From Eublepharis macularius (Eukaryota; Chordata; Lepidosauria; Squamata; Eublepharidae): a stretch of 64,000 nucleotides of DNA. Location: assembly GCF_028583425.1 (NCBI RefSeq), contig NC_072795.1:4177001-4241000 (forward strand), read 5' to 3'. This document shows, piece by piece, positions 1-64,000 of this stretch (the stretch's first letter is position 1; every line of letters starts with the position of its first letter). The notes beneath the pieces were generated by a model. That model searched no databases. It saw nothing but the letters and a program-made list of their open reading frames with translations, and was not told the DNA's origin. Position numbers and translations under genes: made by a program.

Positions 1-263
1 CAAACTGGCCTGGAGAATTGACCCAATTGACCCAAAGCGGTGGAAACAAAGTGATAAACTTCTACAACTCCATTTACTCCTCAGCTATTACTACACCCAT
101 CGTCCCACAGTGTTTCATGACCCCATGCTTATAAATTGTTTCTAAACTGCTGTGTATTCTCAGATAGGGCTTCGGTTATTATTACCCCAGCTTACCCTAA
201 TTGTACTGAATGGGAAGTTGGAATGAGTTTACACTGTGAGATTGACAATGACATCTTCTTATG

Positions 264-480
264 AGCCAGTGTGGGTGTAGTGGTTAGACTGTCACGCTGG
301 AATCTGGGAGATCTGGATCCAAATCCCCACCCCACCATGGAAGCTTGCAGAGCGACACTGGGCCAATCACACACTCTCAGGCTAATCTACCTTGCAGGAC
401 TGTTGTGAAGATAAAATGGGGGAGGTGAGACCGGTGTAAGCAGATTTCAGTCTCCATTGACGGAAAAGCTGGGCATAAAT

Positions 481-511
<31 letters not shown>

Positions 512-515
512 TATT
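264..515 (+). mobile_element. tRNA-derived SINE with (GTAA)n tail
   Basis: The head 'gtgtagtggttagactgtc' resembles a pol III A box and 'ggatccaaatcccc' a B box. The body 'ccatggaagcttgcag' and 'gaagataaaatgggggagg' recurs in several SINEs of this window (11505, 31508, 41020, 45308). It ends in about seven GTAA units. Squamate tRNA-SINE by family knowledge; no function expected. Confidence 0.7.
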
Positions 516-661
516 TTTGTGCTGGCCTTTGTCTATACTGCCAAAGGGCAATAGTTAATTAAGAATTAACGATTGCACCACTACTGCTCACTGCTAACTC
601 CAGAGTTTTTTTTCTATTTATGATTTATTTAGGAGTATATTTAACCACCATACTAACTTAG

Positions 662-868
662 TGCTCTGACCTGGATAGCCCAGGTGAGCTTGATCTTGTC
701 AGATCTCAGGAGCTAAGCAGGGTCGGCCTTGGTTAGTAATTGGATAAAAGACCTCCAGCGATGACCAGGATTGCAGAGGTAGGCAATGGTGAACCACTTC
801 TGTTAGTCTCTCGCCATGAGAACCCTGCTGGGGTCGTCATAAATCAGCTGTGACTTGAGGGCACTCTC
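662..868 (+). mobile_element. 5S rRNA-derived SINE
   Basis: The block 'ggagctaagcagggtcggc' followed by 'ttggttagtaattggat' closely follows vertebrate 5S rRNA, including the internal pol III promoter region. It continues into a shared tail ('ggcaatggtgaaccacttc', 'cataaatcagctgtgactt') that also occurs at 21180, 27455 and 31180. It is a SINE with a 5S head, not a 5S gene: the 5S 3' third is replaced and the sequence is diverged. Confidence 0.75.
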
Positions 869-944
869 CATTACCATATCATCTCCGTAAAGAATGCGGG
901 CAGTGGGATTTGTCCCAACGGTTTCCATTTCCCTCTTTCCCTTC

Positions 945-1535
945 TCCGTTTTTTTGAACATATTTTTTATTCAAATTCAAACAATTTAACATACAAGGGT
1001 AACCACAAAATGATATTATTACATTAGGTATACAAAATAAACTATATACAACAGATCTAATATAATGACAGGATACGATATATCTTACAATGCTGTTATC
1101 TGTTTCGGATAACGTGATGGCATTGTGAATTAAGATTGAAGGGATTGAAGGGAGTGTTATTGTTTGTATCTGTATATTTTTGTCTTTCATTATTAAAATT
1201 CAATGTCTATGAATTTCTGATATGGTGATTTTGTTAGTTGGGAGTCAATGCTGGAAAGATAATCTAAAAACGAGTACCACTTCTCTGTGAAATTTATCGA
1301 TTTGAGATAATTTGCTGATTGTTTTAATGTTTATTTATAATATTTTTATTGTTTTTAAACTGTATGTTACAAATTGTATGTTGTTGCACTGCCTTGAGCC
1401 TGTCTGACGGGGAGGGCGGTCTAGAAATGCAATAAATAAATAAATTGTTGTGATCTGTCCGATATCTTCTCCATTATGAGGTGTTCCCATATCTTAGTAA
1501 ACCAGATGCTTAAATCAGGTGGCTTTCCCTTCTCA
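945..1535 (-). mobile_element. L1 LINE 3' end (ORF2 C-terminus and 3' UTR)
   Basis: Read on the minus strand, about 1446-1530 gives 'FTKIWEHLIMEKISD' and about 1200-1330 gives 'FTEKWYSFLDYLSSID', both resembling the C-terminal part of L1 ORF2. An AT-rich 3' UTR runs to a T-rich stretch at 945 (the A-rich tail on the minus strand). The element is 5' truncated and split by the unit at 1330-1445. Confidence 0.6.
1330..1447 (+). mobile_element. LINE/SINE 3' tail inserted in the L1
   Basis: 'cttgagcctgtctgacgggg' then 'aatgcaataaataaataaat' is the short 3' tail pattern seen repeatedly here (16915, 34650, 39540; minus at 13073, 15010, 29885, 39165, 43840). It separates two parts of one L1 reading frame, so it is a younger insertion. 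Family not resolved. Confidence 0.5.
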
Positions 1536-2392
1536 GTTGATGCGTGACTAGGGTCACATATATGACCCACCAAAAGGCTGATGTGCCTTTTTTATTCTGA
1601 ATTCTTTGGATTCTGGGATAAATGACTTGCAGTGGGAGAACCGTTCGGCTGTCTTGGAGAATACCCCTTCCCATCATTCAAACTCCAAAGAGATTTGGAT
1701 GGGGTTCGTGGGCCTGCCTTCTCAGTGGTGGCTCCAGCCCTATGTAAACATCAGAAATATTCCTTGACCCAAAATGGTGCAGAAAATATTCTTATAAGGG
1801 TTATCGTTTAAGGATTCATTTTGTTACGTTTTACCAAGAGCCTTGACTGAACCAACTGTAAATTTGTTGTTCTATATATTTGATGGCAGTGATTTATTAT
1901 CCATCTAAACTTTTCTAATTAGGCAGGATACAAAATTCTTAAATAAACAGAGATAGATAATTAGATTAGATATGAGCATGGCGTTCATACATAGGGAAAG
2001 GAAAATTTGGGCGGATGGTTGGATGGGTGTTTTCAGAACACACAGTTAGGAACGCTGCCAAATTTCACAGCGCCGCGCTGTTTTGACTTGAAAATCTCCA
2101 TTTTGTGTTTTTTATTTCTCCCTTGTGTGAATCAAAGCCATAAATCTTCATTTATGTGCCATTTTCCATTTCCTCATATCAAATTTCCCCCTCCAAATTC
2201 ACACAATTTTAATGTTATTTTTGCATCAGTGGCAATAAATCCGGTAGAAATGGTATTAAAAATATCATGAAATGCCATAGAATAAGAAAATTCATTGGGA
2301 ACATTGGCAACAAAAGTGAGCAAAAAGGGAAAAAACTTGCAATGACAACATAAGAAAGCAAAATGAAACCAAACCAGATGTATTTTTGCACT
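1536..2392. other. No feature recognised
   Basis: AT-rich sequence without a recognised repeat or coding relic. A T-rich run near 2100-2260 keeps one frame open, but its composition explains that. Confidence 0.5.
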
Positions 2393-2613
2393 TAGGGTTG
2401 CCAGCCTCCAGGTGGGGTCTGGAGATCTACTGGAGTGACAACTGATTCCAGATATCAGAGCTCAGTTCCCCAGGAGAAAATAGCTGCTTTGGAAGGGGGA
2501 CTCTGTGGCATTGCACCCCACGAGGTCCCTTCCCTCTTCAAACCCCACACTCCCCCAGCTCCCCCCCCCCCCAAACCTTCAGTAATTTCCCAACTCAGAC
2601 TTGGGAACCCTAG
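2393..2613 (-). mobile_element. GTTGCC-type inverted-repeat element
   Basis: Starts 'tagggttgccagcctccagg' and ends 'aactcagacttgggaacccta', an imperfect terminal inverted repeat. The interior matches in reverse the copies at 5270, 7050, 17201 and 36828 (for example 'caaaccccacactccccc'). Non-autonomous, no coding capacity. Confidence 0.65.
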
Positions 2614-2732
2614 TACACCCTTAGGCACAATTTGCAACACCTTGGGCCTTAACCTGGAACTGTTTGTCTCCAAGAAATGTTGGAAGCTCTACTGAAAAAA
2701 TTTCTTCTTGTCTTTTGAGAGCCAGTTTGCTG

Positions 2733-2990
2733 AGAGCCAGTTTGGTGTAGTGGTTAAGAGCACGGGTCTCTAATCTGAAGAACCGAGTTTGATTCCCCAC
2801 TCCTCCACTTAAAGCCAGCTGGATGACCTTGGGTCAATCACAGCTCTCTCAGAGCTCCCTCAGCCCCACCCGCCTCACAAGGCGATCGTCATGAGGATAA
2901 TAATAACACACTTCGTAAACCACTCTGAGTGGGCATTAAGTTGTCCTGAAGGGCAGTATATAAATCAAATGTTGTCATTATTATGTTATA
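2733..2990 (+). mobile_element. Sauria-type tRNA-derived SINE
   Basis: Head 'gccagtttggtgtagtggtt', B-box-like 'gagtttgattccccactcc', body 'cagctctctcagagctccct' and tail 'ttgtcctgaagggcagtata' followed by 'taaatcaaatgttgt'. This order matches the Sauria SINE as remembered, whose tail resembles an RTE/Bov-B LINE. Near full length. Confidence 0.85.
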
Positions 2991-2999
2991 TTTTGCCTA

Positions 3000-4270
3000 G
3001 CTCTTCCTATGTCTATTAGGTTTCAATGGAAAGTAGCTACTGCCTGAAACGAGTGGGTATATTGCTGAATCGCAGTGATGCAGAACTCTTCTCAAGCTGC
3101 TTGAAGTCAGTATTGCTGACATGAAGCATTCTTCCATGGGCCAAACTGCTAAAGGCACAGAAAGACACAATGGCTGTATAGCTGGATAGACAGCCAAGCC
3201 CGTCACCTGTTGCTAGGACTGCCGCATCTCCAGCGATGGTGGAAAATCTCCTGCTGGCAACCCTTGAGTGGAGGTGGCAGAATTTTTTAAATTAAATCTG
3301 TAATCTTTTTTTTTGAAATAACCATTAAAAATAGCCACGTGTAATGATAGCACAGCATGACTTCCTGGGGAAACCCAGAAATGACAACACGCTGCTCTAG
3401 GAATCTCCAGAACCTCTATGGTTTTACCATAGAATTTCCACTGGTTCCTAGAGTGTTGTCACTTTCAGGTTTCCATGCCCCACTCCATCTCCCGCTGGTT
3501 GCCAGCCATTATCTGGCATCCTTACCTACTGCTGACAATTTATAAGTTCATATCAGTCTGTGAACTTCGGTCCTTCTCAATACCTTTCCATCTCTCTCTC
3601 CTCTGCCTGTTCTCTCTCCCAATTCTTCTGGACCACTTTGTGTTCCAACCTTTCCATGCTAGACAATTTAATTTTGCTAGTCTCCCAGTTTCTCAGCCCT
3701 CCCCACCTGGCCTACCTCTTTGGATTGCCCTGCTGGTCTCTGAGATCTGAACAGGGTAGCCAATGCCAACAAGTGCACTCTATCCATGTCTGCTGGAAGC
3801 ACCGCCCCCCACCCATGAGCCAGCCCGTGTTCGTGGCAGGCCATTCAGACAAGCTGTGGCAGAGGCGTCCCAACGGCCACCAAATCCCTCGATGCACACT
3901 GCCGTGGGGACAGAGCCCTTAGAGAAAGTGAACAGCCTAAATGTTGCAAACTAAGCCGGAGGATGCAGGAATAAATTACTTCTTAAAAGACACAGAACTG
4001 CAGCAGAGATACACAAACCCTCAGCCAATCACCGTTTTTGCTGCTGCTTCTGCCGGACGAATCCTGCACCCTTAGCAAAAGCACATTGTTCAACTGCTGC
4101 TAGCACCCCTGTGGAGATCAATCCAGCTTTTATATCAGATTCAATTGGCGGCTCACACTTCCCAGATTGCTATTTACCAGGCGGATTTGACTCGTGCAAA
4201 TGGGCTTTCGCTCGCAGCGTGCCATCAAGAGAGACCATGGAGGCTAGGAGGGAAGGAGGATCCTGTAATC
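3000..4270. other. Mostly unique; one short inverted-repeat unit at about 3335-3480
   Basis: The palindromic stretch around 3400-3455 ('ctaggaatctccagaacctc', 'ggttttaccatagaatttcc') also occurs, diverged, at 11290 and 13040, so it is a repeat. The rest shows no recognised gene or element. Confidence 0.45.
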
Positions 4271-4274
4271 CACT

Positions 4275-4475
4275 CGTCTACTTATCTCATTTTTATCCTG
4301 CCCTTACTCCCAGGAGCTCACAGTAAAATGCATGACTCTCCCTTCATTTCATTTTCACAACAACCCTGAGAGGTAGGCTCATCTGAGAGAGGCTGAGTGG
4401 TCTGAGGTCAGCAGCTTTGGGACTGAATAAGGATTCAAACTGTCCAGGGCTTTAACCACTGCACGAGACCACACT
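4275..4475 (-). mobile_element. tRNA-SINE-like element, reverse
   Basis: 'cacaacaaccctgagaggta', then 'tttaaccactgcacgagacc', is the reverse of a SINE head and body. The same layout recurs at 40330-40520. Diverged. Confidence 0.5.
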
Positions 4476-4669
4476 GATTCTTGATCATGAAGTTTGGGAT
4501 GAACTTTTTCTTCTATCTCTCTGCTATTTATGAAAACAAGAACACAACAAAAACCAGGGGGTCAGACCTAGAATTAATAATACCTGTGGAATTTAAGATA
4601 GATTTCATTGTGCTGAGTTTTTTTTTTACAGTGTCCTCTAATTTTGAAATCCATCTTTATTTCATTCCT

Positions 4670-5270
4670 TGTTGAATAAAGCATTATGTTTTACTACATT
4701 GTTCTCCAGTCTTGTATAGAGATGGGCACAAACTGAAATATGAACCAAAATTAAGCACGATCCAGGCCGGTTCGTGGTTCGCAAACTGCGGTTCATCAGA
4801 TCCCATTTCTGACGAACCGCCACGAACTTTAGGCTGGTTTGTTTGGTTCGTTTTCTGGTTCGTGACAGCAGACAACCTGGTGCCAATCAATCAGTTTCCT
4901 AGGCAACAGGGGAAGGACTTCCTGCAGACCTTCTGCTGACCTGGAAGTGACCTTCTGCTGACCCGGAAGTGATGGTTTTCTGATCTGTCTGTGACGTTTT
5001 CACGAGCCAAATGAACCGGTTCGCAAACCAGGGGCAGGTTCGTGAAAGTTTGTGGTTCGTGATATTTGATGAACCACGAACCTCATGGTTCGGTTTTTTC
5101 CAGTACATGCCCATCTCTAGTCTTGTAGCTTCTGTATTGTCTGCATTATCCTGATATGGTCTAATTTTGTTTGTTTGTTTTTAGGTATTGTGCTATTTTT
5201 ACTACATTGTTTTTAGTTATAATCCATCTTGAGAGTCTTGGTGAGAAAAGTGGACTGTAAAGGAAGTATA
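4670..5270 (+). mobile_element. LINE 3' tail split by a DNA element
   Basis: 'gttttactacattgttctcc' upstream and 'ataatccatcttgagagtct' with 'gagaaaagtggactgtaaag' downstream form one 3' tail, with the 403-bp element at 4717-5119 in between. Confidence 0.5.
4717..5119. mobile_element. hAT-type non-autonomous element, 8-bp target duplication
   Basis: Ends are 'tagagatgggcaca' and 'catgcccatctcta', inverted. A perfect 8-bp direct repeat 'gtcttgta' flanks it (4709-4716 and 5120-5127). The 8-bp duplication and T-A-N-A-G start fit the hAT superfamily. The interior is a run of inverted GGTTCG / CGAACC motifs and codes for nothing. Confidence 0.85.
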
Positions 5271-5487
5271 GTTGCCAACTCTGGATTGAGAGATTCCTGC
5301 AGATTGGGAGGGTAGAAAATGGGAAGAGACGGGTTTGGGAAAGGGAGGGACCTCAGTGGGGTATAGTGCCATAGTTTCTGTCCTCCAGAGCAGCCATTTT
5401 CTCCAGGGGAACTGATCTCTGTATTCTGGAGATCTGTTGTGATACTGAGAGATCTCCAGGACCCACCTGGAGTTTGGCAGCCATAAA
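5270..5487 (+). mobile_element. GTTGCC-type inverted-repeat element
   Basis: 'agttgccaactctggattga' at the left and 'acctggagtttggcagccat' at the right, with the family interior 'cctcagtggggtatagtgcc' and 'gcagccattttctccagggg'. About 218 bp, full length, diverged ends. Confidence 0.75.
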
Positions 5488-5547
5488 TGGAAGTTCATCT
5501 TATTTCCAACGAGAAAGAATTATATTTGCTGCAACTGGAAAAGTTTG

Positions 5548-5625
5548 GTAAGCCAGTTTGCTGTAGCGGTTAAGAGCAGCAGGACTCTAATCTGGAGAGC
5601 CGGGTTTGATTCCCTACTTTCACCA
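5548..5625 (+). mobile_element. Sauria-type SINE, head only
   Basis: 'gccagtttgctgtagcggtt' and 'gccgggtttgattccctact' match the SINE head; the body and tail are missing. Confidence 0.65.
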
Positions 5626-5827
5626 TTACAAAATGGATGTAAATTGTGCAATTCTAGATTCCTCTCCTTCATTCTTGTCACCAATGTAATTATTTTGCTA
5701 CTGATGTACAAAAAGCAAAAGAGGATAGGGTCCAGCCATGAGGATATCAAAATGTGAATCTTATTGTAGGGGGAGAAGGTTCCGACAAGAGGGAGAATTA
5801 AGGAAGTTAAAGTGTAGGCTTCACACA

Positions 5828-6077
5828 AAAGTTTGGTGTAGTGGTTAAGAGCAGCAGGACTCTAATCTGGAGAGCCAGGTTTGATTCCCCACTCCTCCTC
5901 TCAAAGCCAGCTGGGTGACTTTGGGTCAATCACAGTTCTCTCAGAGCTCTCTCAGCCCCGCCCACCTCACAGGGTGATTGTCATGAGGATAATAATAACA
6001 CACACTTTGCAAATTGCTCTAAGAGGGCATTAAGTTGTCCTGAAGGGCGGTATATAAATCAAAAGTTATTATTTGAA
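5828..6077 (+). mobile_element. Sauria-type tRNA-derived SINE
   Basis: Same order as the 2733 copy: 'tttggtgtagtggttaagag', 'ggtttgattccccactcctc', 'cagctgggtgactttgggtc', tail 'gaagggcggtatataaatca'. Nearly complete; only a few bases of the extreme head are missing. Confidence 0.85.
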
Positions 6078-6489
6078 TGTTATTAACAAGTTCACCCAGC
6101 AAATCCTTTGGAATCTGTTTGCGAAACACTGACTCGGGTGTCTCTGGGAAGCTCTCAAGAATGACCAGGATATAATGCCCCTGAACATGGAGGCTTCACC
6201 AAGCTTCCACAGCTAATAGACATTGATAGGCCATTCCTTCCTGTTGCCTGGCCAAGTCTGGCCATCCTACTGTGTCTAGTGCAACTCATACATTTCCTAT
6301 GTGCCCCCATGCCCAGGTGCATAATTCACTTTTTATTTCAGCATGTCTTGAAACAGAAATGAGTGATGGCTCAAGGCTGTGGGGGGAATGGAATTCCCTG
6401 TTCCACCCCTCAGGGCTTGGCCTCACCTCACCACCCCAACCCTTACCTCCTCAGGGCCTTACTTGGAAGGCAGGGGTTGGTAATGAGCA

Positions 6490-6890
6490 GGGCCAGCGGG
6501 CCTATTGAGGCCAGGTAGGCGGTGGCCGCAGGCGCGGGGTGCCGGAGGGAGCGCCGGAGGAGGCGCGGCGGGCGGGAGCACGCGCCACAAAGCACCAGCC
6601 TCCTATCCCTCCCACCCCAGGCCGCTGTCACCGCCAGCACAAGCCCCTGGCCAGGCGCAGCCACCGCGGGCAGGCATCTGCGGCGGCGCAGGCAACCGAG
6701 CGGGAGAGCTCAGAGGCCGCCCGCCACAGCAATCGGGCCGGCAGCAGCGCGTGTGCTCCTGTGATGATGTCACGCGTGACATCATCACGCAGGCTGGTGC
6801 GCACGCACGCGCGCGCGCACACGCGCGCACGCGCTCTCGTGCGCATGTGGGGGCGCCCGGCCGGCCGCGATCATGGTAAACCCTTGCGCT
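6490..6890. other. CpG-rich patch
   Basis: About 400 bp of dense CpG (for example 'gcgccggaggaggcgcggcg'), ending in an alternating CG/CA run (6799-6840). It has no recognised coding sequence on either strand, and a repeat element abuts it at 6904. It could be a small CpG island or a GC-rich repeat body. Confidence 0.6.
6761..6788. repeat. 28-bp perfect palindrome with two TGATGTCA arms
   Basis: Each 14-base arm reads 'gtgatgatgtcacg' and the centre is an MluI-like ACGCGT. TGATGTCA resembles an ATF/CREB-type site. Similar 'atgacatcac' stretches occur in squamate repeats (23060-23180), so repeat origin is possible. Confidence 0.75.
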
Positions 6891-7049
6891 ACCCCTGGTA
6901 ATAAGCTTGCCAACTCTGGTTTGGAAAATTCCTGGAGATCTGGGGGGGTGGAGCCTTGGGGTGGGGTTTGTGGATATCACAAGGTATAATGCTACAGAGC
7001 CCACCCTTCAAAGCAGCCATTTCCCCCAGGGGAACGTATCTCTATATTC

Positions 7050-7268
7050 TAGGGTTACCAGGTCCAAGTTGGGAATTTCCTGGAGATTTTGGGGGTGGAG
7101 CCTAGAGAGGGTGGGGTTTGAGGAGGGGAAAGGCCTCCATGGGGTATAATGCCATTGAGTTAACCCTCCAAAGCATCTATTTTCTCCAGGGGAATTGGTT
7201 TCTGTTGCCTGGAGATCAGTTCTAATTCCGGGAGATCTCCAGCTACCACCTGGAGGCTGGCAACCCTA
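7050..7268 (+). mobile_element. GTTGCC-type element nested in a relative
   Basis: Complete copy from 'tagggttaccaggtccaagt' to 'ctggaggctggcaaccctac'. Flanks 'ctatattc' and 'ctgtagtt' are only loosely alike, so the target duplication is doubtful. Confidence 0.75.
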
Positions 7269-7330
7269 CTGTAGTTTGAAGATCTGTTGAAATTCCAGGA
7301 GATCTCCAGGCCCCATCTGGAGGTTGCAAG

Positions 7331-8062
7331 TAGAGATGCGCACGAACAGAAAAAAACGAACATGATGTTCATTGTTCGTTGCCATCCACGGACAGGGACT
7401 CACGAACAACCATGAACGTGGCCCTGTTCATGAACATGTTCATGGTTGGCTGTTCGTGGGGGCCAGCAGGCTCTCCTCCAGCCATCATCCAAGTCAAGAT
7501 CCCTTCTGCACCACTCCCAGAAACCTTACCTGAGCAGGCAGCAGGAAAGGTACCGATAATAAATAATAGCTTGGCCCAGACCCTGGCAGCAGCCCTGGAA
7601 CTTGAAGGGGTAGATCCCTATCCCACCACACACAAAGAAAATTCAAGCTCCAATGCACTCTCTCTATCAAAATGCCAACAGCAACTGTCTCTCTCCCTCT
7701 CCACTGTCTGCAAAGTCAGAGCTGGGAGCCCCCTCCCCCCCCGGTCTTTGCTGCCTTGTTGTAACAAATTTGGAGCTCCACACTTGAAAGGAAGACCTGC
7801 CTATCAAGCTAAATTGGGCTTAGATTGGGGTTTCCAGGGCAACAGCAGGAGAGTTCAGACAATCCCTGCCTAAGTTGCCAAGGGAATTGATTGCAGGTGC
7901 CAGACTGTCTGGCTTGACGAACAGCAATGAACAGCAATGAACAAGGCTTGCAATGACCACCCGTTCGTTTAGAATGGGGCCTCACAAACAGCTTGTTTGC
8001 AAACAGCAGATTGGGCTGTTCGTGGCTTTTTTTGTTCGTATTGCTGTTCGTGCCCATCTCTA
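7331..8062. mobile_element. hAT-type non-autonomous element, 732 bp
   Basis: Ends 'tagagatgcgcacgaac' and 'gttcgtgcccatctcta' are inverted. Flanking octamers are 'gttgcaag' and 'gttgcaac' (7 of 8 alike). Related to the 4717 element by its ends and GTTCGT-rich interior. An open frame of 164 codons inside (7379-7873) shows no transposase motif I recognise. Confidence 0.75.
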
Positions 8063-8074
8063 GTTGCAACCCTA

Positions 8075-9654
8075 GTTCATATGCCTCCTCCTCTTCTGCC
8101 TCCTCCTCCTGGCCCATCTTGCAGCTTCATCTGCCTAAAAATCACTCATGACTCCTATCTTCTAACGAAATGCTAGGTATTTTGTGCTCCTTTGTGCTCC
8201 ACTCCCCAGTGCCTGTAGACCCAACTAGTTAGCTGATGAGGCAGCACCTTTGCCAGGTTGGCCAACTGACAACCTCCCTCTTCACCCAGTAAGAGGCCTG
8301 CAGGTGGGAGGGTTAGCCTACTGTTGTGACTGGGCAACAAGAATTTAGGATATTCCTACTTGACATGTCACTACATGCAGTTCTCTGGGCATCTCCTTTT
8401 GGTCGCTTTATGAAATGCGTTTAGGAAGAGAGCAAATGTCTCAAGAGTAAATATGCCACAGAGGCTGTTGGGCCTGGCCTCCACCCACTCTGCCTTCTGC
8501 CAAGACGCCTCAGTCTCCTCTCATGGAAGGTTCAGAAGAAACACGCCAATGGTATCCTGCCAGGAGAAAAATGTCACGGCATGCACTTCGTCCAAGAGTT
8601 ATTAGGGGCTTTTAGGTACGTGTGAGGGAGGTTCATTGGGCCAAGGCTTAAGGAATAACGGTGAAGTGGAATTTAGGGCAAAATGGTGAGGAAATGGCTG
8701 GGGAACCTTGGGGTTATGCCCTGTTTTTTCTGCTGAAGCTTTAGTCCACGTTTCCACCACCAAAATCTCACAAGGGCTTCCTTTGACAGTGCTCACAGTT
8801 GGTTCGCTCAGGGTAAGGGAAGCACCTCCTGTGCTAATTATCCTTTCTCTCCATATGAACTCTCTGTCCTCTTTTGAAAGAAAAACCACAGAGCACCCAT
8901 TGTCTCTTTGAGATGAACACAAAGTTATGAGAACCTTTGATGGATGTGGGCCACGCATGCAACTCGTGATTGAACAAGTTCAGGATGAAACCAATCCAGG
9001 GTTGTTTCTGGAATGAGCTGTTTAACATCTCCACTTAGATTCGTTGACTCCCAGCGTCAGCGAGAATCTCAGGTTGTGCCTGGAAACTTGCTCTCAGTGG
9101 TTGAGTAAGAGTCATTTTCATTGCTTATTGAAATCAGACTTTTCCAGCCGGCCGGAGCACCTCAACTTTGGGAAATGAGGGGGTAGCCTTCAAAAGAAGG
9201 GGTGGCCTTCACCCCGATGACCACAATATTACTTCAGGCCACAATGGCAAACCCACACAGTACTGAACACGGGACTGGAAATGTGGCAGAGTTCGGGAAA
9301 AGAGGAAGAACGACCAACACCGATAAAGCAGGACCCGTTTCAAAAACTGTCCTGGTGGCAGCAGCCGAGGCGGTGGCAGCAGAACAGCCTGCCTGATGGA
9401 GTCAAGCTCATTTTACAACAGTTTGGGGATGCTTGAAAATGGAGTAAGTGTCCTGATGAACATTTCTGAAATCCTGTAATATCAGAAAAACACAAATAAC
9501 CGTTTCATTTGCAGCTGGTGTGGAAGGCACCTAAGTTAGGCACACCCATCGGAAACAAACCAACCATCGGTTGTCTTGCATCAAGAGAATTCTAGGAATA
9601 GCTTCCTAGAAGCTGTAATTCAGATCTCTCTCGTGGTAGGATTTTGGAAATGGA
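8075..9654. other. No feature recognised
   Basis: About 1.6 kb of apparently unique sequence. No exon, RNA gene or repeat could be supported. Confidence 0.5.
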
Positions 9655-9810
9655 TATCTTTGTTTTGCCGCCTTCTGGGCATGCAGTAAGGGCCACTGGG
9701 TGTGTGTGGCGGGGAGGGGGGAGGTAGTTGCAAATTTCCTGCATTGTGCAGCAGGTTGGACTAGATGACCCTAGAGATCCCTTCCAACCCTTCTATGATT
9801 CTATGATATC
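9655..9810 (+). mobile_element. CR1 LINE 3' end
   Basis: 'gttggactagatgaccctag' with 'atcccttccaacccttctat' and 'gattctatgat' at the end is the CR1 3' terminus with its short tandem tail. 5' truncated. Confidence 0.85.
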
Positions 9811-9849
9811 TGAAAACCCACATTTCTAGCTCCCTGTATCACATCTGGA

Positions 9850-9912
9850 AGGGAAGGTGACATAGTATAGCCCAATCTCATCAGCTCTTGGAAACTAAGC
9901 AGGGTTTGCCGT
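9850..9912 (+). mobile_element. 5S-derived SINE fragment
   Basis: 'agcccaatctcatcagctct' and 'ggaaactaagcagggtttgc' match the 5S-derived head only. Confidence 0.5.
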
Positions 9913-10067
9913 TGTTCCTTTTCCAGTTCGGCTTCCAGTTCTCCCATTTTTAGCAAAATCTATCGGACTTCTGCCCCCTGATTCTGAAAGCAAGGACTGC
10001 AAAATGATCAGGGTCCTCCTGGCTACTGACGGGTGATCTCTCTTCTGCTTGAACTCAACTTTGGTCA

Positions 10068-10253
10068 TAGATCAAGATGGGTAGCCATGTTAGTCTGTCT
10101 GTGGCAGCAGAAAAGAGCAAGAGTCCAGTAGAACTTATAAAACTAACAAGATTTGTTGCAGGGTATGAGCTTTCGTGAGTCACAGCTCACTTCTTCAGAT
10201 ACCACAAATTTTATTAGTCTTATAGGTGCTACTGGACTCTTGCTCTTTTCTAA
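10068..10253 (-). mobile_element. Hammerhead-like repeat family copy, 186 bp
   Basis: Two inverted arms ('aagagtccagtagaacttat' at the left, 'gctactggactcttgctctt' at the right) flank a stem-loop. On the minus strand from 10198 it reads CTGAAGA, A, GTGAG, six bases, CTCAC, GAAA. Direct repeats 'tttggtca' lie at 10060-10067 and 10254-10261. The stem pairs GTGAG/CTCAC where other copies have GAGAG/CTCTC. Confidence 0.65.
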
Positions 10254-10317
10254 TTTGGTCAGAAATTGTGAGCTGCATCTGCATAAAACTCAAAAAATGC
10301 TCACATTTTATGGAGTG

Positions 10318-10411
10318 TGCTAAATTGGAATGCAAATACTTTGTTCCCACACTGCTCCTTGAATGCTAAATTGGAATGCAAATACATTGTTTCTCACACT
10401 GTTCCTTGAGA
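10318..10411 (+). repeat. 46-bp tandem duplication
   Basis: 'tgctaaattggaatgcaaat' begins at 10318 and again at 10364; the two units differ at a few bases. Two copies only. Contains ATGCAAAT octamers. Confidence 0.8.
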
Positions 10412-11275
10412 ACTGTGGCTCCGAAACAGGGAAAAATACTGAAGCATAAAACTGCATGGTTTCCTCTCCCCCCAATCCCAAACTCACCCAATCCACATAG
10501 AAGAATTAAAAAAAAAATACTCACAAAAAAGAGGTTTTGTTCCTTTGCAGTGGTTGCTTGGCTGTCATGTGTCACAACAACTTGTGCCGTGACCCTGAGC
10601 GTGGGCCAGCGGCAGCCACCAGCCACCTGTCCAGGATAACAATGAATGCCACTGAACACACAAATTCAGAAGCAGAACATACACTCGAAAAACGTCTTGC
10701 CTTAAAATTACGCAAGCTCTGCCCTGTCCCTGAGCTGACATGGCTTTGCCAGCAAACCAATAAGTACCAAGCATGAGCCAACTGCAGTTACTGGCCCACT
10801 GCCTAGTCGATGATAAACGATGCGTCCTATCCACAATGCTGACACACAAAAGCGGCAGCTCCATTCGAAATACATGTCGTTTTAAATTGTGAACATGTCA
10901 GCAGTATAGGTAATCAACTCAAGATCAAGGAGGCATTATGAGCAAGGCGAGAGCGAATTTCATGCGCGTCATTTTTGAAAGGACTGCAGCGTCACCAGGT
11001 CTGGCTGCCCCTGGTTCCTACAGAGAGCCAGGAAAGAGCCAAAGGAACTTAATAAGGAAGGACGCTTTTCATATTGGCTTCATGACTTTTCCATCAAGGT
11101 CGGCCCCTTGCAGAGCGCACTTCCTTAATATTAACTGAACACATGGGGGTCATACAGATGTTTTAAGACAGAGGTATGCTTCTTATGAACGGAATGTGGT
11201 ACATCAGTTCCGAACGTGGTTCTAAACCCAACTAATTATATGCGTGGCTCAGCACTCTCAAGTCTGACAAGCTAT
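10412..11275. other. No feature recognised
   Basis: Unique-looking sequence. Open frames near 10540-10860 lack any recognised domain and lie on both strands. Confidence 0.45.
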
Positions 11276-11279
11276 GGTT

Positions 11280-11410
11280 GCTAGTCCTCTCTAGGAATAA
11301 GCAAAAACTCCGTGGTTTCCCATAGAGTTTCCAGAGATTCCTAGAGAGACACATGACATCACTTAAGTTCCTTTCTGGAAGTGATGTCACACCGCTGCCA
11401 ACAGCAGCCA
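11280..11410. repeat. Short inverted-repeat unit (CTAGGAAT type)
   Basis: 'ctctaggaataagcaaaaac' and 'gagtttccagagattcctag' form a loose palindrome. Related units lie at 3335 and 13040. Confidence 0.45.
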
Positions 11411-11504
11411 GGTCCCTGCCTTCCAGTTTTCTTCCTGTTGCCTAGCCTGGATACTGTGAGCCCAGCATGCAGACATATTTTTTCAGTGGCCTAAATCAAC
11501 CCTG

Positions 11505-11850
11505 TGGTGAGGGCCACTGTAGTATAATGGTTAGAGTGTCAGGCTAGGATCTGGGAGACCCAAGTTCAAATCCCAGTTCAACGAGCAACTCACTAGGTGA
11601 CTTTGGTTCACGTCACTCTTTTCTTAGCCTAACCTACCTCCCAGGATTGTTGTGAAGATAAAATGGTAGTTGGGAGAACTATGGGCCAAGCTACACATGA
11701 CGAATGACACTTGGACAGCAAGTGTATTTCTCCCTGTTCACTTGCCCTCCACTCAATCCACTTGCCGTTCAAGTGTCATTCGTCATGTGTAGCTTGGCCC
11801 TATGTTCATGGCCTTCATCTCCTTGGAGGAAGAGATGGACATGGTAGACC
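11505..11850 (+). mobile_element. tRNA-derived SINE split by a 108-bp element
   Basis: Head 'tagtataatggttagagtgt', B-box-like 'caagttcaaatcccagttca', then 'ttgttgtgaagataaaatgg'. The SINE tail resumes after 11803 ('ctccttggaggaagag'). Confidence 0.65.
11693..11800. mobile_element. GGGCCAAGCTAC inverted-repeat element, 3-bp duplication
   Basis: Ends 'gggccaagctacacatgacg' and 'cgtcatgtgtagcttggccc' are perfectly inverted. Direct repeat 'tat' (11690-11692, 11801-11803). A sister copy at 21916-22033 has 'tga'. Three-base duplications suggest the PIF/Harbinger group; not proven. Confidence 0.75.
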
Positions 11851-12904
11851 TGAAGTCTATATGCTACACTTCACACCCAATTTGTAGGAATCTTATTCAA
11901 ATATGAAATTTGAAATATTGAAATTTGAAGTATTATTGAAATTTGAAATATTTTGCTGCTCCACAGGAACTGAAAGTGTCGTTTTCTCATATGTTCCCCC
12001 ACCATATTACATCAGAAACGCCAATCCCAATGCAGAGGCAACTATCTCGTCTCCCAGAAAGCAGGGGTTTCTTTTCCAGTGTGCTTCCACGGAAATGTGC
12101 AGAATCTGTGCTTCTTGTCTTGTGTAGCAAAAACTGCTCACAGTTGCTCTCAACTACACCGATGGATCCTCCAGTCCAATAATGGCTGCCTTGACCAGCA
12201 ACAGATTTGCAGTCTCCCTAACTTTTTTGACGAAATGGGTTGGAATAAAAGCAGTGGCCTCTTGAATGGAAAATATAGATCTTTCTCCAAAGAACCTTCC
12301 CAAACCTGCCAGGCCATCTGCATTGGGACATTTATGACGCAACTCTCTTGTTGAAAGTACTCCTCGTCCCCTTTTATCCAATGGTGCATTAGCGGAGCGT
12401 GCAGATCTCAACATAAGCATCCAAGGTATACTTTTTAAAGTTATTTATGAAAAGAAAACGCTATAGCCTTCATAATAATTTATGACACCAGACTTATTCT
12501 AAGATACTTACCATGTTTCCTAACTGAATTCGTAATACTAAAGCTTAGATCAGACTCTTAATTCAGCCAAAAGTCTTTCTTTCTGTGTTTTTTCGACAGC
12601 AAGAATTAAAGCAACGAGGCCCTTCAAATCTTCTGCCTCCCTCTTGAGCTCTCTCTGCTGCTGTGTTCCTACTTGCCTATGACTGAAGCCAGCATTTTAA
12701 GTTTTCCCTTAATGCTTAATGTAGTGCTTCTTCAGGATGGACCTGCAGCTCTTTCTCTTTCTAAATCTCAGTGGTTTACCATTGTCGCTGTTCTCCAACT
12801 TTCTCAAATGTCACGTGCCTGCCTAGCCCTGTGGTTTAACATTGGCAACACTAGAAAACAGCAGACCTGTGACCACCCTCCAGGCACCCTTCCCCACACA
12901 AAGA
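11851..12904. other. No feature recognised; short AAATTTGAA repeat at its start
   Basis: 11903-11955 repeats 'gaaatttgaaatatt'-like units. The remainder is unique-looking with no supported gene. Confidence 0.45.
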
Positions 12905-13265
12905 CAAAGAGAAAGGGTTGCCAAGTTTCTAACAGGGCAGGGGACCCCCTACCCCCAGCTCTTGTTTCCTGCCACAACTTGGAGCAGTAATGAGGGTTTT
13001 TTAATGGCCATTAAGCCTAGAGTGTGACATCACACCCCTCTAGGAATCACCAGAAACTCTATGTTTTTACCATATATTGATTGATTACATTTATAGCCCA
13101 CCTTCTCCACGAGCGAGCTCAGGGCGGGTTACAGCAATAGATAAATTACAGTGTAAAACAGATAAAACAGTAAAACAATAAAATCACATCTCAACATAGC
13201 AGTGTACATAGAGTTTCTGGCGATTCCTAGAGAGGAGTCACTTGACATCACAATGTCACCAATGT
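12905..13265. mobile_element. CTAGGAAT inverted-repeat unit split by a LINE tail
   Basis: 'ctaggaatcaccagaaactc' (13042) and 'gagtttctggcgattcctag' (13210) are inverted arms. They are separated by a reverse LINE 3' tail at 13073-13208 ('tatagcccaccttctccacg'). Confidence 0.55.
13073..13208 (-). mobile_element. LINE 3' tail, reverse
   Basis: Begins 'tatattgattgattacattt' and contains 'gagctcagggcgggttacag'. Same class as 15010, 29885, 39165 and 43840. Confidence 0.55.
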
Positions 13266-14061
13266 CACATGTCCCCACCCCCTAGTTTCCTGCTGGGTCT
13301 TGGGGGATAAAGAAACAAACGCTTCTATAGAGATTTTTCGTCTCCCAGTGGGAAGAGTGTACAGGCCTGCACTTCCACCAGCACCAGTGGGAACCAAAAG
13401 GAGCTCAAATGTTGCCCCAACCAGCCCTGATTACTTCCTCTTCCAAGAAATGGGGGGGTCACTTTAGAGGACCCTACCATCATAACCTTAGCCATTTGTC
13501 CTTCGTGGTACACATATTCCTTCTTCTCGTCTCATGTGATCTCGAGACAACACTTAGCTGGGTAGTCTAGTGTACAAGAACTGGAATTCTAGAACTCATA
13601 CTTAATATTCCCTGCCAAATAGAGAGTTAATTAATTGCTTCTCCATCCCTGCATTGCTCAGAAGTGAAAAATAGGCTTGGCAAAGAGGGAAGCGCCAGTC
13701 TAGGGGCCGCATCCAACTGCCAAATGCATTATTTATTTAATTACTTCGAGTTCCTTTCTGATGACACGAAGGGAGGCGTCATGTTGTTCCCTGATAAAAC
13801 AAGGAAAAACAGCATCCGGGTTTGCTCTTTTTGTGGCAGACTTGTGGGCTGATGATATATTTTGCTACGGAGATTTCCTTGAAGCGACAGCTTCAACGTT
13901 GGCACTGTTGCAGAATCTTACAAGGAAAACAAGTTCTAGGGAAAAGATGCCGGGGTGATTCTTAAATGCTGTTGCGTTGAAGAGTACTACTTTGCCTGCC
14001 TTCCTCTATGCCTCCCACCACACAGGCCTCTTGAAACATCCAGATTAGAACTCCCTTTTAA
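13266..14061. other. No feature recognised
   Basis: Unique-looking, mixed composition, no supported gene or repeat. Confidence 0.45.
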
Positions 14062-14659
14062 CAGTGCAATCCTAAAAAGAGTTACTGCATTCAAAGCCCA
14101 TTGATGTCATTGCTCCTTCCTTCAAGCCCACGGTAATACTGATCGCCAGTTTGGGGTCAGGAAACAAATTTCTCCAGGCCAGTTTGACTTGGGGTCCTGG
14201 TGGTGCTTTGCCATCTTCTGGGCATGGCCCAACAACCGCAAGAGCTGCTCCAGAATGACAGAACCAACACAAACACACTAGCTATCCGGAGTGAACAATA
14301 TATAACAAATGTATAACCCTTTTAATAACATTGTACTTGCTGTATTTTCCCACCAGTTGGATAGGTTTACAATTTGTATGGATTTATGAAATGGACAGTT
14401 TTCATGGAGCACTTTTGCACTTTATACTTATTTAAAGGGTTATACATTTGTTATATATTGTTCACTCCGGATAGCTGGTGTGTTTGTGTATCTTTTGGGC
14501 TTGGAGCAGGGGTCACTGGGTTTGTGTGGGGGGGGGGGAGGTAGCATTGTGCAGGAGGCTGGACTAGATGCTCCCGGAGGTCCCTTCCAACTCTATGATT
14601 CTATGACTCTTCAATTTCAATGGGCTTAAGATGGAGTAACTCTTTTTAGGATTGCACTG
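14062..14659. mobile_element. CAGTGCAATCC inverted-repeat element holding a CR1 end and a further element
   Basis: Outer ends 'cagtgcaatcctaaaaagag' (14062) and 'ctctttttaggattgcactg' (to 14659) are inverted. Inside is a CR1 3' end in plus orientation (14130-14228 and 14505-14610), itself split by the 14268-14488 element. A compact relative of the outer element is at 52015-52102. Confidence 0.7.
14268..14488. mobile_element. Long inverted-repeat element (arms about 55 bp)
   Basis: The left arm begins 'cacaaacacactagctatcc' and includes 'gtgaacaatatataacaaat'. The right arm is its reverse complement, ending 'gatagctggtgtgtttgtg'. The loop is AT-rich and non-coding. It lies inside a CR1 3' end. 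Confidence 0.8.
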
Positions 14660-15005
14660 TTTAAGTAGATTTCCTCTGCTCTCATATGCAGCTGTATGGA
14701 GCAAACAGTCTCCGCTAAGTAAGAAAAGAGGAAGAGCCCTTTTTAAAAAACAAAATGTTGTAAAAGTAAAATACAACAGAAAATGCATTTAAAAAACTAA
14801 GATGGTATATATATAGTCAATTCATGCTGGTATTAGAAAGAGAGAGAAAAAAGAAAAGAATAGACAAGATAGGTAGATAGGTAGATACCCAAAATTTTAC
14901 ACTTAACATTCTATATTCATTCTTATACTTCTTATACTTCTTATTTTGTATTCAAAATTTTTAAAACCTTAATTTTATAATTAGGCTATGTCCAAGAAGA
15001 GCCCT
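14660..15005. other. No feature recognised
   Basis: AT-rich sequence with short GATA-like and AGAG runs (14836-14890). Confidence 0.4.
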
Positions 15006-15009
15006 GGCC

Positions 15010-15330
15010 AAAGGTTGATTTTCTTTTATTTAAGTTATTTATAGTCCACCTTTCTCACTGAGACTCAAGGTGCATTAATAATATAAGTCAGTGCAATCAA
15101 TAGAATGAGTATGGAGACACCTTATAATATAAATAATAATGTCATAGGGCTAGGACTGTAGGAATCTGAAACAAGGCCTAAGTATTAAACATGACATGTT
15201 AAACAATGCAAAAATGGTATTAGGCAAACAGAATTATAATTCAGTGAGAACAGAACAGAAACATACAGCAAGAGATAATACATATTCGTAGATTAGTCCA
15301 CTGTCCTGTTCTATTGAAACATATTCCAGA
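15010..15330 (-). mobile_element. LINE 3' end, reverse
   Basis: 'tatagtccacctttctcact' and 'gagactcaaggtgcattaat' match the reverse of the common LINE tail; the AT-rich sequence to about 15330 is probably the same element. A relative with the same start is at 43840. Confidence 0.5.
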
Positions 15331-15389
15331 ATCCTTCTGTTATACTGCAGCCCTGTTTTCTTTGTGCTTTTCTGAACAGTTCTGTTTTA

Positions 15390-15644
15390 CAGGGCTTTTT
15401 TTCAGCTGGAAAGCGGGGGAACGGAGTTCCGGAACCTCTTGAAAATATTCACATGGCTGGTGGCCCTGCCCCCTGATCTCCAGACAGAGGGGAGTTGAGA
15501 TTGCCCTCCGCGCCATGTGGCGCGGAGGGCAATCTAAACTTACCTCTGTCTGGAGATCGGGGGGGGGCACCAGCCATGTGACCATTTTCACCAAGGGCAA
15601 CCCACTGAGTTCCACCACCTCTTTTCCCAGAAAAAAAAGCCCTG
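15390..15644. mobile_element. CAGGGCTTTTTTTC palindromic hAT-like element
   Basis: Ends 'cagggctttttttcagctgg' and 'ccagaaaaaaaagccctg' are inverted. The interior is a long hairpin ('gagattgccctccgcgcc' against 'ggcgcggagggcaatctaaa'). 'gttttaca' occurs at both borders. Relatives at 17986, 24080 and 25884. Confidence 0.8.
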
Positions 15645-15826
15645 GTTTTACATAGTTTGTGCAAAGTCAAAAGTATGGGAGCTTTCCTGACCTCATCAGG
15701 CAGTGGGACATTCCATAGGGTGGGGACCGTAAAGTATATGCACGGGCAGTCGTTGACCTTGCCCATTTGCACAGTGGCACCTCAATTGAGCCAAGTTGTT
15801 GTGGCAGACTGTGGGGGGGGGGAGGT

Positions 15827-16140
15827 TAGGGTTGCCAGGTCCCCTTACTGTCCTGGTGGAAGGGGGGACTCAGCACTCCCCTTTTCTTTGCTTTTTATGC
15901 GCATGCTTTGCACGCGTGTGCTCCCGGGCCTGCGGGATGACATGACAGCAAAGCGTGGGAACACTCTCGGGGTGGCACAATGATTTAATTCCCAGGAATG
16001 ATGCCATTGCATTGCCCCAGGAGTGTGCCCAGGAGGCCTGTTCCCCCACTGGCCAGGAGGATGGTGGTGGGGGGCACAGGGTGGGAGTGGGGGGTCCGCC
16101 ACCCCCACCAGAGGACCTGGGATCTCTAGGAGAGGTGGTC
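15827..16140 (+). mobile_element. GTTGCCAGGTCC-type repeat
   Basis: Starts 'ggttagggttgccaggtccc' and ends near 'cagaggacctgggatctcta', a decayed inverted end. GC-rich interior with several chance open frames on both strands. Confidence 0.45.
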
Positions 16141-16721
16141 CCGCCAACTGAAGGCCATGAAAGGCTGTGGAAGAGACTCCTGGAATGGGTGAAAGAGGCA
16201 CCCACCCTTGGGAGCTTCCGGCGATATTCAAAAGAGTTTACAAGGCAGGTTCTACCAGTGATGCATTTTAATTATTTTAATTGATGATTATTTTCATAGT
16301 GTGTTTGTTGTAGCTATCCACCCTGGGTTCTGAATGGGTAGAGGGAAAGGCAGGGTACATGGATACAGTGAAACAATAAATAAAGCAGGCCACTGGGCTC
16401 TTTAGGAATTCCTCCGGCTTGCGCATGCTGCGCCAGGATCGAGAGCTTGCCGAGGAAGCTGCCCTGGATTGAGTCCGGTGAGGCCTTGGTAAGAGCTCTC
16501 CAGGAACCTTGCCCAGACCAGCTGCCGGGGAGCCTGCTTTTTATCGTTATTATTATGATTGCTGCACCTGTTGTTATTAATAAATTGTTAATAAGAAAAC
16601 AAAAAAAGGATAAAAAATACAGAAAAAAGAACACGTATTGCAAAGTTTCAAAAAACACAAACGGAGATCCTTTCAGTTAGAGTGAATCTGGGATTTTTTA
16701 CATGGAAAGAAAGAGTTCTAC

Positions 16722-16915
16722 TTTGGGTTGCCCACTCCAGGTTGGGAAATTTCTGGCGATCTGGGGGGTGGAGCCTGGAGAGGGTGGTGTTTGGGGAGGG
16801 GCCCGAATTGGGCCCAATTCGGGATGAATGAGCCCGATCTGTCTGCTGTGGAGCGCAGGAGCGCTCCTGTGCTCCACAGCGGCCTGATTTGGGCTGAATT
16901 GGGCCTGATTTGACC
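16722..16915. mobile_element. GTTGCC-type left end joined to a GGGCCCAATTCGGG inverted repeat
   Basis: 16722-16800 is a GTTGCC-type left half ('gttgggaaatttctggcgat'). It runs into 'gaattgggcccaattcggga' and a 36-bp near-perfect palindrome at about 16845-16881 ('gctgtggagcgcaggagc' and its partner). The right half is missing. Confidence 0.5.
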
Positions 16916-17033
16916 CCGTTTTATTGTTATACTACCTGTTTTTACCTTTTATATTGTGTTTTATTGATGCAATCCACTCTGAGCCTGCTTGCAGAGAGAG
17001 CGGACTATAAATTTAATTAAATAAGTAAATAAA
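16916..17033 (+). mobile_element. LINE 3' tail
   Basis: 'gatgcaatccactctgagcc' and 'agagagcggactataaattt' followed by 'aaataagtaaataaat'. Confidence 0.55.
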
Positions 17034-17200
17034 TCCCAGCTTGGGACCAAACTACGCATTATTGCAGCTGTGGTCACCAATGCCATTTTTATAGAACTTA
17101 ACAATTTAAAAAATGCCATGAGAGACGGTCCTGATTGGGCCCATGACACAGAGGGAGCAGGCGATCTTGTTTCCCCACCCCCTGCATGCCATTTGTAGGG

Positions 17201-17421
17201 TAGGGTTGCCAGCTCCAGGCTGGAAAATTCCTGGAGATTTGGGGGGTGGAGCCTGGAGAGGGCAGGGTTTGGTGAGAGGAGGGAACCTCATCTGGATAAA
17301 ATGCCATTGCATCCAACCTCCAAAGCAGCCATTTTCACCAGGGGAAACTGATCTCTGTGACCTGGAGATTAGCTTTAATTCAGAGTGATCGCCAGCCACC
17401 ACCTGGAGGTTGGCAACCTTG
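17201..17421 (+). mobile_element. GTTGCC-type inverted-repeat element
   Basis: Full-length copy, 'tagggttgccagctccaggc' to 'cctggaggttggcaaccttg', one of the less diverged copies in the window. Confidence 0.8.
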
Positions 17422-17840
17422 CATTGTTGACATGGGTCGAGGTGAGTGGGCCCTGCAGCGCTTCCAACAAGGCAGAGAGGCCACTTAGCAGAGCTGGACT
17501 GTGGTAGTCCTCCGGGGCGATGACCCATGGTTATTATTTCCCCTGCAAGCGAAATGTCCTGCTGGAACCCGGCCTCAGCTGCAGTACTGAAAAGACCTCT
17601 AAATAAAACTCAGGCAGGCAGCAGTCATAATCAACCCATAAAAAACTGAATCTCCCAATAAATAGCACCTAGTCCTCCCATAAAACCACTCCCAAACCAG
17701 AAGAAAAACAAACTAAAACGAGCAAGAGGCCAAAAAAACAAACTAATAATCCCAGTACAAACTCCTGAAAAGGTCAAGGGATGAAATTGTTAAAGGCCTT
17801 CTAGAACCGGGTACATTTCAGCAGTCTGGAAGGGTGTGGC

Positions 17841-18433
17841 TTGGGTTGCCGACTCAGGGCTGGAAAATTCCTGGAGATCTGAGGGGAGAGTCTGGGGAGA
17901 AAGGGATTTGCGGAGAGGAGGGGCCTCAGTGGGGTATAATGCCATGGAATCCATCCACCAAAGCAGTCATTTTCTCCAGGACAACCAGGGCTCATTTCAA
18001 GGGGGAACACGCAGAAACACAGTGCCAGCAGTTCCCCAAAGAGGTCACATGTCAGGTGGCCCCACCCACCTGTCTCTCGGCCATTTTAGGCCCATTTCAG
18101 CCTGGATTGGAGCCAAAACAGCCCAGATCGGGCCTCTGACGGGTGGTGGATCACTCTCCTGCTCAGCAGTGGCCCAATCCTGACCATTTTTGGCCCCTTT
18201 TCAGCCATTTTCAGCCCCTTTTGGACATTTTGGGCCCAATTTTCAGCTGTGAATGGCCAAAATTGGGTGGCAAGGGTGTGGCATATGCTAATGAGTTGTG
18301 CTAATGAGTTATGCTAATGAGTCCCTCCAGCTCTTTTTCTGTGAAATGACCCCTGAGGACAACTGATCTCTGTCGTCTTGCAATCAGTTACTCCGGAACA
18401 TGTCCCCATCCCACCTGGAGGTTGGCAACCCTA
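17841..18433 (+). mobile_element. GTTGCC-type element split by a hAT-like element
   Basis: Left part 17841-17985 ('gttgccgactcagggctgga') and right part 18364-18433 (to 'gttggcaaccctag') together make one ordinary copy. Confidence 0.8.
17986..18355. mobile_element. hAT-like element with perfect 8-bp target duplication
   Basis: Begins 'cagggctcatttcaaggggg' and ends 'ctgtgaaatgacccctg'. 'aggacaac' flanks both sides (17978-17985 and 18356-18363). Related at its ends to the 15390 family but with a different interior ('gctaatgagttatgctaatg'). Confidence 0.85.
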
Positions 18434-18435
18434 GG

Positions 18436-18512
18436 TTGTGACTGAATGGTCAAACACCTGTTTTGCATGCAGAAGATACCAAATCCAGTTCGTGGCATCC
18501 ACACTTTAAAAG
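18436..18512 (+). mobile_element. SINE head fragment (GCATGCAGAAG type)
   Basis: 'ctgttttgcatgcagaagat' followed by a B-box-like 'aatccagttcgtggcatcc'. Relatives at 56785 and 63400. Confidence 0.4.
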
Positions 18513-18514
18513 CA

Positions 18515-18740
18515 GGTTCATTTGGTGTAGTGGTTAAGAGTGTGGGACTCTAATCTGGAGAGCTGGGTTTGATTCCCCACTCCTCTGCTTGAAGGGCAAC
18601 CTTGGGTCAGTCACAGCTTCTAGGAGCTCTCTCAGCTCCACCCACCTCACAGGGTGTTTACTGTTGTGGAGATAATAATGGCAAACTTTATAAACCAGTA
18701 TGAATGAGAGTTAAGTCATCCTGAAGGGCAGTATGTTATC
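18515..18740 (+). mobile_element. Sauria-type tRNA-derived SINE
   Basis: 'catttggtgtagtggttaag', 'tgggtttgattccccactcc' and tail 'catcctgaagggcagtatgt'. Nearly complete. Confidence 0.8.
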
Positions 18741-19034
18741 GAGTATTATTGTTCGAATAATCGAATATCGAATAAGCGAATTATTCAAATTCACGAGGCT
18801 TAGGAAGTTATGTAAGCCATCCTGTCCCAGTGAGCATTTGGAAGTCAGTCCACTCTTTGCAGAATATTTATATAACCCTAAGGTGTGACAACTTTTCTCA
18901 CTGGGCTTAAGAGCATGAATATGAATTGGAGCAGCTAACCGGGGAAAGGCTATCATTTGTATTTGAGTACTATCTTTGTTAGGCAGGGGTGATGTTTTAT
19001 CCCAGTGTAATTATTTTATGAAGTATCATGGTTA

Positions 19035-19133
19035 TTTGTTTGTTTGTTTGTTTGTTTGTTTGTTTGTTTGTTTGTTTGTTTGTTTGTTTGTTTGTTTGTT
19101 TGTTTGTTTGTTTGTTTGTTTGTTTGTTTGTTT
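19035..19133 (+). repeat. (GTTT)n microsatellite
   Basis: About 25 uninterrupted GTTT units. The open frame across it is a product of the repeat. Confidence 0.95.
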
Positions 19134-19246
19134 ATTGCAAGACATTTTCTGCTTCTCAAGAAGCAGAATATAAATTTTAAGAGAAACAAATTGCTATTGA
19201 TGCCACGTCTGTGACACCAGAATTTTTTCTTTCTTTCAAGAGATCA

Positions 19247-19935
19247 TAGACTCACAGATTCATGGGATTGGAAGGGACCTCTAGCATCACCTAGTCCAAC
19301 CCCCTGCACAATGCAGGGAATTCACAACTAGCTCCACCCCACACACTCCCCAGTGACCCCTGCTCCATGACCAGATGATGGCAAAACACCCTCAGGATCC
19401 CGGGCCAAACTGGCCTGGGGCAAATTGCTTCCTGACCCCAAGGTGGTGATTGGCATTACCCTGGGCGTGTCAGAAGGGGCCACGAGAACCAAGCCCTGAT
19501 GCAACCCCTCCCGCTCATGATCTGCCCAGGTTCACAGAATCAGCATTGCTGTCAAATGGCCATCTAGTCTCTGCTTAACAGCCTCCAAAGAAGGAGAGCC
19601 CACCACCTCCCGAGGAAGCCTGTTCCACTGAGGGACTGCTTTATTAGGAAGTTCTTCCTAATGTTTCGCCGAAAACTCTTTTGATTTAATTTCAACCCAT
19701 CAGTTCTGGTCTGACTTTCTGGGGCAGCAGAAAACAACTCTGTGCCATCCTCTATATGACAGTCCTTCAAGTACTTGAAGATGGTTATCCTATCTCCTCT
19801 CAGTTGTCTCCTCTCAGTCATCTCCTCTCCGGGCTAAACTTACTGAGCTCCTTCAACCTTTCCTCATAGGGCTTGGTCTCCAGACCCCTTACCATCTTCG
19901 TTGTCCTCCCCTGGACACATTCCAGTTCGTCTTAA
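19247..19935 (-). mobile_element. CR1 LINE 3' end with ORF2 C-terminus
   Basis: The + strand starts 'atcatagactcacagattca', the reverse of the CR1 3' terminus. On the minus strand, 19564-19821 encodes 'RRQLRGDRITIFKYLKDCH' and 'FRRNIRKNFLI', which match the conserved end of CR1 ORF2 by recall. The frame loses the family's W-N-x-L-P stretch right after this, so it is decayed. 5' truncated at about 19935. Confidence 0.9.
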
Positions 19936-20009
19936 AGAATATGGGTAGGTAAACCCATCCAGGATATATCATTTTTGCAAATGTATATGAATTGCAGTGC
20001 CATAGAGCA

Positions 20010-20190
20010 ACAGATTTGAATCTCAGAGGCATGTGTTCGAATCTCCAGTCAGCCATGAATCCTGCAGGGTGCCTTTGAGCCAGTCACACATTATCAGCCT
20101 AACAAAAAGTTGTCACGAGAATAAAATGGGCAATGGATACATGGACACCATTCTGCAATGTTTGTAGGAAGGGGGGGGGGATAAAAATGT
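20010..20190 (+). mobile_element. Diverged tRNA-derived SINE
   Basis: B-box-like 'gtgttcgaatctccagtcag', body 'tgcctttgagccagtcacac', 'cacgagaataaaatgggcaa', ending in a G-run and 'ataaaaatg'. Confidence 0.5.
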
Positions 20191-20227
20191 ACTAAACTGA
20201 CAGAAACCACTCATGGCTTCTTCCAAA

Positions 20228-20248
20228 GCATCCTGGGAACTGTAGTTT
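20228..20248 (-). promoter_or_regulatory. ZNF143/THAP11-like motif
   Basis: On the minus strand 'aactacagttcccaggatg' resembles the ZNF143 motif ACTACAATTCCCAGMATGC with one internal change. Such motifs are also spread by repeats, so function is uncertain. Confidence 0.3.
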
Positions 20249-20704
20249 GATGAAGTTGCTCAGAATCATTTGTTTGAAATCTCTCACTGCAGAAGTCCCA
20301 GGATGGCCTGTGAAGACGGAATGACTTTTAAGCCCGTCTTGGTTTGCACCCTGGATGAGTCTCTGACATCCTCTAGTTTTCTAGTCTCGCTTAAGAATCT
20401 GTAGCGTTCTTTTCCACGTTGGTGAATTATCATCTCTGTGAGCAACTGGTGTGTGTGTGTGTACACAGAGCGCCCAAGTACATGTGACAGCCGCTTCTTG
20501 TGGCTTGGCGCTCTTCACTGTTTTGGACGGTGGCCGAGTTCTTTATCTATATCTGCATCTAATGGAGATAAGCACCCCACAGCAGCATTTGGTCAAAGAC
20601 CAGAACTATAAAATGCTAAGTAATTACGAAGATAGCAAACAACTGCACGGCACTTAAGTCGTAAATTATCTTTGGGGGAGCAAGGCGGGGAGACAGCAGA
20701 CAAG

Positions 20705-20905
20705 ATTTAGCCCTGCTGGACCAGACCAAAGGTCCTTAGAATCCAGCGTTCTGTTTCTAATGGCTGCCCAACAGATACCTCCAGAAACTCACAAAGGGAG
20801 ATGACCGCTGGCCTCCATTCCCCACTCAGAGGTATATAAGGCCTCTGGGCATAAGACTGCACTCCACTCTCACGGCTGGATCTCGGGGATATGCCTCTCC
20901 TCCAC
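20705..20905 (+). mobile_element. Diverged interspersed repeat (GGACCAGACCAAAGGTCC type)
   Basis: 'tgctggaccagaccaaaggt' and 'ctaatggctgcccaacagat' belong to a class whose other pieces occur at 45905 and 62105. Family name not known to me. Confidence 0.45.
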
Positions 20906-21179
20906 GAACATTGTCCAGTCTCCTTTTCAAGCTCTCTAAGGCCTGGTTTGAACGGGATGCTGGCCGGAGTAAGCAGATGTGTACAAGTTTTGCAACACGG
21001 CACACCGTTTTATCGAAATGGGGCTGCTATCCATGCAAGGTGGCAACCTGGGAAACTGATCTGCTTTGCACAGATAGCCACTTGGTTGCAACAAGATCAT
21101 CAAGCAAGTTCTGCTGAAAGGGGGGGGGGGATTTTGTGAGCCTCATGGGTGGGGGGCTTCTTAAATCAAACAAAATCTA

Positions 21180-21300
21180 AAGGACCAGGGTTGCAGAGGC
21201 AGGCAATGGCAAGCCACCTCTGTTAGCCTCTTGCCTTGAAAACTCCACAGGAGTTGCCATAAGTCAGCTATGACTTGATGGAACTTTCCACCACCTACTT
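21180..21300 (+). mobile_element. 5S-derived SINE, 3' part
   Basis: 'ccagggttgcagaggcaggc' and 'gccataagtcagctatgact' match the body of the 662 copy; the 5S head is absent. Confidence 0.6.
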
Positions 21301-21514
21301 GTTGGGGGGGGAGGCTAAAATACGCTTAAATTAGAGGTTTGATAGATCATTGGATCAATAGAGTCAGCACACGAGTTTAGCTTTTAAAATCATTTACTTC
21401 TAAAGGGAAAAAGGTTCACAGGATGTCTACAAAATATCATATCAGAAGCTACTGTTTGCATCTACCCCGCCCTCCCCTCTCCACCTATATATCTGGCCAG
21501 TTTCTTCTTGCCCT

Positions 21515-21650
21515 CCATGCAGCTGACGAAGAGAACTGTGATTCTCGAAAGCTTATGCTACAATAAAGTTGGTTGGTCTTAAAGGTGCTACTGGACTCTT
21601 TTTGATTTTGCTACTACAGACTAACACGGCTAACTCCTCTGCATCTACAA
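21515..21650 (+). mobile_element. Hammerhead-like repeat family copy
   Basis: From 21523: CTGACGA, A, GAGAA, six bases, TTCTC, GAAA, then AGC-TTAT-GCT and A at 21560. 'caataaagttggttggtctt' and 'gtgctactggactctttttg' follow. The GAGAA/TTCTC stem is a paired variant of GAGAG/CTCTC. Confidence 0.65.
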
Positions 21651-21915
21651 AATAACAAATGCCTAGAGCTACATCTTTACTGCCTGTTACAAACAAAAGA
21701 GCTGGGATACTACACAAGGAAGGTGAAGAATCTTCTTCTTCCTCCATCTTCTTGACCCTAGAAAGAAAGTCACCGGACCTATTGACCAATAACAGTTTAT
21801 AAACTCTCTCCAGTTTCCCGGGGCTTGCAGATTATTGGCTTCGAGCCAGGTTCCCCTTCCAGGTCAATCTAAACAATAGCATGGTAGGTAAACGCATTAA
21901 CCCCATAATGACTGA

Positions 21916-22033
21916 GGGCCAAGCTACAAGTGACAAATGACACTTGAACGGCAAGTGTATTTCTCCCTGTTCACTTGCCCTCCACTCAATCCACTTGCCA
22001 TTCAAGTGTCATTCGTCACTTGTAGCTTGGCCC
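21916..22033. mobile_element. GGGCCAAGCTAC inverted-repeat element
   Basis: Sister of the 11693 copy. Ends 'gggccaagctacaagtgaca' and 'tgtagcttggccc'. Direct repeat 'tga' on both sides (21913-21915, 22034-22036). Confidence 0.75.
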
Positions 22034-22189
22034 TGAATGTCAGACCTTGCAGCCTATATATTCCAACACTACTTAGGTGCAGTGAGATGACAGGTAACTC
22101 TTGTGACTCTTCCTCTAGCCCCCAGCTGTAGAATATAGTCCCTTGACCCCTAGATCAAGTGTCATCACTGAATATTTGTTTGGCACCAG

Positions 22190-22530
22190 GCCAAGACTTC
22201 TTTAAAAACTTCAGCTATTTTTTGGTTGATTGTTTCCTTTGGTTACTTTTCTCTCTGATTCCAGTCTGACATTAATATCAGTTTGGCTGTGTTGGTTCAT
22301 TTATATGGTTCTTTGGTGGTTGTAGGTGCATCTCGGTTATTTGATTATGGGATGGTTTCAGTATGATGTTTTATTGTATTTTGGAGCTGCTTCAGACACA
22401 CGTATGCAGAGGAACAGCAGACATGTATTTTAATAACATGTTATTAATAACATGTTTTTTAAACTCAATATATGTTTTTATATTTAATATTTAATAGCAT
22501 GTTATTAAAATAATGATGATGATGTTAGGA
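22190..22530. other. No feature recognised (AT-rich)
   Basis: Contains short inverted runs of 'taataacatgttattaataa' type around 22430-22455. Confidence 0.4.
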
Positions 22531-23057
22531 GTTGCCAACTCTAGGTAAGGAAATTCCTGGAGTTTGGGGGGTGGAGCCTAGGGAGGGTGGGGTTTAGAGA
22601 GGGGAGGGATATGACGGGGTATAATGTCATACAGTCCATCCTCCACATTAGCCGTTTTTTCCAGGGGAACTGACCTCTGTCATCTGGAGAGCCGTTGTAA
22701 TTCCAGGAGATCTCCAGCCCCCACCTGGAGGTAGCTTAGCAAATGGCAGGAGGGTCGGGTTGAGGCCAGAGGGGACATAGAGATTCCCTGTTCCCAGCCT
22801 CCACCCCCAGCTACCACACCTCTCCAGCAGGGGGGAAAGTGCAAGGAATGGACCCAGGAGTTCTGGAGCCTGCTCCTGTGCTCCAGAACTCTTCCTTGTC
22901 ATGCCAGAAATGACATCATGTTCATCAAATCCGCCTCATCCCAGATCCTTCCCTTCCTTGAATGACATCACTAAGTCCCCCCTCCACGTGCCCCCCAGGT
23001 GCACCCCATAACCTCCTCATCCCCTGGGTTGGGCTCCGGGGGATCTGGCAACCCTAA
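22531..23057 (+). mobile_element. GTTGCC-type element, extended form
   Basis: 22531-22735 follows the usual family body. It then runs into 'agcttagcaaatggcaggag' and GC-rich sequence before ending 'ggatctggcaaccctaat' at 23057. Either a longer subfamily or two adjacent elements. Confidence 0.55.
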
Positions 23058-23260
23058 TGGGGACATGACATCAGCGACATCCCTATGTCACTTCCGAGGA
23101 AAACCTGGAAGTAATGTCAGGTAACATAGGATACCCTATGTCACTTCCAGATTTTCTGTGGAAGTGATGTCAACATTTTAAATTTTTGCTTCAAGCAGTG
23201 GCAGGCAACTAGAACTGCTGGCAGGACGCCTCCCATTATGGCAGCCCTACCTGGAGATTG
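23058..23260. repeat. Inverted repeats of ATGTCACTTCC type
   Basis: 'ccctatgtcacttccgagga' (23083) and 'ccctatgtcacttccagatt' (23133) are direct copies, with 'ggaagtaatgtcag' and 'ggaagtgatgtcaa' inverted between and after them. Confidence 0.5.
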
Positions 23261-24079
23261 GCAACACTTTGAAAGGAAGAAGCCAGGGCCACATCTTGTG
23301 GCAGTGAGTTTCATAAGTGAATTTTGCTGGTGAGGCAGAGGGGCCAATGGAATGCATCTTGAGTGGGGATTCTCCTCCCCTGTTCAAATCTTGCCTTTGC
23401 CGCGGACACACTAAGAAGTCCCAGGAAAGCCATTCTGTCTTGTCCAAGTGCAATATGGGTATCAGCCTACTCTGAAATTGCGTAGCAAAAATTCTAAGAC
23501 GACAATGTGTGTACAGTGCTTTGAAGTACTTGTAAAGGTGGTCATAATTCATATTTTGTTGTTGTTGATGGTGATGGTGAATCATATTTTGTCATGCTTT
23601 ATATGAAACTCTGCTGTCAAGAAAGAGAAAACTCTGTTTACATGTGCGTTGCTAATGCGGAGCGTTTTGTGTCAGAGAAAAATGAAGGCAATGGGTTTCT
23701 CAAGGGGTGTGTCCGCCAGGGACGTACGTGATTGCCTGCTAAGGTGTTAGAACCAGCAAGAAACGGGGCAAAGTTCTCTCCACCCTTTTCCCGTCTCTCC
23801 GGGGGACTCGTTTTGGTTCTGTTGTCAGCTAACTCAGCATTTAAAAAAGGCACAGACTTTGCTCTGCAATGAGTTACAAATTGATTTGGTGGAAGACGAG
23901 TCGGAGACAGAGATTTATTTTCTTTGATTGGCCTGCAAAAGCCAAGCCCACTGCTTACTGATTAAGTCAGACAGCAAAGAACAGAAATGACCGATTAGCA
24001 TCGTGATGAGGCATGAAAATCCATCTCCTGGTGCTTGCTGAGTGATATTTAAAAACCCCACATGAAAACCAGTAGACCA
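23261..24079. other. Mostly unique; possible weak SINE at 23330-23600
   Basis: 'cctgttcaaatcttgccttt' could be a B box and 'cagtgctttgaagtacttgt' a SINE tail, but the match is poor. Nothing else is supported. Confidence 0.35.
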
Positions 24080-24320
24080 AAAGAGGTGGTGGAACTCAGT
24101 GGGTTGCCCTCGGAGAAAATGGTCACATGGCTGGTGGCCCCGCCCCCTGATCTCCAGGCAGAGGGGAGCTTAGATGGCCCTCTGCGCTGCTCAGCGGCAC
24201 AGAGGACAATCTAAACTCCCCTCTGTCTGGAGATCAGGGTGCGGGGCCACCAGCCATGTGACCATTTTCAAGAGGTTCTGGAACTCTGTTCCACCGTGTT
24301 CCCGCTGAAAAAAAGCCCTG
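24080..24320. mobile_element. CAGGGCTTTTTTTC-type element, left end missing
   Basis: 'aaagaggtggtggaactcag' to 'cgctgaaaaaaagccctg'. Hairpin interior as in the 15390 and 25884 copies. Lacks about 20 bases at its left end. Confidence 0.75.
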
Positions 24321-24391
24321 CAGACATCTATCTCGGGAGGCTGAGATGTCACTGCTTGGGTGCCCGGGGTATCCTTCATGACGCAGTCTCA

Positions 24392-24593
24392 GAGCCAAGC
24401 TACAAGTGACGCCTGACACAGGTTGGACACTTGTCCGCTTCCCTCAAGTTTTGATGGGAAATGTAGGCATCCTGGTCTTGCAGCTGTAATGGAGAGCCAA
24501 GCTGTAAAACCTGGACGCCTACATTTCCCATCAAAACTTGAAGTAAGCTGACAAGTGTCCAACTTGTGTACGGCGTCACTTGTAGCTTGGCTC
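24392..24593. mobile_element. GAGCCAAGCTAC inverted-repeat element, 3-bp duplication
   Basis: Ends 'gagccaagctacaagtgacg' and 'cgtcacttgtagcttggctc' are inverted. Direct repeat 'tca' on each side. The two arms hold a long hairpin ('catcaaaacttgaagtaagc' against 'ccctcaagttttgatgggaa'). Confidence 0.8.
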
Positions 24594-24669
24594 TCAGCTA
24601 CAGCATGAGTGGCCTGCTTGGGTGATGTAGCAGGCGAATCTGAGAATTAACATCATAAGGTAAATGCTC

Positions 24670-24690
24670 CTGAGGAAGTCTTATGACGAA
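24670..24690 (+). other. Isolated CTGAGGA-stem-GAA motif
   Basis: CTGAGGA, A, GTC-TTAT-GAC, GAA: the same order as the hammerhead-like core but with a 3-bp stem and no further family sequence. Could be chance or another family. Confidence 0.25.
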
Positions 24691-25067
24691 GAACTGAAAT
24701 GTAAAGAGAAGTTTTGCCGGCTGTGGTTCCGGGCTTGTTCTGTATTGGATTCTTCTTTGCCTACAGAGAGAGAAAACGGAAGAAAAAGGAACATTTACTT
24801 TTGAAATTCTCCAATAACAACTTTAAAACTTACCTGGTTGATTTTCATCTGCCTGTACACTCCCGGGTCCTCAGGCAGGGACTCTGTTATAAGCATATGT
24901 ATTATTATTGTGATATCAACAAGCAATTCACATATAGTGATGTATGAACTGCATATGTATTAATTGCATGTGTTATTAGACCTACCAGTCTTAATAAGAG
25001 ATTCATGAATTCTTGAACAAGAGTGTTGTTGAATACTTCATTTGCCCTCTGGCTACCTATTATTCTT

Positions 25068-25175
25068 GGCTCTCCATTACAGCTGCAAGACCAGGATGCC
25101 TACATTTCCCATCAAAACTTGAGGGAAGCTGACAAGTGTCCAACCTGTGTCAGGCATCACTTGTAGCTTGGCTCT
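25068..25175. mobile_element. GAGCCAAGCTAC element, right half
   Basis: 'attacagctgcaagaccagg' to 'cacttgtagcttggctctca', nearly the same as the reverse of the left half of the 24392 copy. Confidence 0.65.
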
Positions 25176-25883
25176 CAGTCCCTGGACTGAACCCTGAAGT
25201 TTCCATAGGCCTGGCATGCATTCTGGTGCAGAGCTGCAGCTGCTGCCTTTTTCTTACTGTGCTACAAGATTATCTTTTGCCCAGTGGCAACAGACAACCT
25301 CCCGCCCCTGGCCTAAGTCTCCCACCTTCAATAATTTGATGAGTGAGAGAAAAATGGGGCGGGGGGTTAATGGTGACACTCTAGGAATTTCCCCTAATCT
25401 CTGTGGTAAAGAGGGCTGGTAATCCTAGTGGCTACATAAAGCAAACTTTTAAGTTGCAACCCATGACCGATGTCTCCACGTGGTACCAAATTTCCAAAAC
25501 TCATCAATGAAATTGTTAAATTGAAACAAATATATACACTACCAAAGCTTGAATGCAACTTTTTTTAAAGTTACAATTTAATTAAAAAAGAGGATCTTCT
25601 TATTTCTTCTTACAACGATACGCCATAATCAGAGTAGCCTCAGAAATAAGCAAGCATGCCATTCAACAATCACTTAATACATTTAAAAGTTTACCTTGTC
25701 AAGTGAAAAAAAAATCACACAATTAAATTTCCAGTTATTCACTTGGTTCCCATATAGATTTCCATGAGTACAAAGGGGGTGATTTTTTCAGTCCCTCCTT
25801 CCCATTGAAGACCTTATTTACCCCCAAGCTATTGTGGGGAGGAAGGAGTCCCCCATCCTCCAGTAGTGGCATACAGGGATGGG
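25176..25883. other. Diverged repeat at 25190-25430, then unique AT-rich DNA
   Basis: 'gacactctaggaatttcccc' and 'cccctggcctaagtctccca' recall the CTAGGAAT-type units. 25440-25880 shows nothing recognisable. Confidence 0.35.
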
Positions 25884-26214
25884 CAGGGCTTTTTTTCTGA
25901 GAAAAGAGGTGGTGGAACTCAGTGGTGGAACTCAGGACTGCACAATGACATCACTTTGGGTCAGCTGGAACAAGGGGGGAGTTTTTAAAAGTTTAAATTG
26001 CCCTCAGCGAGAATGGTCACATGGCCGGTGGCCCCGCCCCCTGATCTCCAGACAGAGGGGAGTTGAGATTGCCCTCCATGCCGCTTGGCGGTGCGAAGGG
26101 CAATCTCAACTCCCCTCTGTCTGGAGATCAGGGGGCAGGGCCACCGGCCATGTGACCATTTTTAAGAGGTGCCGGAACTCCGTTCCACTGCGTTCCCGCT
26201 GAAAAAAAGCCCTG
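25884..26214. mobile_element. CAGGGCTTTTTTTC palindromic hAT-like element
   Basis: Most complete copy of the family here, 331 bp. Flanks 'gggatggg' and 'ggggtggg' differ at one base, a plausible 8-bp target duplication. The long hairpin centres near 26085. Confidence 0.85.
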
Positions 26215-26424
26215 GGGGTGGGGAATTGGGGATCCAGCAGTAGGGAAGAATCAGCGAAAATCACTTCCCTCTCCTTGCACCAGTGGAAATCTAGGTGAGA
26301 TGCAGCCCAAAGTTTGTAGCCCTAATAAAAAAGCTCCTTTTGCTTTTAGGTAGAGGTTGTTGTTATCCACTGAAAAAATTAAGAATGTAAAAATTACCCT
26401 TAATATTACAACGATACAACATGC

Positions 26425-26660
26425 ATGATAATAATAACTAATAATAATAACTGCAGTTGTATATCGCTCTTCTAGACAGATTAGTGCCTCACCCAGAGCG
26501 GTGAACAAGTTAGTATTATTATTCAGTTGGGGAGCCGGGCTGAGAGGAATGGCTTACCGAAAACCACCTACTGAGTTCATTGTAGTAGTGGGATTCGAAC
26601 TGGTAGAGTGCTGATTCACAGCCAAGCCACTTAACCACTGTGCTACAGGAACCACTGTAC
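26425..26660 (-). mobile_element. tRNA-derived SINE, reverse
   Basis: The + strand shows 'gtgggattcgaactggtaga' (reverse B box) and 'gccacttaaccactgtgcta' (reverse head). The tail side is 'tatatcgctcttctagacag'. Same family as 31695 and 55890. Confidence 0.7.
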
Positions 26661-26692
26661 TCCACAGGAATACTCCAAGGAACAACAACAAC

Positions 26693-26837
26693 AATAACAC
26701 ACAACAACAACAACATTTGATTTATATACCACAGTTCAGGGCATCAGAGTGGTTTACAAAGTATGTTATTGTTATCCCCACAACAACAAACACCCTGTGA
26801 GGTGGGTGGGGCTCAGAGAACTTCAGAGAGCTGTGAC
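26693..26837 (-). mobile_element. Sauria-type SINE, 3' part, reverse
   Basis: 'tttgatttatataccacagt' and 'caccctgtgaggtgggtggg' are the reverse of the Sauria tail and body; the head is absent. Confidence 0.7.
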
Positions 26838-27119
26838 TTTGTTTTCATATATAATCACGGCAGCAAGACTATTATATACACAATATAGGAAGTGACCAAC
26901 ACTGCCAGTAATGGACAAATGGTTGATAAAGGTGTTGGAGATAGCAAAGATGGTAAAACTTAAATCACTGTTCATAGAGAAGACAATAAGTTCATTTACT
27001 GCCAAAATGGAAACCTGATTGACTTTGTATGTGAAATAGATAATAATGATGATTTGGGGATTTTTGGATTAAGGAATTTGGACATGAGAAAAAAGAGAGC
27101 TTTTATTTTTAGCATAGAG

Positions 27120-27438
27120 CAGGGGTGGGCAATTGTTTTGGCTCGGGGGCCACTTTGTGGGAGCGGAGGTTAGCGGAGGGCCGCACCTTTTAAAATGATT
27201 GCATTCATTAGTTAACTTTGCATTTCAGAAAAGATATAAATTGTATCATAAAAATCAATAAATATAAATTAAATAAAATAGTGGTAGTTTTATTCAATTT
27301 ATTTATTGTGCTAATTTCATATCGCGCACGGGAAGGAAATCTCGGTTCAAGGCGGATTTTTCTGACTGTCTTGGCGGGCCACAAAAAACTCTGTAGCGGG
27401 CCGCATGTGTCCCGCGGGCCACAATTTGCCCACCTCTG
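27120..27438. mobile_element. hAT non-autonomous element with perfect 8-bp duplication
   Basis: Starts 'caggggtgggcaattgtttt' and ends 'ccacaatttgcccacctctg' (inverted). 'gcatagag' flanks both sides (27112-27119, 27439-27446). The ends match hAT elements of the CAGGGGTGGGCAA class. 319 bp, no transposase. Confidence 0.92.
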
Positions 27439-27454
27439 GCATAGAGTAAGAAGG

Positions 27455-27830
27455 TGACCCTGATCTCGTCAGATCTCAGAAGCTAAGCAGGGTCGGCCCT
27501 GATTAGTAATTGGATGGGAGACCTCTAGGTTGCCAGCTCCAAGTTGGGAAATTCCTGGAGATCTGGGGGGTGAAACCTTGAGAAAGTGGGGTGTGGGGAG
27601 GGAAAGGACCTTGGCATGGCATAATTCCATACAGTCCACCCCCAAAAGTAGCAGTTTTTGTAATTCTGGGAGATCTCCAGCCACTACCTGGAGGCTGGCA
27701 ACCCTACCTCCAATGAAGACCCGGGTTGCAGAGCCAGGCAATGGCAAACCACTTCTGTTAGTCTCTTGCCACGAAAACCTCACCAGCAGTCGCCATAAGT
27801 CAACTATGACTCGAGAGAATTTTAAAAAAG
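27455..27830 (+). mobile_element. 5S-derived SINE split by a GTTGCC element
   Basis: 'gaagctaagcagggtcggcc' and 'ctgattagtaattggatggg' are the 5S head. The body resumes after 27716 ('ggcaatggcaaaccacttct', 'cataagtcaactatgactcg'). Confidence 0.8.
27536..27716 (+). mobile_element. GTTGCC-type element inside the 5S SINE
   Basis: 'taggttgccagctccaagtt' to 'ctggaggctggcaaccctac'. It splits the SINE phrase 'gagacctccaatgaa', leaving 'acctc' on both sides. This favours a 4-5 bp duplication and against a TA-only (mariner-type) insertion. Confidence 0.75.
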
Positions 27831-28060
27831 AAGTAATGTGAAAATACTAATACTTGTTGTAGAGAACATCGGAAACCTAGTTTATATAGGTTCCTCCCCC
27901 TCTTTTTTGTATGTATATTTTCTGTTTTGTTTGTATGGTTTGGTACTGTTGTTTGTCTGCTAGCTGATTCTATTTGGCTAGGATTGGGGTTATTGTATTT
28001 TTATGTTCTGTCTTCTTCTTCCTCTTCATTTTATAAAACTCTTAATTAAAAAAAAAATTA

Positions 28061-28743
28061 GTCCTTGCAGCTAACCTACAGGGAGGGACCTTGAATTTAT
28101 CTGCTCCCCTTTGAAGGCCAACTAAACCACTGGCCATTGCTATACTCTATGGTAGTAAATACCACAAGTTAATTACTCTTTGAGAGAAAAAATAACTTTC
28201 TTTAGTCCATCCTGAGCCCATCAACTTCAGCTGGTGCGTTCTCTGATGGCCTACAAACCATGTTTCCTTCAAAGCAAGAAATCTCCCTTCAGTCCAAGGA
28301 CTTTGTTATTCCATCCAGCCCCACACCTAGAAACCAAACAATTATTTCGCTTTGCATTGACAATACGGGCAGATGGACACGTGGATTGCAAACACAGAGA
28401 GTTCATTATAAATTCACCACCATCCACAAATATTCTTGGGAAGGGGAAAGGAGGGTGGCCTTAGTGAAAGCTAATTAAGGTGCTGTTTCCAGAGTAGAAA
28501 TTGGATGTAGAAAGTCTGGCTCTACAAGAGGAAAAACAAGAAAGATCCACAATATTTGGAGAGTTAAAATTATACACCCGCGTTTCACAGAAAAGGGCAT
28601 GAAGCAATTAAGGTCCGTGCCAGTCTAAATTGGCTACGGAAAGTGCACTTTCACCTGAAAGGATGGAGAATGGGCCTGTAGAATTGTGAACATTGTCTAT
28701 TAAGTATGCATAATCTCCAAATGATAATGGAGGATGTCACATA
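28061..28743. other. No feature recognised
   Basis: Unique-looking. May include undetected sequence of the neighbouring Penelope-like relic, but no motif supports this. Confidence 0.35.
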
Positions 28744-29292
28744 TTGGCTGGAAAATGTACATCATGTCCAATCAGAGAATATGCAATTACTTTAGAATAT
28801 GGAATTACTTTAGATACAACAACCAGTATTATTATCAAATTAAGGGGGTGGTGCCTGTTTATGCCCCAACTGGAAAGTGATTTCATTTTACACCATGTTG
28901 TTAATCCATTCATCAATCAGATTGTGTTTTATAAACGCTGTATTGATGACGTCATGATGATACTGGAGTCAGGGGAACAGGCAGAGAACTTAATGAATTG
29001 GATGAATGAAATTAACCCTAACATCAGGCTTACCTGGCAGGGCAATACTCACTGCATTAGTTTTTTAGATGTAGTTATTTTCAAATGTATGGCTGGCTCC
29101 TTGGGAGTAAGACCATATAGGAAGAGCACCGACAGATGTTCCTACCTGCATTTTGATTCTTTCCACCTGGGTCATTTAAAACACAATATCCCGGTGAGCC
29201 AGTACCTTAGGATGAGACGGAACTCTACCAATATGGAGGACTTTGAGTATCACTCTATGAAACTGGATAAAACTTTTTCATCTAAGGGATAA
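28744..29292 (+). mobile_element. Penelope-like element reverse transcriptase relic
   Basis: The 182-codon stretch includes 'VFYKRCIDDVMMI', where the reverse transcriptase YxDD-type site is expected, then 'ISFLDVVIF' and 'STDRCSYLHFDSFHLGH' with 'IPVSQYLRMRR'. This series resembles the downstream part of Penelope-like reverse transcriptases (by recall). It is a fragment of an old copy, broken, without the N-terminal part or a recognisable endonuclease domain. Fossil only. Confidence 0.7.
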
Positions 29293-29335
29293 CGCTTTTT
29301 CCTCTATTCACAACTACCTCCGTGCCACACAAGCT

Positions 29336-29455
29336 CAGTGACCCCGTTCTATGCCCAGAAGATGGCGAAACACCGCCAGGATCCCTAGCCAAACTGGTTT
29401 GGGGGAAATTGCATCCTGGGCGTAAGAAGGCGCCACGAGAACTAAGCACTGGTTT
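29336..29455 (-). mobile_element. CR1 LINE fragment
   Basis: 'tatgcccagaagatggcgaa' and 'ccaggatccctagccaaact' are the reverse of the CR1 3' region. Confidence 0.65.
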
Positions 29456-29884
29456 AACTTTGCTTCCCCTCTTTCTTGGCGTCTCTTCTCCATGTTATAA
29501 AGTTCCTTTTTCTCTCCTCTCAGATGCCTTTTCTGGAAGGGAGGCACAAGGGAGAAAAGCAACCTGGAAGGAAGTGATATTCGGGAAACCTGTATGTGCT
29601 GAGGAGGTTTTTCATGCTTCCTCCCCGTCTGACCATGCCCTCCTTCAGCCCTTTAAATTACACTCCCATCATAAATGACGTCCAGACATGAGGGCTGTCA
29701 CAAACAATCTGGATCTATGACGCTTTGATTAAAAGTTATTCTAATAAACTTTCTCTAGTGCTTGAAAACAAGGTGGTGAAGGTGGTGGTGGGAAATATAT
29801 CCGTTTGGGGACAGTTGTGACATTTATTTATGTAGGAACTGTTTATGCTGTCTCATCAGAGTCCTGCTTGAGGCAGCTTACAAT

Positions 29885-30060
29885 TAAAATATTTATTATC
29901 ATTTTATTTTATTATTGGATTTATAGTCCACTCTCCTCACAAGCAGGCTCAGAGAGGATCACATCAGTTTAAAAGACATAAAAATAAAACAGATAAAAAA
30001 CAGTAGCATAAAAGGAGCAAATACAATTTCACAAATCCACCCTCAACAGTGCACATTGCA
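29885..30060 (-). mobile_element. LINE 3' tail, reverse
   Basis: 'ggatttatagtccactctcc' and 'aagcaggctcagagaggatc', then 'aaaataaaacagataaaaaa'. Confidence 0.55.
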
Positions 30061-30235
30061 GAGTCCCGTATACAGTTGTTTTGGGCCCGTGGGGGACCGG
30101 TGATGGTCAACAGACGAAAAAACTAAGGACGGGGAGGGGACATGCCCCCCTCCCCGGTAGGAGGCCGAATAGGAGACACATTTGCCTCAACCACCAAATA
30201 ATAAGTATTATTGTATTTAGACAGTGGCCGTTTCC

Positions 30236-30413
30236 ACACAGCTTACCTTCTTCCGGAAAACAGCATCTTCACACACAAAATCATGCAAGAAGACGCTGTT
30301 ATCGCGGAAGACAGTGTCTTGCACGATTTCGTGCGATAACAGCGTCTTCCTAGCACGATTTCACATGCGAAGACGCTGTTTTCCGGAAGAAGGTAAGCTG
30401 TGTGAAAACGGCC
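30236..30413. mobile_element. GGCCGTTTCCACACAG inverted-repeat element
   Basis: Ends 'ggccgtttccacacagctta' and 'taagctgtgtgaaaacggcc' are inverted; 'agt' flanks both. The interior repeats 'agacgctgtt' and its reverse several times. Confidence 0.8.
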
Positions 30414-30419
30414 AGTGTC

Positions 30420-30600
30420 TTAAAAAATTTAATGAAGAGGATGCTGGGAAGAAATATGCTTTGTTTCAAATATTTTGTTATATATTGTTATTCTGATCCA
30501 TATAACTCTGTTATGTAATCCCCTTTTCTCTCTTCTGTACCCCCTATACTATTACTTTGTTTTTTCAAAATAAAAAAAAATTATGAGGAACAAATAAAAA
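30420..30600 (+). mobile_element. Possible L1 3' UTR end
   Basis: T-rich text with 'actttgttttttcaaaataa' and an A-run resembles the L1 3' end at 28040. Weak. Confidence 0.3.
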
Positions 30601-31179
30601 ATAAAATATGACATTACTCCGTATAAAAGTAATGTGTCATTAAAACAAACTCAAGGTCACAAACAACATAAAATTGTACGTAAAACAGACCTTAGACCAG
30701 AAGCAGACCATTTTAAAAACCTAGAAAGATAAAGTCCATAATTATAAGCCTAGGTTTAAAAAAAAACCCAAAGATACATTTTGGCCTGATGCCTAAAAGG
30801 AAATAAAGCAGGCACAAGGCAAGCTTGAAGGGGGAGGACATTTGAAGGGGAGGCCACCCCAGAAAATGCTCCGTCTGTAGCTGCCACCTCCTCGCCTCTG
30901 ACCAGGACATCAGAGGCAGATCTTAACGCACCTCGGACTGACAGTGAGACACAGCAGCATAGTAGTGAGAAAGTCAGGATAAGTTATGGGAGTTTTACTC
31001 TTGCCTTCCAATTGCTGCCTGCCTTGTCACAAAGCATTCTGTTCGACATTGGACAAGTTGCCCCCTCTCGGCCTAACCCACTTCACAGGGTTAAGGGGAA
31101 GGAAGAGTTATGTGTGCTGCTCTGAGTTTCTTGGAGGAAGAGTGGGACAAAAATGTTCCCAATAAAGGGAAATGGAAAG
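30601..31179. other. No feature recognised
   Basis: Unique-looking sequence with A-rich runs. Confidence 0.4.
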
Positions 31180-31385
31180 TGCTGTCAGGCCATAGCTGAT
31201 GTATGGTGACCCTTGCTGGGATTTTCAAGGCAAGAGGCTAACAGAGGCGAGTTGCCATTGCCTGCCTCTGCACAGAGACCCCCATCTTCCTTGGATGTCT
31301 ACCATCCAATTATGAACCAAGACCAACCCTGCTTAGCTTCTGAGATTTGACAAGATCAAGCTCATTTGGGCTATCTAGGTCAGGG
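31180..31385 (-). mobile_element. 5S-derived SINE, reverse
   Basis: 'ccaatccaccctgcttagct'-like text at 31320-31340 ('ccaaccctgcttagcttctg') is the reverse 5S head, and 'gcgagttgccattgcctgcc' the reverse body. Confidence 0.75.
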
Positions 31386-31507
31386 TATGGTGGATAAGTA
31401 CAGAGGAAGAACGTTCAACACATGTTGGTTTTCCATTGTAAAAAATAAACTCACGCAAGTATAGACACTGTGCACAAGCCAAAGTTAAACCCTTTAAGTC
31501 TCAGTAA

Positions 31508-31690
31508 GCTGGTGTGGTGTGGAAGTTAGACGGTCAGACTAGAACCTGGGTGACCCATATTCAGAGTCCCAGACTGCCATGGAAGCCTGCTGGGTGACCT
31601 TCGACCAGTTCACATTCTCAACCTAACCTTCCTCCAAGGAGCAGAATAACACAAGCGCCTTTCAGTCCCCAGAGTGGAGAAAGTAAGTAA
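31508..31690 (+). mobile_element. tRNA-derived SINE
   Basis: 'gctggtgtggtgtggaagtt', 'ccatggaagcctgctgggtg', ending 'gagaaagtaagtaa'. Same family as the 264 copy. Confidence 0.55.
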
Positions 31691-31694
31691 AACA

Positions 31695-31915
31695 ATAATG
31701 ATGATGATATACCACTTTTTCAGATAGATTAGTGCATCACCCAGAGCAGTGAACAGTTTAGTGTTATTATTATCCCCCAATACAACTGGGGAGCTGGGGC
31801 TGAGAGGAGTGGCTGATGCAAGGCCACCTGCTGAGCTCATGGCAGTAACGTGATTCGAACGAGTAGCATGCTGATTTGAAGCTGAACCACTTAAGCACTG
31901 TGCTACAGCAGCTAC
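31695..31915 (-). mobile_element. tRNA-derived SINE, reverse
   Basis: 'cagatagattagtgcatcac' (tail) to 'taagcactgtgctacagcag' (reverse head), with the reverse B box 'gtgattcgaacgagtagcat'. Confidence 0.7.
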
Positions 31916-32099
31916 ACACAGCTACAGCTGTATACACACAGAGAACAAGTGGTCAGTCATCCTAAGCAATTTCTCCAAGCTACTTCAGGCAGCCAATAAA
32001 CAATCAAGCAATCTGTACTCCGTGACATTGCAGACAAAATGATCTCAATGGCCTATCGAGCCAGCAGCAACCAGACTTCTGTCAAATACTTTTTGCTTT

Positions 32100-32345
32100 T
32101 AATTTTTTTTTTGTAATCTTCGTCCTGTGTCTCATCCTATTGATTGCATTGACTTATACTGTGTAATTTGCCCCGAGTCTCAGTGAGAAAGATGCAGAGG
32201 CGTTAGCCGTGTTAGTCTGTAGTAGCAAAAACAAAAAGAGTCCAGTAGCACCTTTAAGACTAACCAGCTTTATTGTAGCATAAGCTTTTGAGAATCACAG
32301 TTCTCTTCGTCAGATGCAGTGAGAAAGGCGGACTATAAACAAAAG
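32100..32345 (+). mobile_element. LINE 3' tail split by a hammerhead-like repeat
   Basis: 'ttgccccgagtctcagtgag' upstream continues as 'gagaaaggcggactataaac' downstream of the insertion at 32192-32316. Confidence 0.6.
32192..32316 (-). mobile_element. Hammerhead-like repeat, one arm, 11-bp duplication
   Basis: Single arm from 'atgcagaggcgttagccgtg' to 'tctcttcgtcagatg'. The 11-bp direct repeat 'cagtgagaaag' flanks it (32181-32191, 32317-32327). The stem reads GAGAA/TTCTC on the minus strand. Confidence 0.75.
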
Positions 32346-32398
32346 GACCAAAACGAAAGCCGAAAACCTCAAGGAGACTCTTCGTCAGACGCATCTGC

Positions 32399-32565
32399 AT
32401 TTCCTGCATTGTGCAGGGGGCTGGTTTAGATGACCCTAGGGATCCCTTCCAACCCTATGATTCTATGATTCTATGATCTGACGAAGAGAGCTGTGACTCT
32501 CGAAAGCTTATGCTACAATAAAGTGGGTTAGTCTTAAAGGTGCTACTGGACTCTTTACTATTTTA
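32399..32565 (+). mobile_element. CR1 3' tip followed by a hammerhead-like repeat arm
   Basis: 32399-32476 is a CR1 end ('gatgaccctagggatccctt'). From 32478: CTGACGA, A, GAGAG, six bases, CTCTC, GAAA, AGC-TTAT-GCT, A, all core positions present. It then runs to 'gctactggactctttactat'. Confidence 0.7.
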
Positions 32566-32695
32566 CTTAGAAGAATGTGGCCTGAATTCACAGGGGTCAC
32601 TTCCACATAAGTATTTCAATGCAAACTTGGGCATTAGCCCTGGGAAATATCATCAGATTTACTTCCAAGTAAACATGGAGAGGATTTAAATCTTT

Positions 32696-33118
32696 GTGAT
32701 GAATTTTGACGCCATGATATCAAATATTGATGTGATAATAAAACCCCAGTCTTTCCCAGAAATTATATTCTTTCAGTTGGAAAACCCTGCTCTTTTACTA
32801 ATGAAATTCAGATTTTTTCCAGACGAGACAAAGCCTGGAGTTATCTGCATTGGTCTGAAGCAAGATCCTAAAGCAAAAGCCATGTTATTGATTTTTCATA
32901 AGGAACAACCAAAAAAACTATACAAAGCAATAGGCAAGCTTCTGAGTTCTCCAGTATTCTATATCAGACTGGAAGAAAGAACATTAGCAAGGCACTATAC
33001 CAAGGAATGGTTTTCCTTCCGGCCAAAGGCACAACCTGATCTCAGTTCCAGCCACCTCTCCTGTGTATCAGGGACCATCCACTCCATATACATACAGCAG
33101 CCTTTTGACATCCAATCT
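32696..33118 (+). pseudogene. Unidentified open frame, possible exon or retrocopy
   Basis: An open stretch of about 140 codons in AT-rich DNA, with globular-looking sequence ('FFPDETKPGVICIGLKQDP', then 'KLYKAIGKLLSSPVFYIRL'). I do not recognise the family. After about 33118 the frame runs into an L1 end and is no longer meaningful. No splice signals were judged convincing. It could be part of a host gene, a processed copy, or part of a transposon protein. Confidence 0.35.
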
Positions 33119-33129
33119 TTTTTGGATTT

Positions 33130-34384
33130 TTGGATATATATATTTTTAATTTTTAAAAATTTTCTAAACAATAGAAGGAATACAAAAAGTAAGAAAGAAG
33201 AGGAACAGGAATATACAATACACTAAGGGAAGATTGATATACTCATTACATAGATAATTTAGAATACAATAACCATATATCATTTTTATATCATATTCTA
33301 TAACAACAACCATTCTGGACATTCTACCTAAGGGACTGTGTATGAAGAACCCACTTAAGTTCACTTACTGCACGGACTACAGTGAGAAACTACACAACAC
33401 CTTATCCAGGAAACTCTTAATTCACCTCATCGGACTGATGTACACAGCAAGCAACAATGGATCAAGCAAGAGATCTCTGAACTAGACTCTTTCATGAAAA
33501 ACAATCCCTCTACACAAACCGGGAGCTGGCAGATGTTTACCAAAACCAGAGAAACTATCTATCACACGCTACTTACTGAATTACAGAAAAAGAAGGAGAA
33601 GAAATTCTCAAAACTCCTGCATGCCACAGGGAACAAGACCACTTTGGATCCACCTGGCAACGTTATCAACCTCTCTAGCCACAAACTGAGCCCAGCGGAG
33701 GAATCTGTCCTCTCACGTGGACTGTCTTTTTGCCCAGCCAGATCGACACAAACCATACAAGTCTGTGGAGACCTGGAGGCCTATTTTAGATGCCTAAGAT
33801 TGAAGGAATTCCTCGACCACTCCACTGAACAAAACGCTGAATTATGCTAACTATAGTAAATTGGTCAAATTAAACAATATATGTTTCTATCGACTATTTG
33901 GGAAAATTTGAGACTTAAAATAAACAATAGTTCTATAACCACTGTTAATCTGAGCTCCCATCCAAAATTTACATTGTTTATTCGTATATTTTATTTCCCA
34001 TCTTTATCTATAATAGGCAAAGTAATTTTCTCATTTCTTTTCAAATTCTTTGATGGGTCTTCTACTTATATAATTTATTCTTCTATTTATAATTTGCCAT
34101 TGCCACATATTCTGTCATTTTATCTTTTCAGTTTTCTCTGGTTGGGCTTTCTTCGTCTTTCCATTAACTTGCCTTTAGTACCCTTGCTGCTGTTAACATA
34201 TACCTCAAAGATTCATGCACTATTCCCTCAATATTATTTGGCATTATTCCCAACAGCACAATCTCTGGTTTCATTGCAAAATCCATTTTTAAGATCTTTT
34301 GAATCTCCGCATATATTTCTTTCCAATTTTTTTTTTTTTTGCATGTCCACCACATGTGGTAAAAGGTGCTTTTTGACATCCTAT
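33130..34384 (-). mobile_element. L1 LINE 3' end split by a Penelope-like fragment
   Basis: On the minus strand, 34164-34384 gives 'FYHMWWTCKKKKNWKEIYA' and 'EIQKILKMDFAMKPEIVLLG', close to the L1 ORF2 C-terminus, followed by 'LTAARVLKA'. The 3' UTR side is at 33130-33345. The block 33350-33855 between them belongs to another element. Confidence 0.75.
33350..33855 (+). mobile_element. Penelope-like element N-terminal region relic
   Basis: 'VINLSSHKLSPAEESVLSRG' with 'LSFCPA' and 'YFRCLRLKEFL' resembles the region before the reverse transcriptase in vertebrate Penelope-like elements. Old broken fragment with no terminal repeats seen. It may be a different copy from the 28744 relic. Confidence 0.65.
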
Positions 34385-34480
34385 CTGATGAAGAGTTCTG
34401 TAGAACTTGGAAGCTTGCACACTGATTTATCTTATTTTGGTTGGTCTTCATAAAATTTATTTAATTTTTTTGAAAACATT
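34385..34480 (+). mobile_element. Hammerhead-like motif, diverged subfamily
   Basis: From 34385: CTGATGA, A, GAGTTC, TGTA, GAACTT, then GGAAGCTTGCAC. The stem sequence differs from other copies but still pairs. It sits at the edge of the L1 fragment. Confidence 0.45.
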
Positions 34481-35085
34481 TGTACACCAGCTTACTGCCT
34501 TGGACTCCGAGATGCTAAGATTGCATCATTAAAATGAAATGTCTTTGATATTGACGGTAATGGCTCATACTGTGTGATCAGCCTCAGGCTGACAAACAAA
34601 CTAATAAATGTTTTACATGCTTTAATGTCTGATGTTTGCCTCCATGGGGGACCTTATTTGGGCGGAAAGGCGGCATATAAATTTTAAACAAATCAAATAA
34701 ATATTGACATAAAAAGTGTTACACTCCTTCTGTTGCTGGGGAGGAAAATGAAATTAGTGGAATAAAAACCAACATTTCCCCAGAAAACATTGGGTGAAGA
34801 GAATTGACTTGAAAATGGATTTGAGTTCTAAGTTTCAGGCATGAAATTAATCATTGAGAGAAAGCTGGCATCGAATTCATTCCCTGTTTCTGCTTCTATA
34901 CCTAGGCTGACGTTTGCCTTGACTGTCAGCATGTTTACACCAACTGGACTTGGCAAATTCAGGTTTTTTGACAGGTGTCCTTTAACGCTGGTTTGTTTTT
35001 TAAAAATTCATGATGTTTTATTACTTATGACTTCTGCCTGTTACTTCAGGGGGCTTTTAGCAGAGAAGGTCATAGCTGGGAGGGA
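34481..35085. other. LINE-like tail at 34650-34705; rest unique
   Basis: 'gggcggaaaggcggcatata' with 'aaattttaaacaaatcaaat' is a LINE-type tail. Nothing else is supported. Confidence 0.4.
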
Positions 35086-35114
35086 GGGAGGGAGGCAGGA
35101 AGGTAGGTAGCTGA

Positions 35115-35190
<76 letters not shown>

Positions 35191-35260
35191 AGGAAGGAAG
35201 GAAGGAAGGAAGGAAGGAAGGAAGGAAGGAAGGAAGGAAGGAAGGAAGGAAGGAAGGAAG
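35086..35260 (+). repeat. (GAAA)n and (GGAA)n microsatellite
   Basis: About 19 GAAA units (35115-35190) run into about 17 GGAA units. On the reverse strand this reads as Ser/Phe/Leu/Pro-rich frames that are artefacts. Confidence 0.95.
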
Positions 35261-36395
35261 TGTTGGCCTGTAGTAGAAGAGCAAGATTGGAGTCCAATAG
35301 CATCTTAAAGACAAAGGAGATTTCCAAGGAAGGAAGGAAGGAAAAGAGGGAAAGGAAGGAAGGAAGAAAAAGAGGGGAAGGAAGGAAGGAAGTGTTGGCC
35401 TGTAGTAGAAGAGCAAGATTGGAGTCGAAGAGCATCTTAAAGACAAACGAGATTTCCAAGGAAGGAAGGAAGGAAAAGAGGGGAAGGAAGGAAGGAAGAA
35501 AGGAAGGAAGGAAGTGTATTGTCGAAGGCTTTTACGGCCGGAGAACGATGGTTGTTGTGGGTTTTCCGGGCTGTATTGCCGTGGTCTTGGCATTGTAGTT
35601 CCTGACATTTCTTTTCCACACTGTGACACTGAGAGATCTCTGTCTTTTGGTGCTACACCTCTGAAGATGCCAGCCACAGCTGCTGGCGAAACGTCAGGAA
35701 CTACAATGCCAAGACCACAGCAATACAGCCCAGAAAACCCACAACAACCATCGAAGGAAGGAAGTGTTGGTCTGTAGTAGAAGAGCAAGATTGGAGTCGA
35801 ATAACATCTTAAAGACAAACAAGATTGCCAAGGAAGGAAGGAAGGAAAATAGGGGAAAGAAGGAAGGAAGTGTTGGCCTGTAGTAGAAGAGCAAGATTGG
35901 CGTAGAAGAGCATCTTAAAGACAAACTAGATTTCCAAGGAAGGAAGAAGGGAAGGAAGGAAAAGAGGGGAAGGAAGGAAGGGTTGGCCTGTAGTAGAAGA
36001 GCAAGATTGGCGTAGAAGAGCATCTTAAAGACAAACTAGATTTCCAAGGAAGGAAGAAGGGAAGGAAGGAAAAGAGGGGAAGGAAGGAAGGGTTGGCCTG
36101 TAGTAGAAGAGCAAGATTGGCATAGAAGAGCATCTTAAAGACAAACTAGATTTCCAAGGAAGAAAGAAGGGAAGGAAGGAAAAGAGGGGAAGGAAGGAAG
36201 GGTTGGTCTGCACTGCAGCAGAAGAGCAAGATTGGCCTGGAATAAGATCTTAAAGACAAACTAGGTTTCCAAGGAAGGAAGGAAAGAAATGTTGGTTTGG
36301 GGCAGAAGAGCAAGATTGGAGTCGAAGAGCATCTCAAAGACAAACGAGATTTCGAGGGTAGGAGCTTTGGCGAGTCGGAGCTCCGACAGAAAAAG
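35261..36395 (+). repeat. Array of about 110-bp units with GGAA spacers
   Basis: Units start at 35261, 35393, 35765, 35871, 35981, 36091, 36201 and 36290. Each holds 'tgtagtagaagagcaagatt', 'catcttaaagacaaac' and 'gatttccaaggaagg', then GGAA/GAAA runs. Spacing is 106-110 bp in the central part, and those copies are almost identical. The last unit continues into 'agctttggcgagtcggagct', the hammerhead-like part of the parent repeat. Confidence 0.85.
35515..35754. mobile_element. Inverted-repeat insertion inside the array (Penelope-end-like)
   Basis: 'cgaaggcttttacggccgga' at the left; the right part ends 'aaaacccacaacaaccatcg', inverted to 'gatggttgttgtgggttttc'. The centre has CTGAAGA, T, GCCAGC, seven bases, GCTGGC, GAAAC. 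The text resembles squamate repeat ends that I associate with Penelope-like elements. Fossil; no coding part. Confidence 0.55.
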
Positions 36396-36827
36396 CAAGC
36401 AAGCAAGACGGGACTGGGCCTGATTCCGAGCTCCAGCGGGCCAGCGCCGCTCCGGGCCCGCCGCCTCTGGCGGAGCTGAGCGCGAGTCCGCCGGGCTGGC
36501 TCCGCCTGGGGCTGCTGCGCGGCCGGGCGCGCCAGTGGAAAAGTACCGGCCTGGCCGCGAGTGGCCGCCGCACGTTGCCGGGCCGGGTGCGTGTGCGGCC
36601 GGCAGGTGTGAGCGCGGAGGGCGGGCGGCGCCGAGGCCGGGCCGGCTTGGCCGCTGCGCCGGGCTCGGCTCCCTCGGCCGGGAGGAAAAGCCCCGGACGC
36701 GTTTGCAGCAACGTGCCCGGGAAAGACGCGGGAGGCCGGCCGGGCCTGGCGCTGCCCTCCCTCCCCGCGACTCAGTTTACACCCAAGCAGATCTGGCCAG
36801 CCCGGAGCCAGGCGGGCCCGTTCCCGC
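36396..36827. other. CpG-rich patch between repeats
   Basis: About 430 bp with very dense CpG ('cgccgctccgggcccgccgc'). No TATA, no recognised exon. 'ccggcaggtgtgagcgcgg' contains a splice-donor-like GTGTGAG, unproven. Either a small promoter or an unmethylated GC-rich relic. Confidence 0.55.
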
Positions 36828-37036
36828 CCGGGTTGCCAGCTCCCGGGCGGGAGATCCCTGCCGATTTGGGGGGCGCCGCCTGGACTTTGGGTAGAGGAGG
36901 GACCTTATTCGGGTATAATGCCCTAGAGTCCACCCTCCAAAGCAGCCATTTCCTCCAGGGGTACTGGTCTCTATGGCCTGAAGATCAGTTGTAATTCCGA
37001 GAGATCTCCAGCCACCACCTGGAGGCTGGCAACCCT
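36828..37036 (+). mobile_element. GTTGCC-type inverted-repeat element
   Basis: 'cgggttgccagctcccgggc' to 'ggaggctggcaaccctgggc'; its left part has become GC-rich like its neighbour. Confidence 0.75.
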
Positions 37037-37046
37037 GGGCAGCGCC

Positions 37047-37425
37047 CACGTCCAGCAGCAAACAGGATCCTGCGGGGTTTACCGGAGTCAAGGCTCCGTT
37101 CTTCGGATACAAGGAGGACTGAGCTCCATTCCTCCTTGTATCTGAAGAAGGGAGCCTTGACTCTTTGGGAAATCTGATTGGCTTCGAAGGTGCCGCTGGA
37201 CCCAAACCCTGCAGACCAACACGGCTACCCCTGAGACCCTCCCCGTGTCCGGTGCCACCTTTAGGCTCATGGGCTTCCGCTCCTGCCTGTATCCGAAGAA
37301 GGGAGCTCTGACGTTTGGAAGCTCAGACCCTGGTTAGATCTTGCTGCTCTCTAAGGTGCCCCTGGACTCCAGTCCTGCTGTTCTACTGCAAACCAACACA
37401 GCCACCTACCTGAAACTATCCCCCA
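37047..37425. mobile_element. Hammerhead-like repeat, GGGAGC subfamily, two units
   Basis: 37100-37240 has inverted 'ggatacaaggaggactgagc' and 'attcctccttgtatctgaag', ending 'cagaccaacacggctacccc'. A second unit at 37280-37420 ends 'ttctactgcaaaccaacaca'. Diverged cores. Confidence 0.5.
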
Positions 37426-38204
37426 TTCCCAGGTGCCGTTCCAGTCTGGCAGGGGTCCCTAAACAGGCTCGGGGGCGTTGCGAGAGACCTGGACTTCTTG
37501 CAAGGAAAACAAGAAACTGCGTCCAGCATGGCGAAAACAGCCGCAACTCCCTGTGTGCCTCATTTGGGCTCCCTCCTTCTCTTCCTTCATATATATAACT
37601 TATTAAACTAAATAATGCAGAAGCTGGCATTTTGAAGAATCAAATAAAAATCACGCAGACCAGCTGCCAGGTCCTCTGGGGGGCTCTTCGGGGAGCAGCT
37701 GTGCAGATATCCAAACTTTATTCCTCCTCCCGCCACCCCATTCCTGTTTTGTGAGTACACACACAATGGCAATTGAAAACATAATCAGGAAGGTTGTTCA
37801 ATGAGAAGAGAGAAACCCCGGTTTTTATTCCACAAAGAGGGTGTCCGCTGACAAAGGAGCTCTTCAACGGGGATGGATTGATCCTGAATATTAATCCCCC
37901 AGCCTCATTTCTGTGCACACAACTGCCACTGGGTTTGAAGAAACTACCCTTTAGTCCAGGCTGTGTTACATCTGCACAACCTCCATTTCAATTTTAGATG
38001 ACTCCCCATTTGCAGAGGGAGCCATTTAAGGGCTGGAAAAGCCCGGCATTTTTTTTTTAAATTCCCTAAGACTGGAACGGTGGGATAGAAGTGCCTTAAA
38101 GAAAGACTCTTTCCCCTGCTCTTTTCTGAGCCTGCCATCCTATTCAGATTTTTATTGCAGGTCCTACTCTGTGGGGGCCCCTTCCAAAAAATGTGGTGGG
38201 TGAC
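37426..38204. other. No feature recognised
   Basis: Unique-looking. Some short open frames without recognisable domains. Confidence 0.4.
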
Positions 38205-38312
38205 TACAAGAAGAGCAGCAGAATTTGAATCCAGTGGCACCTTAGAAATTTGGCCTCTAAGGTGTCACTGGACTCAAATCCTGCTGTTCTCCCGCATACC
38301 AGCATGGCTACC
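38205..38312. mobile_element. Arms of the hammerhead-like repeat without its centre
   Basis: 'gaatccagtggcaccttaga' and 'ctaaggtgtcactggactca' are inverted and nearly adjacent; the stem-loop region is missing. Confidence 0.55.
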
Positions 38313-38329
38313 CACCTAAACTAGCAGAA

Positions 38330-38505
38330 GAGCAATGGTTGGACTAGGCTGCCATGGAAGCTTGCTGGGAGATCCTGGGCCAGTCCAAGCCTCAGCATAA
38401 GCTACCTTGTAGGGTTGTTGTGAGGATAAAAAGGAGAACTGGAAATGTCACAAACCACTTTGGGTCCCGATTGAGAAGAACAGTGGGGCATAAATGAACT
38501 AAATA
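38330..38505 (+). mobile_element. tRNA-derived SINE, head missing
   Basis: 'ccatggaagcttgctgggag', 'ttgttgtgaggataaaaagg', 'cataaatgaactaaatag'. Confidence 0.5.
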
Positions 38506-38574
38506 GAAACGGCCTTTTGAGTTGTGGCTTCCCTCAGCAGATCATGAGAGGGAGAGCAGGAAGGGTTACATCAG

Positions 38575-38803
38575 TGCTTAGTTCTCGGGGGGCCCCTTCT
38601 TACATGCCCAGGGTAAGGCCAATCGCCACCTTGGGGTCAGGTAGCAATTTTGCCCAGGCCAGTTTGGCCAGGGATCCTGGAGGTGTTTTGCCATCTTCTG
38701 GGCATGGAGCAGGGGGGTCACTGAGCTTGTGGGGAGTATTTGTGAATTTCCTGCTTCATGCAGAGGGTTGGACAAGATGACCCTATGATTCTATGATTCT
38801 GTG
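38575..38803 (+). mobile_element. CR1 LINE 3' end
   Basis: 'tttggccagggatcctggag', 'ttgccatcttctgggcatgg', ending 'ccctatgattctatgattct'. 5' truncated. Confidence 0.85.
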
Positions 38804-38964
38804 GTCTGCTCTTCTAGCAGCTTCTCTTTGAGAGTTTCAGAGTGGATGACAAGCTCTCTCCTTTCCAGGACTTTGGTCATAAGTAAAATGTATCCCCCGC
38901 TGTGCTTTCTGCAACTTTTGTCTTAGTGTCATTAGGGTCCAATGAACTCCCTTTCACTAACTGA

Positions 38965-39265
38965 AGAGCAACGAAGTCAGTGTGTTGTGTTGGTTTGCAT
39001 GGGGAAGAGCTGAGTTCAAATCCCCATGAAACTCGTTGCGTGTTGGGCGAATCACTCTCTCAGCCTCACAGGGCCATTGTGAGAATAAATGCAGAAGGGA
39101 GAATTGTGCATGATGCGCTGAGCTCCCTGGAGGAAAGCTGCAATAAAAATGTATTTGATGGTTGAGTTTTAGTTTCGTTTATTCGGTGTTCAACCCACCC
39201 TCCCCACAAGTGGGCTCAGGATGGGGAAGAGTCATAAAATACAATTGCATAGCAGAGTCTACAAT
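38965..39265. mobile_element. Plus tRNA-SINE followed by a reverse LINE tail
   Basis: 38975-39160 has 'gagttcaaatccccatgaaa' and 'ctgcaataaaaatgtatttg'. 39165-39265 has the reverse tail 'caacccaccctccccacaag'. Confidence 0.45.
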
Positions 39266-39639
39266 AAGATTCAGCAATTAAAATTATATATATACAAAAA
39301 CCTGATATAGTTTGATAGGTAGGTAGGATAGGTGGGTAGGTAGATGGGGAGATAGAGAGAAGTCTTTCTTTCATAAAGGAAATTGTCCTCTAAAAGAGCC
39401 AGGCCCCTTACCTTGTGGCAAGAGATATTTGGATCGGATCCATTACTATATGACATGACTTACACAGTTTAGGGGTTTTTTGATTTGCATTTCAGTTCTG
39501 TAATTCTAGTCCTTTTACATGGTTTATGGGAGGGCTTTGTTTTCTGACTGAAATGCATTTCATATTTTGTAATATGCCCTGGGCCTGAGCGAGAGAGCTG
39601 GGCTATAGATGGGAACGACGACGCTGATGTTGTTAAATG

Positions 39640-39840
39640 GTAAAGAGTCCAGCAGCACCTTTAAGATGAACCAACTTTATTTCAGCATGTGCTTTCGAGA
39701 ACCACAGCTCTCTGTTAGATGCAGAGAGCTGTGGTTCTTGAAAACTTATGCTATAATGAAGTTGCTTAGTCTTAAAGCTGCTACTGGACTCTTTACTGTT
39801 TTGCAGCTACAGATTAACACGGCTAACTCCTCTGGGTTGA
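39640..39840. mobile_element. Hammerhead-like repeat family copy, decayed core
   Basis: Inverted arms 'agagtccagcagcaccttta' and 'agctgctactggactcttta'. The stem GAGAGC/GTTCTT still pairs with wobble, and the right end is 'cggctaactcctctgg'. Confidence 0.6.
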
Positions 39841-39996
39841 TGATGTTGTTGATGCTTTCTGGCAGATCTTGTGGTTTATTGTTTTTATTGTTTTTATTGT
39901 TTTTATTGTTCTGGATAGTTTAGGTTGATTTGATTTAGGGGACACTTTGATATTGTAAAAATATTACTGATTTGATAGTTATTGTCTATCCTTTCC

Positions 39997-40042
<46 letters not shown>
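39997..40042 (+). repeat. (ATT)n microsatellite
   Basis: About 15 ATT units. Confidence 0.95.
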
Positions 40043-40044
<2 letters not shown>

Positions 40045-40329
40045 ATGTATCCTGCCTCTTCATCCAACATCCTCAGGTTGCAACATTTTTTTTTAAAGGC
40101 ACAAAAAGTTCAATAAAAGCACGCTGCCCCAAACGTATCCTCTTAGTATCATTTGAAAACCAGCTTCATAAAACCAACCAAGCTGGCCCCTGGCATGACC
40201 ATCAAGGCCTTAGTCAAAGACTGTGTTCAGAATGTGGCCAAGTGCCAGCCAGAACGGGAGAGGCAAATTTCCCTTGGGAAGGGTTTCCAAAGCCACCCCA
40301 CAGCTGTGCAGAAAGCTCCCTGCTACCTA

Positions 40330-40525
40330 TTTTGCCCACCTTACGTCCAAGAAGCTCCATGGGGTGGGATGCAGGGCTCTCTCTCTCCCCCATCTCACAA
40401 CAACCCTGTAAGGTGGGTCAGGCCAAAATAGACTGATGGTCCGAGGCTACCAAATGAATCTCACATTGAACCCAGAACTCCCCAGTCACCATCTAGCTCT
40501 TTAACCACTGCACGGGGTCTCTCAG
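40330..40525 (-). mobile_element. tRNA-SINE-like element, reverse
   Basis: 'cacaacaaccctgtaaggtg', 'tctttaaccactgcacgggg'; same layout as 4275. Confidence 0.5.
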
Positions 40526-40598
40526 AATCTCTTGCCCACCAGCTGGAATGCAGGAAGAAGAGTCTGTTATGACTATCTCAGTGCCCAGGCAAGACTAG

Positions 40599-40944
40599 TA
40601 AAGAGTCCAGTAGCACCTTTAAGACTAACCAACTTTATTGTAGTATAAACTTTTAAGAACCACAGCTCTCTTTGTCAGATGCATCATCAGCTTTCAAGAA
40701 CCACAGCTTTCTTCATCAGATACATTGTCAGCTTTCGAGAACCACAGCTCTCTTTGTCAGATGCATCATCAGCTTTCGAGAACCACAGCTCTCTTCATCA
40801 GATGCATGATGATGCATCTGACAAAGAGAGCTGTGGTTCTCGAAAGTTATGCTACAATAAATCTGGTTAGTCTTAAAAGTGCTACTGGACTGTTTACTAT
40901 TTTGCAACTACAGACTAACATGGCTAACTCCTCTGGATCTATGA
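40599..40944. mobile_element. Hammerhead-like repeat, long form, 14-bp duplication
   Basis: 346 bp between direct repeats 'ccaggcaagactag' (40585-40598) and 'ccaggcaagtctag' (40945-40958), one mismatch. Four reverse motifs lie in a row (40630-40800), then a plus motif from 40818. The reverse motif ending at 40801 has an intact CTGATGA, A, GAGAGC, TGTG, GTTCTC, GAAA core. Confidence 0.75.
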
Positions 40945-41019
40945 CCAGGCAAGTCTAGTTAGTGTTGACACTTGTTGCTTTTTTAGCATAAGCCCCCGTG
41001 GGAACTTTTTGTTGGGAAA

Positions 41020-41215
41020 TCATTGTGTCGGACTGGAATCGAGGAGAGCTGGCTTCGAATCCCCACTCTGCCATGGAAGCGTGCCAGGTGACCTTGGACC
41101 CCTCAGACACTCAGCCTAACCTACCTCAAAGGGTTGTTGTAAAGATAAAATGGAGGAGAGGCAAATGCTGTAAGCTGCTTTTGGTCTCCACTGGGGAGAG
41201 AGGCAGAATATAAAT
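41020..41215 (+). mobile_element. tRNA-derived SINE
   Basis: 'gcttcgaatccccactctgc' (B box), 'ccatggaagcgtgccaggtg', 'gaggcagaatataaatgaag'. Confidence 0.65.
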
Positions 41216-43839
41216 GAAGAAAATTAAGAAATATATGAACACACACACACACAAATCCAAATACATCCATAGGTTGTTCTCCCATCCTTTTATTTATGTT
41301 TTTGGTACACATCCAAGCAGAACAGTTGAGAAGTGTTTCCTCCTCTCCCCCTTTTTTTCACAGACTCTTCTCAGAGGCCCTGATTCTAATCCACGTGTGC
41401 ACAGAAAGAGAAGCCAGTCTCAGCGGAGGGGGGGGGGTCTCCCCAAAACCCAGAAAGGAAACTTTAAAGATCCAATGAAGTCTGTGAACTGCAGTGGCCC
41501 GTTTCCTTCCATGCAACCGGAGAGGGAGAGATTTCTGGAACCAATGGAGACTGTCAATCAGTTGTTACTAGATTAATCATAGGCTTTTAAGCAATCAGTT
41601 AATGAACCTGTGGCACTGAAATACATTTTCATGTCAGTAAACCACAATAGAAATGTTTGTTTAAGATAACGAAGGAAGACACAGATAATCTATGACGTAA
41701 CGGATTGAGGTTGCAGAGGGCTAATCCCACTGAAATCAATGGGATTCATTGCTTAATAAACATGCATACGATCGTATTGCATAGCTTCTCTTTATGCTTA
41801 AGCCATTTTAAATCCCTCCCTTCTCTACTTCAGTAATAAGCCAGAATCCAGATCATGTAATACATAAAATAAACCAGTGCCTGTTTGCATTGGCATTTTT
41901 TCTGATTCGGGTTCTTTGAGCGAATGGGTCTGCAATTGCTATGTGAGCTTTGTGCTGCTACCTTGTTGCAGATTTTTTAAAAAATTGCTTTGAAGTAGGT
42001 GAGCCCTTGAGAAAGCTGCATAAAATTGTTTTAAATAAATGAACAAATGACTCTCAGAGCTACCGATTAAAACTGGCCTCCGCCGATGAATCAGCAAAAG
42101 TATTAATCACTAAACCAACCAATTAAGCCAATTCAAGTTTGCAAGATGAATAATGTCTCCCAAACAATTTCATATGGCTTTTCAGATTTAGCACTTTTAT
42201 GCCTTTAGTGATTATTCCATAAACATAAACATGGCTTAGTAAAAGAAACTAGTCATCCCCACAATTGCTCCAGCAAAACACTGGAAAAAGCCATGCAAAT
42301 TGTATGCCATGCCTGCTAGATATCAACTGATGAGGTTACTTAAAAGTGCTATTTTTGAATTTCTGCCTGCAGAGAAATGGAAGCCCTTTTCTGATGCAGG
42401 ATATATTGCTCAAGGTGAAGATTCTGCTCACAACAACTGTATGATTTCTAGCCCTTGCTTAAATCAACATTGTAATTAATTTATTAATTTAAACAATTAA
42501 AATCCAAATAAAAATGGGGGTAGGGTGCGCAACTAGCCATTTCAGTCTTAACCATGCATTTAAAAAAATCAGCATTCCTTGAGAGTTAAATTGCAAGATC
42601 AATACAGGGTAAAAAGAACTTTCAGGTCTAAAAATTAATTTTGTATTGGGAAATAGTAAAAAAAATCTAATATGAATTGAATTTCACAATTTAAAGTAAT
42701 GTAATATCCATACGGCAGCCAATTAGCACGACCTTTTTTCAAAATAAATATTCTAAGTTGTGTTGGCAAGGTTAAAGTTTTACTGAGACGGACCGAATGG
42801 AAGATTTCACAGCTAGGCCCAACTCTAGTTATTCCAGATGACTGTCTTCCAAAGGTTCTCTTCTTGTTTGAGAAAGATTCAATTTGAGTTTTCTGTCCAG
42901 TCCAGAAAAAGACGTTTCTGAATATTAGATGTGAGGCTGAATATCCAGTAGCTCCAGCCTTTCAGAAATCCACAGAACTTTGCCCAGCACGTCACAATTT
43001 TCTTCGGCATTATAAGACAATTTATAAATGGCTTCTCTCAAATCGGAAGTTTCTATGTACAGAAGTAGGATTTCCGTCTATATAGCACAAGGCTATATAG
43101 TTGTGATATCCTACCACCTCATCAATAGAAGTCTTGTTTAAAGTAAGCTTAAATGAGTAGATATAATGCTATATGTGAAAATCCTTAACAATTCAGCCTC
43201 AGAAGGGTAAGGAATATTTATGAATATTTCAGAGCTGGAAAATCATGATTGAACATATAATGCTGCTGCTTTCTCTTAGCCCACCTTGCGTACCCCTCCC
43301 CAACCCTTCTTATCTTGGAGCCTTGTAAAAGTAGATGCCAGGGACTGATAGTGAAATTCTGATTAGTCCATCATGCTTAGACTGGAGCAACTCTGCTTAG
43401 AATTTCATTGTGAGCCAAGTAACTATCTTTTAAAAATAATTTTATTTAACACGTTTTGAAATATAAACACCACTAACTGTAAGAAGAATGAACAAACTCG
43501 AATACCAACATTATACTGTACTATTTTGATAAATCTCAACGGCATTCAATACTCCACACATAAATTATGCAATATTTTGTCTATTTCCTGTCAGTCACTG
43601 GATGGCCAGAATATTACAGACTGTTGCATTTGATATGTTGGAATGCTCTGAAGCAGTCAAAAACTCTAGGAATGGGAACCAAATACTAATAAATGAAGAT
43701 TGATAATTAGGGTCGTTTAACAATTTGAGGTGATCAGCAATCTTTTCCATGGCAAGAAAGTCCTATCCTTTCGATACAGGGGGAATCTGTATACAGAGCA
43801 TGTGCTTCACTGAGCTACGGTCCCCACTTTTTAATATTT

Positions 43840-44010
43840 TATTTATTTATGTATTTATTTATGCCATTTATAGTCCGCCTTTCTCACTGAGACTCAAGGC
43901 AGATTACCTAGCGTGAGATTAGTACAATCAGTTTCAAGGACATTTCAATAAACAATGCCATAGGGTAAATAAATGCAAGTTTACAAAGACATAGCATTAG
44001 CAAGAATCCA
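43840..44010 (-). mobile_element. LINE 3' tail, reverse
   Basis: 'tatagtccgcctttctcact' and 'gagactcaaggcagattacc', as at 15010. Confidence 0.6.
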
Positions 44011-44279
44011 ATACAGAGTAGAAGAAATGCTGAAACAGAGCATAAGCAATTCTAGGGCTGACATTAGACCACATGAAGCAATATATAAGCACACTGCTGT
44101 TGTTATTGTTTTGTTGTTATTATCCTAAAGAACGTTCAAAGCAACTCACAAGGCTAAAGTAAATGTGAATTATTATGCAAAAGTGTATAATATTAAAATG
44201 AGAATAAAATACTGAAATCTAGAACCACCATGCATAAGTCTAACAATCAACCAGTAGTCGAGTTTATCTAATTTTACAT

Positions 44280-44436
44280 ATGAGACAGACTCTTCCTTTA
44301 TCTGAAGTAGACAGAAATCAATGAAATCTTGTGGTTTGTACACAGTCTGATGTTCCTTATGCTTTTTCACAAAAGCATCCAAAGTTGTATACCCTGCCTG
44401 CACCCTTACCAGGGAGAAAAACCCCATTGAACACAT
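44280..44436 (-). pseudogene. CYP2-like cytochrome P450 exon relic
   Basis: The minus strand gives 'FVKKHKEHQTVYKPQDFID' then 'FCLLQIKEES', which resembles CYP2 family proteins (pattern F-V-x-x-x-x-x-E-H-x-x-x-x-x-P-x-D-F-I-D-x-x-L). It is a single piece; neither flank continues the P450 sequence and no heme-binding exon is near. Probably a stray exon copy. Match from memory. Confidence 0.45.
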
Positions 44437-45307
44437 CGCAAACCTGCTTTTGAAAAACTAAAGCAGAGCATCTTCCCTAATGGGAGCAAAATATGCATTT
44501 TAAAGGGGTCATGGGATTAGTTATTAACCAGTTAAGCAACTGATTTGGGGTGCCTTGAAATTTAGAGATTACCTTAGTGATAGAATAAGGAATGGGTTGC
44601 TGTATGCCTTTTTTGTTGAATGCAAAAGGATGATTGTTGACAATGGGATTCTGTCAAACATTTATTCTGATGATATATTGCTTATATCATCAACTGTCCA
44701 GAAACATTTTCAAGGAAAATGAAGGCGTGAGAAGAGCTAATCCAAAATAAAAACAGCATAGAATTATTATGACGCTTTCTACAACTTAAACCTGTATTAA
44801 CAGAGGAAGGAGATACTTGACATTGCAATGTCTTGCCTCGTCTGGCGGATAAAATGGATCACGCAACAGCATAAATGTCAGGGATGTAAGCAATTGCTTT
44901 CAGTTTTCCCTTCCTATGAACTTCTCCAGAATTGTGGGCATATTGAATTAGGAAATTAAACACAAATGTCAAACTTTGTAGAAATGGTTCAACTCGAGGA
45001 TGAAAAGCAGAAGACGAAGAGGGATTGCTTGGTAAATAACTGAACTGCACTGCCGTTTTTGCAATACTGGAAATCTAATCATAATGTTGATATAAATATC
45101 AAAGATCTGGAGGTGCATCGGGCACACAGCAGGATGGCGAGGGACACTTTATTTAATCTATAATTCCTTAAACTGCTTTAAAATCATCTAATGGACAGGT
45201 AGCGATATGCATTTTTAAAAAGAAATATTTATTATTGTCTTTAGGCTGTGCAATCTCATTAAGTAGATTTTACTTTATATATTTGCCTTATTTCTGAATT
45301 TAAAGAA

Positions 45308-45545
45308 TAACTACTATGGTGTAGTAACTGTTAGAGTGGTAGATTAGGATGTGGGGGACCCAGGTTCGAATCCTCACTCTGCCATGGAAGCTTTATGGTG
45401 GCCTTGGGCCAATCATAAAATCTCAGTCACAGACTCTCAGCTTCACAGGGTTGCTGTGAGGAAATAATAGAGGAGAAGATGAACCATGTAAGCCGCTTTG
45501 CATCCCTGCTGGAGAGAAAGGCAGGCTATACATGAAGAAAAATTT
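45308..45545 (+). mobile_element. tRNA-derived SINE
   Basis: 'caggttcgaatcctcactct' (B box), 'ccatggaagctttatggtgg', 'gagaaaggcaggctatacat'. Confidence 0.65.
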
Positions 45546-45904
45546 TAAAAATTAAATGATAAGTAGGAGAATATTCACAATTTCCAGTTCCTTCTCATTC
45601 TGCTTTGGGTATCTAGAAAGAGTGGCTGTCCAAAATTAAGGGGTTAATTTATTTAAATGAACATGGCTCTGGGTTGCAATATCCATCACAGACAATCCGC
45701 TCTTTATCAATGCTGTGGTTCATCCCAAAAATATGCAAATACAGAAGGGAGTGCTTTGGGGCATGTGCAAAGTGCCTCTAAATAGTGTCCTGGTAGATCA
45801 AGTGTCCCTCCATTCTGGCACCTTGTTTCTAACCAAATCCTTCTGGGAAGCCCCACGTAAAAGTAGTAAGGCAACAAGTCTCTCCTCTTCTTTGTCCTCT
45901 GCAG

Positions 45905-45985
45905 CTGGCATTTAGAGGTACACTGCCTCTGGACATGGAGGATCTATTTAGCTATTGAGGCTAATGCTATTTTCCAATAAGCTTC
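45905..45985 (+). mobile_element. Interspersed repeat fragment (as 62105)
   Basis: 'ggtacactgcctctggacat', 'ggaggatctatttagctatt'. Confidence 0.4.
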
Positions 45986-48461
45986 CATAAGCCTCTGTTT
46001 TTCAGATCCAAGAGTCTAACATCGAGGAAGACTCAATTCCTCGTGCCAACAATTATTTTAGAAATTAGTGTGATGCCTACATGTATTTACTGTCTAGAAC
46101 TTACTCATCGGAAGGGAGTGTCGCTTGGTGAACGGGTATGTAAAGTGTTGCACATATTAGGTCACAAATTCAGTACTTAGCATTGCCTGAATCAAGATCA
46201 CTCTACCCTGACATTATAATAAATTCTTTTGGAGATTATATTGGGGCCTCGTTTGAACATATACAGACTAGGCATAAATCAAAAGGCAGGCCCCCACAGT
46301 ATGACACAACGACGCTGATTTAAAACAAGATGCACATCCCGTACACATATATGCACACTTCATAAGAGCATGCAATGTTTATGTACATTGAACAAGCAGG
46401 CAGTTAAAAACTGAATGTCACCGAGATAAGATCTTGGGACACCTCCTACGGCCTGCTGTAGATTATATGTTTATAATACTGGAGACAAGCAAATAAAAAG
46501 GCAGGCTACAGGAGAAAGAAAATGCCAAAAAAAAATAAGTAAACAGTCCAAGAAGTATAAATAAAGCAAGCACAATTCCATGCTATTGGGAGGAGGGAGG
46601 AGGTTAGAGTAAATGCAAGACAGGGATACAGAATTCCATTCGCTGTGCAAGCCAGCCCTTCTTATGTAAAACTCAAACCGAAAAAAAATGCCACCAAACG
46701 GCATTCAGGCTGTGCCCCATGGATTGCAAAGCTCATTCACATTGCTTGTAACACCGAAGGGAATGAAGGTGTTAATGAAGGCGTGTCCGCTCCTTTCCAT
46801 GCTATACAAATGTGTCAAAGCAAAGGAATCACTTTTTTTTTAAAGCAACTCTTAAATAATATAATCTTCACGGCAAGGATGAAGGTTCTGTTGCCATAGT
46901 TTGTATACCCATAAGGAAATGCTAATTTCTTCATTCTCTTTTACACATGTGCAAATGCTATCAGAGACAACAACAACATCGTCATCAATAAGTCCTTGTT
47001 ACAGACAGAACTCGACTATGTTTGGAAGAGTGAGGTAGAAAATCACACCAAAGACAGGAGCAAATATCTAAATGGTCGAGGAGGCATGCTAAGGGGGGGA
47101 AACCACGAAGAAGCACGAGGCAAAGCCGTTTGAAATTCCCTTTTTCAGAACGGGTTAATTCTTTTTGCTCACAAAAATCTTCAAAACTAGAGATGCAACT
47201 GGATTATTAAAATATGTATTTTTAAAGACCAGGGGATGTAGGAGGAGGTGAATATGGAAAAAGAAACGAAAAGGAAACCTCTTTGATATGCCCTCCAGTG
47301 TGGGTTGTCATGGCCTAGATGATGAGTGGGCGGAAGGAACCCTTTTTACACAGCCAGTTTAAGATTGTTTTGCACTTTCTAAACTGGCTTTCCACCCCCA
47401 AGAGGGGTGAGAAAAACAGCTGCCTCCATATGGCTTATCAGGAATAGCCAACACAGTCAGAAATACGATCAGATGATTGACAGCACCCAGTAAAACTTCC
47501 TTTTGGGGTTGCAGAATGGACAGGGCTTGCATGCATTCAGGGCCTAATAGCCAGATTTGAGCTGCGGAAGAAAATGTTCCCCAGGCCTGACTGGCAGCAA
47601 CACTTTGGGCTAGTATTCGGGTCTCTCCTCTGTTGTGTGTATAGCTTGGATAATTATGGAGCGGAAATGAATGTTCTTTTCCAAAAAGCATTTTCTCCAA
47701 ATCCCCCTGTGAGGTTTGGGATGCCTCTAGACATTCTCCGGATGCTCACTTTTTTTTTTTTGCCAAGCTTTATCATTTAATACGTGGATATTTGACACGC
47801 ACCCCCCCACACACACCCAATGATATTGGGTTTCAGTCTTTGTATCTGCCTAAATGTCTCAAATGGTAATGCTCTAGCTTGCAGCATTTGACTGCTGACA
47901 GATCATAGGGTTTTCATATTGCAGGCCTATCAAAACAACGTAGAGAGGAAGATGCTTGTAGCTCGACACGTCACATGCCGAAAAAGTTTTGTGGTCACAT
48001 TTGGGGATGCCATAGATTATCCTTCAAACAGTGAGAGACCAAAGCGTGGATTTGGGGAGGTTTGCAATATTTGCAATATTTGCAAACCTTCCTGGCAGTT
48101 CTTAGACAGTTGCATTAGTTATTCAAAAGCATTTCTCTTGTGTACATCTCTGTTTCCAACCTGCTCTGTGTTTTGGTGCGCTGTCACACGAATTGCATTC
48201 GTCGAGCACTATGAAGATGATCTCGGTGAACTATTGCTCTCTCTGTTACCATTTGGGATCTATGAAAAGGCACCCCCTTCCCCCAATATGTCATCTCAAT
48301 GAACCAGGGAGGGGAACGCATCAAAAGAGCAATTCTTGGCACTAGAGCTTAAAAATACAACAGGACAATTCAGGGACATAAGTATATCCATTGCAGTTTT
48401 AAAAGGTGAATTTTAATCTACCCTGTCACTTGTGACAAGATTCAATTGGCGAAAACTATTG

Positions 48462-48620
48462 TGTAATTATCCTGCCTTTCCTCCAAGGGGCTTGGGGTAG
48501 CATACATAAGGTTTCCTGTTTTATCCTCCCAACAACCCCATGGGTAGGCCAGGGTAGCAATTCAGAGCTCTGCGTCAAGAGAACAAATACATTTATCCTC
48601 AGCTCCAAAACCAAGCTTAG
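48462..48620 (-). mobile_element. SINE-like remnant, reverse
   Basis: 'attatcctgcctttcctcca' and 'tcccaacaaccccatgggta'. Diverged. Confidence 0.4.
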
Positions 48621-50750
48621 CTAATGGTGACAGGCAGCTAATTTTGAAAGATTTTCTGGACTATACCTCTACTTCAAGCACTGATTCTGTTGTGCATGCT
48701 TGCTTGAACTCAGTCAGGACTTACTTCTAAGTAAACGTGGTTGGGTTGATCAATCATTTGTGTTCTTCCCTGCTTTATATCTATGGAACATGGTTATCTT
48801 TGTTAAGAGTGATGTGTTGAAGCTGTTTAACTGGATTCTGTAGCATGTGCTTTAATTTGACAGCTAATCAGTCACTGTAGGGCAAGACAATCAGATGTCC
48901 TCCAAGAGTCATCTAGAATGGCACAGGGTCTCTCCATAGTCCCTTTCCAAGCAGAGGCGGCAGCAAGAGAACGCCTCCGAACTCTAGGCCAGGGAGTGGG
49001 CAGGCTGGAATGAGGCTGTGGGCCTGGGAGCTGATCTCCTTTTCCTGTCTTCATTAGATCAGAAATAACGTCATCTTCTGTGCAAAGGGGAAACCAATGG
49101 GGGTCTTTTGCCACAGGGGCGCTCGACTTGGGGAGGGGGCTCAGGCGAAGGGGGAAATCCTCTAAAGGGAACACTGATAGGTCCGCCCCTTGGGGCAGGA
49201 ATGCAGGGAAAAGATAATCTTGTCCATTTCCCCAGACTGCAGACACTTTCTCCCTCTTTCCATACATGGGAAAGGAGCACAAAAACTCTTTATTTTTGCA
49301 CCGGGCAAGTATTGCAATTGCAACGTCTCCATCACAACTCATAACAATCCACTCCCTGGCTGTATCCAACAAGTCAGGGAGGGCAACATTAGTTACTGCT
49401 GGAAAACTGGGGGGGGGGGAGCTTTACTGTTCTTAGCTGCAGGCTAAGCATTCGCTAAACAAGGTGACCCCCCCTCCACACACACACACACACCTTTACG
49501 GGGGAGAGGAAGTAGGAAGGCTCTGAGGGTGTGTTAAAGATGTAAGGAGAGAAGCAAGGGTAAGGTACTGCTTTATTGAGATGGCCGGCTTTGAAACTAC
49601 GTTTCCGGCTGAAAATAAAGGGATGGTTGAGAGAGAGAATCGAGGTGGAAAGTAAAGAGTTCAAGAATGGGTCACGGTTTAGAATAAGACAGGAAAGAAA
49701 TTCCACCCCCCCCCATCCTTCTCAAGCTTTTACTTTACATCCAGACTGCTTTTGAGTACCCTAGGGAGTTTGTGCACATCATTTAGTAAACAACAGTCCT
49801 GCAAGGTTGGCTGATGTTATTAAAGCCATGTTGGAGGACGGAGAGGGCTAAGGTTAAGGGGCTGAGGTTTGCCATGGATCATTGAGACAATTGGTGGCGG
49901 TCTTGGAAGCACATGTTGCAACTTTCCTATCTGTTGGGTAAGGGGCTGGTTGTCTGGCAAGCACCAGAACAGAGGAAGCTGACATTTAGGCCAAGGATTT
50001 GTCAATGCAAAGAACACCAAGTCAAATTGCTTGGGGATGGGAGGGGGGGGAGATGTTAGTGTGTTGCAGCAGCAAAACTCAATTAACAAAATGTTATTGC
50101 CGCATAAATTTTCATGGACAACCAACATCTCGAGATGCTTATGGGCGGAATAACATCCTGTTAGTTTTTTTACGGTGTCACAAGTCTCCGGTTAAAAGAA
50201 AATTGATGGCAGAAAATGCTCATTCTCCTGCCAGTGTTTTGTGTATGGAGATGGGATTCCTACAAGAGCGGTGGCATGGCTGGATGTTTGCAAATATGAT
50301 TTCACATTAACAAACCAGCTACTGCCTTTTTTTCCCCCTCCATGGACGGGATGTTTGCTTTCTAAAAAAACAAGGCCATTGTGCCTAGCCTTCCAAAAGG
50401 GGCGCAGGAGTGATTTTAAGTAACTTTTTGTGATTGTCAAATGCTTGCTGTGTTTGGGGGACCAGAAAAAAAGCTCTTCCCTTTTAAGTCGCCCGGGAGA
50501 TTTTGGACAGGGATAAATTCCACTTGCTCTGCGCTGCCTCCCCCGTCCACTTCGGGAACGGCACCGAAGGGGCTCTTTCTGCTAGAAAATTGTTCCTTAT
50601 GTGCCCCAGAGAAGGGAATGTCAAGAGAGAAAGTAAAGACAGGTGCAAAAGTGAGAAACCTTCCATCCGTGGGAAGCCCATATGGGCGGAGACTGCAAGG
50701 TTAGGGTGGGTTTGAGGTGGGAAAAACTACCCCTAAGCAAATGATAACCC

Positions 50751-50768
50751 CGCCCCCATTATAAATAG
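50751..50768 (+). promoter_or_regulatory. GC box with TATA-like sequence
   Basis: 'cgcccccattataaatag': a GC-box-like CGCCCCC followed by TATAAATA, about 300 bp before the CpG island. Possible core promoter, unproven. Confidence 0.25.
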
Positions 50769-52014
50769 ATACAAAATCTCCCCTAGGACTTCTTGAGTTT
50801 GATGCAACTTTTTATTTGCAAAGGACGTGCAATAGGGATTTTGCTACCTAGAAAGGTCACTGTCAGTCATCGCTTTGGCGGATTCCAGGAAACAGATTTT
50901 TATTTTCAGATAAAACAGTAGATATGTTTATGTAGATGCACACATTACTGTTCGAGCTATTGTAATCTGACCCGGCCAACGTCTTTAGATCGCCAAACCG
51001 CACCAACGCATCTCGCAAGCCCTGCACTAAGGGGCCTTTGCATTTCTCTGCGAGCGATTTGCTCATTGCCAACCCTGGCTTGCAACCATTCTAAAAACGA
51101 AAGGAATGCCGCGGCTTGCCTCTTCCTTTTCTGGAAGGCCGGAGCCCGTCTGCCTTTTCCCCAGCATCACCCGCAGAAAGCCCGGCGGCTCAGCCCTATT
51201 TGCATGTCATTCCATCCGCCTCCCGAAGCGCTTCGATTAGCCCGGGCGACGAGCGCTGCCATTCAAAGCCGGCGATTACGGTAAACAAATTGCAGCGCAG
51301 ACTCGCCCGGGCTCCGCTCCTGCTTCTCCCCTCCCCTCCCCTCCGCCCTGGCGGGGGGAGAGATATTTTTAGATCCTCCCCTGATCCCACAACGATTAAG
51401 GGGGGTTATTAGTATTAAATAAACAAATAACAGAGAAGAAGGCATGCTAGGCCCGGCGCAGCGAGAAGCGAGTCAACGCCCTCGTTTGCAGGCACCGGGC
51501 CAACCTTTGAGGCGAATATTTCGCAACGTCCCCCCTTTTTTCTCACCCCTCCCCGCTCCCCTCCCCCCATCCCTGAAGAGCAGCTCAGTCTATTTACAAC
51601 ACAGCCCGAGGGGGCTCGCCCGCCTTCCACTTCCCAGATCCTTCAATTACAGCGGGAGAAGGCTTCCCAAATGTGACAGGGCAAACGGCTCGCAGGAAAA
51701 TTAATAAACGCGACTAACAACACGCATCTGGAAGCACGGAGGCATGCGGGGAAAACTCCGCGCCAGCTGCCAGGCTCTAAGCAAATTTCCAATTTGCAAA
51801 CTGCTGCCCCGCCAGGGACTGCCCAAATTTATTTTGCAATGGTTTTCGAAGCGCATCCGCCTCTCCCGTTTTGCTGAAAGGTGGGCAGCTCGGCGCACTC
51901 CCCTCGCCGCCTGCACCGAGCTTCTGGCCCCCACCGGACGGCCGCTCTCCCCCCCCCCCCCGATCTGAGGCCTTCAGGCCGACCGGCCTTCTCCACTTCT
52001 CCGGCTCAGCGCAA

Positions 52015-52102
52015 CAGTGCAATCCTAAAGAGAGTTACTCCAGTTTAAAGCGCTCGATATCGACGGGCTTAGACCGGAGTGACTCCGTTTAGGATTGCAC
52101 TG
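52015..52102. mobile_element. CAGTGCAATCC palindromic element inside the CpG island
   Basis: 88 bp: 'cagtgcaatcctaaagagag' and 'gactccgtttaggattgcactg' ends are inverted around 'gcgctcgatatcgacgggct'. Related to the outer element at 14062-14659. Its centre has gained CpG. Confidence 0.75.
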
Positions 52103-52958
52103 GTAGTCCCCCCACCCCTTCCCAGTCGCCCTCGGTTTCCCTGCAACCGACGGGACTTGCCCCAGTTTTGGGGAAGAGCCCGGTTTCCACCGCCTCGTTT
52201 GCAAAGCGGGGGAGGGGACGCTTCGGAGAACCGACCCACCACGTCAGAGTCCTTCGAGAGAAAGCCGAGTCCTCTTCCTTCCAAATAAAAATAGAAAAGC
52301 ACATTTTAAAAATCCCTGTAAATCGCCAGGTCTGGGCAGAAGAAAAACACCCGCCGGCTTCAGCCGCAGCGAATCCCTGGAAATCACGGGAGCCCGGAGA
52401 AAGCAAAGCACGTCTCGAAAAGGGGGGGAAAATCCCGGGTCCTCCTTTTCCACGCATTTGGAAAGAAAACACAAAAGCTCGTTCGCGCAGGGAGCCGGGC
52501 GAAGGAGCCCGATCCCAGCGCCCGTTCGCGGCCCGGCTTCTTCTTTCCTGCGCCCTGCCCGGGAACCGTGGGGCTTTTCCTTCAGTTCCTCCTCCTTTAA
52601 AAAAAAGAATAAAAATCCGAGAATCGCCTCGGCGTTTTTCGGTGCGTTGTTTGTTTGCTGGCCGCGTAGCGAGGCGCTTTCCTCCCCCCTCCGCCCTCCC
52701 GATCTTACAAAAAACAACCCCCCCCCATCTAAGAATCACCCAAACAAGATTTCTCGAAAGATCACAGCGCAGCCCGAGCCGTGCATGCCGGCGGCAGAAA
52801 AATACGCGCGAGAGGGAGCCTTGGGGAGGTGGGGGCTGCTTAAACGTGTGGGGGGGGGCGCCGCGGCCTTTGCCCGGGCTCTCTTTCATGTCGCCGCCCT
52901 GCGCGCGAGTTCTGAGAATTCCAGGGCCAGAACTCCGCAACATTGTAGCGAGGCCCGC

Positions 52959-52966
52959 TGACGTCA
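52959..52966. promoter_or_regulatory. CRE (TGACGTCA)
   Basis: Full palindromic CREB/ATF site inside the CpG island, with context 'cccgctgacgtcacagg'. Confidence 0.6.
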
Positions 52967-52980
52967 CAGGAGGCAGGCCC

Positions 52981-52986
52981 CACGTG
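52981..52986. promoter_or_regulatory. E-box (CACGTG)
   Basis: 'ccccacgtgactcgg', 14 bases after the CRE. Fits bHLH-ZIP factors such as USF, MYC/MAX or TFE. Confidence 0.55.
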
Positions 52987-53275
52987 ACTCGGGCGAGCGG
53001 GAGCTACCACCGCGGCGGGGGTGCCCGAGCCGAGGGGGCTTCTGCGGCGCGCTCGCCGCGGGGGCCCGGGGGGCGCCGGGTCCGGGTCCCCGAGGGGACG
53101 TGCGCGGCTTGCGGGGCTGCCCCGCTCGGGCGGGTCCCGGGGGCCGGGCGCGGCGCCTGGCTGGAAGGGCGCCCGCCGGATCCTCCCCGGGCCGCGGGCG
53201 GTGGTAGCGCCGGCCGCTCAAATTCCGAGAATTGAGCGGCGTCGATTCTTAGAACTGGGGTTCTTAGAAGTGGTG

Positions 53276-53309
53276 ATGCAAGGAGTTTCTAGGAAAGCGC
53301 GGAGACCAG
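53276..53309 (+). other. Weak candidate first coding exon
   Basis: ATG with purine at -3, then 11 codons reading MQGVSRKARRP, ending CCAG before GTGATT, a possible splice donor. No known protein start was recognised; chance is quite possible. Confidence 0.12.
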
Positions 53310-55440
53310 GTGATTCGCCGCTCGCTCCCTCGCCCGCCCGCCCGCTCCCTGCGCGCCGCCGCTCTCGTCGGGGCTTTGGCTGGGGCGCCCGCCGGGGCCG
53401 GCCCTCCCCGGGCGCCCGTGCGGGACTCCGCTGCCCTCTCCCTGCTGCGCCCGCCGCGCTCCGGCTCGGCCCCGCCGCGGGGTTCCCTCTCGCCCGGCCG
53501 CGGCAGGTGTCGGGGCCAGGACGCGGCGGCGGCTCTTCGGCTTGTTTTCGGGGGAGGCCGCGCTGGCTCCCCGGGCGCCGCCACCGCCGCCTCCCGCCGT
53601 CCCTCGCTCGGCGCCGGCTGGCCGTGGCTGCGCCGCGCGGGGCTCCCGGCTGCCGAGCGCCTTCCGTGCCGGGCGACGGGGAACCCCACGAGCCTCCCCC
53701 GGCCTCCCCGGCCGGGCTCCCGACGCACCCCCGGGGCTGTCTGGGCACCTGCCGTGGCGCATCGCGGGCCGGGCCGGGAGGTGCGCGACTCGGGGCTCGC
53801 GGGCTCCCCGTGGCCGGGGCGGTTCTGCCTGCCCGCCCGGCGGGAAGGGAGGCGCGGAAGGGGCGGCGGAGCCGTGTTCTCGCGTGTACGTGGGAATGGG
53901 GCCGTCCCGTGCAAAACCCGGAACGGGGCAGGAAAGGCCGGCGAAGCGGGCGGTGCATGGGGAGGGCGGCCGCAGAGTTTGGGAGGACCCTAAGATGTGT
54001 TTTGGAAAGGGGGGCGCAGAAGGGCTCGGAAGGTGGTCGGTTGCGTCTTGCTGAACGCGGAGAGGCGAGAGACTGTGGCTGTTTCCCGGGGCCGGGGGAG
54101 CCCGGCCAGGGACAGCTGCGCGGAGCCCGGCGTCGCTGGGGCAGCTCCGGGGCTGTCGTGAGCCCGGCTGCGGGGGCTTTTTCCCCGCCACGGCTCTCGG
54201 CTGCCGGCGGCTTCTCCTCTCGCCCGAGCCGGGCCAGAAGCTGTTGACAGCGGACAGTCTGGCTGCCGGGGGCGGCTGCTGCCTTCGCCCTCGCCCGGCA
54301 AACCCGGCTCGAGCCTGGTTCGGAACGGGGCTCGGGGTTGGGGTTGAACCCGGTGTGGCTGTTGAACCTGGGCCGGGCAGGTTCGCAGCCCCGGGCGGCT
54401 TGATGCCGGTTCGTTTCGGAGCCGGGCGAAGCCGGAGCGGATGGGAGAGCCGCCGAGGAGTAGCCGGGCTGCAGCGGGGAAGGCTGGCAGAGGGACCCGG
54501 TTGGCTGGCTGGCAACCCCGGCCCCCTCGCCTGCTCCGGAGTCAGCTGCCGCGGAATAACTAAACCCGAGCAGCTTGGCCCGGCTTGGAACCCCGCTTTT
54601 GCGATTGCTTCGGGTGACTCCGGAGCGGGGTAGTTACCCCTGTTGTGTAGGAGCCGGTTTTAGTATGGGTTTCTGCCGTCGCATCCCTGGTAGAGAGGGG
54701 AGAGCGATGGATGCGGGTAGACAGAGGGGGGACGCTGGCAAGGCAAGTCAGGTTGCTAGTCCGGCTGGAGGCTGAGCTCGCCCCCCGCCCGAGACCGGGG
54801 GATGTGGGGGGCAACTGCAGTGGACGCGACCCAGCGCTGATTTCACACGTTAGATAATGCGCGTTCGGTGCACTTTCGCCATCGTTAGCGCCTGGCTTTT
54901 CCTGGGCGAAACGAGAACGTCTGCTTGCGAACAAGTGCGTTGAAAATGCAACGCGTGTGGAAGCGGCCCCGATCCCTGCTCCGGGTGCCCTCGAGGCTTT
55001 CCCACGTATCTTATAACCAGCTAGTGTCGGGGCGGCGGAGGAAGAGCGCTTGTCGCTTAGAAAGGAGCGATCTTTGCTTCCCCTTCCTTCCACTACCCCT
55101 TCCTTAAAAAACCTTTATTTAAAACAAGCGAAAGAACTCGAATACGGTCCCCAGTCGGGAAGGGGTGCAGGGGGGGGGAACCCGCTTGTGCGGCGGGAGG
55201 AAAAGTGTGAAAACTCCGCTTTTGTTTTGAAATTGAAAGCTTCCAGCCTGGGCTCGAGTGCGCGGCGGAGGCCCTTTCGATGCGCCTCCTCTCGGAATGG
55301 GGGAGGGAGGGGGGGGCAGAAAAAAGACTTTGTTGTGCGAACTTGGCTGTAAACCTCCGTCTGTCGTGTGTGGATCAATCGCGGCCCCTGGCGGTGGGCT
55401 GCGGAATAGCACCCCTGGCTTCCCCTCCCCCACTTTCCCT

Positions 55441-55889
55441 CTTTGCTTACGCGTCTTTTCTTCTTTTTTTGCAATATCATGAAATAACTTTTATATCCTG
55501 GAAAAAGGATGTGGGCTAAGGAACAGTATCCGTTTTTAAAACAATTTCGGGTGGGGGGCACACCACCAAGCCCACCCCTCTAAAGGGGCTCCTTGAACCA
55601 AGCTGGGACGTTTGAAACTTACCAAATCCTTTATAAGAGTGACCTTGCCTGTCCAATAGATAGCATGAGGGCTCCGAGGGGGAAACTGAGTCACAGACTA
55701 CTGATGTCGTGGGAGAAGAGAGATTTGTGCCCCGGTTTCATGCAGCTTCAAGGACAATGCGTCCGCCGGACCAGCCTGTGTCTGTTTAAGCTTTTGTACA
55801 AAAATTAAGCTATGGAAGGAGGAAGGGTTTGCAAAGCCTTTAAAAGGAGGTCGAGAAATCCCACTTCCTTTAGAATGTAATAATAATAA
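55441..55889. other. No feature recognised
   Basis: Falling CpG density. A minus-strand donor-like sequence (GTAAGT) lies at about 55612-55617, without a recognised exon. Confidence 0.35.
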
Positions 55890-55985
55890 AATATTAGTAA
55901 TAACAATTTGCTTATATACCGCTCTTCTAGACAGATTAGTGCCCTGTTTAGAGCAGTGAACAAGGCCAGTGTTGTTGTTAGCCCC
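55890..55985 (-). mobile_element. tRNA-SINE tail part, reverse
   Basis: 'tatataccgctcttctagac' and 'agattagtgccctgtttaga', as at 26425. Confidence 0.6.
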
Positions 55986-55992
55986 ACATAGA

Positions 55993-56262
55993 GAGGGAAT
56001 CATAAAATCATAGGGTTGGAAGGGCCCTCCAGAGTCATCTAGTCAAACCCCCTAAGGCACCTCAAGGGTCATCTAGCCCAACCCCCTTCTCAAAGCAAGA
56101 AATTCACAGCTCGATTCCCCCCTCCAAGCCCCCCCCCCCATTGATCCCTGCTCTATGCCCAGAGTAAGGCAAAAAGCCTCCAATATCCCTGGCCAATCGG
56201 GCATGGAGGAAAACTCCTTCCTGACCCCAAAGTGGCAATCCGGCTACATTTTTCCTACCCCG
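55993..56262 (-). mobile_element. CR1 LINE 3' end
   Basis: 'gaatcataaaatcatagggt' is the reverse 3' tip, and 'cttcctgaccccaaagtggc' the inner 3' region. Confidence 0.85.
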
Positions 56263-57038
56263 GTGAGGTACAAAGGAGTTACAGGAAAGGGGGAGAAGAA
56301 AAAAGTTGTGCTTTTAAAAGGCTGATGGCTGCTTAATTTTTTCCATCACCATCAAAATGCATTCTGAGCCTTGATCTGGGGTATTAAAGTTTTAATTGTC
56401 GCTCAGGATATTGTAGTGAAGCCTTCAGATGAGAGGAAGACGCCTGTTCCCTTCCGGCGTGCCTTGAGAGCTTTTTCATTTTACAGCAGAAAAATTGCTT
56501 GAGATTATTTTTGACAATCTGATTACTGATGGCTCCTCCCCCCCCCCTTTGACCCTCTTCCCCCAAACTCTACTATGATGGTAAAAGGAGAGAGTGCAGA
56601 CGGGGAGAACAGGTGCGCTTTGCACATGGCTCCTTGTTACCTTTTATGCTTCTCTAGCTTTCAGTTGCAGTATATAAAGTTCCTGGTGCATGGATTAAAT
56701 TTTAATTTACTGCAATTCTATAAAGTATGCATGAACGGGTATTGCAAAATTCTCGTTCTTCTAAATGTAGGGATTGTGGCTTGGCAAAGAGGGCATGCAG
56801 AAGGTCCCAGATTTAGTCCACTGCTACCAGAGAATAGGCCATCTCTCCGAGAACCTGAAAGCTGCTGCTAGTTAAACAACATGGAACTGGCCAGCTTGTT
56901 CTTCTATAAGGCAGTTTCGTATGGGCAGTGTCACCCCCCAAAACGCATACACTAGTTTTTCCAGAGTCCCTTAGTATCCAAGAAGTCTGCATATTGAATG
57001 AGAAACCTTTTGCTATTTTTTCTCCCATGAGAAAGTGT
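56263..57038. other. Mostly unique; SINE head fragment at about 56785-56830
   Basis: 'gggcatgcagaaggtcccag' matches the 18436 SINE head. Nothing else is supported. Confidence 0.4.
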
Positions 57039-57047
57039 TAAAACTTT

Positions 57048-57284
57048 CCATGGTCATAGATCCAGAGGAGTTAGCCGTGTTAGTCTGTAGTTGCAAAATA
57101 GTAAAGAGTCCAGTAGCACTGTTAAGACTAACTTTATTGTAGCATAAGCTTTCGAGAACTGCAGCTCTCTTCGTCAAATGCATCTGACAATGCATTTGAC
57201 GAAGAGAGCTATGGTTTTCAAAAGCTTGTGCTGCAATAAAGTTGGTTAGTCTTAAAGGTTCTACTGGACTCTTTACTATTTTGC
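57048..57284. mobile_element. Hammerhead-like repeat, two-arm form, 9-bp duplication
   Basis: 237 bp between direct repeats 'taaaacttt' (57039-57047, 57285-57293). Left arm 'agatccagaggagttagccg', right arm to 'gactctttactattttgc'. Both cores have base changes. Confidence 0.75.
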
Positions 57285-57293
57285 TAAAACTTT

Positions 57294-60200
57294 AGCCGAA
57301 GGGAAAAAACAATTCAGCTCCCAAGGTTTAGTATCCCATAAAAGAATTCCATTTTGCTGGTTGAAGTGGGGTGGTGAATTGCAGAAAGAAACGTATCCCC
57401 GGCTTCCGTGTTAGGTGGTCTTGATGTCGATATTTTGAGGAGAAAATATGCCTATTATATAATGTTAGGAGCTTTGATTGAAGACGTGTTTAATTCAAGT
57501 GACAGCACACATTCGCAAGATTTATTCCCCCCCCCCAAAAAAAGACCAGCAGAAACAAAATAGAACACTCCAAACTCTGCGTGTATTTTTTTTCCAAAAG
57601 GGGAGGAAATAATGCCAGAGCGCAGCCAGTTCGCTTGCACGACTCCTGTTGCATTGAACGTGCCAGCACAGACCCCCGTTCATTTCAATGCAGACTGCAC
57701 CTTAGGATTTTGCACACTCGTTAAAAGGCGACACGCTGACATCCTAGCAAAGCAAAGCGCTGTCAGGAGGGGTTGTCTTTTCACTTTGAAATAAAGTCCA
57801 CAAATGAAAAAAATGGCTCCCCAGGAATAATTTTAAACTAACTCAAAACCAGACTAAGGGGCCCATCACGGAGGGAAGCGATCCAGCCGACGTTTGGCTC
57901 CTTTATGTCTCGCTGGGTTTATGGGGCACGATTTAAGCATACTCTTCTCTCCATTGAAATGAAAGGAGCTTTTGGGTTCTCTAACGTAGCCAGAGTGATG
58001 CCTTCTGGTTTGGCCTTTGATGCGCATCTGCTAAAATTATGAGTCAAGAAGAAGTTTGGGGGGGGAGAGGAAAAGATTCCTGTGACCGCTTTTGAATACC
58101 GAGGCAGTTTCAAATCCAACGTAGGAGAGTTTGCCATTGTGGGGGCAAAAAATTATCAACCACGTTAGGAACTTGCAAGAAGAATGCAGCGATGGTGTTT
58201 TCGGTAGTCAGCCTGCAGGCTGCCTATTTATTCTGCTTTTGCCTCCCACCAACTTTCACTTTGCTTTTGGGGTCAGTATCGTTTTGTGGTAGATGGGAGG
58301 AGAGAGTTTGTCCTTGGGGAAGTGGTTCTGGCCGCGCAGTACTGTTCTTACTCGGGTGTTTCTATTCCAAGCACCAGTTTTGTGAAATCTCAAATGTTTG
58401 CTTCCCTCCTGAAATGTATAAGCCTATAAATGTGAATCTCTTAAACCTCTTGGGCCTTTTGGATTTTTTTTTTTGTCCCAATCGACTCTGCAAATGGTCA
58501 TCCGGTTCGTGGAGCTGCTCCACCAAGTTGCAGGGACTCAAACGTCGTAGTTTGCAAAGATCTGTACGTCTTCTGTGATCATTTTTGTCACTGGATCATG
58601 CGCGAGGGACTGTTGGCTTCCTCTCTGTTCTAAATATGCGCATCGCTGGTGCCACTGCTTTGCGTGGGGTGGGAGGGTTGCACAGGTCCCACTTGGGCTG
58701 TTCTGGAGGGAAAGAGAGACTGGGAATGGGGGTAGAGGAAGAGCGTGTGTAAATGGAGAGGTCAGGCAGGAATGTTAATGGGATTCTCCCTTGATTCTGA
58801 AATTCCAAATTGCCTGACCCTTTTTTTAATGGGACAGTAGTGCGCATATGACAGTATATGACAGCGCCCCCCCCCCCATCCATCATTCCCATTTTTGGTT
58901 TCCTGGCTTTCTTCAGACTCTGCGCTTGTGAAATTTGCCGCAGTTTTTTTTTCAGTTCAGTCTTTTTTCCATTAAGAATTCTCATGAGCAAATACATATT
59001 GACTAAATCGCAGTGCAAAAAAAAAATGCACGGTGATTTACTTGATGCGCATACGCACTCGTGTGCCTTGGTAACCTGTAAGTGCTTAGCAGAAAAACTG
59101 CTGTCCAACCCCGCATGTGCCCTCACCAGTATTGTATGATTTCCAGGTTAAACTGGCAAGTGGGGGCGTGTGATGGAACCCAAAGAATAAGGCTGGGATG
59201 AGCACATTGGTTCATCCATGTCCCCGATCTTTAGAAACACGGTGTGATCCGCTCTTGCCCCTTCTGCACGTCACAGGATGAGATAGTCTTGGGTTTTTTT
59301 TTTAAGTGGCTGCTGTCCATCGGGTGAAGAAAGGCCGTCAGTGCTGAACCCACTTTCATTCATTGCTGCCATCAGGTGGCTGGCGGGGAGGCGGGGGGGG
59401 GAGAGTGTCTGTTTGTGTAGATCAGTGGTGTGGGAGTCCTTTGGGAGGCAGTTGCCGCCTGGCTTGAGAATCGGGTCTGATCCAGTTCTTCCCAACGTTC
59501 CAGCTTTGCCTGTATGTGGCCGTTCAGCCTTCCGTATATGTAATCTGGGAAGCTAAATTCAACATAGAGTTAAAGCTTTGGAGGTCTGGTTGGCCGCTGG
59601 GGCGGGTTGGGAGCGATTCCTCAAGGACGCTCAGGAGGAAGTAGAGCAGAGATGTTTGGAAGGGGTCCCCTTGGCTGGCCGATGTTGCAATAAAATCCGG
59701 AACAAGACACAAAATCCAAGTCATACCTTTTCGTGGGAGCCAACTTCAGTGACGCCAAGCCATCCGAAAGCTCGTCGAAACTCTTTGTCGTGCCAGATGT
59801 TACAAAAATGTAAACCATCGGGGCAGATTTTCCAGGCCGAGATCTCAGAGTCGGGACTCTCTCTGCCCTTCCCAATGTTAACATGGCTGCAGCTAGGTTT
59901 CCCAAATAGCCCCACCTGTGGGATGTGTGTGCCTGCTGTGCGCAAGTGTTCGTCTTGTCCACGCATTATGCGCTTTTTCGGATGCTTCTTTCCGCCTGGT
60001 TTTTACTCCTGGCATTAAATTCCTTTATGGCGTCACTGCTGCCGGCCAACCAGTGGCTCCCCGAGGAAAAGCTTGGAAGGTGTGTCTACTGCAGATGATC
60101 TGGATGTCTTAAAATCGCCCCCCTCCCAAAGTTCTGGGCCACTTAAGTTAGTCTTCCAAAGCTGATCATAGCCAGTGAAGAACTGGGTGGGGAAGGCTGA

Positions 60201-60415
60201 GATCAGGTGGAAAATCCAGAGCAAAGGGCGTCTTAAAACACCGACCTCTCTTGATAGCGTCTCTTACAGATAGGATAAAACAGATATTTCTTCTCTGGTC
60301 CCTCTTTGGATGACAGTTGTGGCATGGGACGTTAAGCCCTTCCCTGAGCCATTTTTTCTAACCCCAAAGAGCCCTGGGACAAGCATGCTGGTTCTGGGGA
60401 AACGATTGCAACTGG
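57294..60415. other. Unique sequence, no gene recognised
   Basis: About 3.1 kb with no clear repeat. Open frames up to 176 codons occur on both strands without recognised domains. May be intronic DNA downstream of the CpG island if the gene runs to the right. Confidence 0.4.
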
Positions 60416-60542
60416 GATCTTGCATCAGTATGTACATGCTATCAAGCCACAACCGACTGATGGGAACCTCAACCAGGGGCTTTCAAGGCAAGTGAGAAGC
60501 CGAGGTGGCTTGCCGGTGCCTTCTTCTGCACATAGATCCAGA

Positions 60543-61080
60543 GCAGTTAGCCGTGTTAGTCTGTAGTAGCAAAATAGCAAAGAGTCCAGTCGCCCCTTTA
60601 AGACTAACCAACTTTATTGTAGCATAAGCTTTCGAGAGCCACAACTCTCTTCATCAGATGCATCATCAGATGCATCTGACGAAGAGAGCTGTGGCTCTCG
60701 AAAGCTTATGCTACATCTGACGATGCATCTGACGAAGAGAGCTGTGGCTCTCGAAAGCTTGTGCTACATCTGACGATGCATCTGACGAAGAGAGCTGTGG
60801 CTCTCGAAAGCTTGTGCTACATCTGACGATGCATCTGACGAAGAGAGCTGTGGCTCTCGAAAGCTTATGCTACATCTGACGATGCATCTGACGAAGAGAG
60901 CTGTGGCTCTCGAAAGCTTGTGCTACATCTGACGATGCATCTGACGAAGAGAGCTGTGGCTCTCGAAAGCTTATGCTACATCTGACGATGCATCTGACGA
61001 AGAGAGCTGTGGCTCTCGAAAGCTTATGCTGCGATAAAGTTGGTTCGTCTTAAAGGGGTGACTGGACTCTGCAATTTTCC
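60543..61080. mobile_element. Hammerhead-like repeat with an expanded right arm
   Basis: Left arm 'agatccagagcagttagccg' to the reverse core at 60620-60657 (CTGATGA, A, GAGAG, six bases, CTCTC, GAAA, AGC-TTAT-GCT, A on the minus strand). The right side holds seven plus-strand cores in tandem, then 'gataaagttggttcgtctta' and 'gggtgactggactct'. Confidence 0.8.
60676..61046 (+). repeat. Seven tandem 53-bp units, each with a hammerhead-like core
   Basis: Cores start at 60676, 60729, 60782, 60835, 60888, 60941 and 60994. Each reads CTGACGA, A, GAGAGC-TGTG-GCTCTC, GAAA, AGC-TTAT (or TTGT)-GCT, then A (G in the last). The units are almost identical; the TATG/TGTG site alternates A,G,G,A,G,A,A. Linker 'catctgacgatgcat'. 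Confidence 0.9.
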
Positions 61081-61175
61081 TCTGCACAGCCTTCCGTGGT
61101 GGTTCCCCCATCCAAGTGCTGACCCTGCTTCGCTTCTGAGATCTAACAAGGTTGGCCCATGCCGTGCCTCCTTCC

Positions 61176-62104
61176 TTCCCAGAATCCCATGTGCTTGCTG
61201 TTTAAAGAGAAGAAGAAAAACTTAAACCTTACATACAGCTCCCAACAGTAGGTCTTTGTTCGGTATTTAGGGCAGGCCAGGCTAACTTGAGAAGCAGTGC
61301 CACCCTCCATTCTGGCCTTCATGTGACGTTCCCGTCTGCCACTATGCTGGCACGATTGGGGGTTGGACTAGATGACCCTGGAGGGCTCTTCCAACGCCTG
61401 TGATCCTATGATGTCCCTGCTTCAAGCCATCCCCTTCCTCCGCTGCCCATGGTAGCTTCAGACCCCCACCCCACCCCCGTCCCATCTCCACTTCTGCAGT
61501 GGAGTGTGCATGTGGTTTGCGTGGGATGGGACTGTACCGGATGCTGTGAGCAGAAGGTCCCATGACAGGTGAAAGCCTCGGGGCAGTGGGTTCCAAGGCA
61601 GAGCTCCTGCCTCCGTCCTTTTCAAGAGTCTTGCCTTAGATGCCAAACGTATTTGTCCCTGCGCATTTCCTGTTGTGGTGCAATTTGTCCCGGTAGGTTT
61701 GTGGCATGTGCCTGGCATCGTTGTGCCATCTCGGTGTGGGCGGCCACTGCACATGGGCGGTGGTGAGATGTGCTGCATTGCAGAGTCTCTCGCCCTGCAC
61801 TGGGTTCCAGTTTATCCCCGGCCCATTATTGGGGCTCGGCGCCATGAAGTTTGGCAGCGTTTGGGACTCACAGACGTTCCCCGGGTGCTGGCATGATAAG
61901 AATTTCTGCTGGCGGTTTTGCCGGAAGGAGGGGACTGCTTTTAAACTTCACCGTGGATAAAATTCTAGCAGAGGTTTTGGGAAAGGTTACTCGAAGAGCC
62001 GCTGGCACCTAAAGGTGCGAGGAGCACAATATGCACTGAAGGGGCTTGTGTGTGGCTTTCCCATCTGTGTGTACAGAGGGCTGTGCCATCTAACAGAAGA
62101 GGAA
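61176..62104. other. Unique sequence with a CR1 tip at 61358-61412
   Basis: 'gggttggactagatgaccct' and 'ggagggctcttccaacgcct' are a CR1 3' tip. Nothing else is recognised. Confidence 0.5.
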
Positions 62105-62277
62105 CCCTTCTGGATCATAGCAGTGATTCATTTAGTCCAGCATCCTGTCTTACACAGCGGCCAGTGAGTTACTCCGGAAAGCCCTCAGGGCACAGAGGCA
62201 AAGCCTTCCCCTGACATTTCCTCCTGGTGCTGCTACCGAGAGATAGACTGCCTCTGAAAGTGGAGGTTCCCTTTCGT
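62105..62277 (+). mobile_element. Interspersed repeat (TTTAGTCCAGCATCCTGT type)
   Basis: 'tttagtccagcatcctgtct', 'cacagcggccagtgagttac', 'gactgcctctgaaagtggag'. Common in squamates by recall; family unnamed. Confidence 0.5.
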
Positions 62278-62634
62278 CACGGCGTTAGCCGTGTTAGTCT
62301 GTAGTTGCAAAATAGTAAAGAGTCCAGTAGCACCTTCAAGACTAACCAACTTTATTGGAGCATAAGCTTTCGAGAACCATAGCTCTCTTCGTCAGACGTA
62401 GCAAAATCTTCCCATGGCCCTTACTGTGCCTAAAGTGTAGTGTATTCTCTGTAAAATAAAAAAGAGTCCAGTAGCACCTTTAACCAACTTTACTGTAGCA
62501 TAAGCTTTCGAGAACCACAGCTCTCTTCGTCAGATGCATTGTCTGCTTTCGAGAACCGCAGCTCTCTTCGTCAGATGTAGCAAAATCTTCCCATGGCCCT
62601 TACTGTGTCCAAAGAGTAGTGTATTCTCTTTGTG
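62278..62634 (-). mobile_element. Hammerhead-like repeats within a duplicated segment
   Basis: Reverse cores end at 62395, 62533 and about 62574. The flank 'gtagcaaaatcttcccatgg' with 'cccttactgtg' and 'gtagtgtattctct' occurs at 62398-62452 and again at 62577-62632, 179 bp apart, so flank and repeat were duplicated together. Confidence 0.75.
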
Positions 62635-62639
62635 TGTGA

Positions 62640-63399
62640 GCACGTTAAGCTGCCAGGCACAGAGTTAAATTATTGCTCCAGTGGCTCTCCAAGCTCTTGG
62701 ACAGCGACCTGTCCCATTTCGTCTGCCCTAGATGCTTAATCAATGGAGTTGCCAGCAACTGCAACTGGAAACGTGTGTCAGTGCAGTGCAGTGGGTTTTT
62801 CAAACTGCCGGGATGAATTTGGGACCTGTTAAAATGCAAGTTCCCCCCACCGTCCCCAGCTCTCATTCTTAGTTGCCTGGTGGGTAGGCCGGCCCAAAAG
62901 GCAGCATGCACGTTTAAGAAGTGCGCGGTTCCGCAGAGCTCGGAATTGTGACCCTTTCGGATGCTGTGTCAGGAAGTGGGGATTCAGCACATTGTAATTG
63001 TGGGAACCATGTGATTTTCTACTTGCAAGGGCCGCTGCTAACCAGCTCTCCCTTACGTGCTGCAGCATTTCCTAGAAGCACTCGTTGGCTCTGGCAGGAA
63101 TATATTCTGTACATTGGCCCAATCTAAAGGGTGAGGAGAGAGCAGGAAGCGAGAAAGGCTAAGCCAGTGGCACCCCAGTGTGTCCAGTCTGTGCTGGGAA
63201 AGTAGCTTCAAGCTTTTTAGAGAGTGTCCCCCTAGTTCCCTAGATCTTGTAAGGGACTGCAAACTGTTGGTCCTTCACGTTAAATGAAGGATGCTTAGAG
63301 AGGAAAATATTTTCAGCTGAACTCTGTCTTAAAAATGAGAGACACCTGCCCCCTGCTGTAGATTTTCTTCCACTCTGGCTTTTGAGAGAGGTCCTGACT
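62640..63399. other. No feature recognised
   Basis: Unique-looking sequence. Confidence 0.4.
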
Positions 63400-63800
63400 T
63401 GGTGGCCGAACGTCTGCTTGGCATGTAGAAAGTCTCAGATACAACCCTCGGTGTCCCTAGTCAAAAGTTTTAGGTGGGCAGCCGTGTTGGTCTGCAGTAG
63501 AACAGCAGGGTTTGAGTCCAGTGGCACCTTGGAGAGCCACAAGATTTCCAGGGTGGAAGCTTTCAAGAATCGAAACTTCTTTCTTCAGATACCTGACTCT
63601 TGAAAGCTTCCACCCTGGAAATCTTGTGGCTCTCCAAGGTGCCACTGGACTCAAATCCTGCTGTTCAGTCAAAAGGATTCCAGTAGATTTAAAAGACCTC
63701 TGCCAGAAGCCCTGGAGAGCGTTTGCCAGGCTGAGCAGGCCATGCTGACCTTGATGGACTGATGGTTTGATTCAGCGTCAGGCAGCTTCATGTTTTTGGG
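63400..63800 (+). mobile_element. SINE (GCATGTAGAAAGTC type) split by a hammerhead-like repeat
   Basis: Head 'gtctgcttggcatgtagaaa', tail part 'gatggactgatggtttgatt' and 'cagcgtcaggcagcttcatg'. Interrupted at 63468-63666. Confidence 0.6.
63468..63666. mobile_element. Hammerhead-like repeat, AAGAA/TTCTT subfamily, 9-bp duplication
   Basis: Direct repeat 'agtcaaaag' on both sides (63459-63467, 63667-63675). Arms 'gagtccagtggcaccttgga' and 'caaggtgccactggactcaa'. On the minus strand from 63588: CTGAAGA, AAGAA, seven bases, TTCTT, GAAA. Confidence 0.75.
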
Positions 63801-64000
63801 TATGTTCTTCTCGAAGGCAATTTTCCATGCCTTTATGCTTGTCATGCAATCTTGGTGCGCGGTAGCAGATTTCAGGGCACGTGAAACACGTTCCAGAGGC
63901 TGCATTCAGTAGCAGCATTAGCCAAACTCGCCGGGAATCTCCATTGCCCTGAGTAAGACGCAAGCGCACTTCACAAGAACCTTACGCTCCGCTGTCGCTA

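What the first reader, a model, noticed from the sequence alone, without database searches (positions are those of the whole stretch)
60620..60713. Dispersed repeat family with a hammerhead-ribozyme-like core and a covarying stem
Seen: many copies read CTGANGA, stem, GAAA, then AGC-TTAT-GCT and A. These are the hammerhead core blocks in order (C3-A9, stem II, G12-A14, A15.1/U16.1, H17). Stem II changes in pairs between copies: GAGAGC/GCTCTC (60684), GAGAG/CTCTC (32486), GAGAA/TTCTC (21531), GTGAG/CTCAC (10190, minus), GAGTTC/GAACTT (34393), AAGAA/TTCTT (63580, minus). Known: Penelope-like retroelements carry hammerhead motifs in their terminal repeats. Inferred: this family is a non-autonomous relative or relic of such elements. 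Against activity: most copies have an extra A between CTGANGA and the stem, and stem I does not pair in the standard way.
Basis: partly seen in the sequence, partly recalled or inferred. Interest (0 to 1): 0.72.

Follow-up and report, generated by a model that had tools for sequence, protein, structure and literature searches.

The report
ORF-less Penelope-type repeat with hammerhead motif
A short, very abundant repeat in this animal genome looks like a protein-free passenger of Penelope-type jumping genes and carries a small hammerhead-type RNA-cutting motif at its front end; the motif has not been tested for activity.

Summary
In detail: the window holds a dispersed ~125-bp repeat whose front carries CTGANGA, a hairpin and GAAA in hammerhead order. 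The stated spot is the centre of one head-to-head inverted insertion.

The fold needs correction. AGC-TTAT-GCT is probably not helix III. A helix-III-less fold, as in Penelope-like elements (PLEs), pairs GCAU before the core with AUGC after GAAAGCUU; this stem I covaries (GCAU/AUGC, GUAU/AUAC) and moves the predicted cut to after U17. A second, Poseidon-like insertion in the window has an extra base at the same place as the 'extra A'.

The repeat shows PLE insertion hallmarks: 8-11 bp target duplications, head-to-head pairs, and a ~38-bp 'tail' on one arm only. Ends lie +77 to +82 and +114 to +126 nt from stem II; the Anolis Poseidon enzyme starts at +111 to +118. Some copies read head, ~120-165-bp non-coding spacer, head. 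One 21-mer has 30,811 exact copies genome-wide.

Most likely: a non-autonomous PLE mobilised in trans, with a minimal hammerhead of unproven activity. No coding partner was found, but the genome search answered only once and most fetched stretches were too short to show one.

The parts
60525..60532 (.). left target-site duplication TCTGCACA of the insertion that holds the finding
   Evidence: exact 8-bp match to 61081-61088; chance P 0.02 for this locus
60533..60663 (-). minus arm, head to tail, ends +117 from stem II start ('tail' type)
60622..60661 (-). hammerhead-type motif, minus copy: stem I GCAU 60661-60658 / AUGC 60625-60622, C3 60657, stem II 60649-60644 / 60639-60634, GAA 60633-60631, A15.1 60630, U16.1 60627, U17 60626, predicted cut 60626|60625
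   Evidence: read from sequence; the MFE fold shows both stems
60669..61030 (+). 53-bp tandem array of heads, 6.8 copies
60672..60711 (+). first plus-strand hammerhead-type motif: stem I GCAU 60672-60675 / AUGC 60708-60711, C3 60676, predicted cut 60707|60708
   Evidence: read from sequence
60988..61080 (+). plus arm without tail (ends +79)
61081..61088 (.). right target-site duplication TCTGCACA
10060..10261 (.). inverted pair A10 (minus arm with tail, plus arm without), TSD TTTGGTCA; subfamily with stem I GUAU/AUAC and H17 = C
21457..21648 (+). single copy B21 with ~50 bp 5' extension incl. TATATAT, TSD TGCATCTAC
32181..32327 (-). single copy C32 minus, TSD CAGTGAGAAAG
32473..32567 (+). copy C32 plus without tail; no target duplication found
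35516..35752 (.). second PLE-type insertion (inverted pair): hammerhead C3 35661, ATG 35667 overlapping A9, one-base (T) insertion, stem I CCU/AGG, AC-rich end CCCACAACAACC, ~34-bp tail on the left arm only; its target duplication is ambiguous in a GGAA repeat
   Evidence: read by eye
39625..39850 (.). inverted pair G39, TSD TGATGTTGTT
40585..40953 (.). inverted pair H40 with a 41-bp head array, TSD CCAGGCAAG
57039..57293 (.). inverted pair I57, TSD TAAAACTTT
62281..62577 (-). tandem copies K62, K62b, K62c
63459..63675 (.). inverted pair L63 (older subfamily), TSD AGTCAAAAG

Best explanation
The repeat is a non-autonomous (ORF-less) Penelope-like element. Its unit is a ~125-nt head (hammerhead-type motif, a stem-loop closed by GTTAGTCT/AGACTAAC, an AC-rich end) followed, in the longer copies, by a ~120-165 bp non-coding spacer with a TATA-like box and then a second head, like the pLTR-body-pLTR layout of PLEs. 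Inferred cycle: transcription starts near head position 1-6, so the motif sits at the RNA 5' end. A PLE protein supplied in trans binds the head RNA and makes a staggered cut. It starts reverse transcription at either of two sites (about +80 or +114 to +126 from stem II), on both target strands. The two cDNAs join head to head, which gives an inverted pair with one tailed and one tail-less arm between target duplications. The motif is a minimal, helix-III-less type I hammerhead (stem I 4 bp, stem II 6 bp, A15.1-GC-U16.1, H17 = U or C) that may trim multimeric transcripts, probably as a dimer or with protein help. Shown here by sequence: anatomy, end positions, target duplications, pairing and covariation of stems I and II. 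Inferred: trans-mobilisation, promoter, cleavage.
For: Target duplications of 8-11 bp at 8 of 15 window loci examined, each with chance P of 0.02 or less, all 6 inverted pairs among them; 8 of 14 fetched distinct inverted pairs have a common word of 7-14 bp (no per-locus P; the 7- and 8-bp ones, L061 and L080, may be chance). In all 6 window pairs one arm ends at +77 to +82 and the other at +114 to +126 from stem II; by model end, 14 of 18 distinct script-picked pairs have exactly one tailed arm. In Anolis Poseidon, reverse transcription starts 111-118 bp into an ORF that begins at stem II, the tail lies between two start sites, and the enzyme cuts and extends both strands (PMC11167929, main-text section read). 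A typical Penelope has inverted head-to-head pLTRs, a 31-bp tail optional on one of them and short target duplications (8-10 bp in the examples) (PMC3846280, passages). Head-spacer-head on one strand: 20 instances, of which at least five look like segmental duplicates by eye. One stem I pair is C-G in 15, U-A in 7, U-G in 1, unpaired in 8 of 31 copies. Stem II: 5 of 6 pairs change on both sides. A second PLE-type copy in the window has its ends at about +81 and +115 from stem II, by eye.
Against: No reverse transcriptase or GIY-YIG domain was found, but only 20 of 76 window ORFs of 110 aa or more were scanned; the genome-wide PF01541 request did not complete (first, last). 40 of the 71 stretches fetched from this genome are 1.0-2.3 kb long, too short to show a coding body. 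No Rfam hammerhead hit. Folds are only mildly better than shuffles (z -1.4 to +0.6), and 3 of 8 heads have both hammerhead stems as MFE. In one search two of five covariation measures are ordinary: pairs changed on both sides 36 of 500 shuffles, further pair types 48 of 500. Six 41-bp array units left out of that alignment (three at 40.7 kb, one at 62.6 kb, two in L083) have G where H17 should be. The spacer is rare in position-sampled DNA plus window (1 hit against 57 arms). 12 of 14 head-spacer-head clusters show no clear target duplication at the bounds used. Arm 5' ends cluster at positions 1-6 (42 of 57, array units included), not at the predicted cut after 39, so most insertion templates are not the 3' cleavage product. 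The stem I change may be one old event. In Poseidon the ribozyme is not needed for insertion in vitro.
Confidence: 0.65

Rival explanations
1. The repeats are only 5'-truncated copies and pLTR fragments of an ordinary protein-coding PLE, with no separate ORF-less lineage.
For: PLEs are 5'-truncated on insertion (PMC8969392, passage); most copies are heads only; the spacer could be an internally deleted body.
Against: A similar ~120-165 bp spacer joins two heads in 20 instances, duplicates included. That no head with a longer body was seen is weak, since 40 of 71 fetched stretches are 1.0-2.3 kb.
Confidence: 0.3
2. The hairpin is kept as a protein-binding or structural element of the PLE RNA; the hammerhead likeness is a non-catalytic remnant. 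(Compatible with the PLE part of the best explanation.)
For: Poseidon hammerhead mutants insert normally in vitro and the motif does not cut without protein (PMC11167929); the extra base is fixed (30 of 30), and other natural core insertions were poorly active (PMC3088659); arm 5' ends do not sit at the predicted cut.
Against: Stem I, A15.1, U16.1 and H17 fit hammerhead rules in most of 31 copies, old subfamilies included, which a plain hairpin would not need.
Confidence: 0.45
3. A foldback/MITE-like DNA transposon whose inverted arms are terminal inverted repeats.
For: Six window loci are inverted pairs with target duplications.
Against: Two single arms also have target duplications (B21, C32 minus); duplication length varies (8-11 bp in the window, 7-14 among fetched pairs); arm ends are of two kinds, one of each in 6 of 6 window pairs and 14 of 18 script-picked pairs; tandem head-spacer-head copies.
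Confidence: 0.04
4. The reader's fold with helix III AGC-TTAT-GCT and a cut after A.
For: It pairs in most copies (78.3% of cells, against 76.4% for stem I), and one of eight single heads (32473, whose stem I 5' strand is partly flank) folds that way as MFE.
Against: Where the shared G is A (12 of 31), its C partner stays C in 11, while the stem I partner is T in 7; it leaves stem I unpaired.
Confidence: 0.1
5. Inverted pairs arise by self-priming on an antisense template and not by extension of both target strands.
For: Proposed for rotifer Penelope from palindromic junctions (PMC3846280, passage); the head starts with the palindrome GATGCATC.
Against: It does not by itself predict one tailed and one tail-less arm per pair; the Poseidon enzyme extends both strands.
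Confidence: 0.3

Closest known systems
Poseidon of Anolis carolinensis (PAc), a Penelope-like element (PMC11167929)
   Same: [quoted passage not shown] two reverse-transcription start sites bracketing a tail; end position +111 to +118; AC-rich stem-loop
   Different: PAc has an ORF starting at stem II and a partly tested, protein-assisted ribozyme; this family shows no ORF in the head and an untested motif
Typical Penelope layout in Adineta vaga (PMC3846280, passages)
   Same: Inverted head-to-head pLTRs, optional tail on one arm, short target duplications (8-10 bp in examples), palindromes at inverted junctions
   Different: There the body is an ~840-aa ORF; here a ~120-165 bp non-coding spacer
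Metazoan non-LTR retrozymes (PMC7229834, passages)
   Same: Non-autonomous, ~300-bp unit, dimers and multimers, type I hammerhead
   Different: Canonical hammerheads there; here the helix-III-less PLE form with PLE tails; linear and circular RNA not tested
Short nonautonomous Penelope elements of Heliconius (PMC6685494, passages)
   Same: Short PLEs called nonautonomous
   Different: No anatomy or ribozyme described in the passages seen

Membership tests
Penelope-like elements (non-autonomous) | tail of 30-40 bp on some copies, optional, on one arm of inverted pLTRs | tested here: met
   6 of 6 window pairs; 14 of 18 script-picked distinct pairs by model end
Penelope-like elements (non-autonomous) | short target-site duplications | tested here: met
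   8 of 15 window loci at P 0.02 or less; 8 of 14 fetched inverted pairs with a 7-14 bp common word; only 2 of 14 head-spacer-head clusters
Penelope-like elements (non-autonomous) | pLTR-body-pLTR, often with an inverted pLTR | tested here: met
   head-spacer-head in 20 instances, duplicates included; L079 is an inverted double of it with a 13-bp duplication
Penelope-like elements (autonomous) | RT plus GIY-YIG endonuclease ORF | tested here: inconclusive
   none in 20 of 76 window ORFs scanned; genome-wide request did not complete
Hammerhead ribozyme, minimal type I (PLE form) | C3UGANGA9, GAA, A15.1-U16.1, H17 | tested here: met
   31 aligned copies: C3 27 of 31, U4 30 of 31, G5 28 of 30, A6 30 of 30, G8 26 of 29, A9 29 of 29, G12 25, A13 28, A14 30, A15.1 30, U16.1 28 and H17 31 of 31; six array units left out of these 31 have G at position 17
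Hammerhead ribozyme, minimal type I (PLE form) | stems I and II next to the core | tested here: met
   stem I 76.4% and stem II 87.1-96.8% of cells paired, with covariation; one extra base between A9 and stem II
Hammerhead ribozyme | match to an Rfam hammerhead model | tested here: not met
   of little weight, since the PLE-type motif at 35661 is missed too
Hammerhead ribozyme | self-cleavage at H17 | not testable with these tools
   needs a bench assay
Metazoan retrozyme | linear and circular monomer RNAs | not testable with these tools
   needs RNA

The most novel reading that the evidence does not exclude
The family is a PLE-mobilised retrozyme: an ORF-less, ~260-290-bp, hammerhead-bearing element that has copied itself in roughly 10^5 numbers through a PLE protein. 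It would give structural evidence for the proposed but unproven link between PLEs and metazoan retrozymes (suggested in PMC7761336, passage), with single insertions recording synthesis from both target strands at two different RNA start sites.
Probability: 0.35. Interest if true: 0.7.

Novelty: new member of a known kind. Interest (0 to 1): 0.5.

Why it matters
A review proposes that PLEs move ORF-less ribozyme elements and calls the role of PLE hammerheads a mystery (PMC7761336, passage). A family with tens of thousands of copies, PLE end signatures and a covarying minimal hammerhead would be a natural data set for both questions. The one-tail-per-pair pattern also makes a prediction about how the PLE enzyme uses its two start sites.

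Tried and rejected
Rfam searches: no hammerhead hit; the best-scoring hits outside one search are miRNA models that match the inverted repeats as hairpins. Relatives in plasmids and phages: none. Viral contigs: 0 matches for the head pattern; 32 matches to a 16-base tail pattern, 0 of 32 with the family's other blocks within 130 nt upstream. One genome contigs match in Shewanella reads like coding sequence and lacks the rest of the repeat: chance. 19656 (minus), found through GCGAAACATTAGGA, is not a PLE head.

Idea that 41-bp head arrays are jumps onto cleaved 5' fragments: junctions lie at about 37-38 at three loci but at about 45 in the 60.7-kb array; dropped as unexplained. Idea that inverted partial heads ending near 43 mark the cut: they belong to a different related element; dropped. 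The 3' stem GTTAGTCT/AGACTAAC pairs well (86.7% of cells) but only one pair has changes on both sides and two measures are no better than shuffles: weak.

Rows left out: alignment A3 (31 rows: 18 window, 13 fetched) leaves out window array units H40u1-u3, J60u2, K62c, the other units of the 60.7-kb array and arm G39p, the L083 array units 4932 and 4973, the L092 hit, and arms without a full head. Some A3 rows (C32p, L083_3314p, L087_2297m, L095 rows and a few more) begin inside the head, so part of their 5' stem I strand is flank. The script missed pairs H40 and J60 (arrays between the arms); they enter only by hand. One search removed 4 of 22 pairs as segmental duplicates; L035 counts as one-tailed by model end, but its anchor-based ends (66 and 75) do not show it. 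L034-L081 cover only the first part (up to 9.46 Mb) of the 100 places listed.

Full report
What is there. The stated interval is the middle of one insertion. A minus copy of a ~125-bp repeat (60533-60663) lies head to head with a plus-strand array of 53-bp head units (60669-61030) that runs into a plus arm (to 61080); the whole is flanked by TCTGCACA. Related arms occur at about 15 places in the window, from about 93% down to about 62% alike to one seed copy. Genome-wide, GAAAGCTTATGCTACAATAAA has 30,811 exact matches in 2.24 Gb, with 0 for the backward control. In 200 kb taken at 20 spaced places on one contig, a broader model finds 23 arms at E up to 0.01, which would extrapolate to a few 10^5; that figure is rough.

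More than chance. The relaxed pattern has 26 matches against 2.8 expected. Copies of one family are not independent, so a test on a single consensus is fairer: 0 of 200,000 shuffles hold core, stem II, GAAA and a helix III, and 8 of 200,000 hold core, stem II and GAAA.

The fold. Read that way the head is GCAU | CUGANGA | A | GAGAGC-UGUG-GYUCUC | GAA | A15.1 GC U16.1 | U17 / AUGC, with stem I of 4 bp next to the core and the cut after U17. RNAfold gives these two stems, plus one isolated pair, for the consensus and for 3 of 8 single heads; z-scores are modest (-1.4 to +0.6). On 31 copies (18 from the window, 13 from 10-kb stretches chosen by position only) stem I pairs in 76.4% of cells. Its pair next to the outermost one is C-G in 15, U-A in 7, U-G in 1 and unpaired in 8. 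Of the five whole-structure measures, three are reached by 0 of 500 shuffles, but pairs changed on both sides by 36 and further pair types by 48. In the helix III alternative the same column has lost its partner in 12. The 2x2 of C/T against G/A gives 15, 1, 3, 7, Fisher P = 0.0013 without correction for relatedness; it could be one old event. Position 17 is U in 25 and C in 6 of these 31, but six 41-bp array units left out of the alignment have G there, so in those arrays the rule fails. Stem II has changes on both sides at 5 of 6 pairs. The extra A is present in 30 of 30 copies with a letter there. [quoted passage not shown] other natural core insertions tested were poorly active (PMC3088659).

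An internal control. At 35516-35752 lies a different insertion, found by the same script: an inverted pair with CTGAAGA-T-GCCAGC..GCTGGC-GAAACGTC, stem I CCU/AGG, and an ATG that overlaps A9, so that C3 and G8 precede the start codon, as the paper states for Poseidon of Anolis (PMC11167929). It has one extra base at the same place, an AC-rich end at about +81 from stem II on one arm and a ~34-bp longer end (about +115) on the other, by eye. I infer a Poseidon-like PLE; the text I read does not print that element's head, so identity was not tested. RNAfold does not give the 3-bp stem I in hammerhead register there as MFE, and Rfam does not hit this motif either.

How it inserts. For 15 window loci the longest common word between the outer flanks was compared with random right flanks. 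Eight loci have 8-11 bp at P 0.02 or less: A10, B21, C32 minus, G39, H40, I57, J60, L63. C32 plus, D34, E37a, E37b, F38 and K62b have no significant word (D34: 7 bp, P 0.06); K62 has a 7-bp word inside the element (P 0.04) that I do not count. The six inverted pairs are all among the eight. Measured from these duplications, one arm of each pair ends +77 to +82 and the other +114 to +126 nt from the start of stem II. From 48 loci fetched near the first part of the 100 listed exact 21-mer places (biased to young copies and to duplicated DNA) and the window, the script picked 22 pairs, 18 after removal of duplicates. Fourteen of 18 have exactly one tailed arm by model end; exceptions are L045 and L079 (both tailed, L079 being the inner arms of a larger inverted insertion), L068 (none) and L069 (tailed and shorter). 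For L035 the anchor-based ends disagree with the model ends. A common word of 7-14 bp is present in 8 of 14 fetched pairs. In Anolis Poseidon, reverse transcription starts 111-118 bp into the ORF, the tail is the stretch between two start sites, and the enzyme cuts and extends both strands; no difference in start site between strands was seen there, so that work does not by itself explain one tail per pair here. In rotifer Penelope, head-to-head inverted pLTRs, a 31-bp tail optional on one of them, junction palindromes and 8-10 bp duplications are described. I infer that each pair is one event in which both target strands primed synthesis; self-priming remains a rival.

The unit. 25 of 68 loci (L034-L101) carry a shared spacer. 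Head, spacer, head on one strand occurs in 20 instances, of which at least five look like segmental duplicates by eye; the gap is 119-165 bp in 17 and 244-247 in three (L054, L062, L063, where another repeat seems inserted). The spacer ends in CTATATTTGACCAGT, with TATATTT about 23-25 nt before the head. 42 of 57 arms in the position-sampled DNA plus window begin at head positions 1-6 (array units included), which fits a transcript start there. The longest stop-to-stop frame across one head-spacer-head (389 bp, L070) is 86 aa. In the position-sampled DNA plus window the spacer has 1 hit against 57 arms, so most copies are heads only. Of 14 head-spacer-head clusters tested, 2 show a clear duplication (L051, L079); the bounds of several others are uncertain because of a neighbouring related element.

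What it is. Best reading: an ORF-less member of the Penelope-like elements, moved in trans, with a minimal hammerhead at its front. Works like: a PLE pLTR. Member of: PLEs by insertion anatomy; the coding feature was not found, with a limited search. The hammerhead passes most sequence and pairing tests; activity is untested, and for Poseidon cleavage needed the protein and was not required for insertion in vitro.

Limits. I recall similar repeats from reptile genomes, which no call confirms. The two key papers on PLE hammerheads (Cervera and de la Pena 2014; Lunse 2017) are not held. A search for six phrases on non-autonomous or solo PLEs listed two papers: the rotifer paper, and one with a passing mention of short nonautonomous Penelope elements in butterflies. 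A search for four letter strings of the repeat listed five papers whose titles do not concern it. A search on retrozymes in reptiles was badly posed and says nothing. Whether the family is already in a repeat database could not be tested.

Noticed in passing
window 35081-36289: GGAA-rich 110- and 132-bp tandem arrays whose units carry a divergent copy of the 3' part of this family
   Followed up: partly
window 40650-40807, 62536-62578; L083 4891-4973: 41-bp head-only arrays with the junction GAAAGCTGAYRATGCATC, or a close variant of it, at three loci; the base at hammerhead position 17 is G there; origin unexplained
   Followed up: partly
L046, L064, L067, L070, L075, L078: A third related element (head with GAAAGCCCAC.. 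and a GGTGCCACTGG-like block) sits inverted against head-spacer-head copies
   Followed up: no
G000:C1 2.0-9.5 Mb (L034-L081): Several fetched loci look like segmental duplicates of composite repeats holding this family
   Followed up: partly
window 32455-32472: ATTCTATG microsatellite that looks like a CR1 3' end (recalled), directly before copy 32473
   Followed up: no
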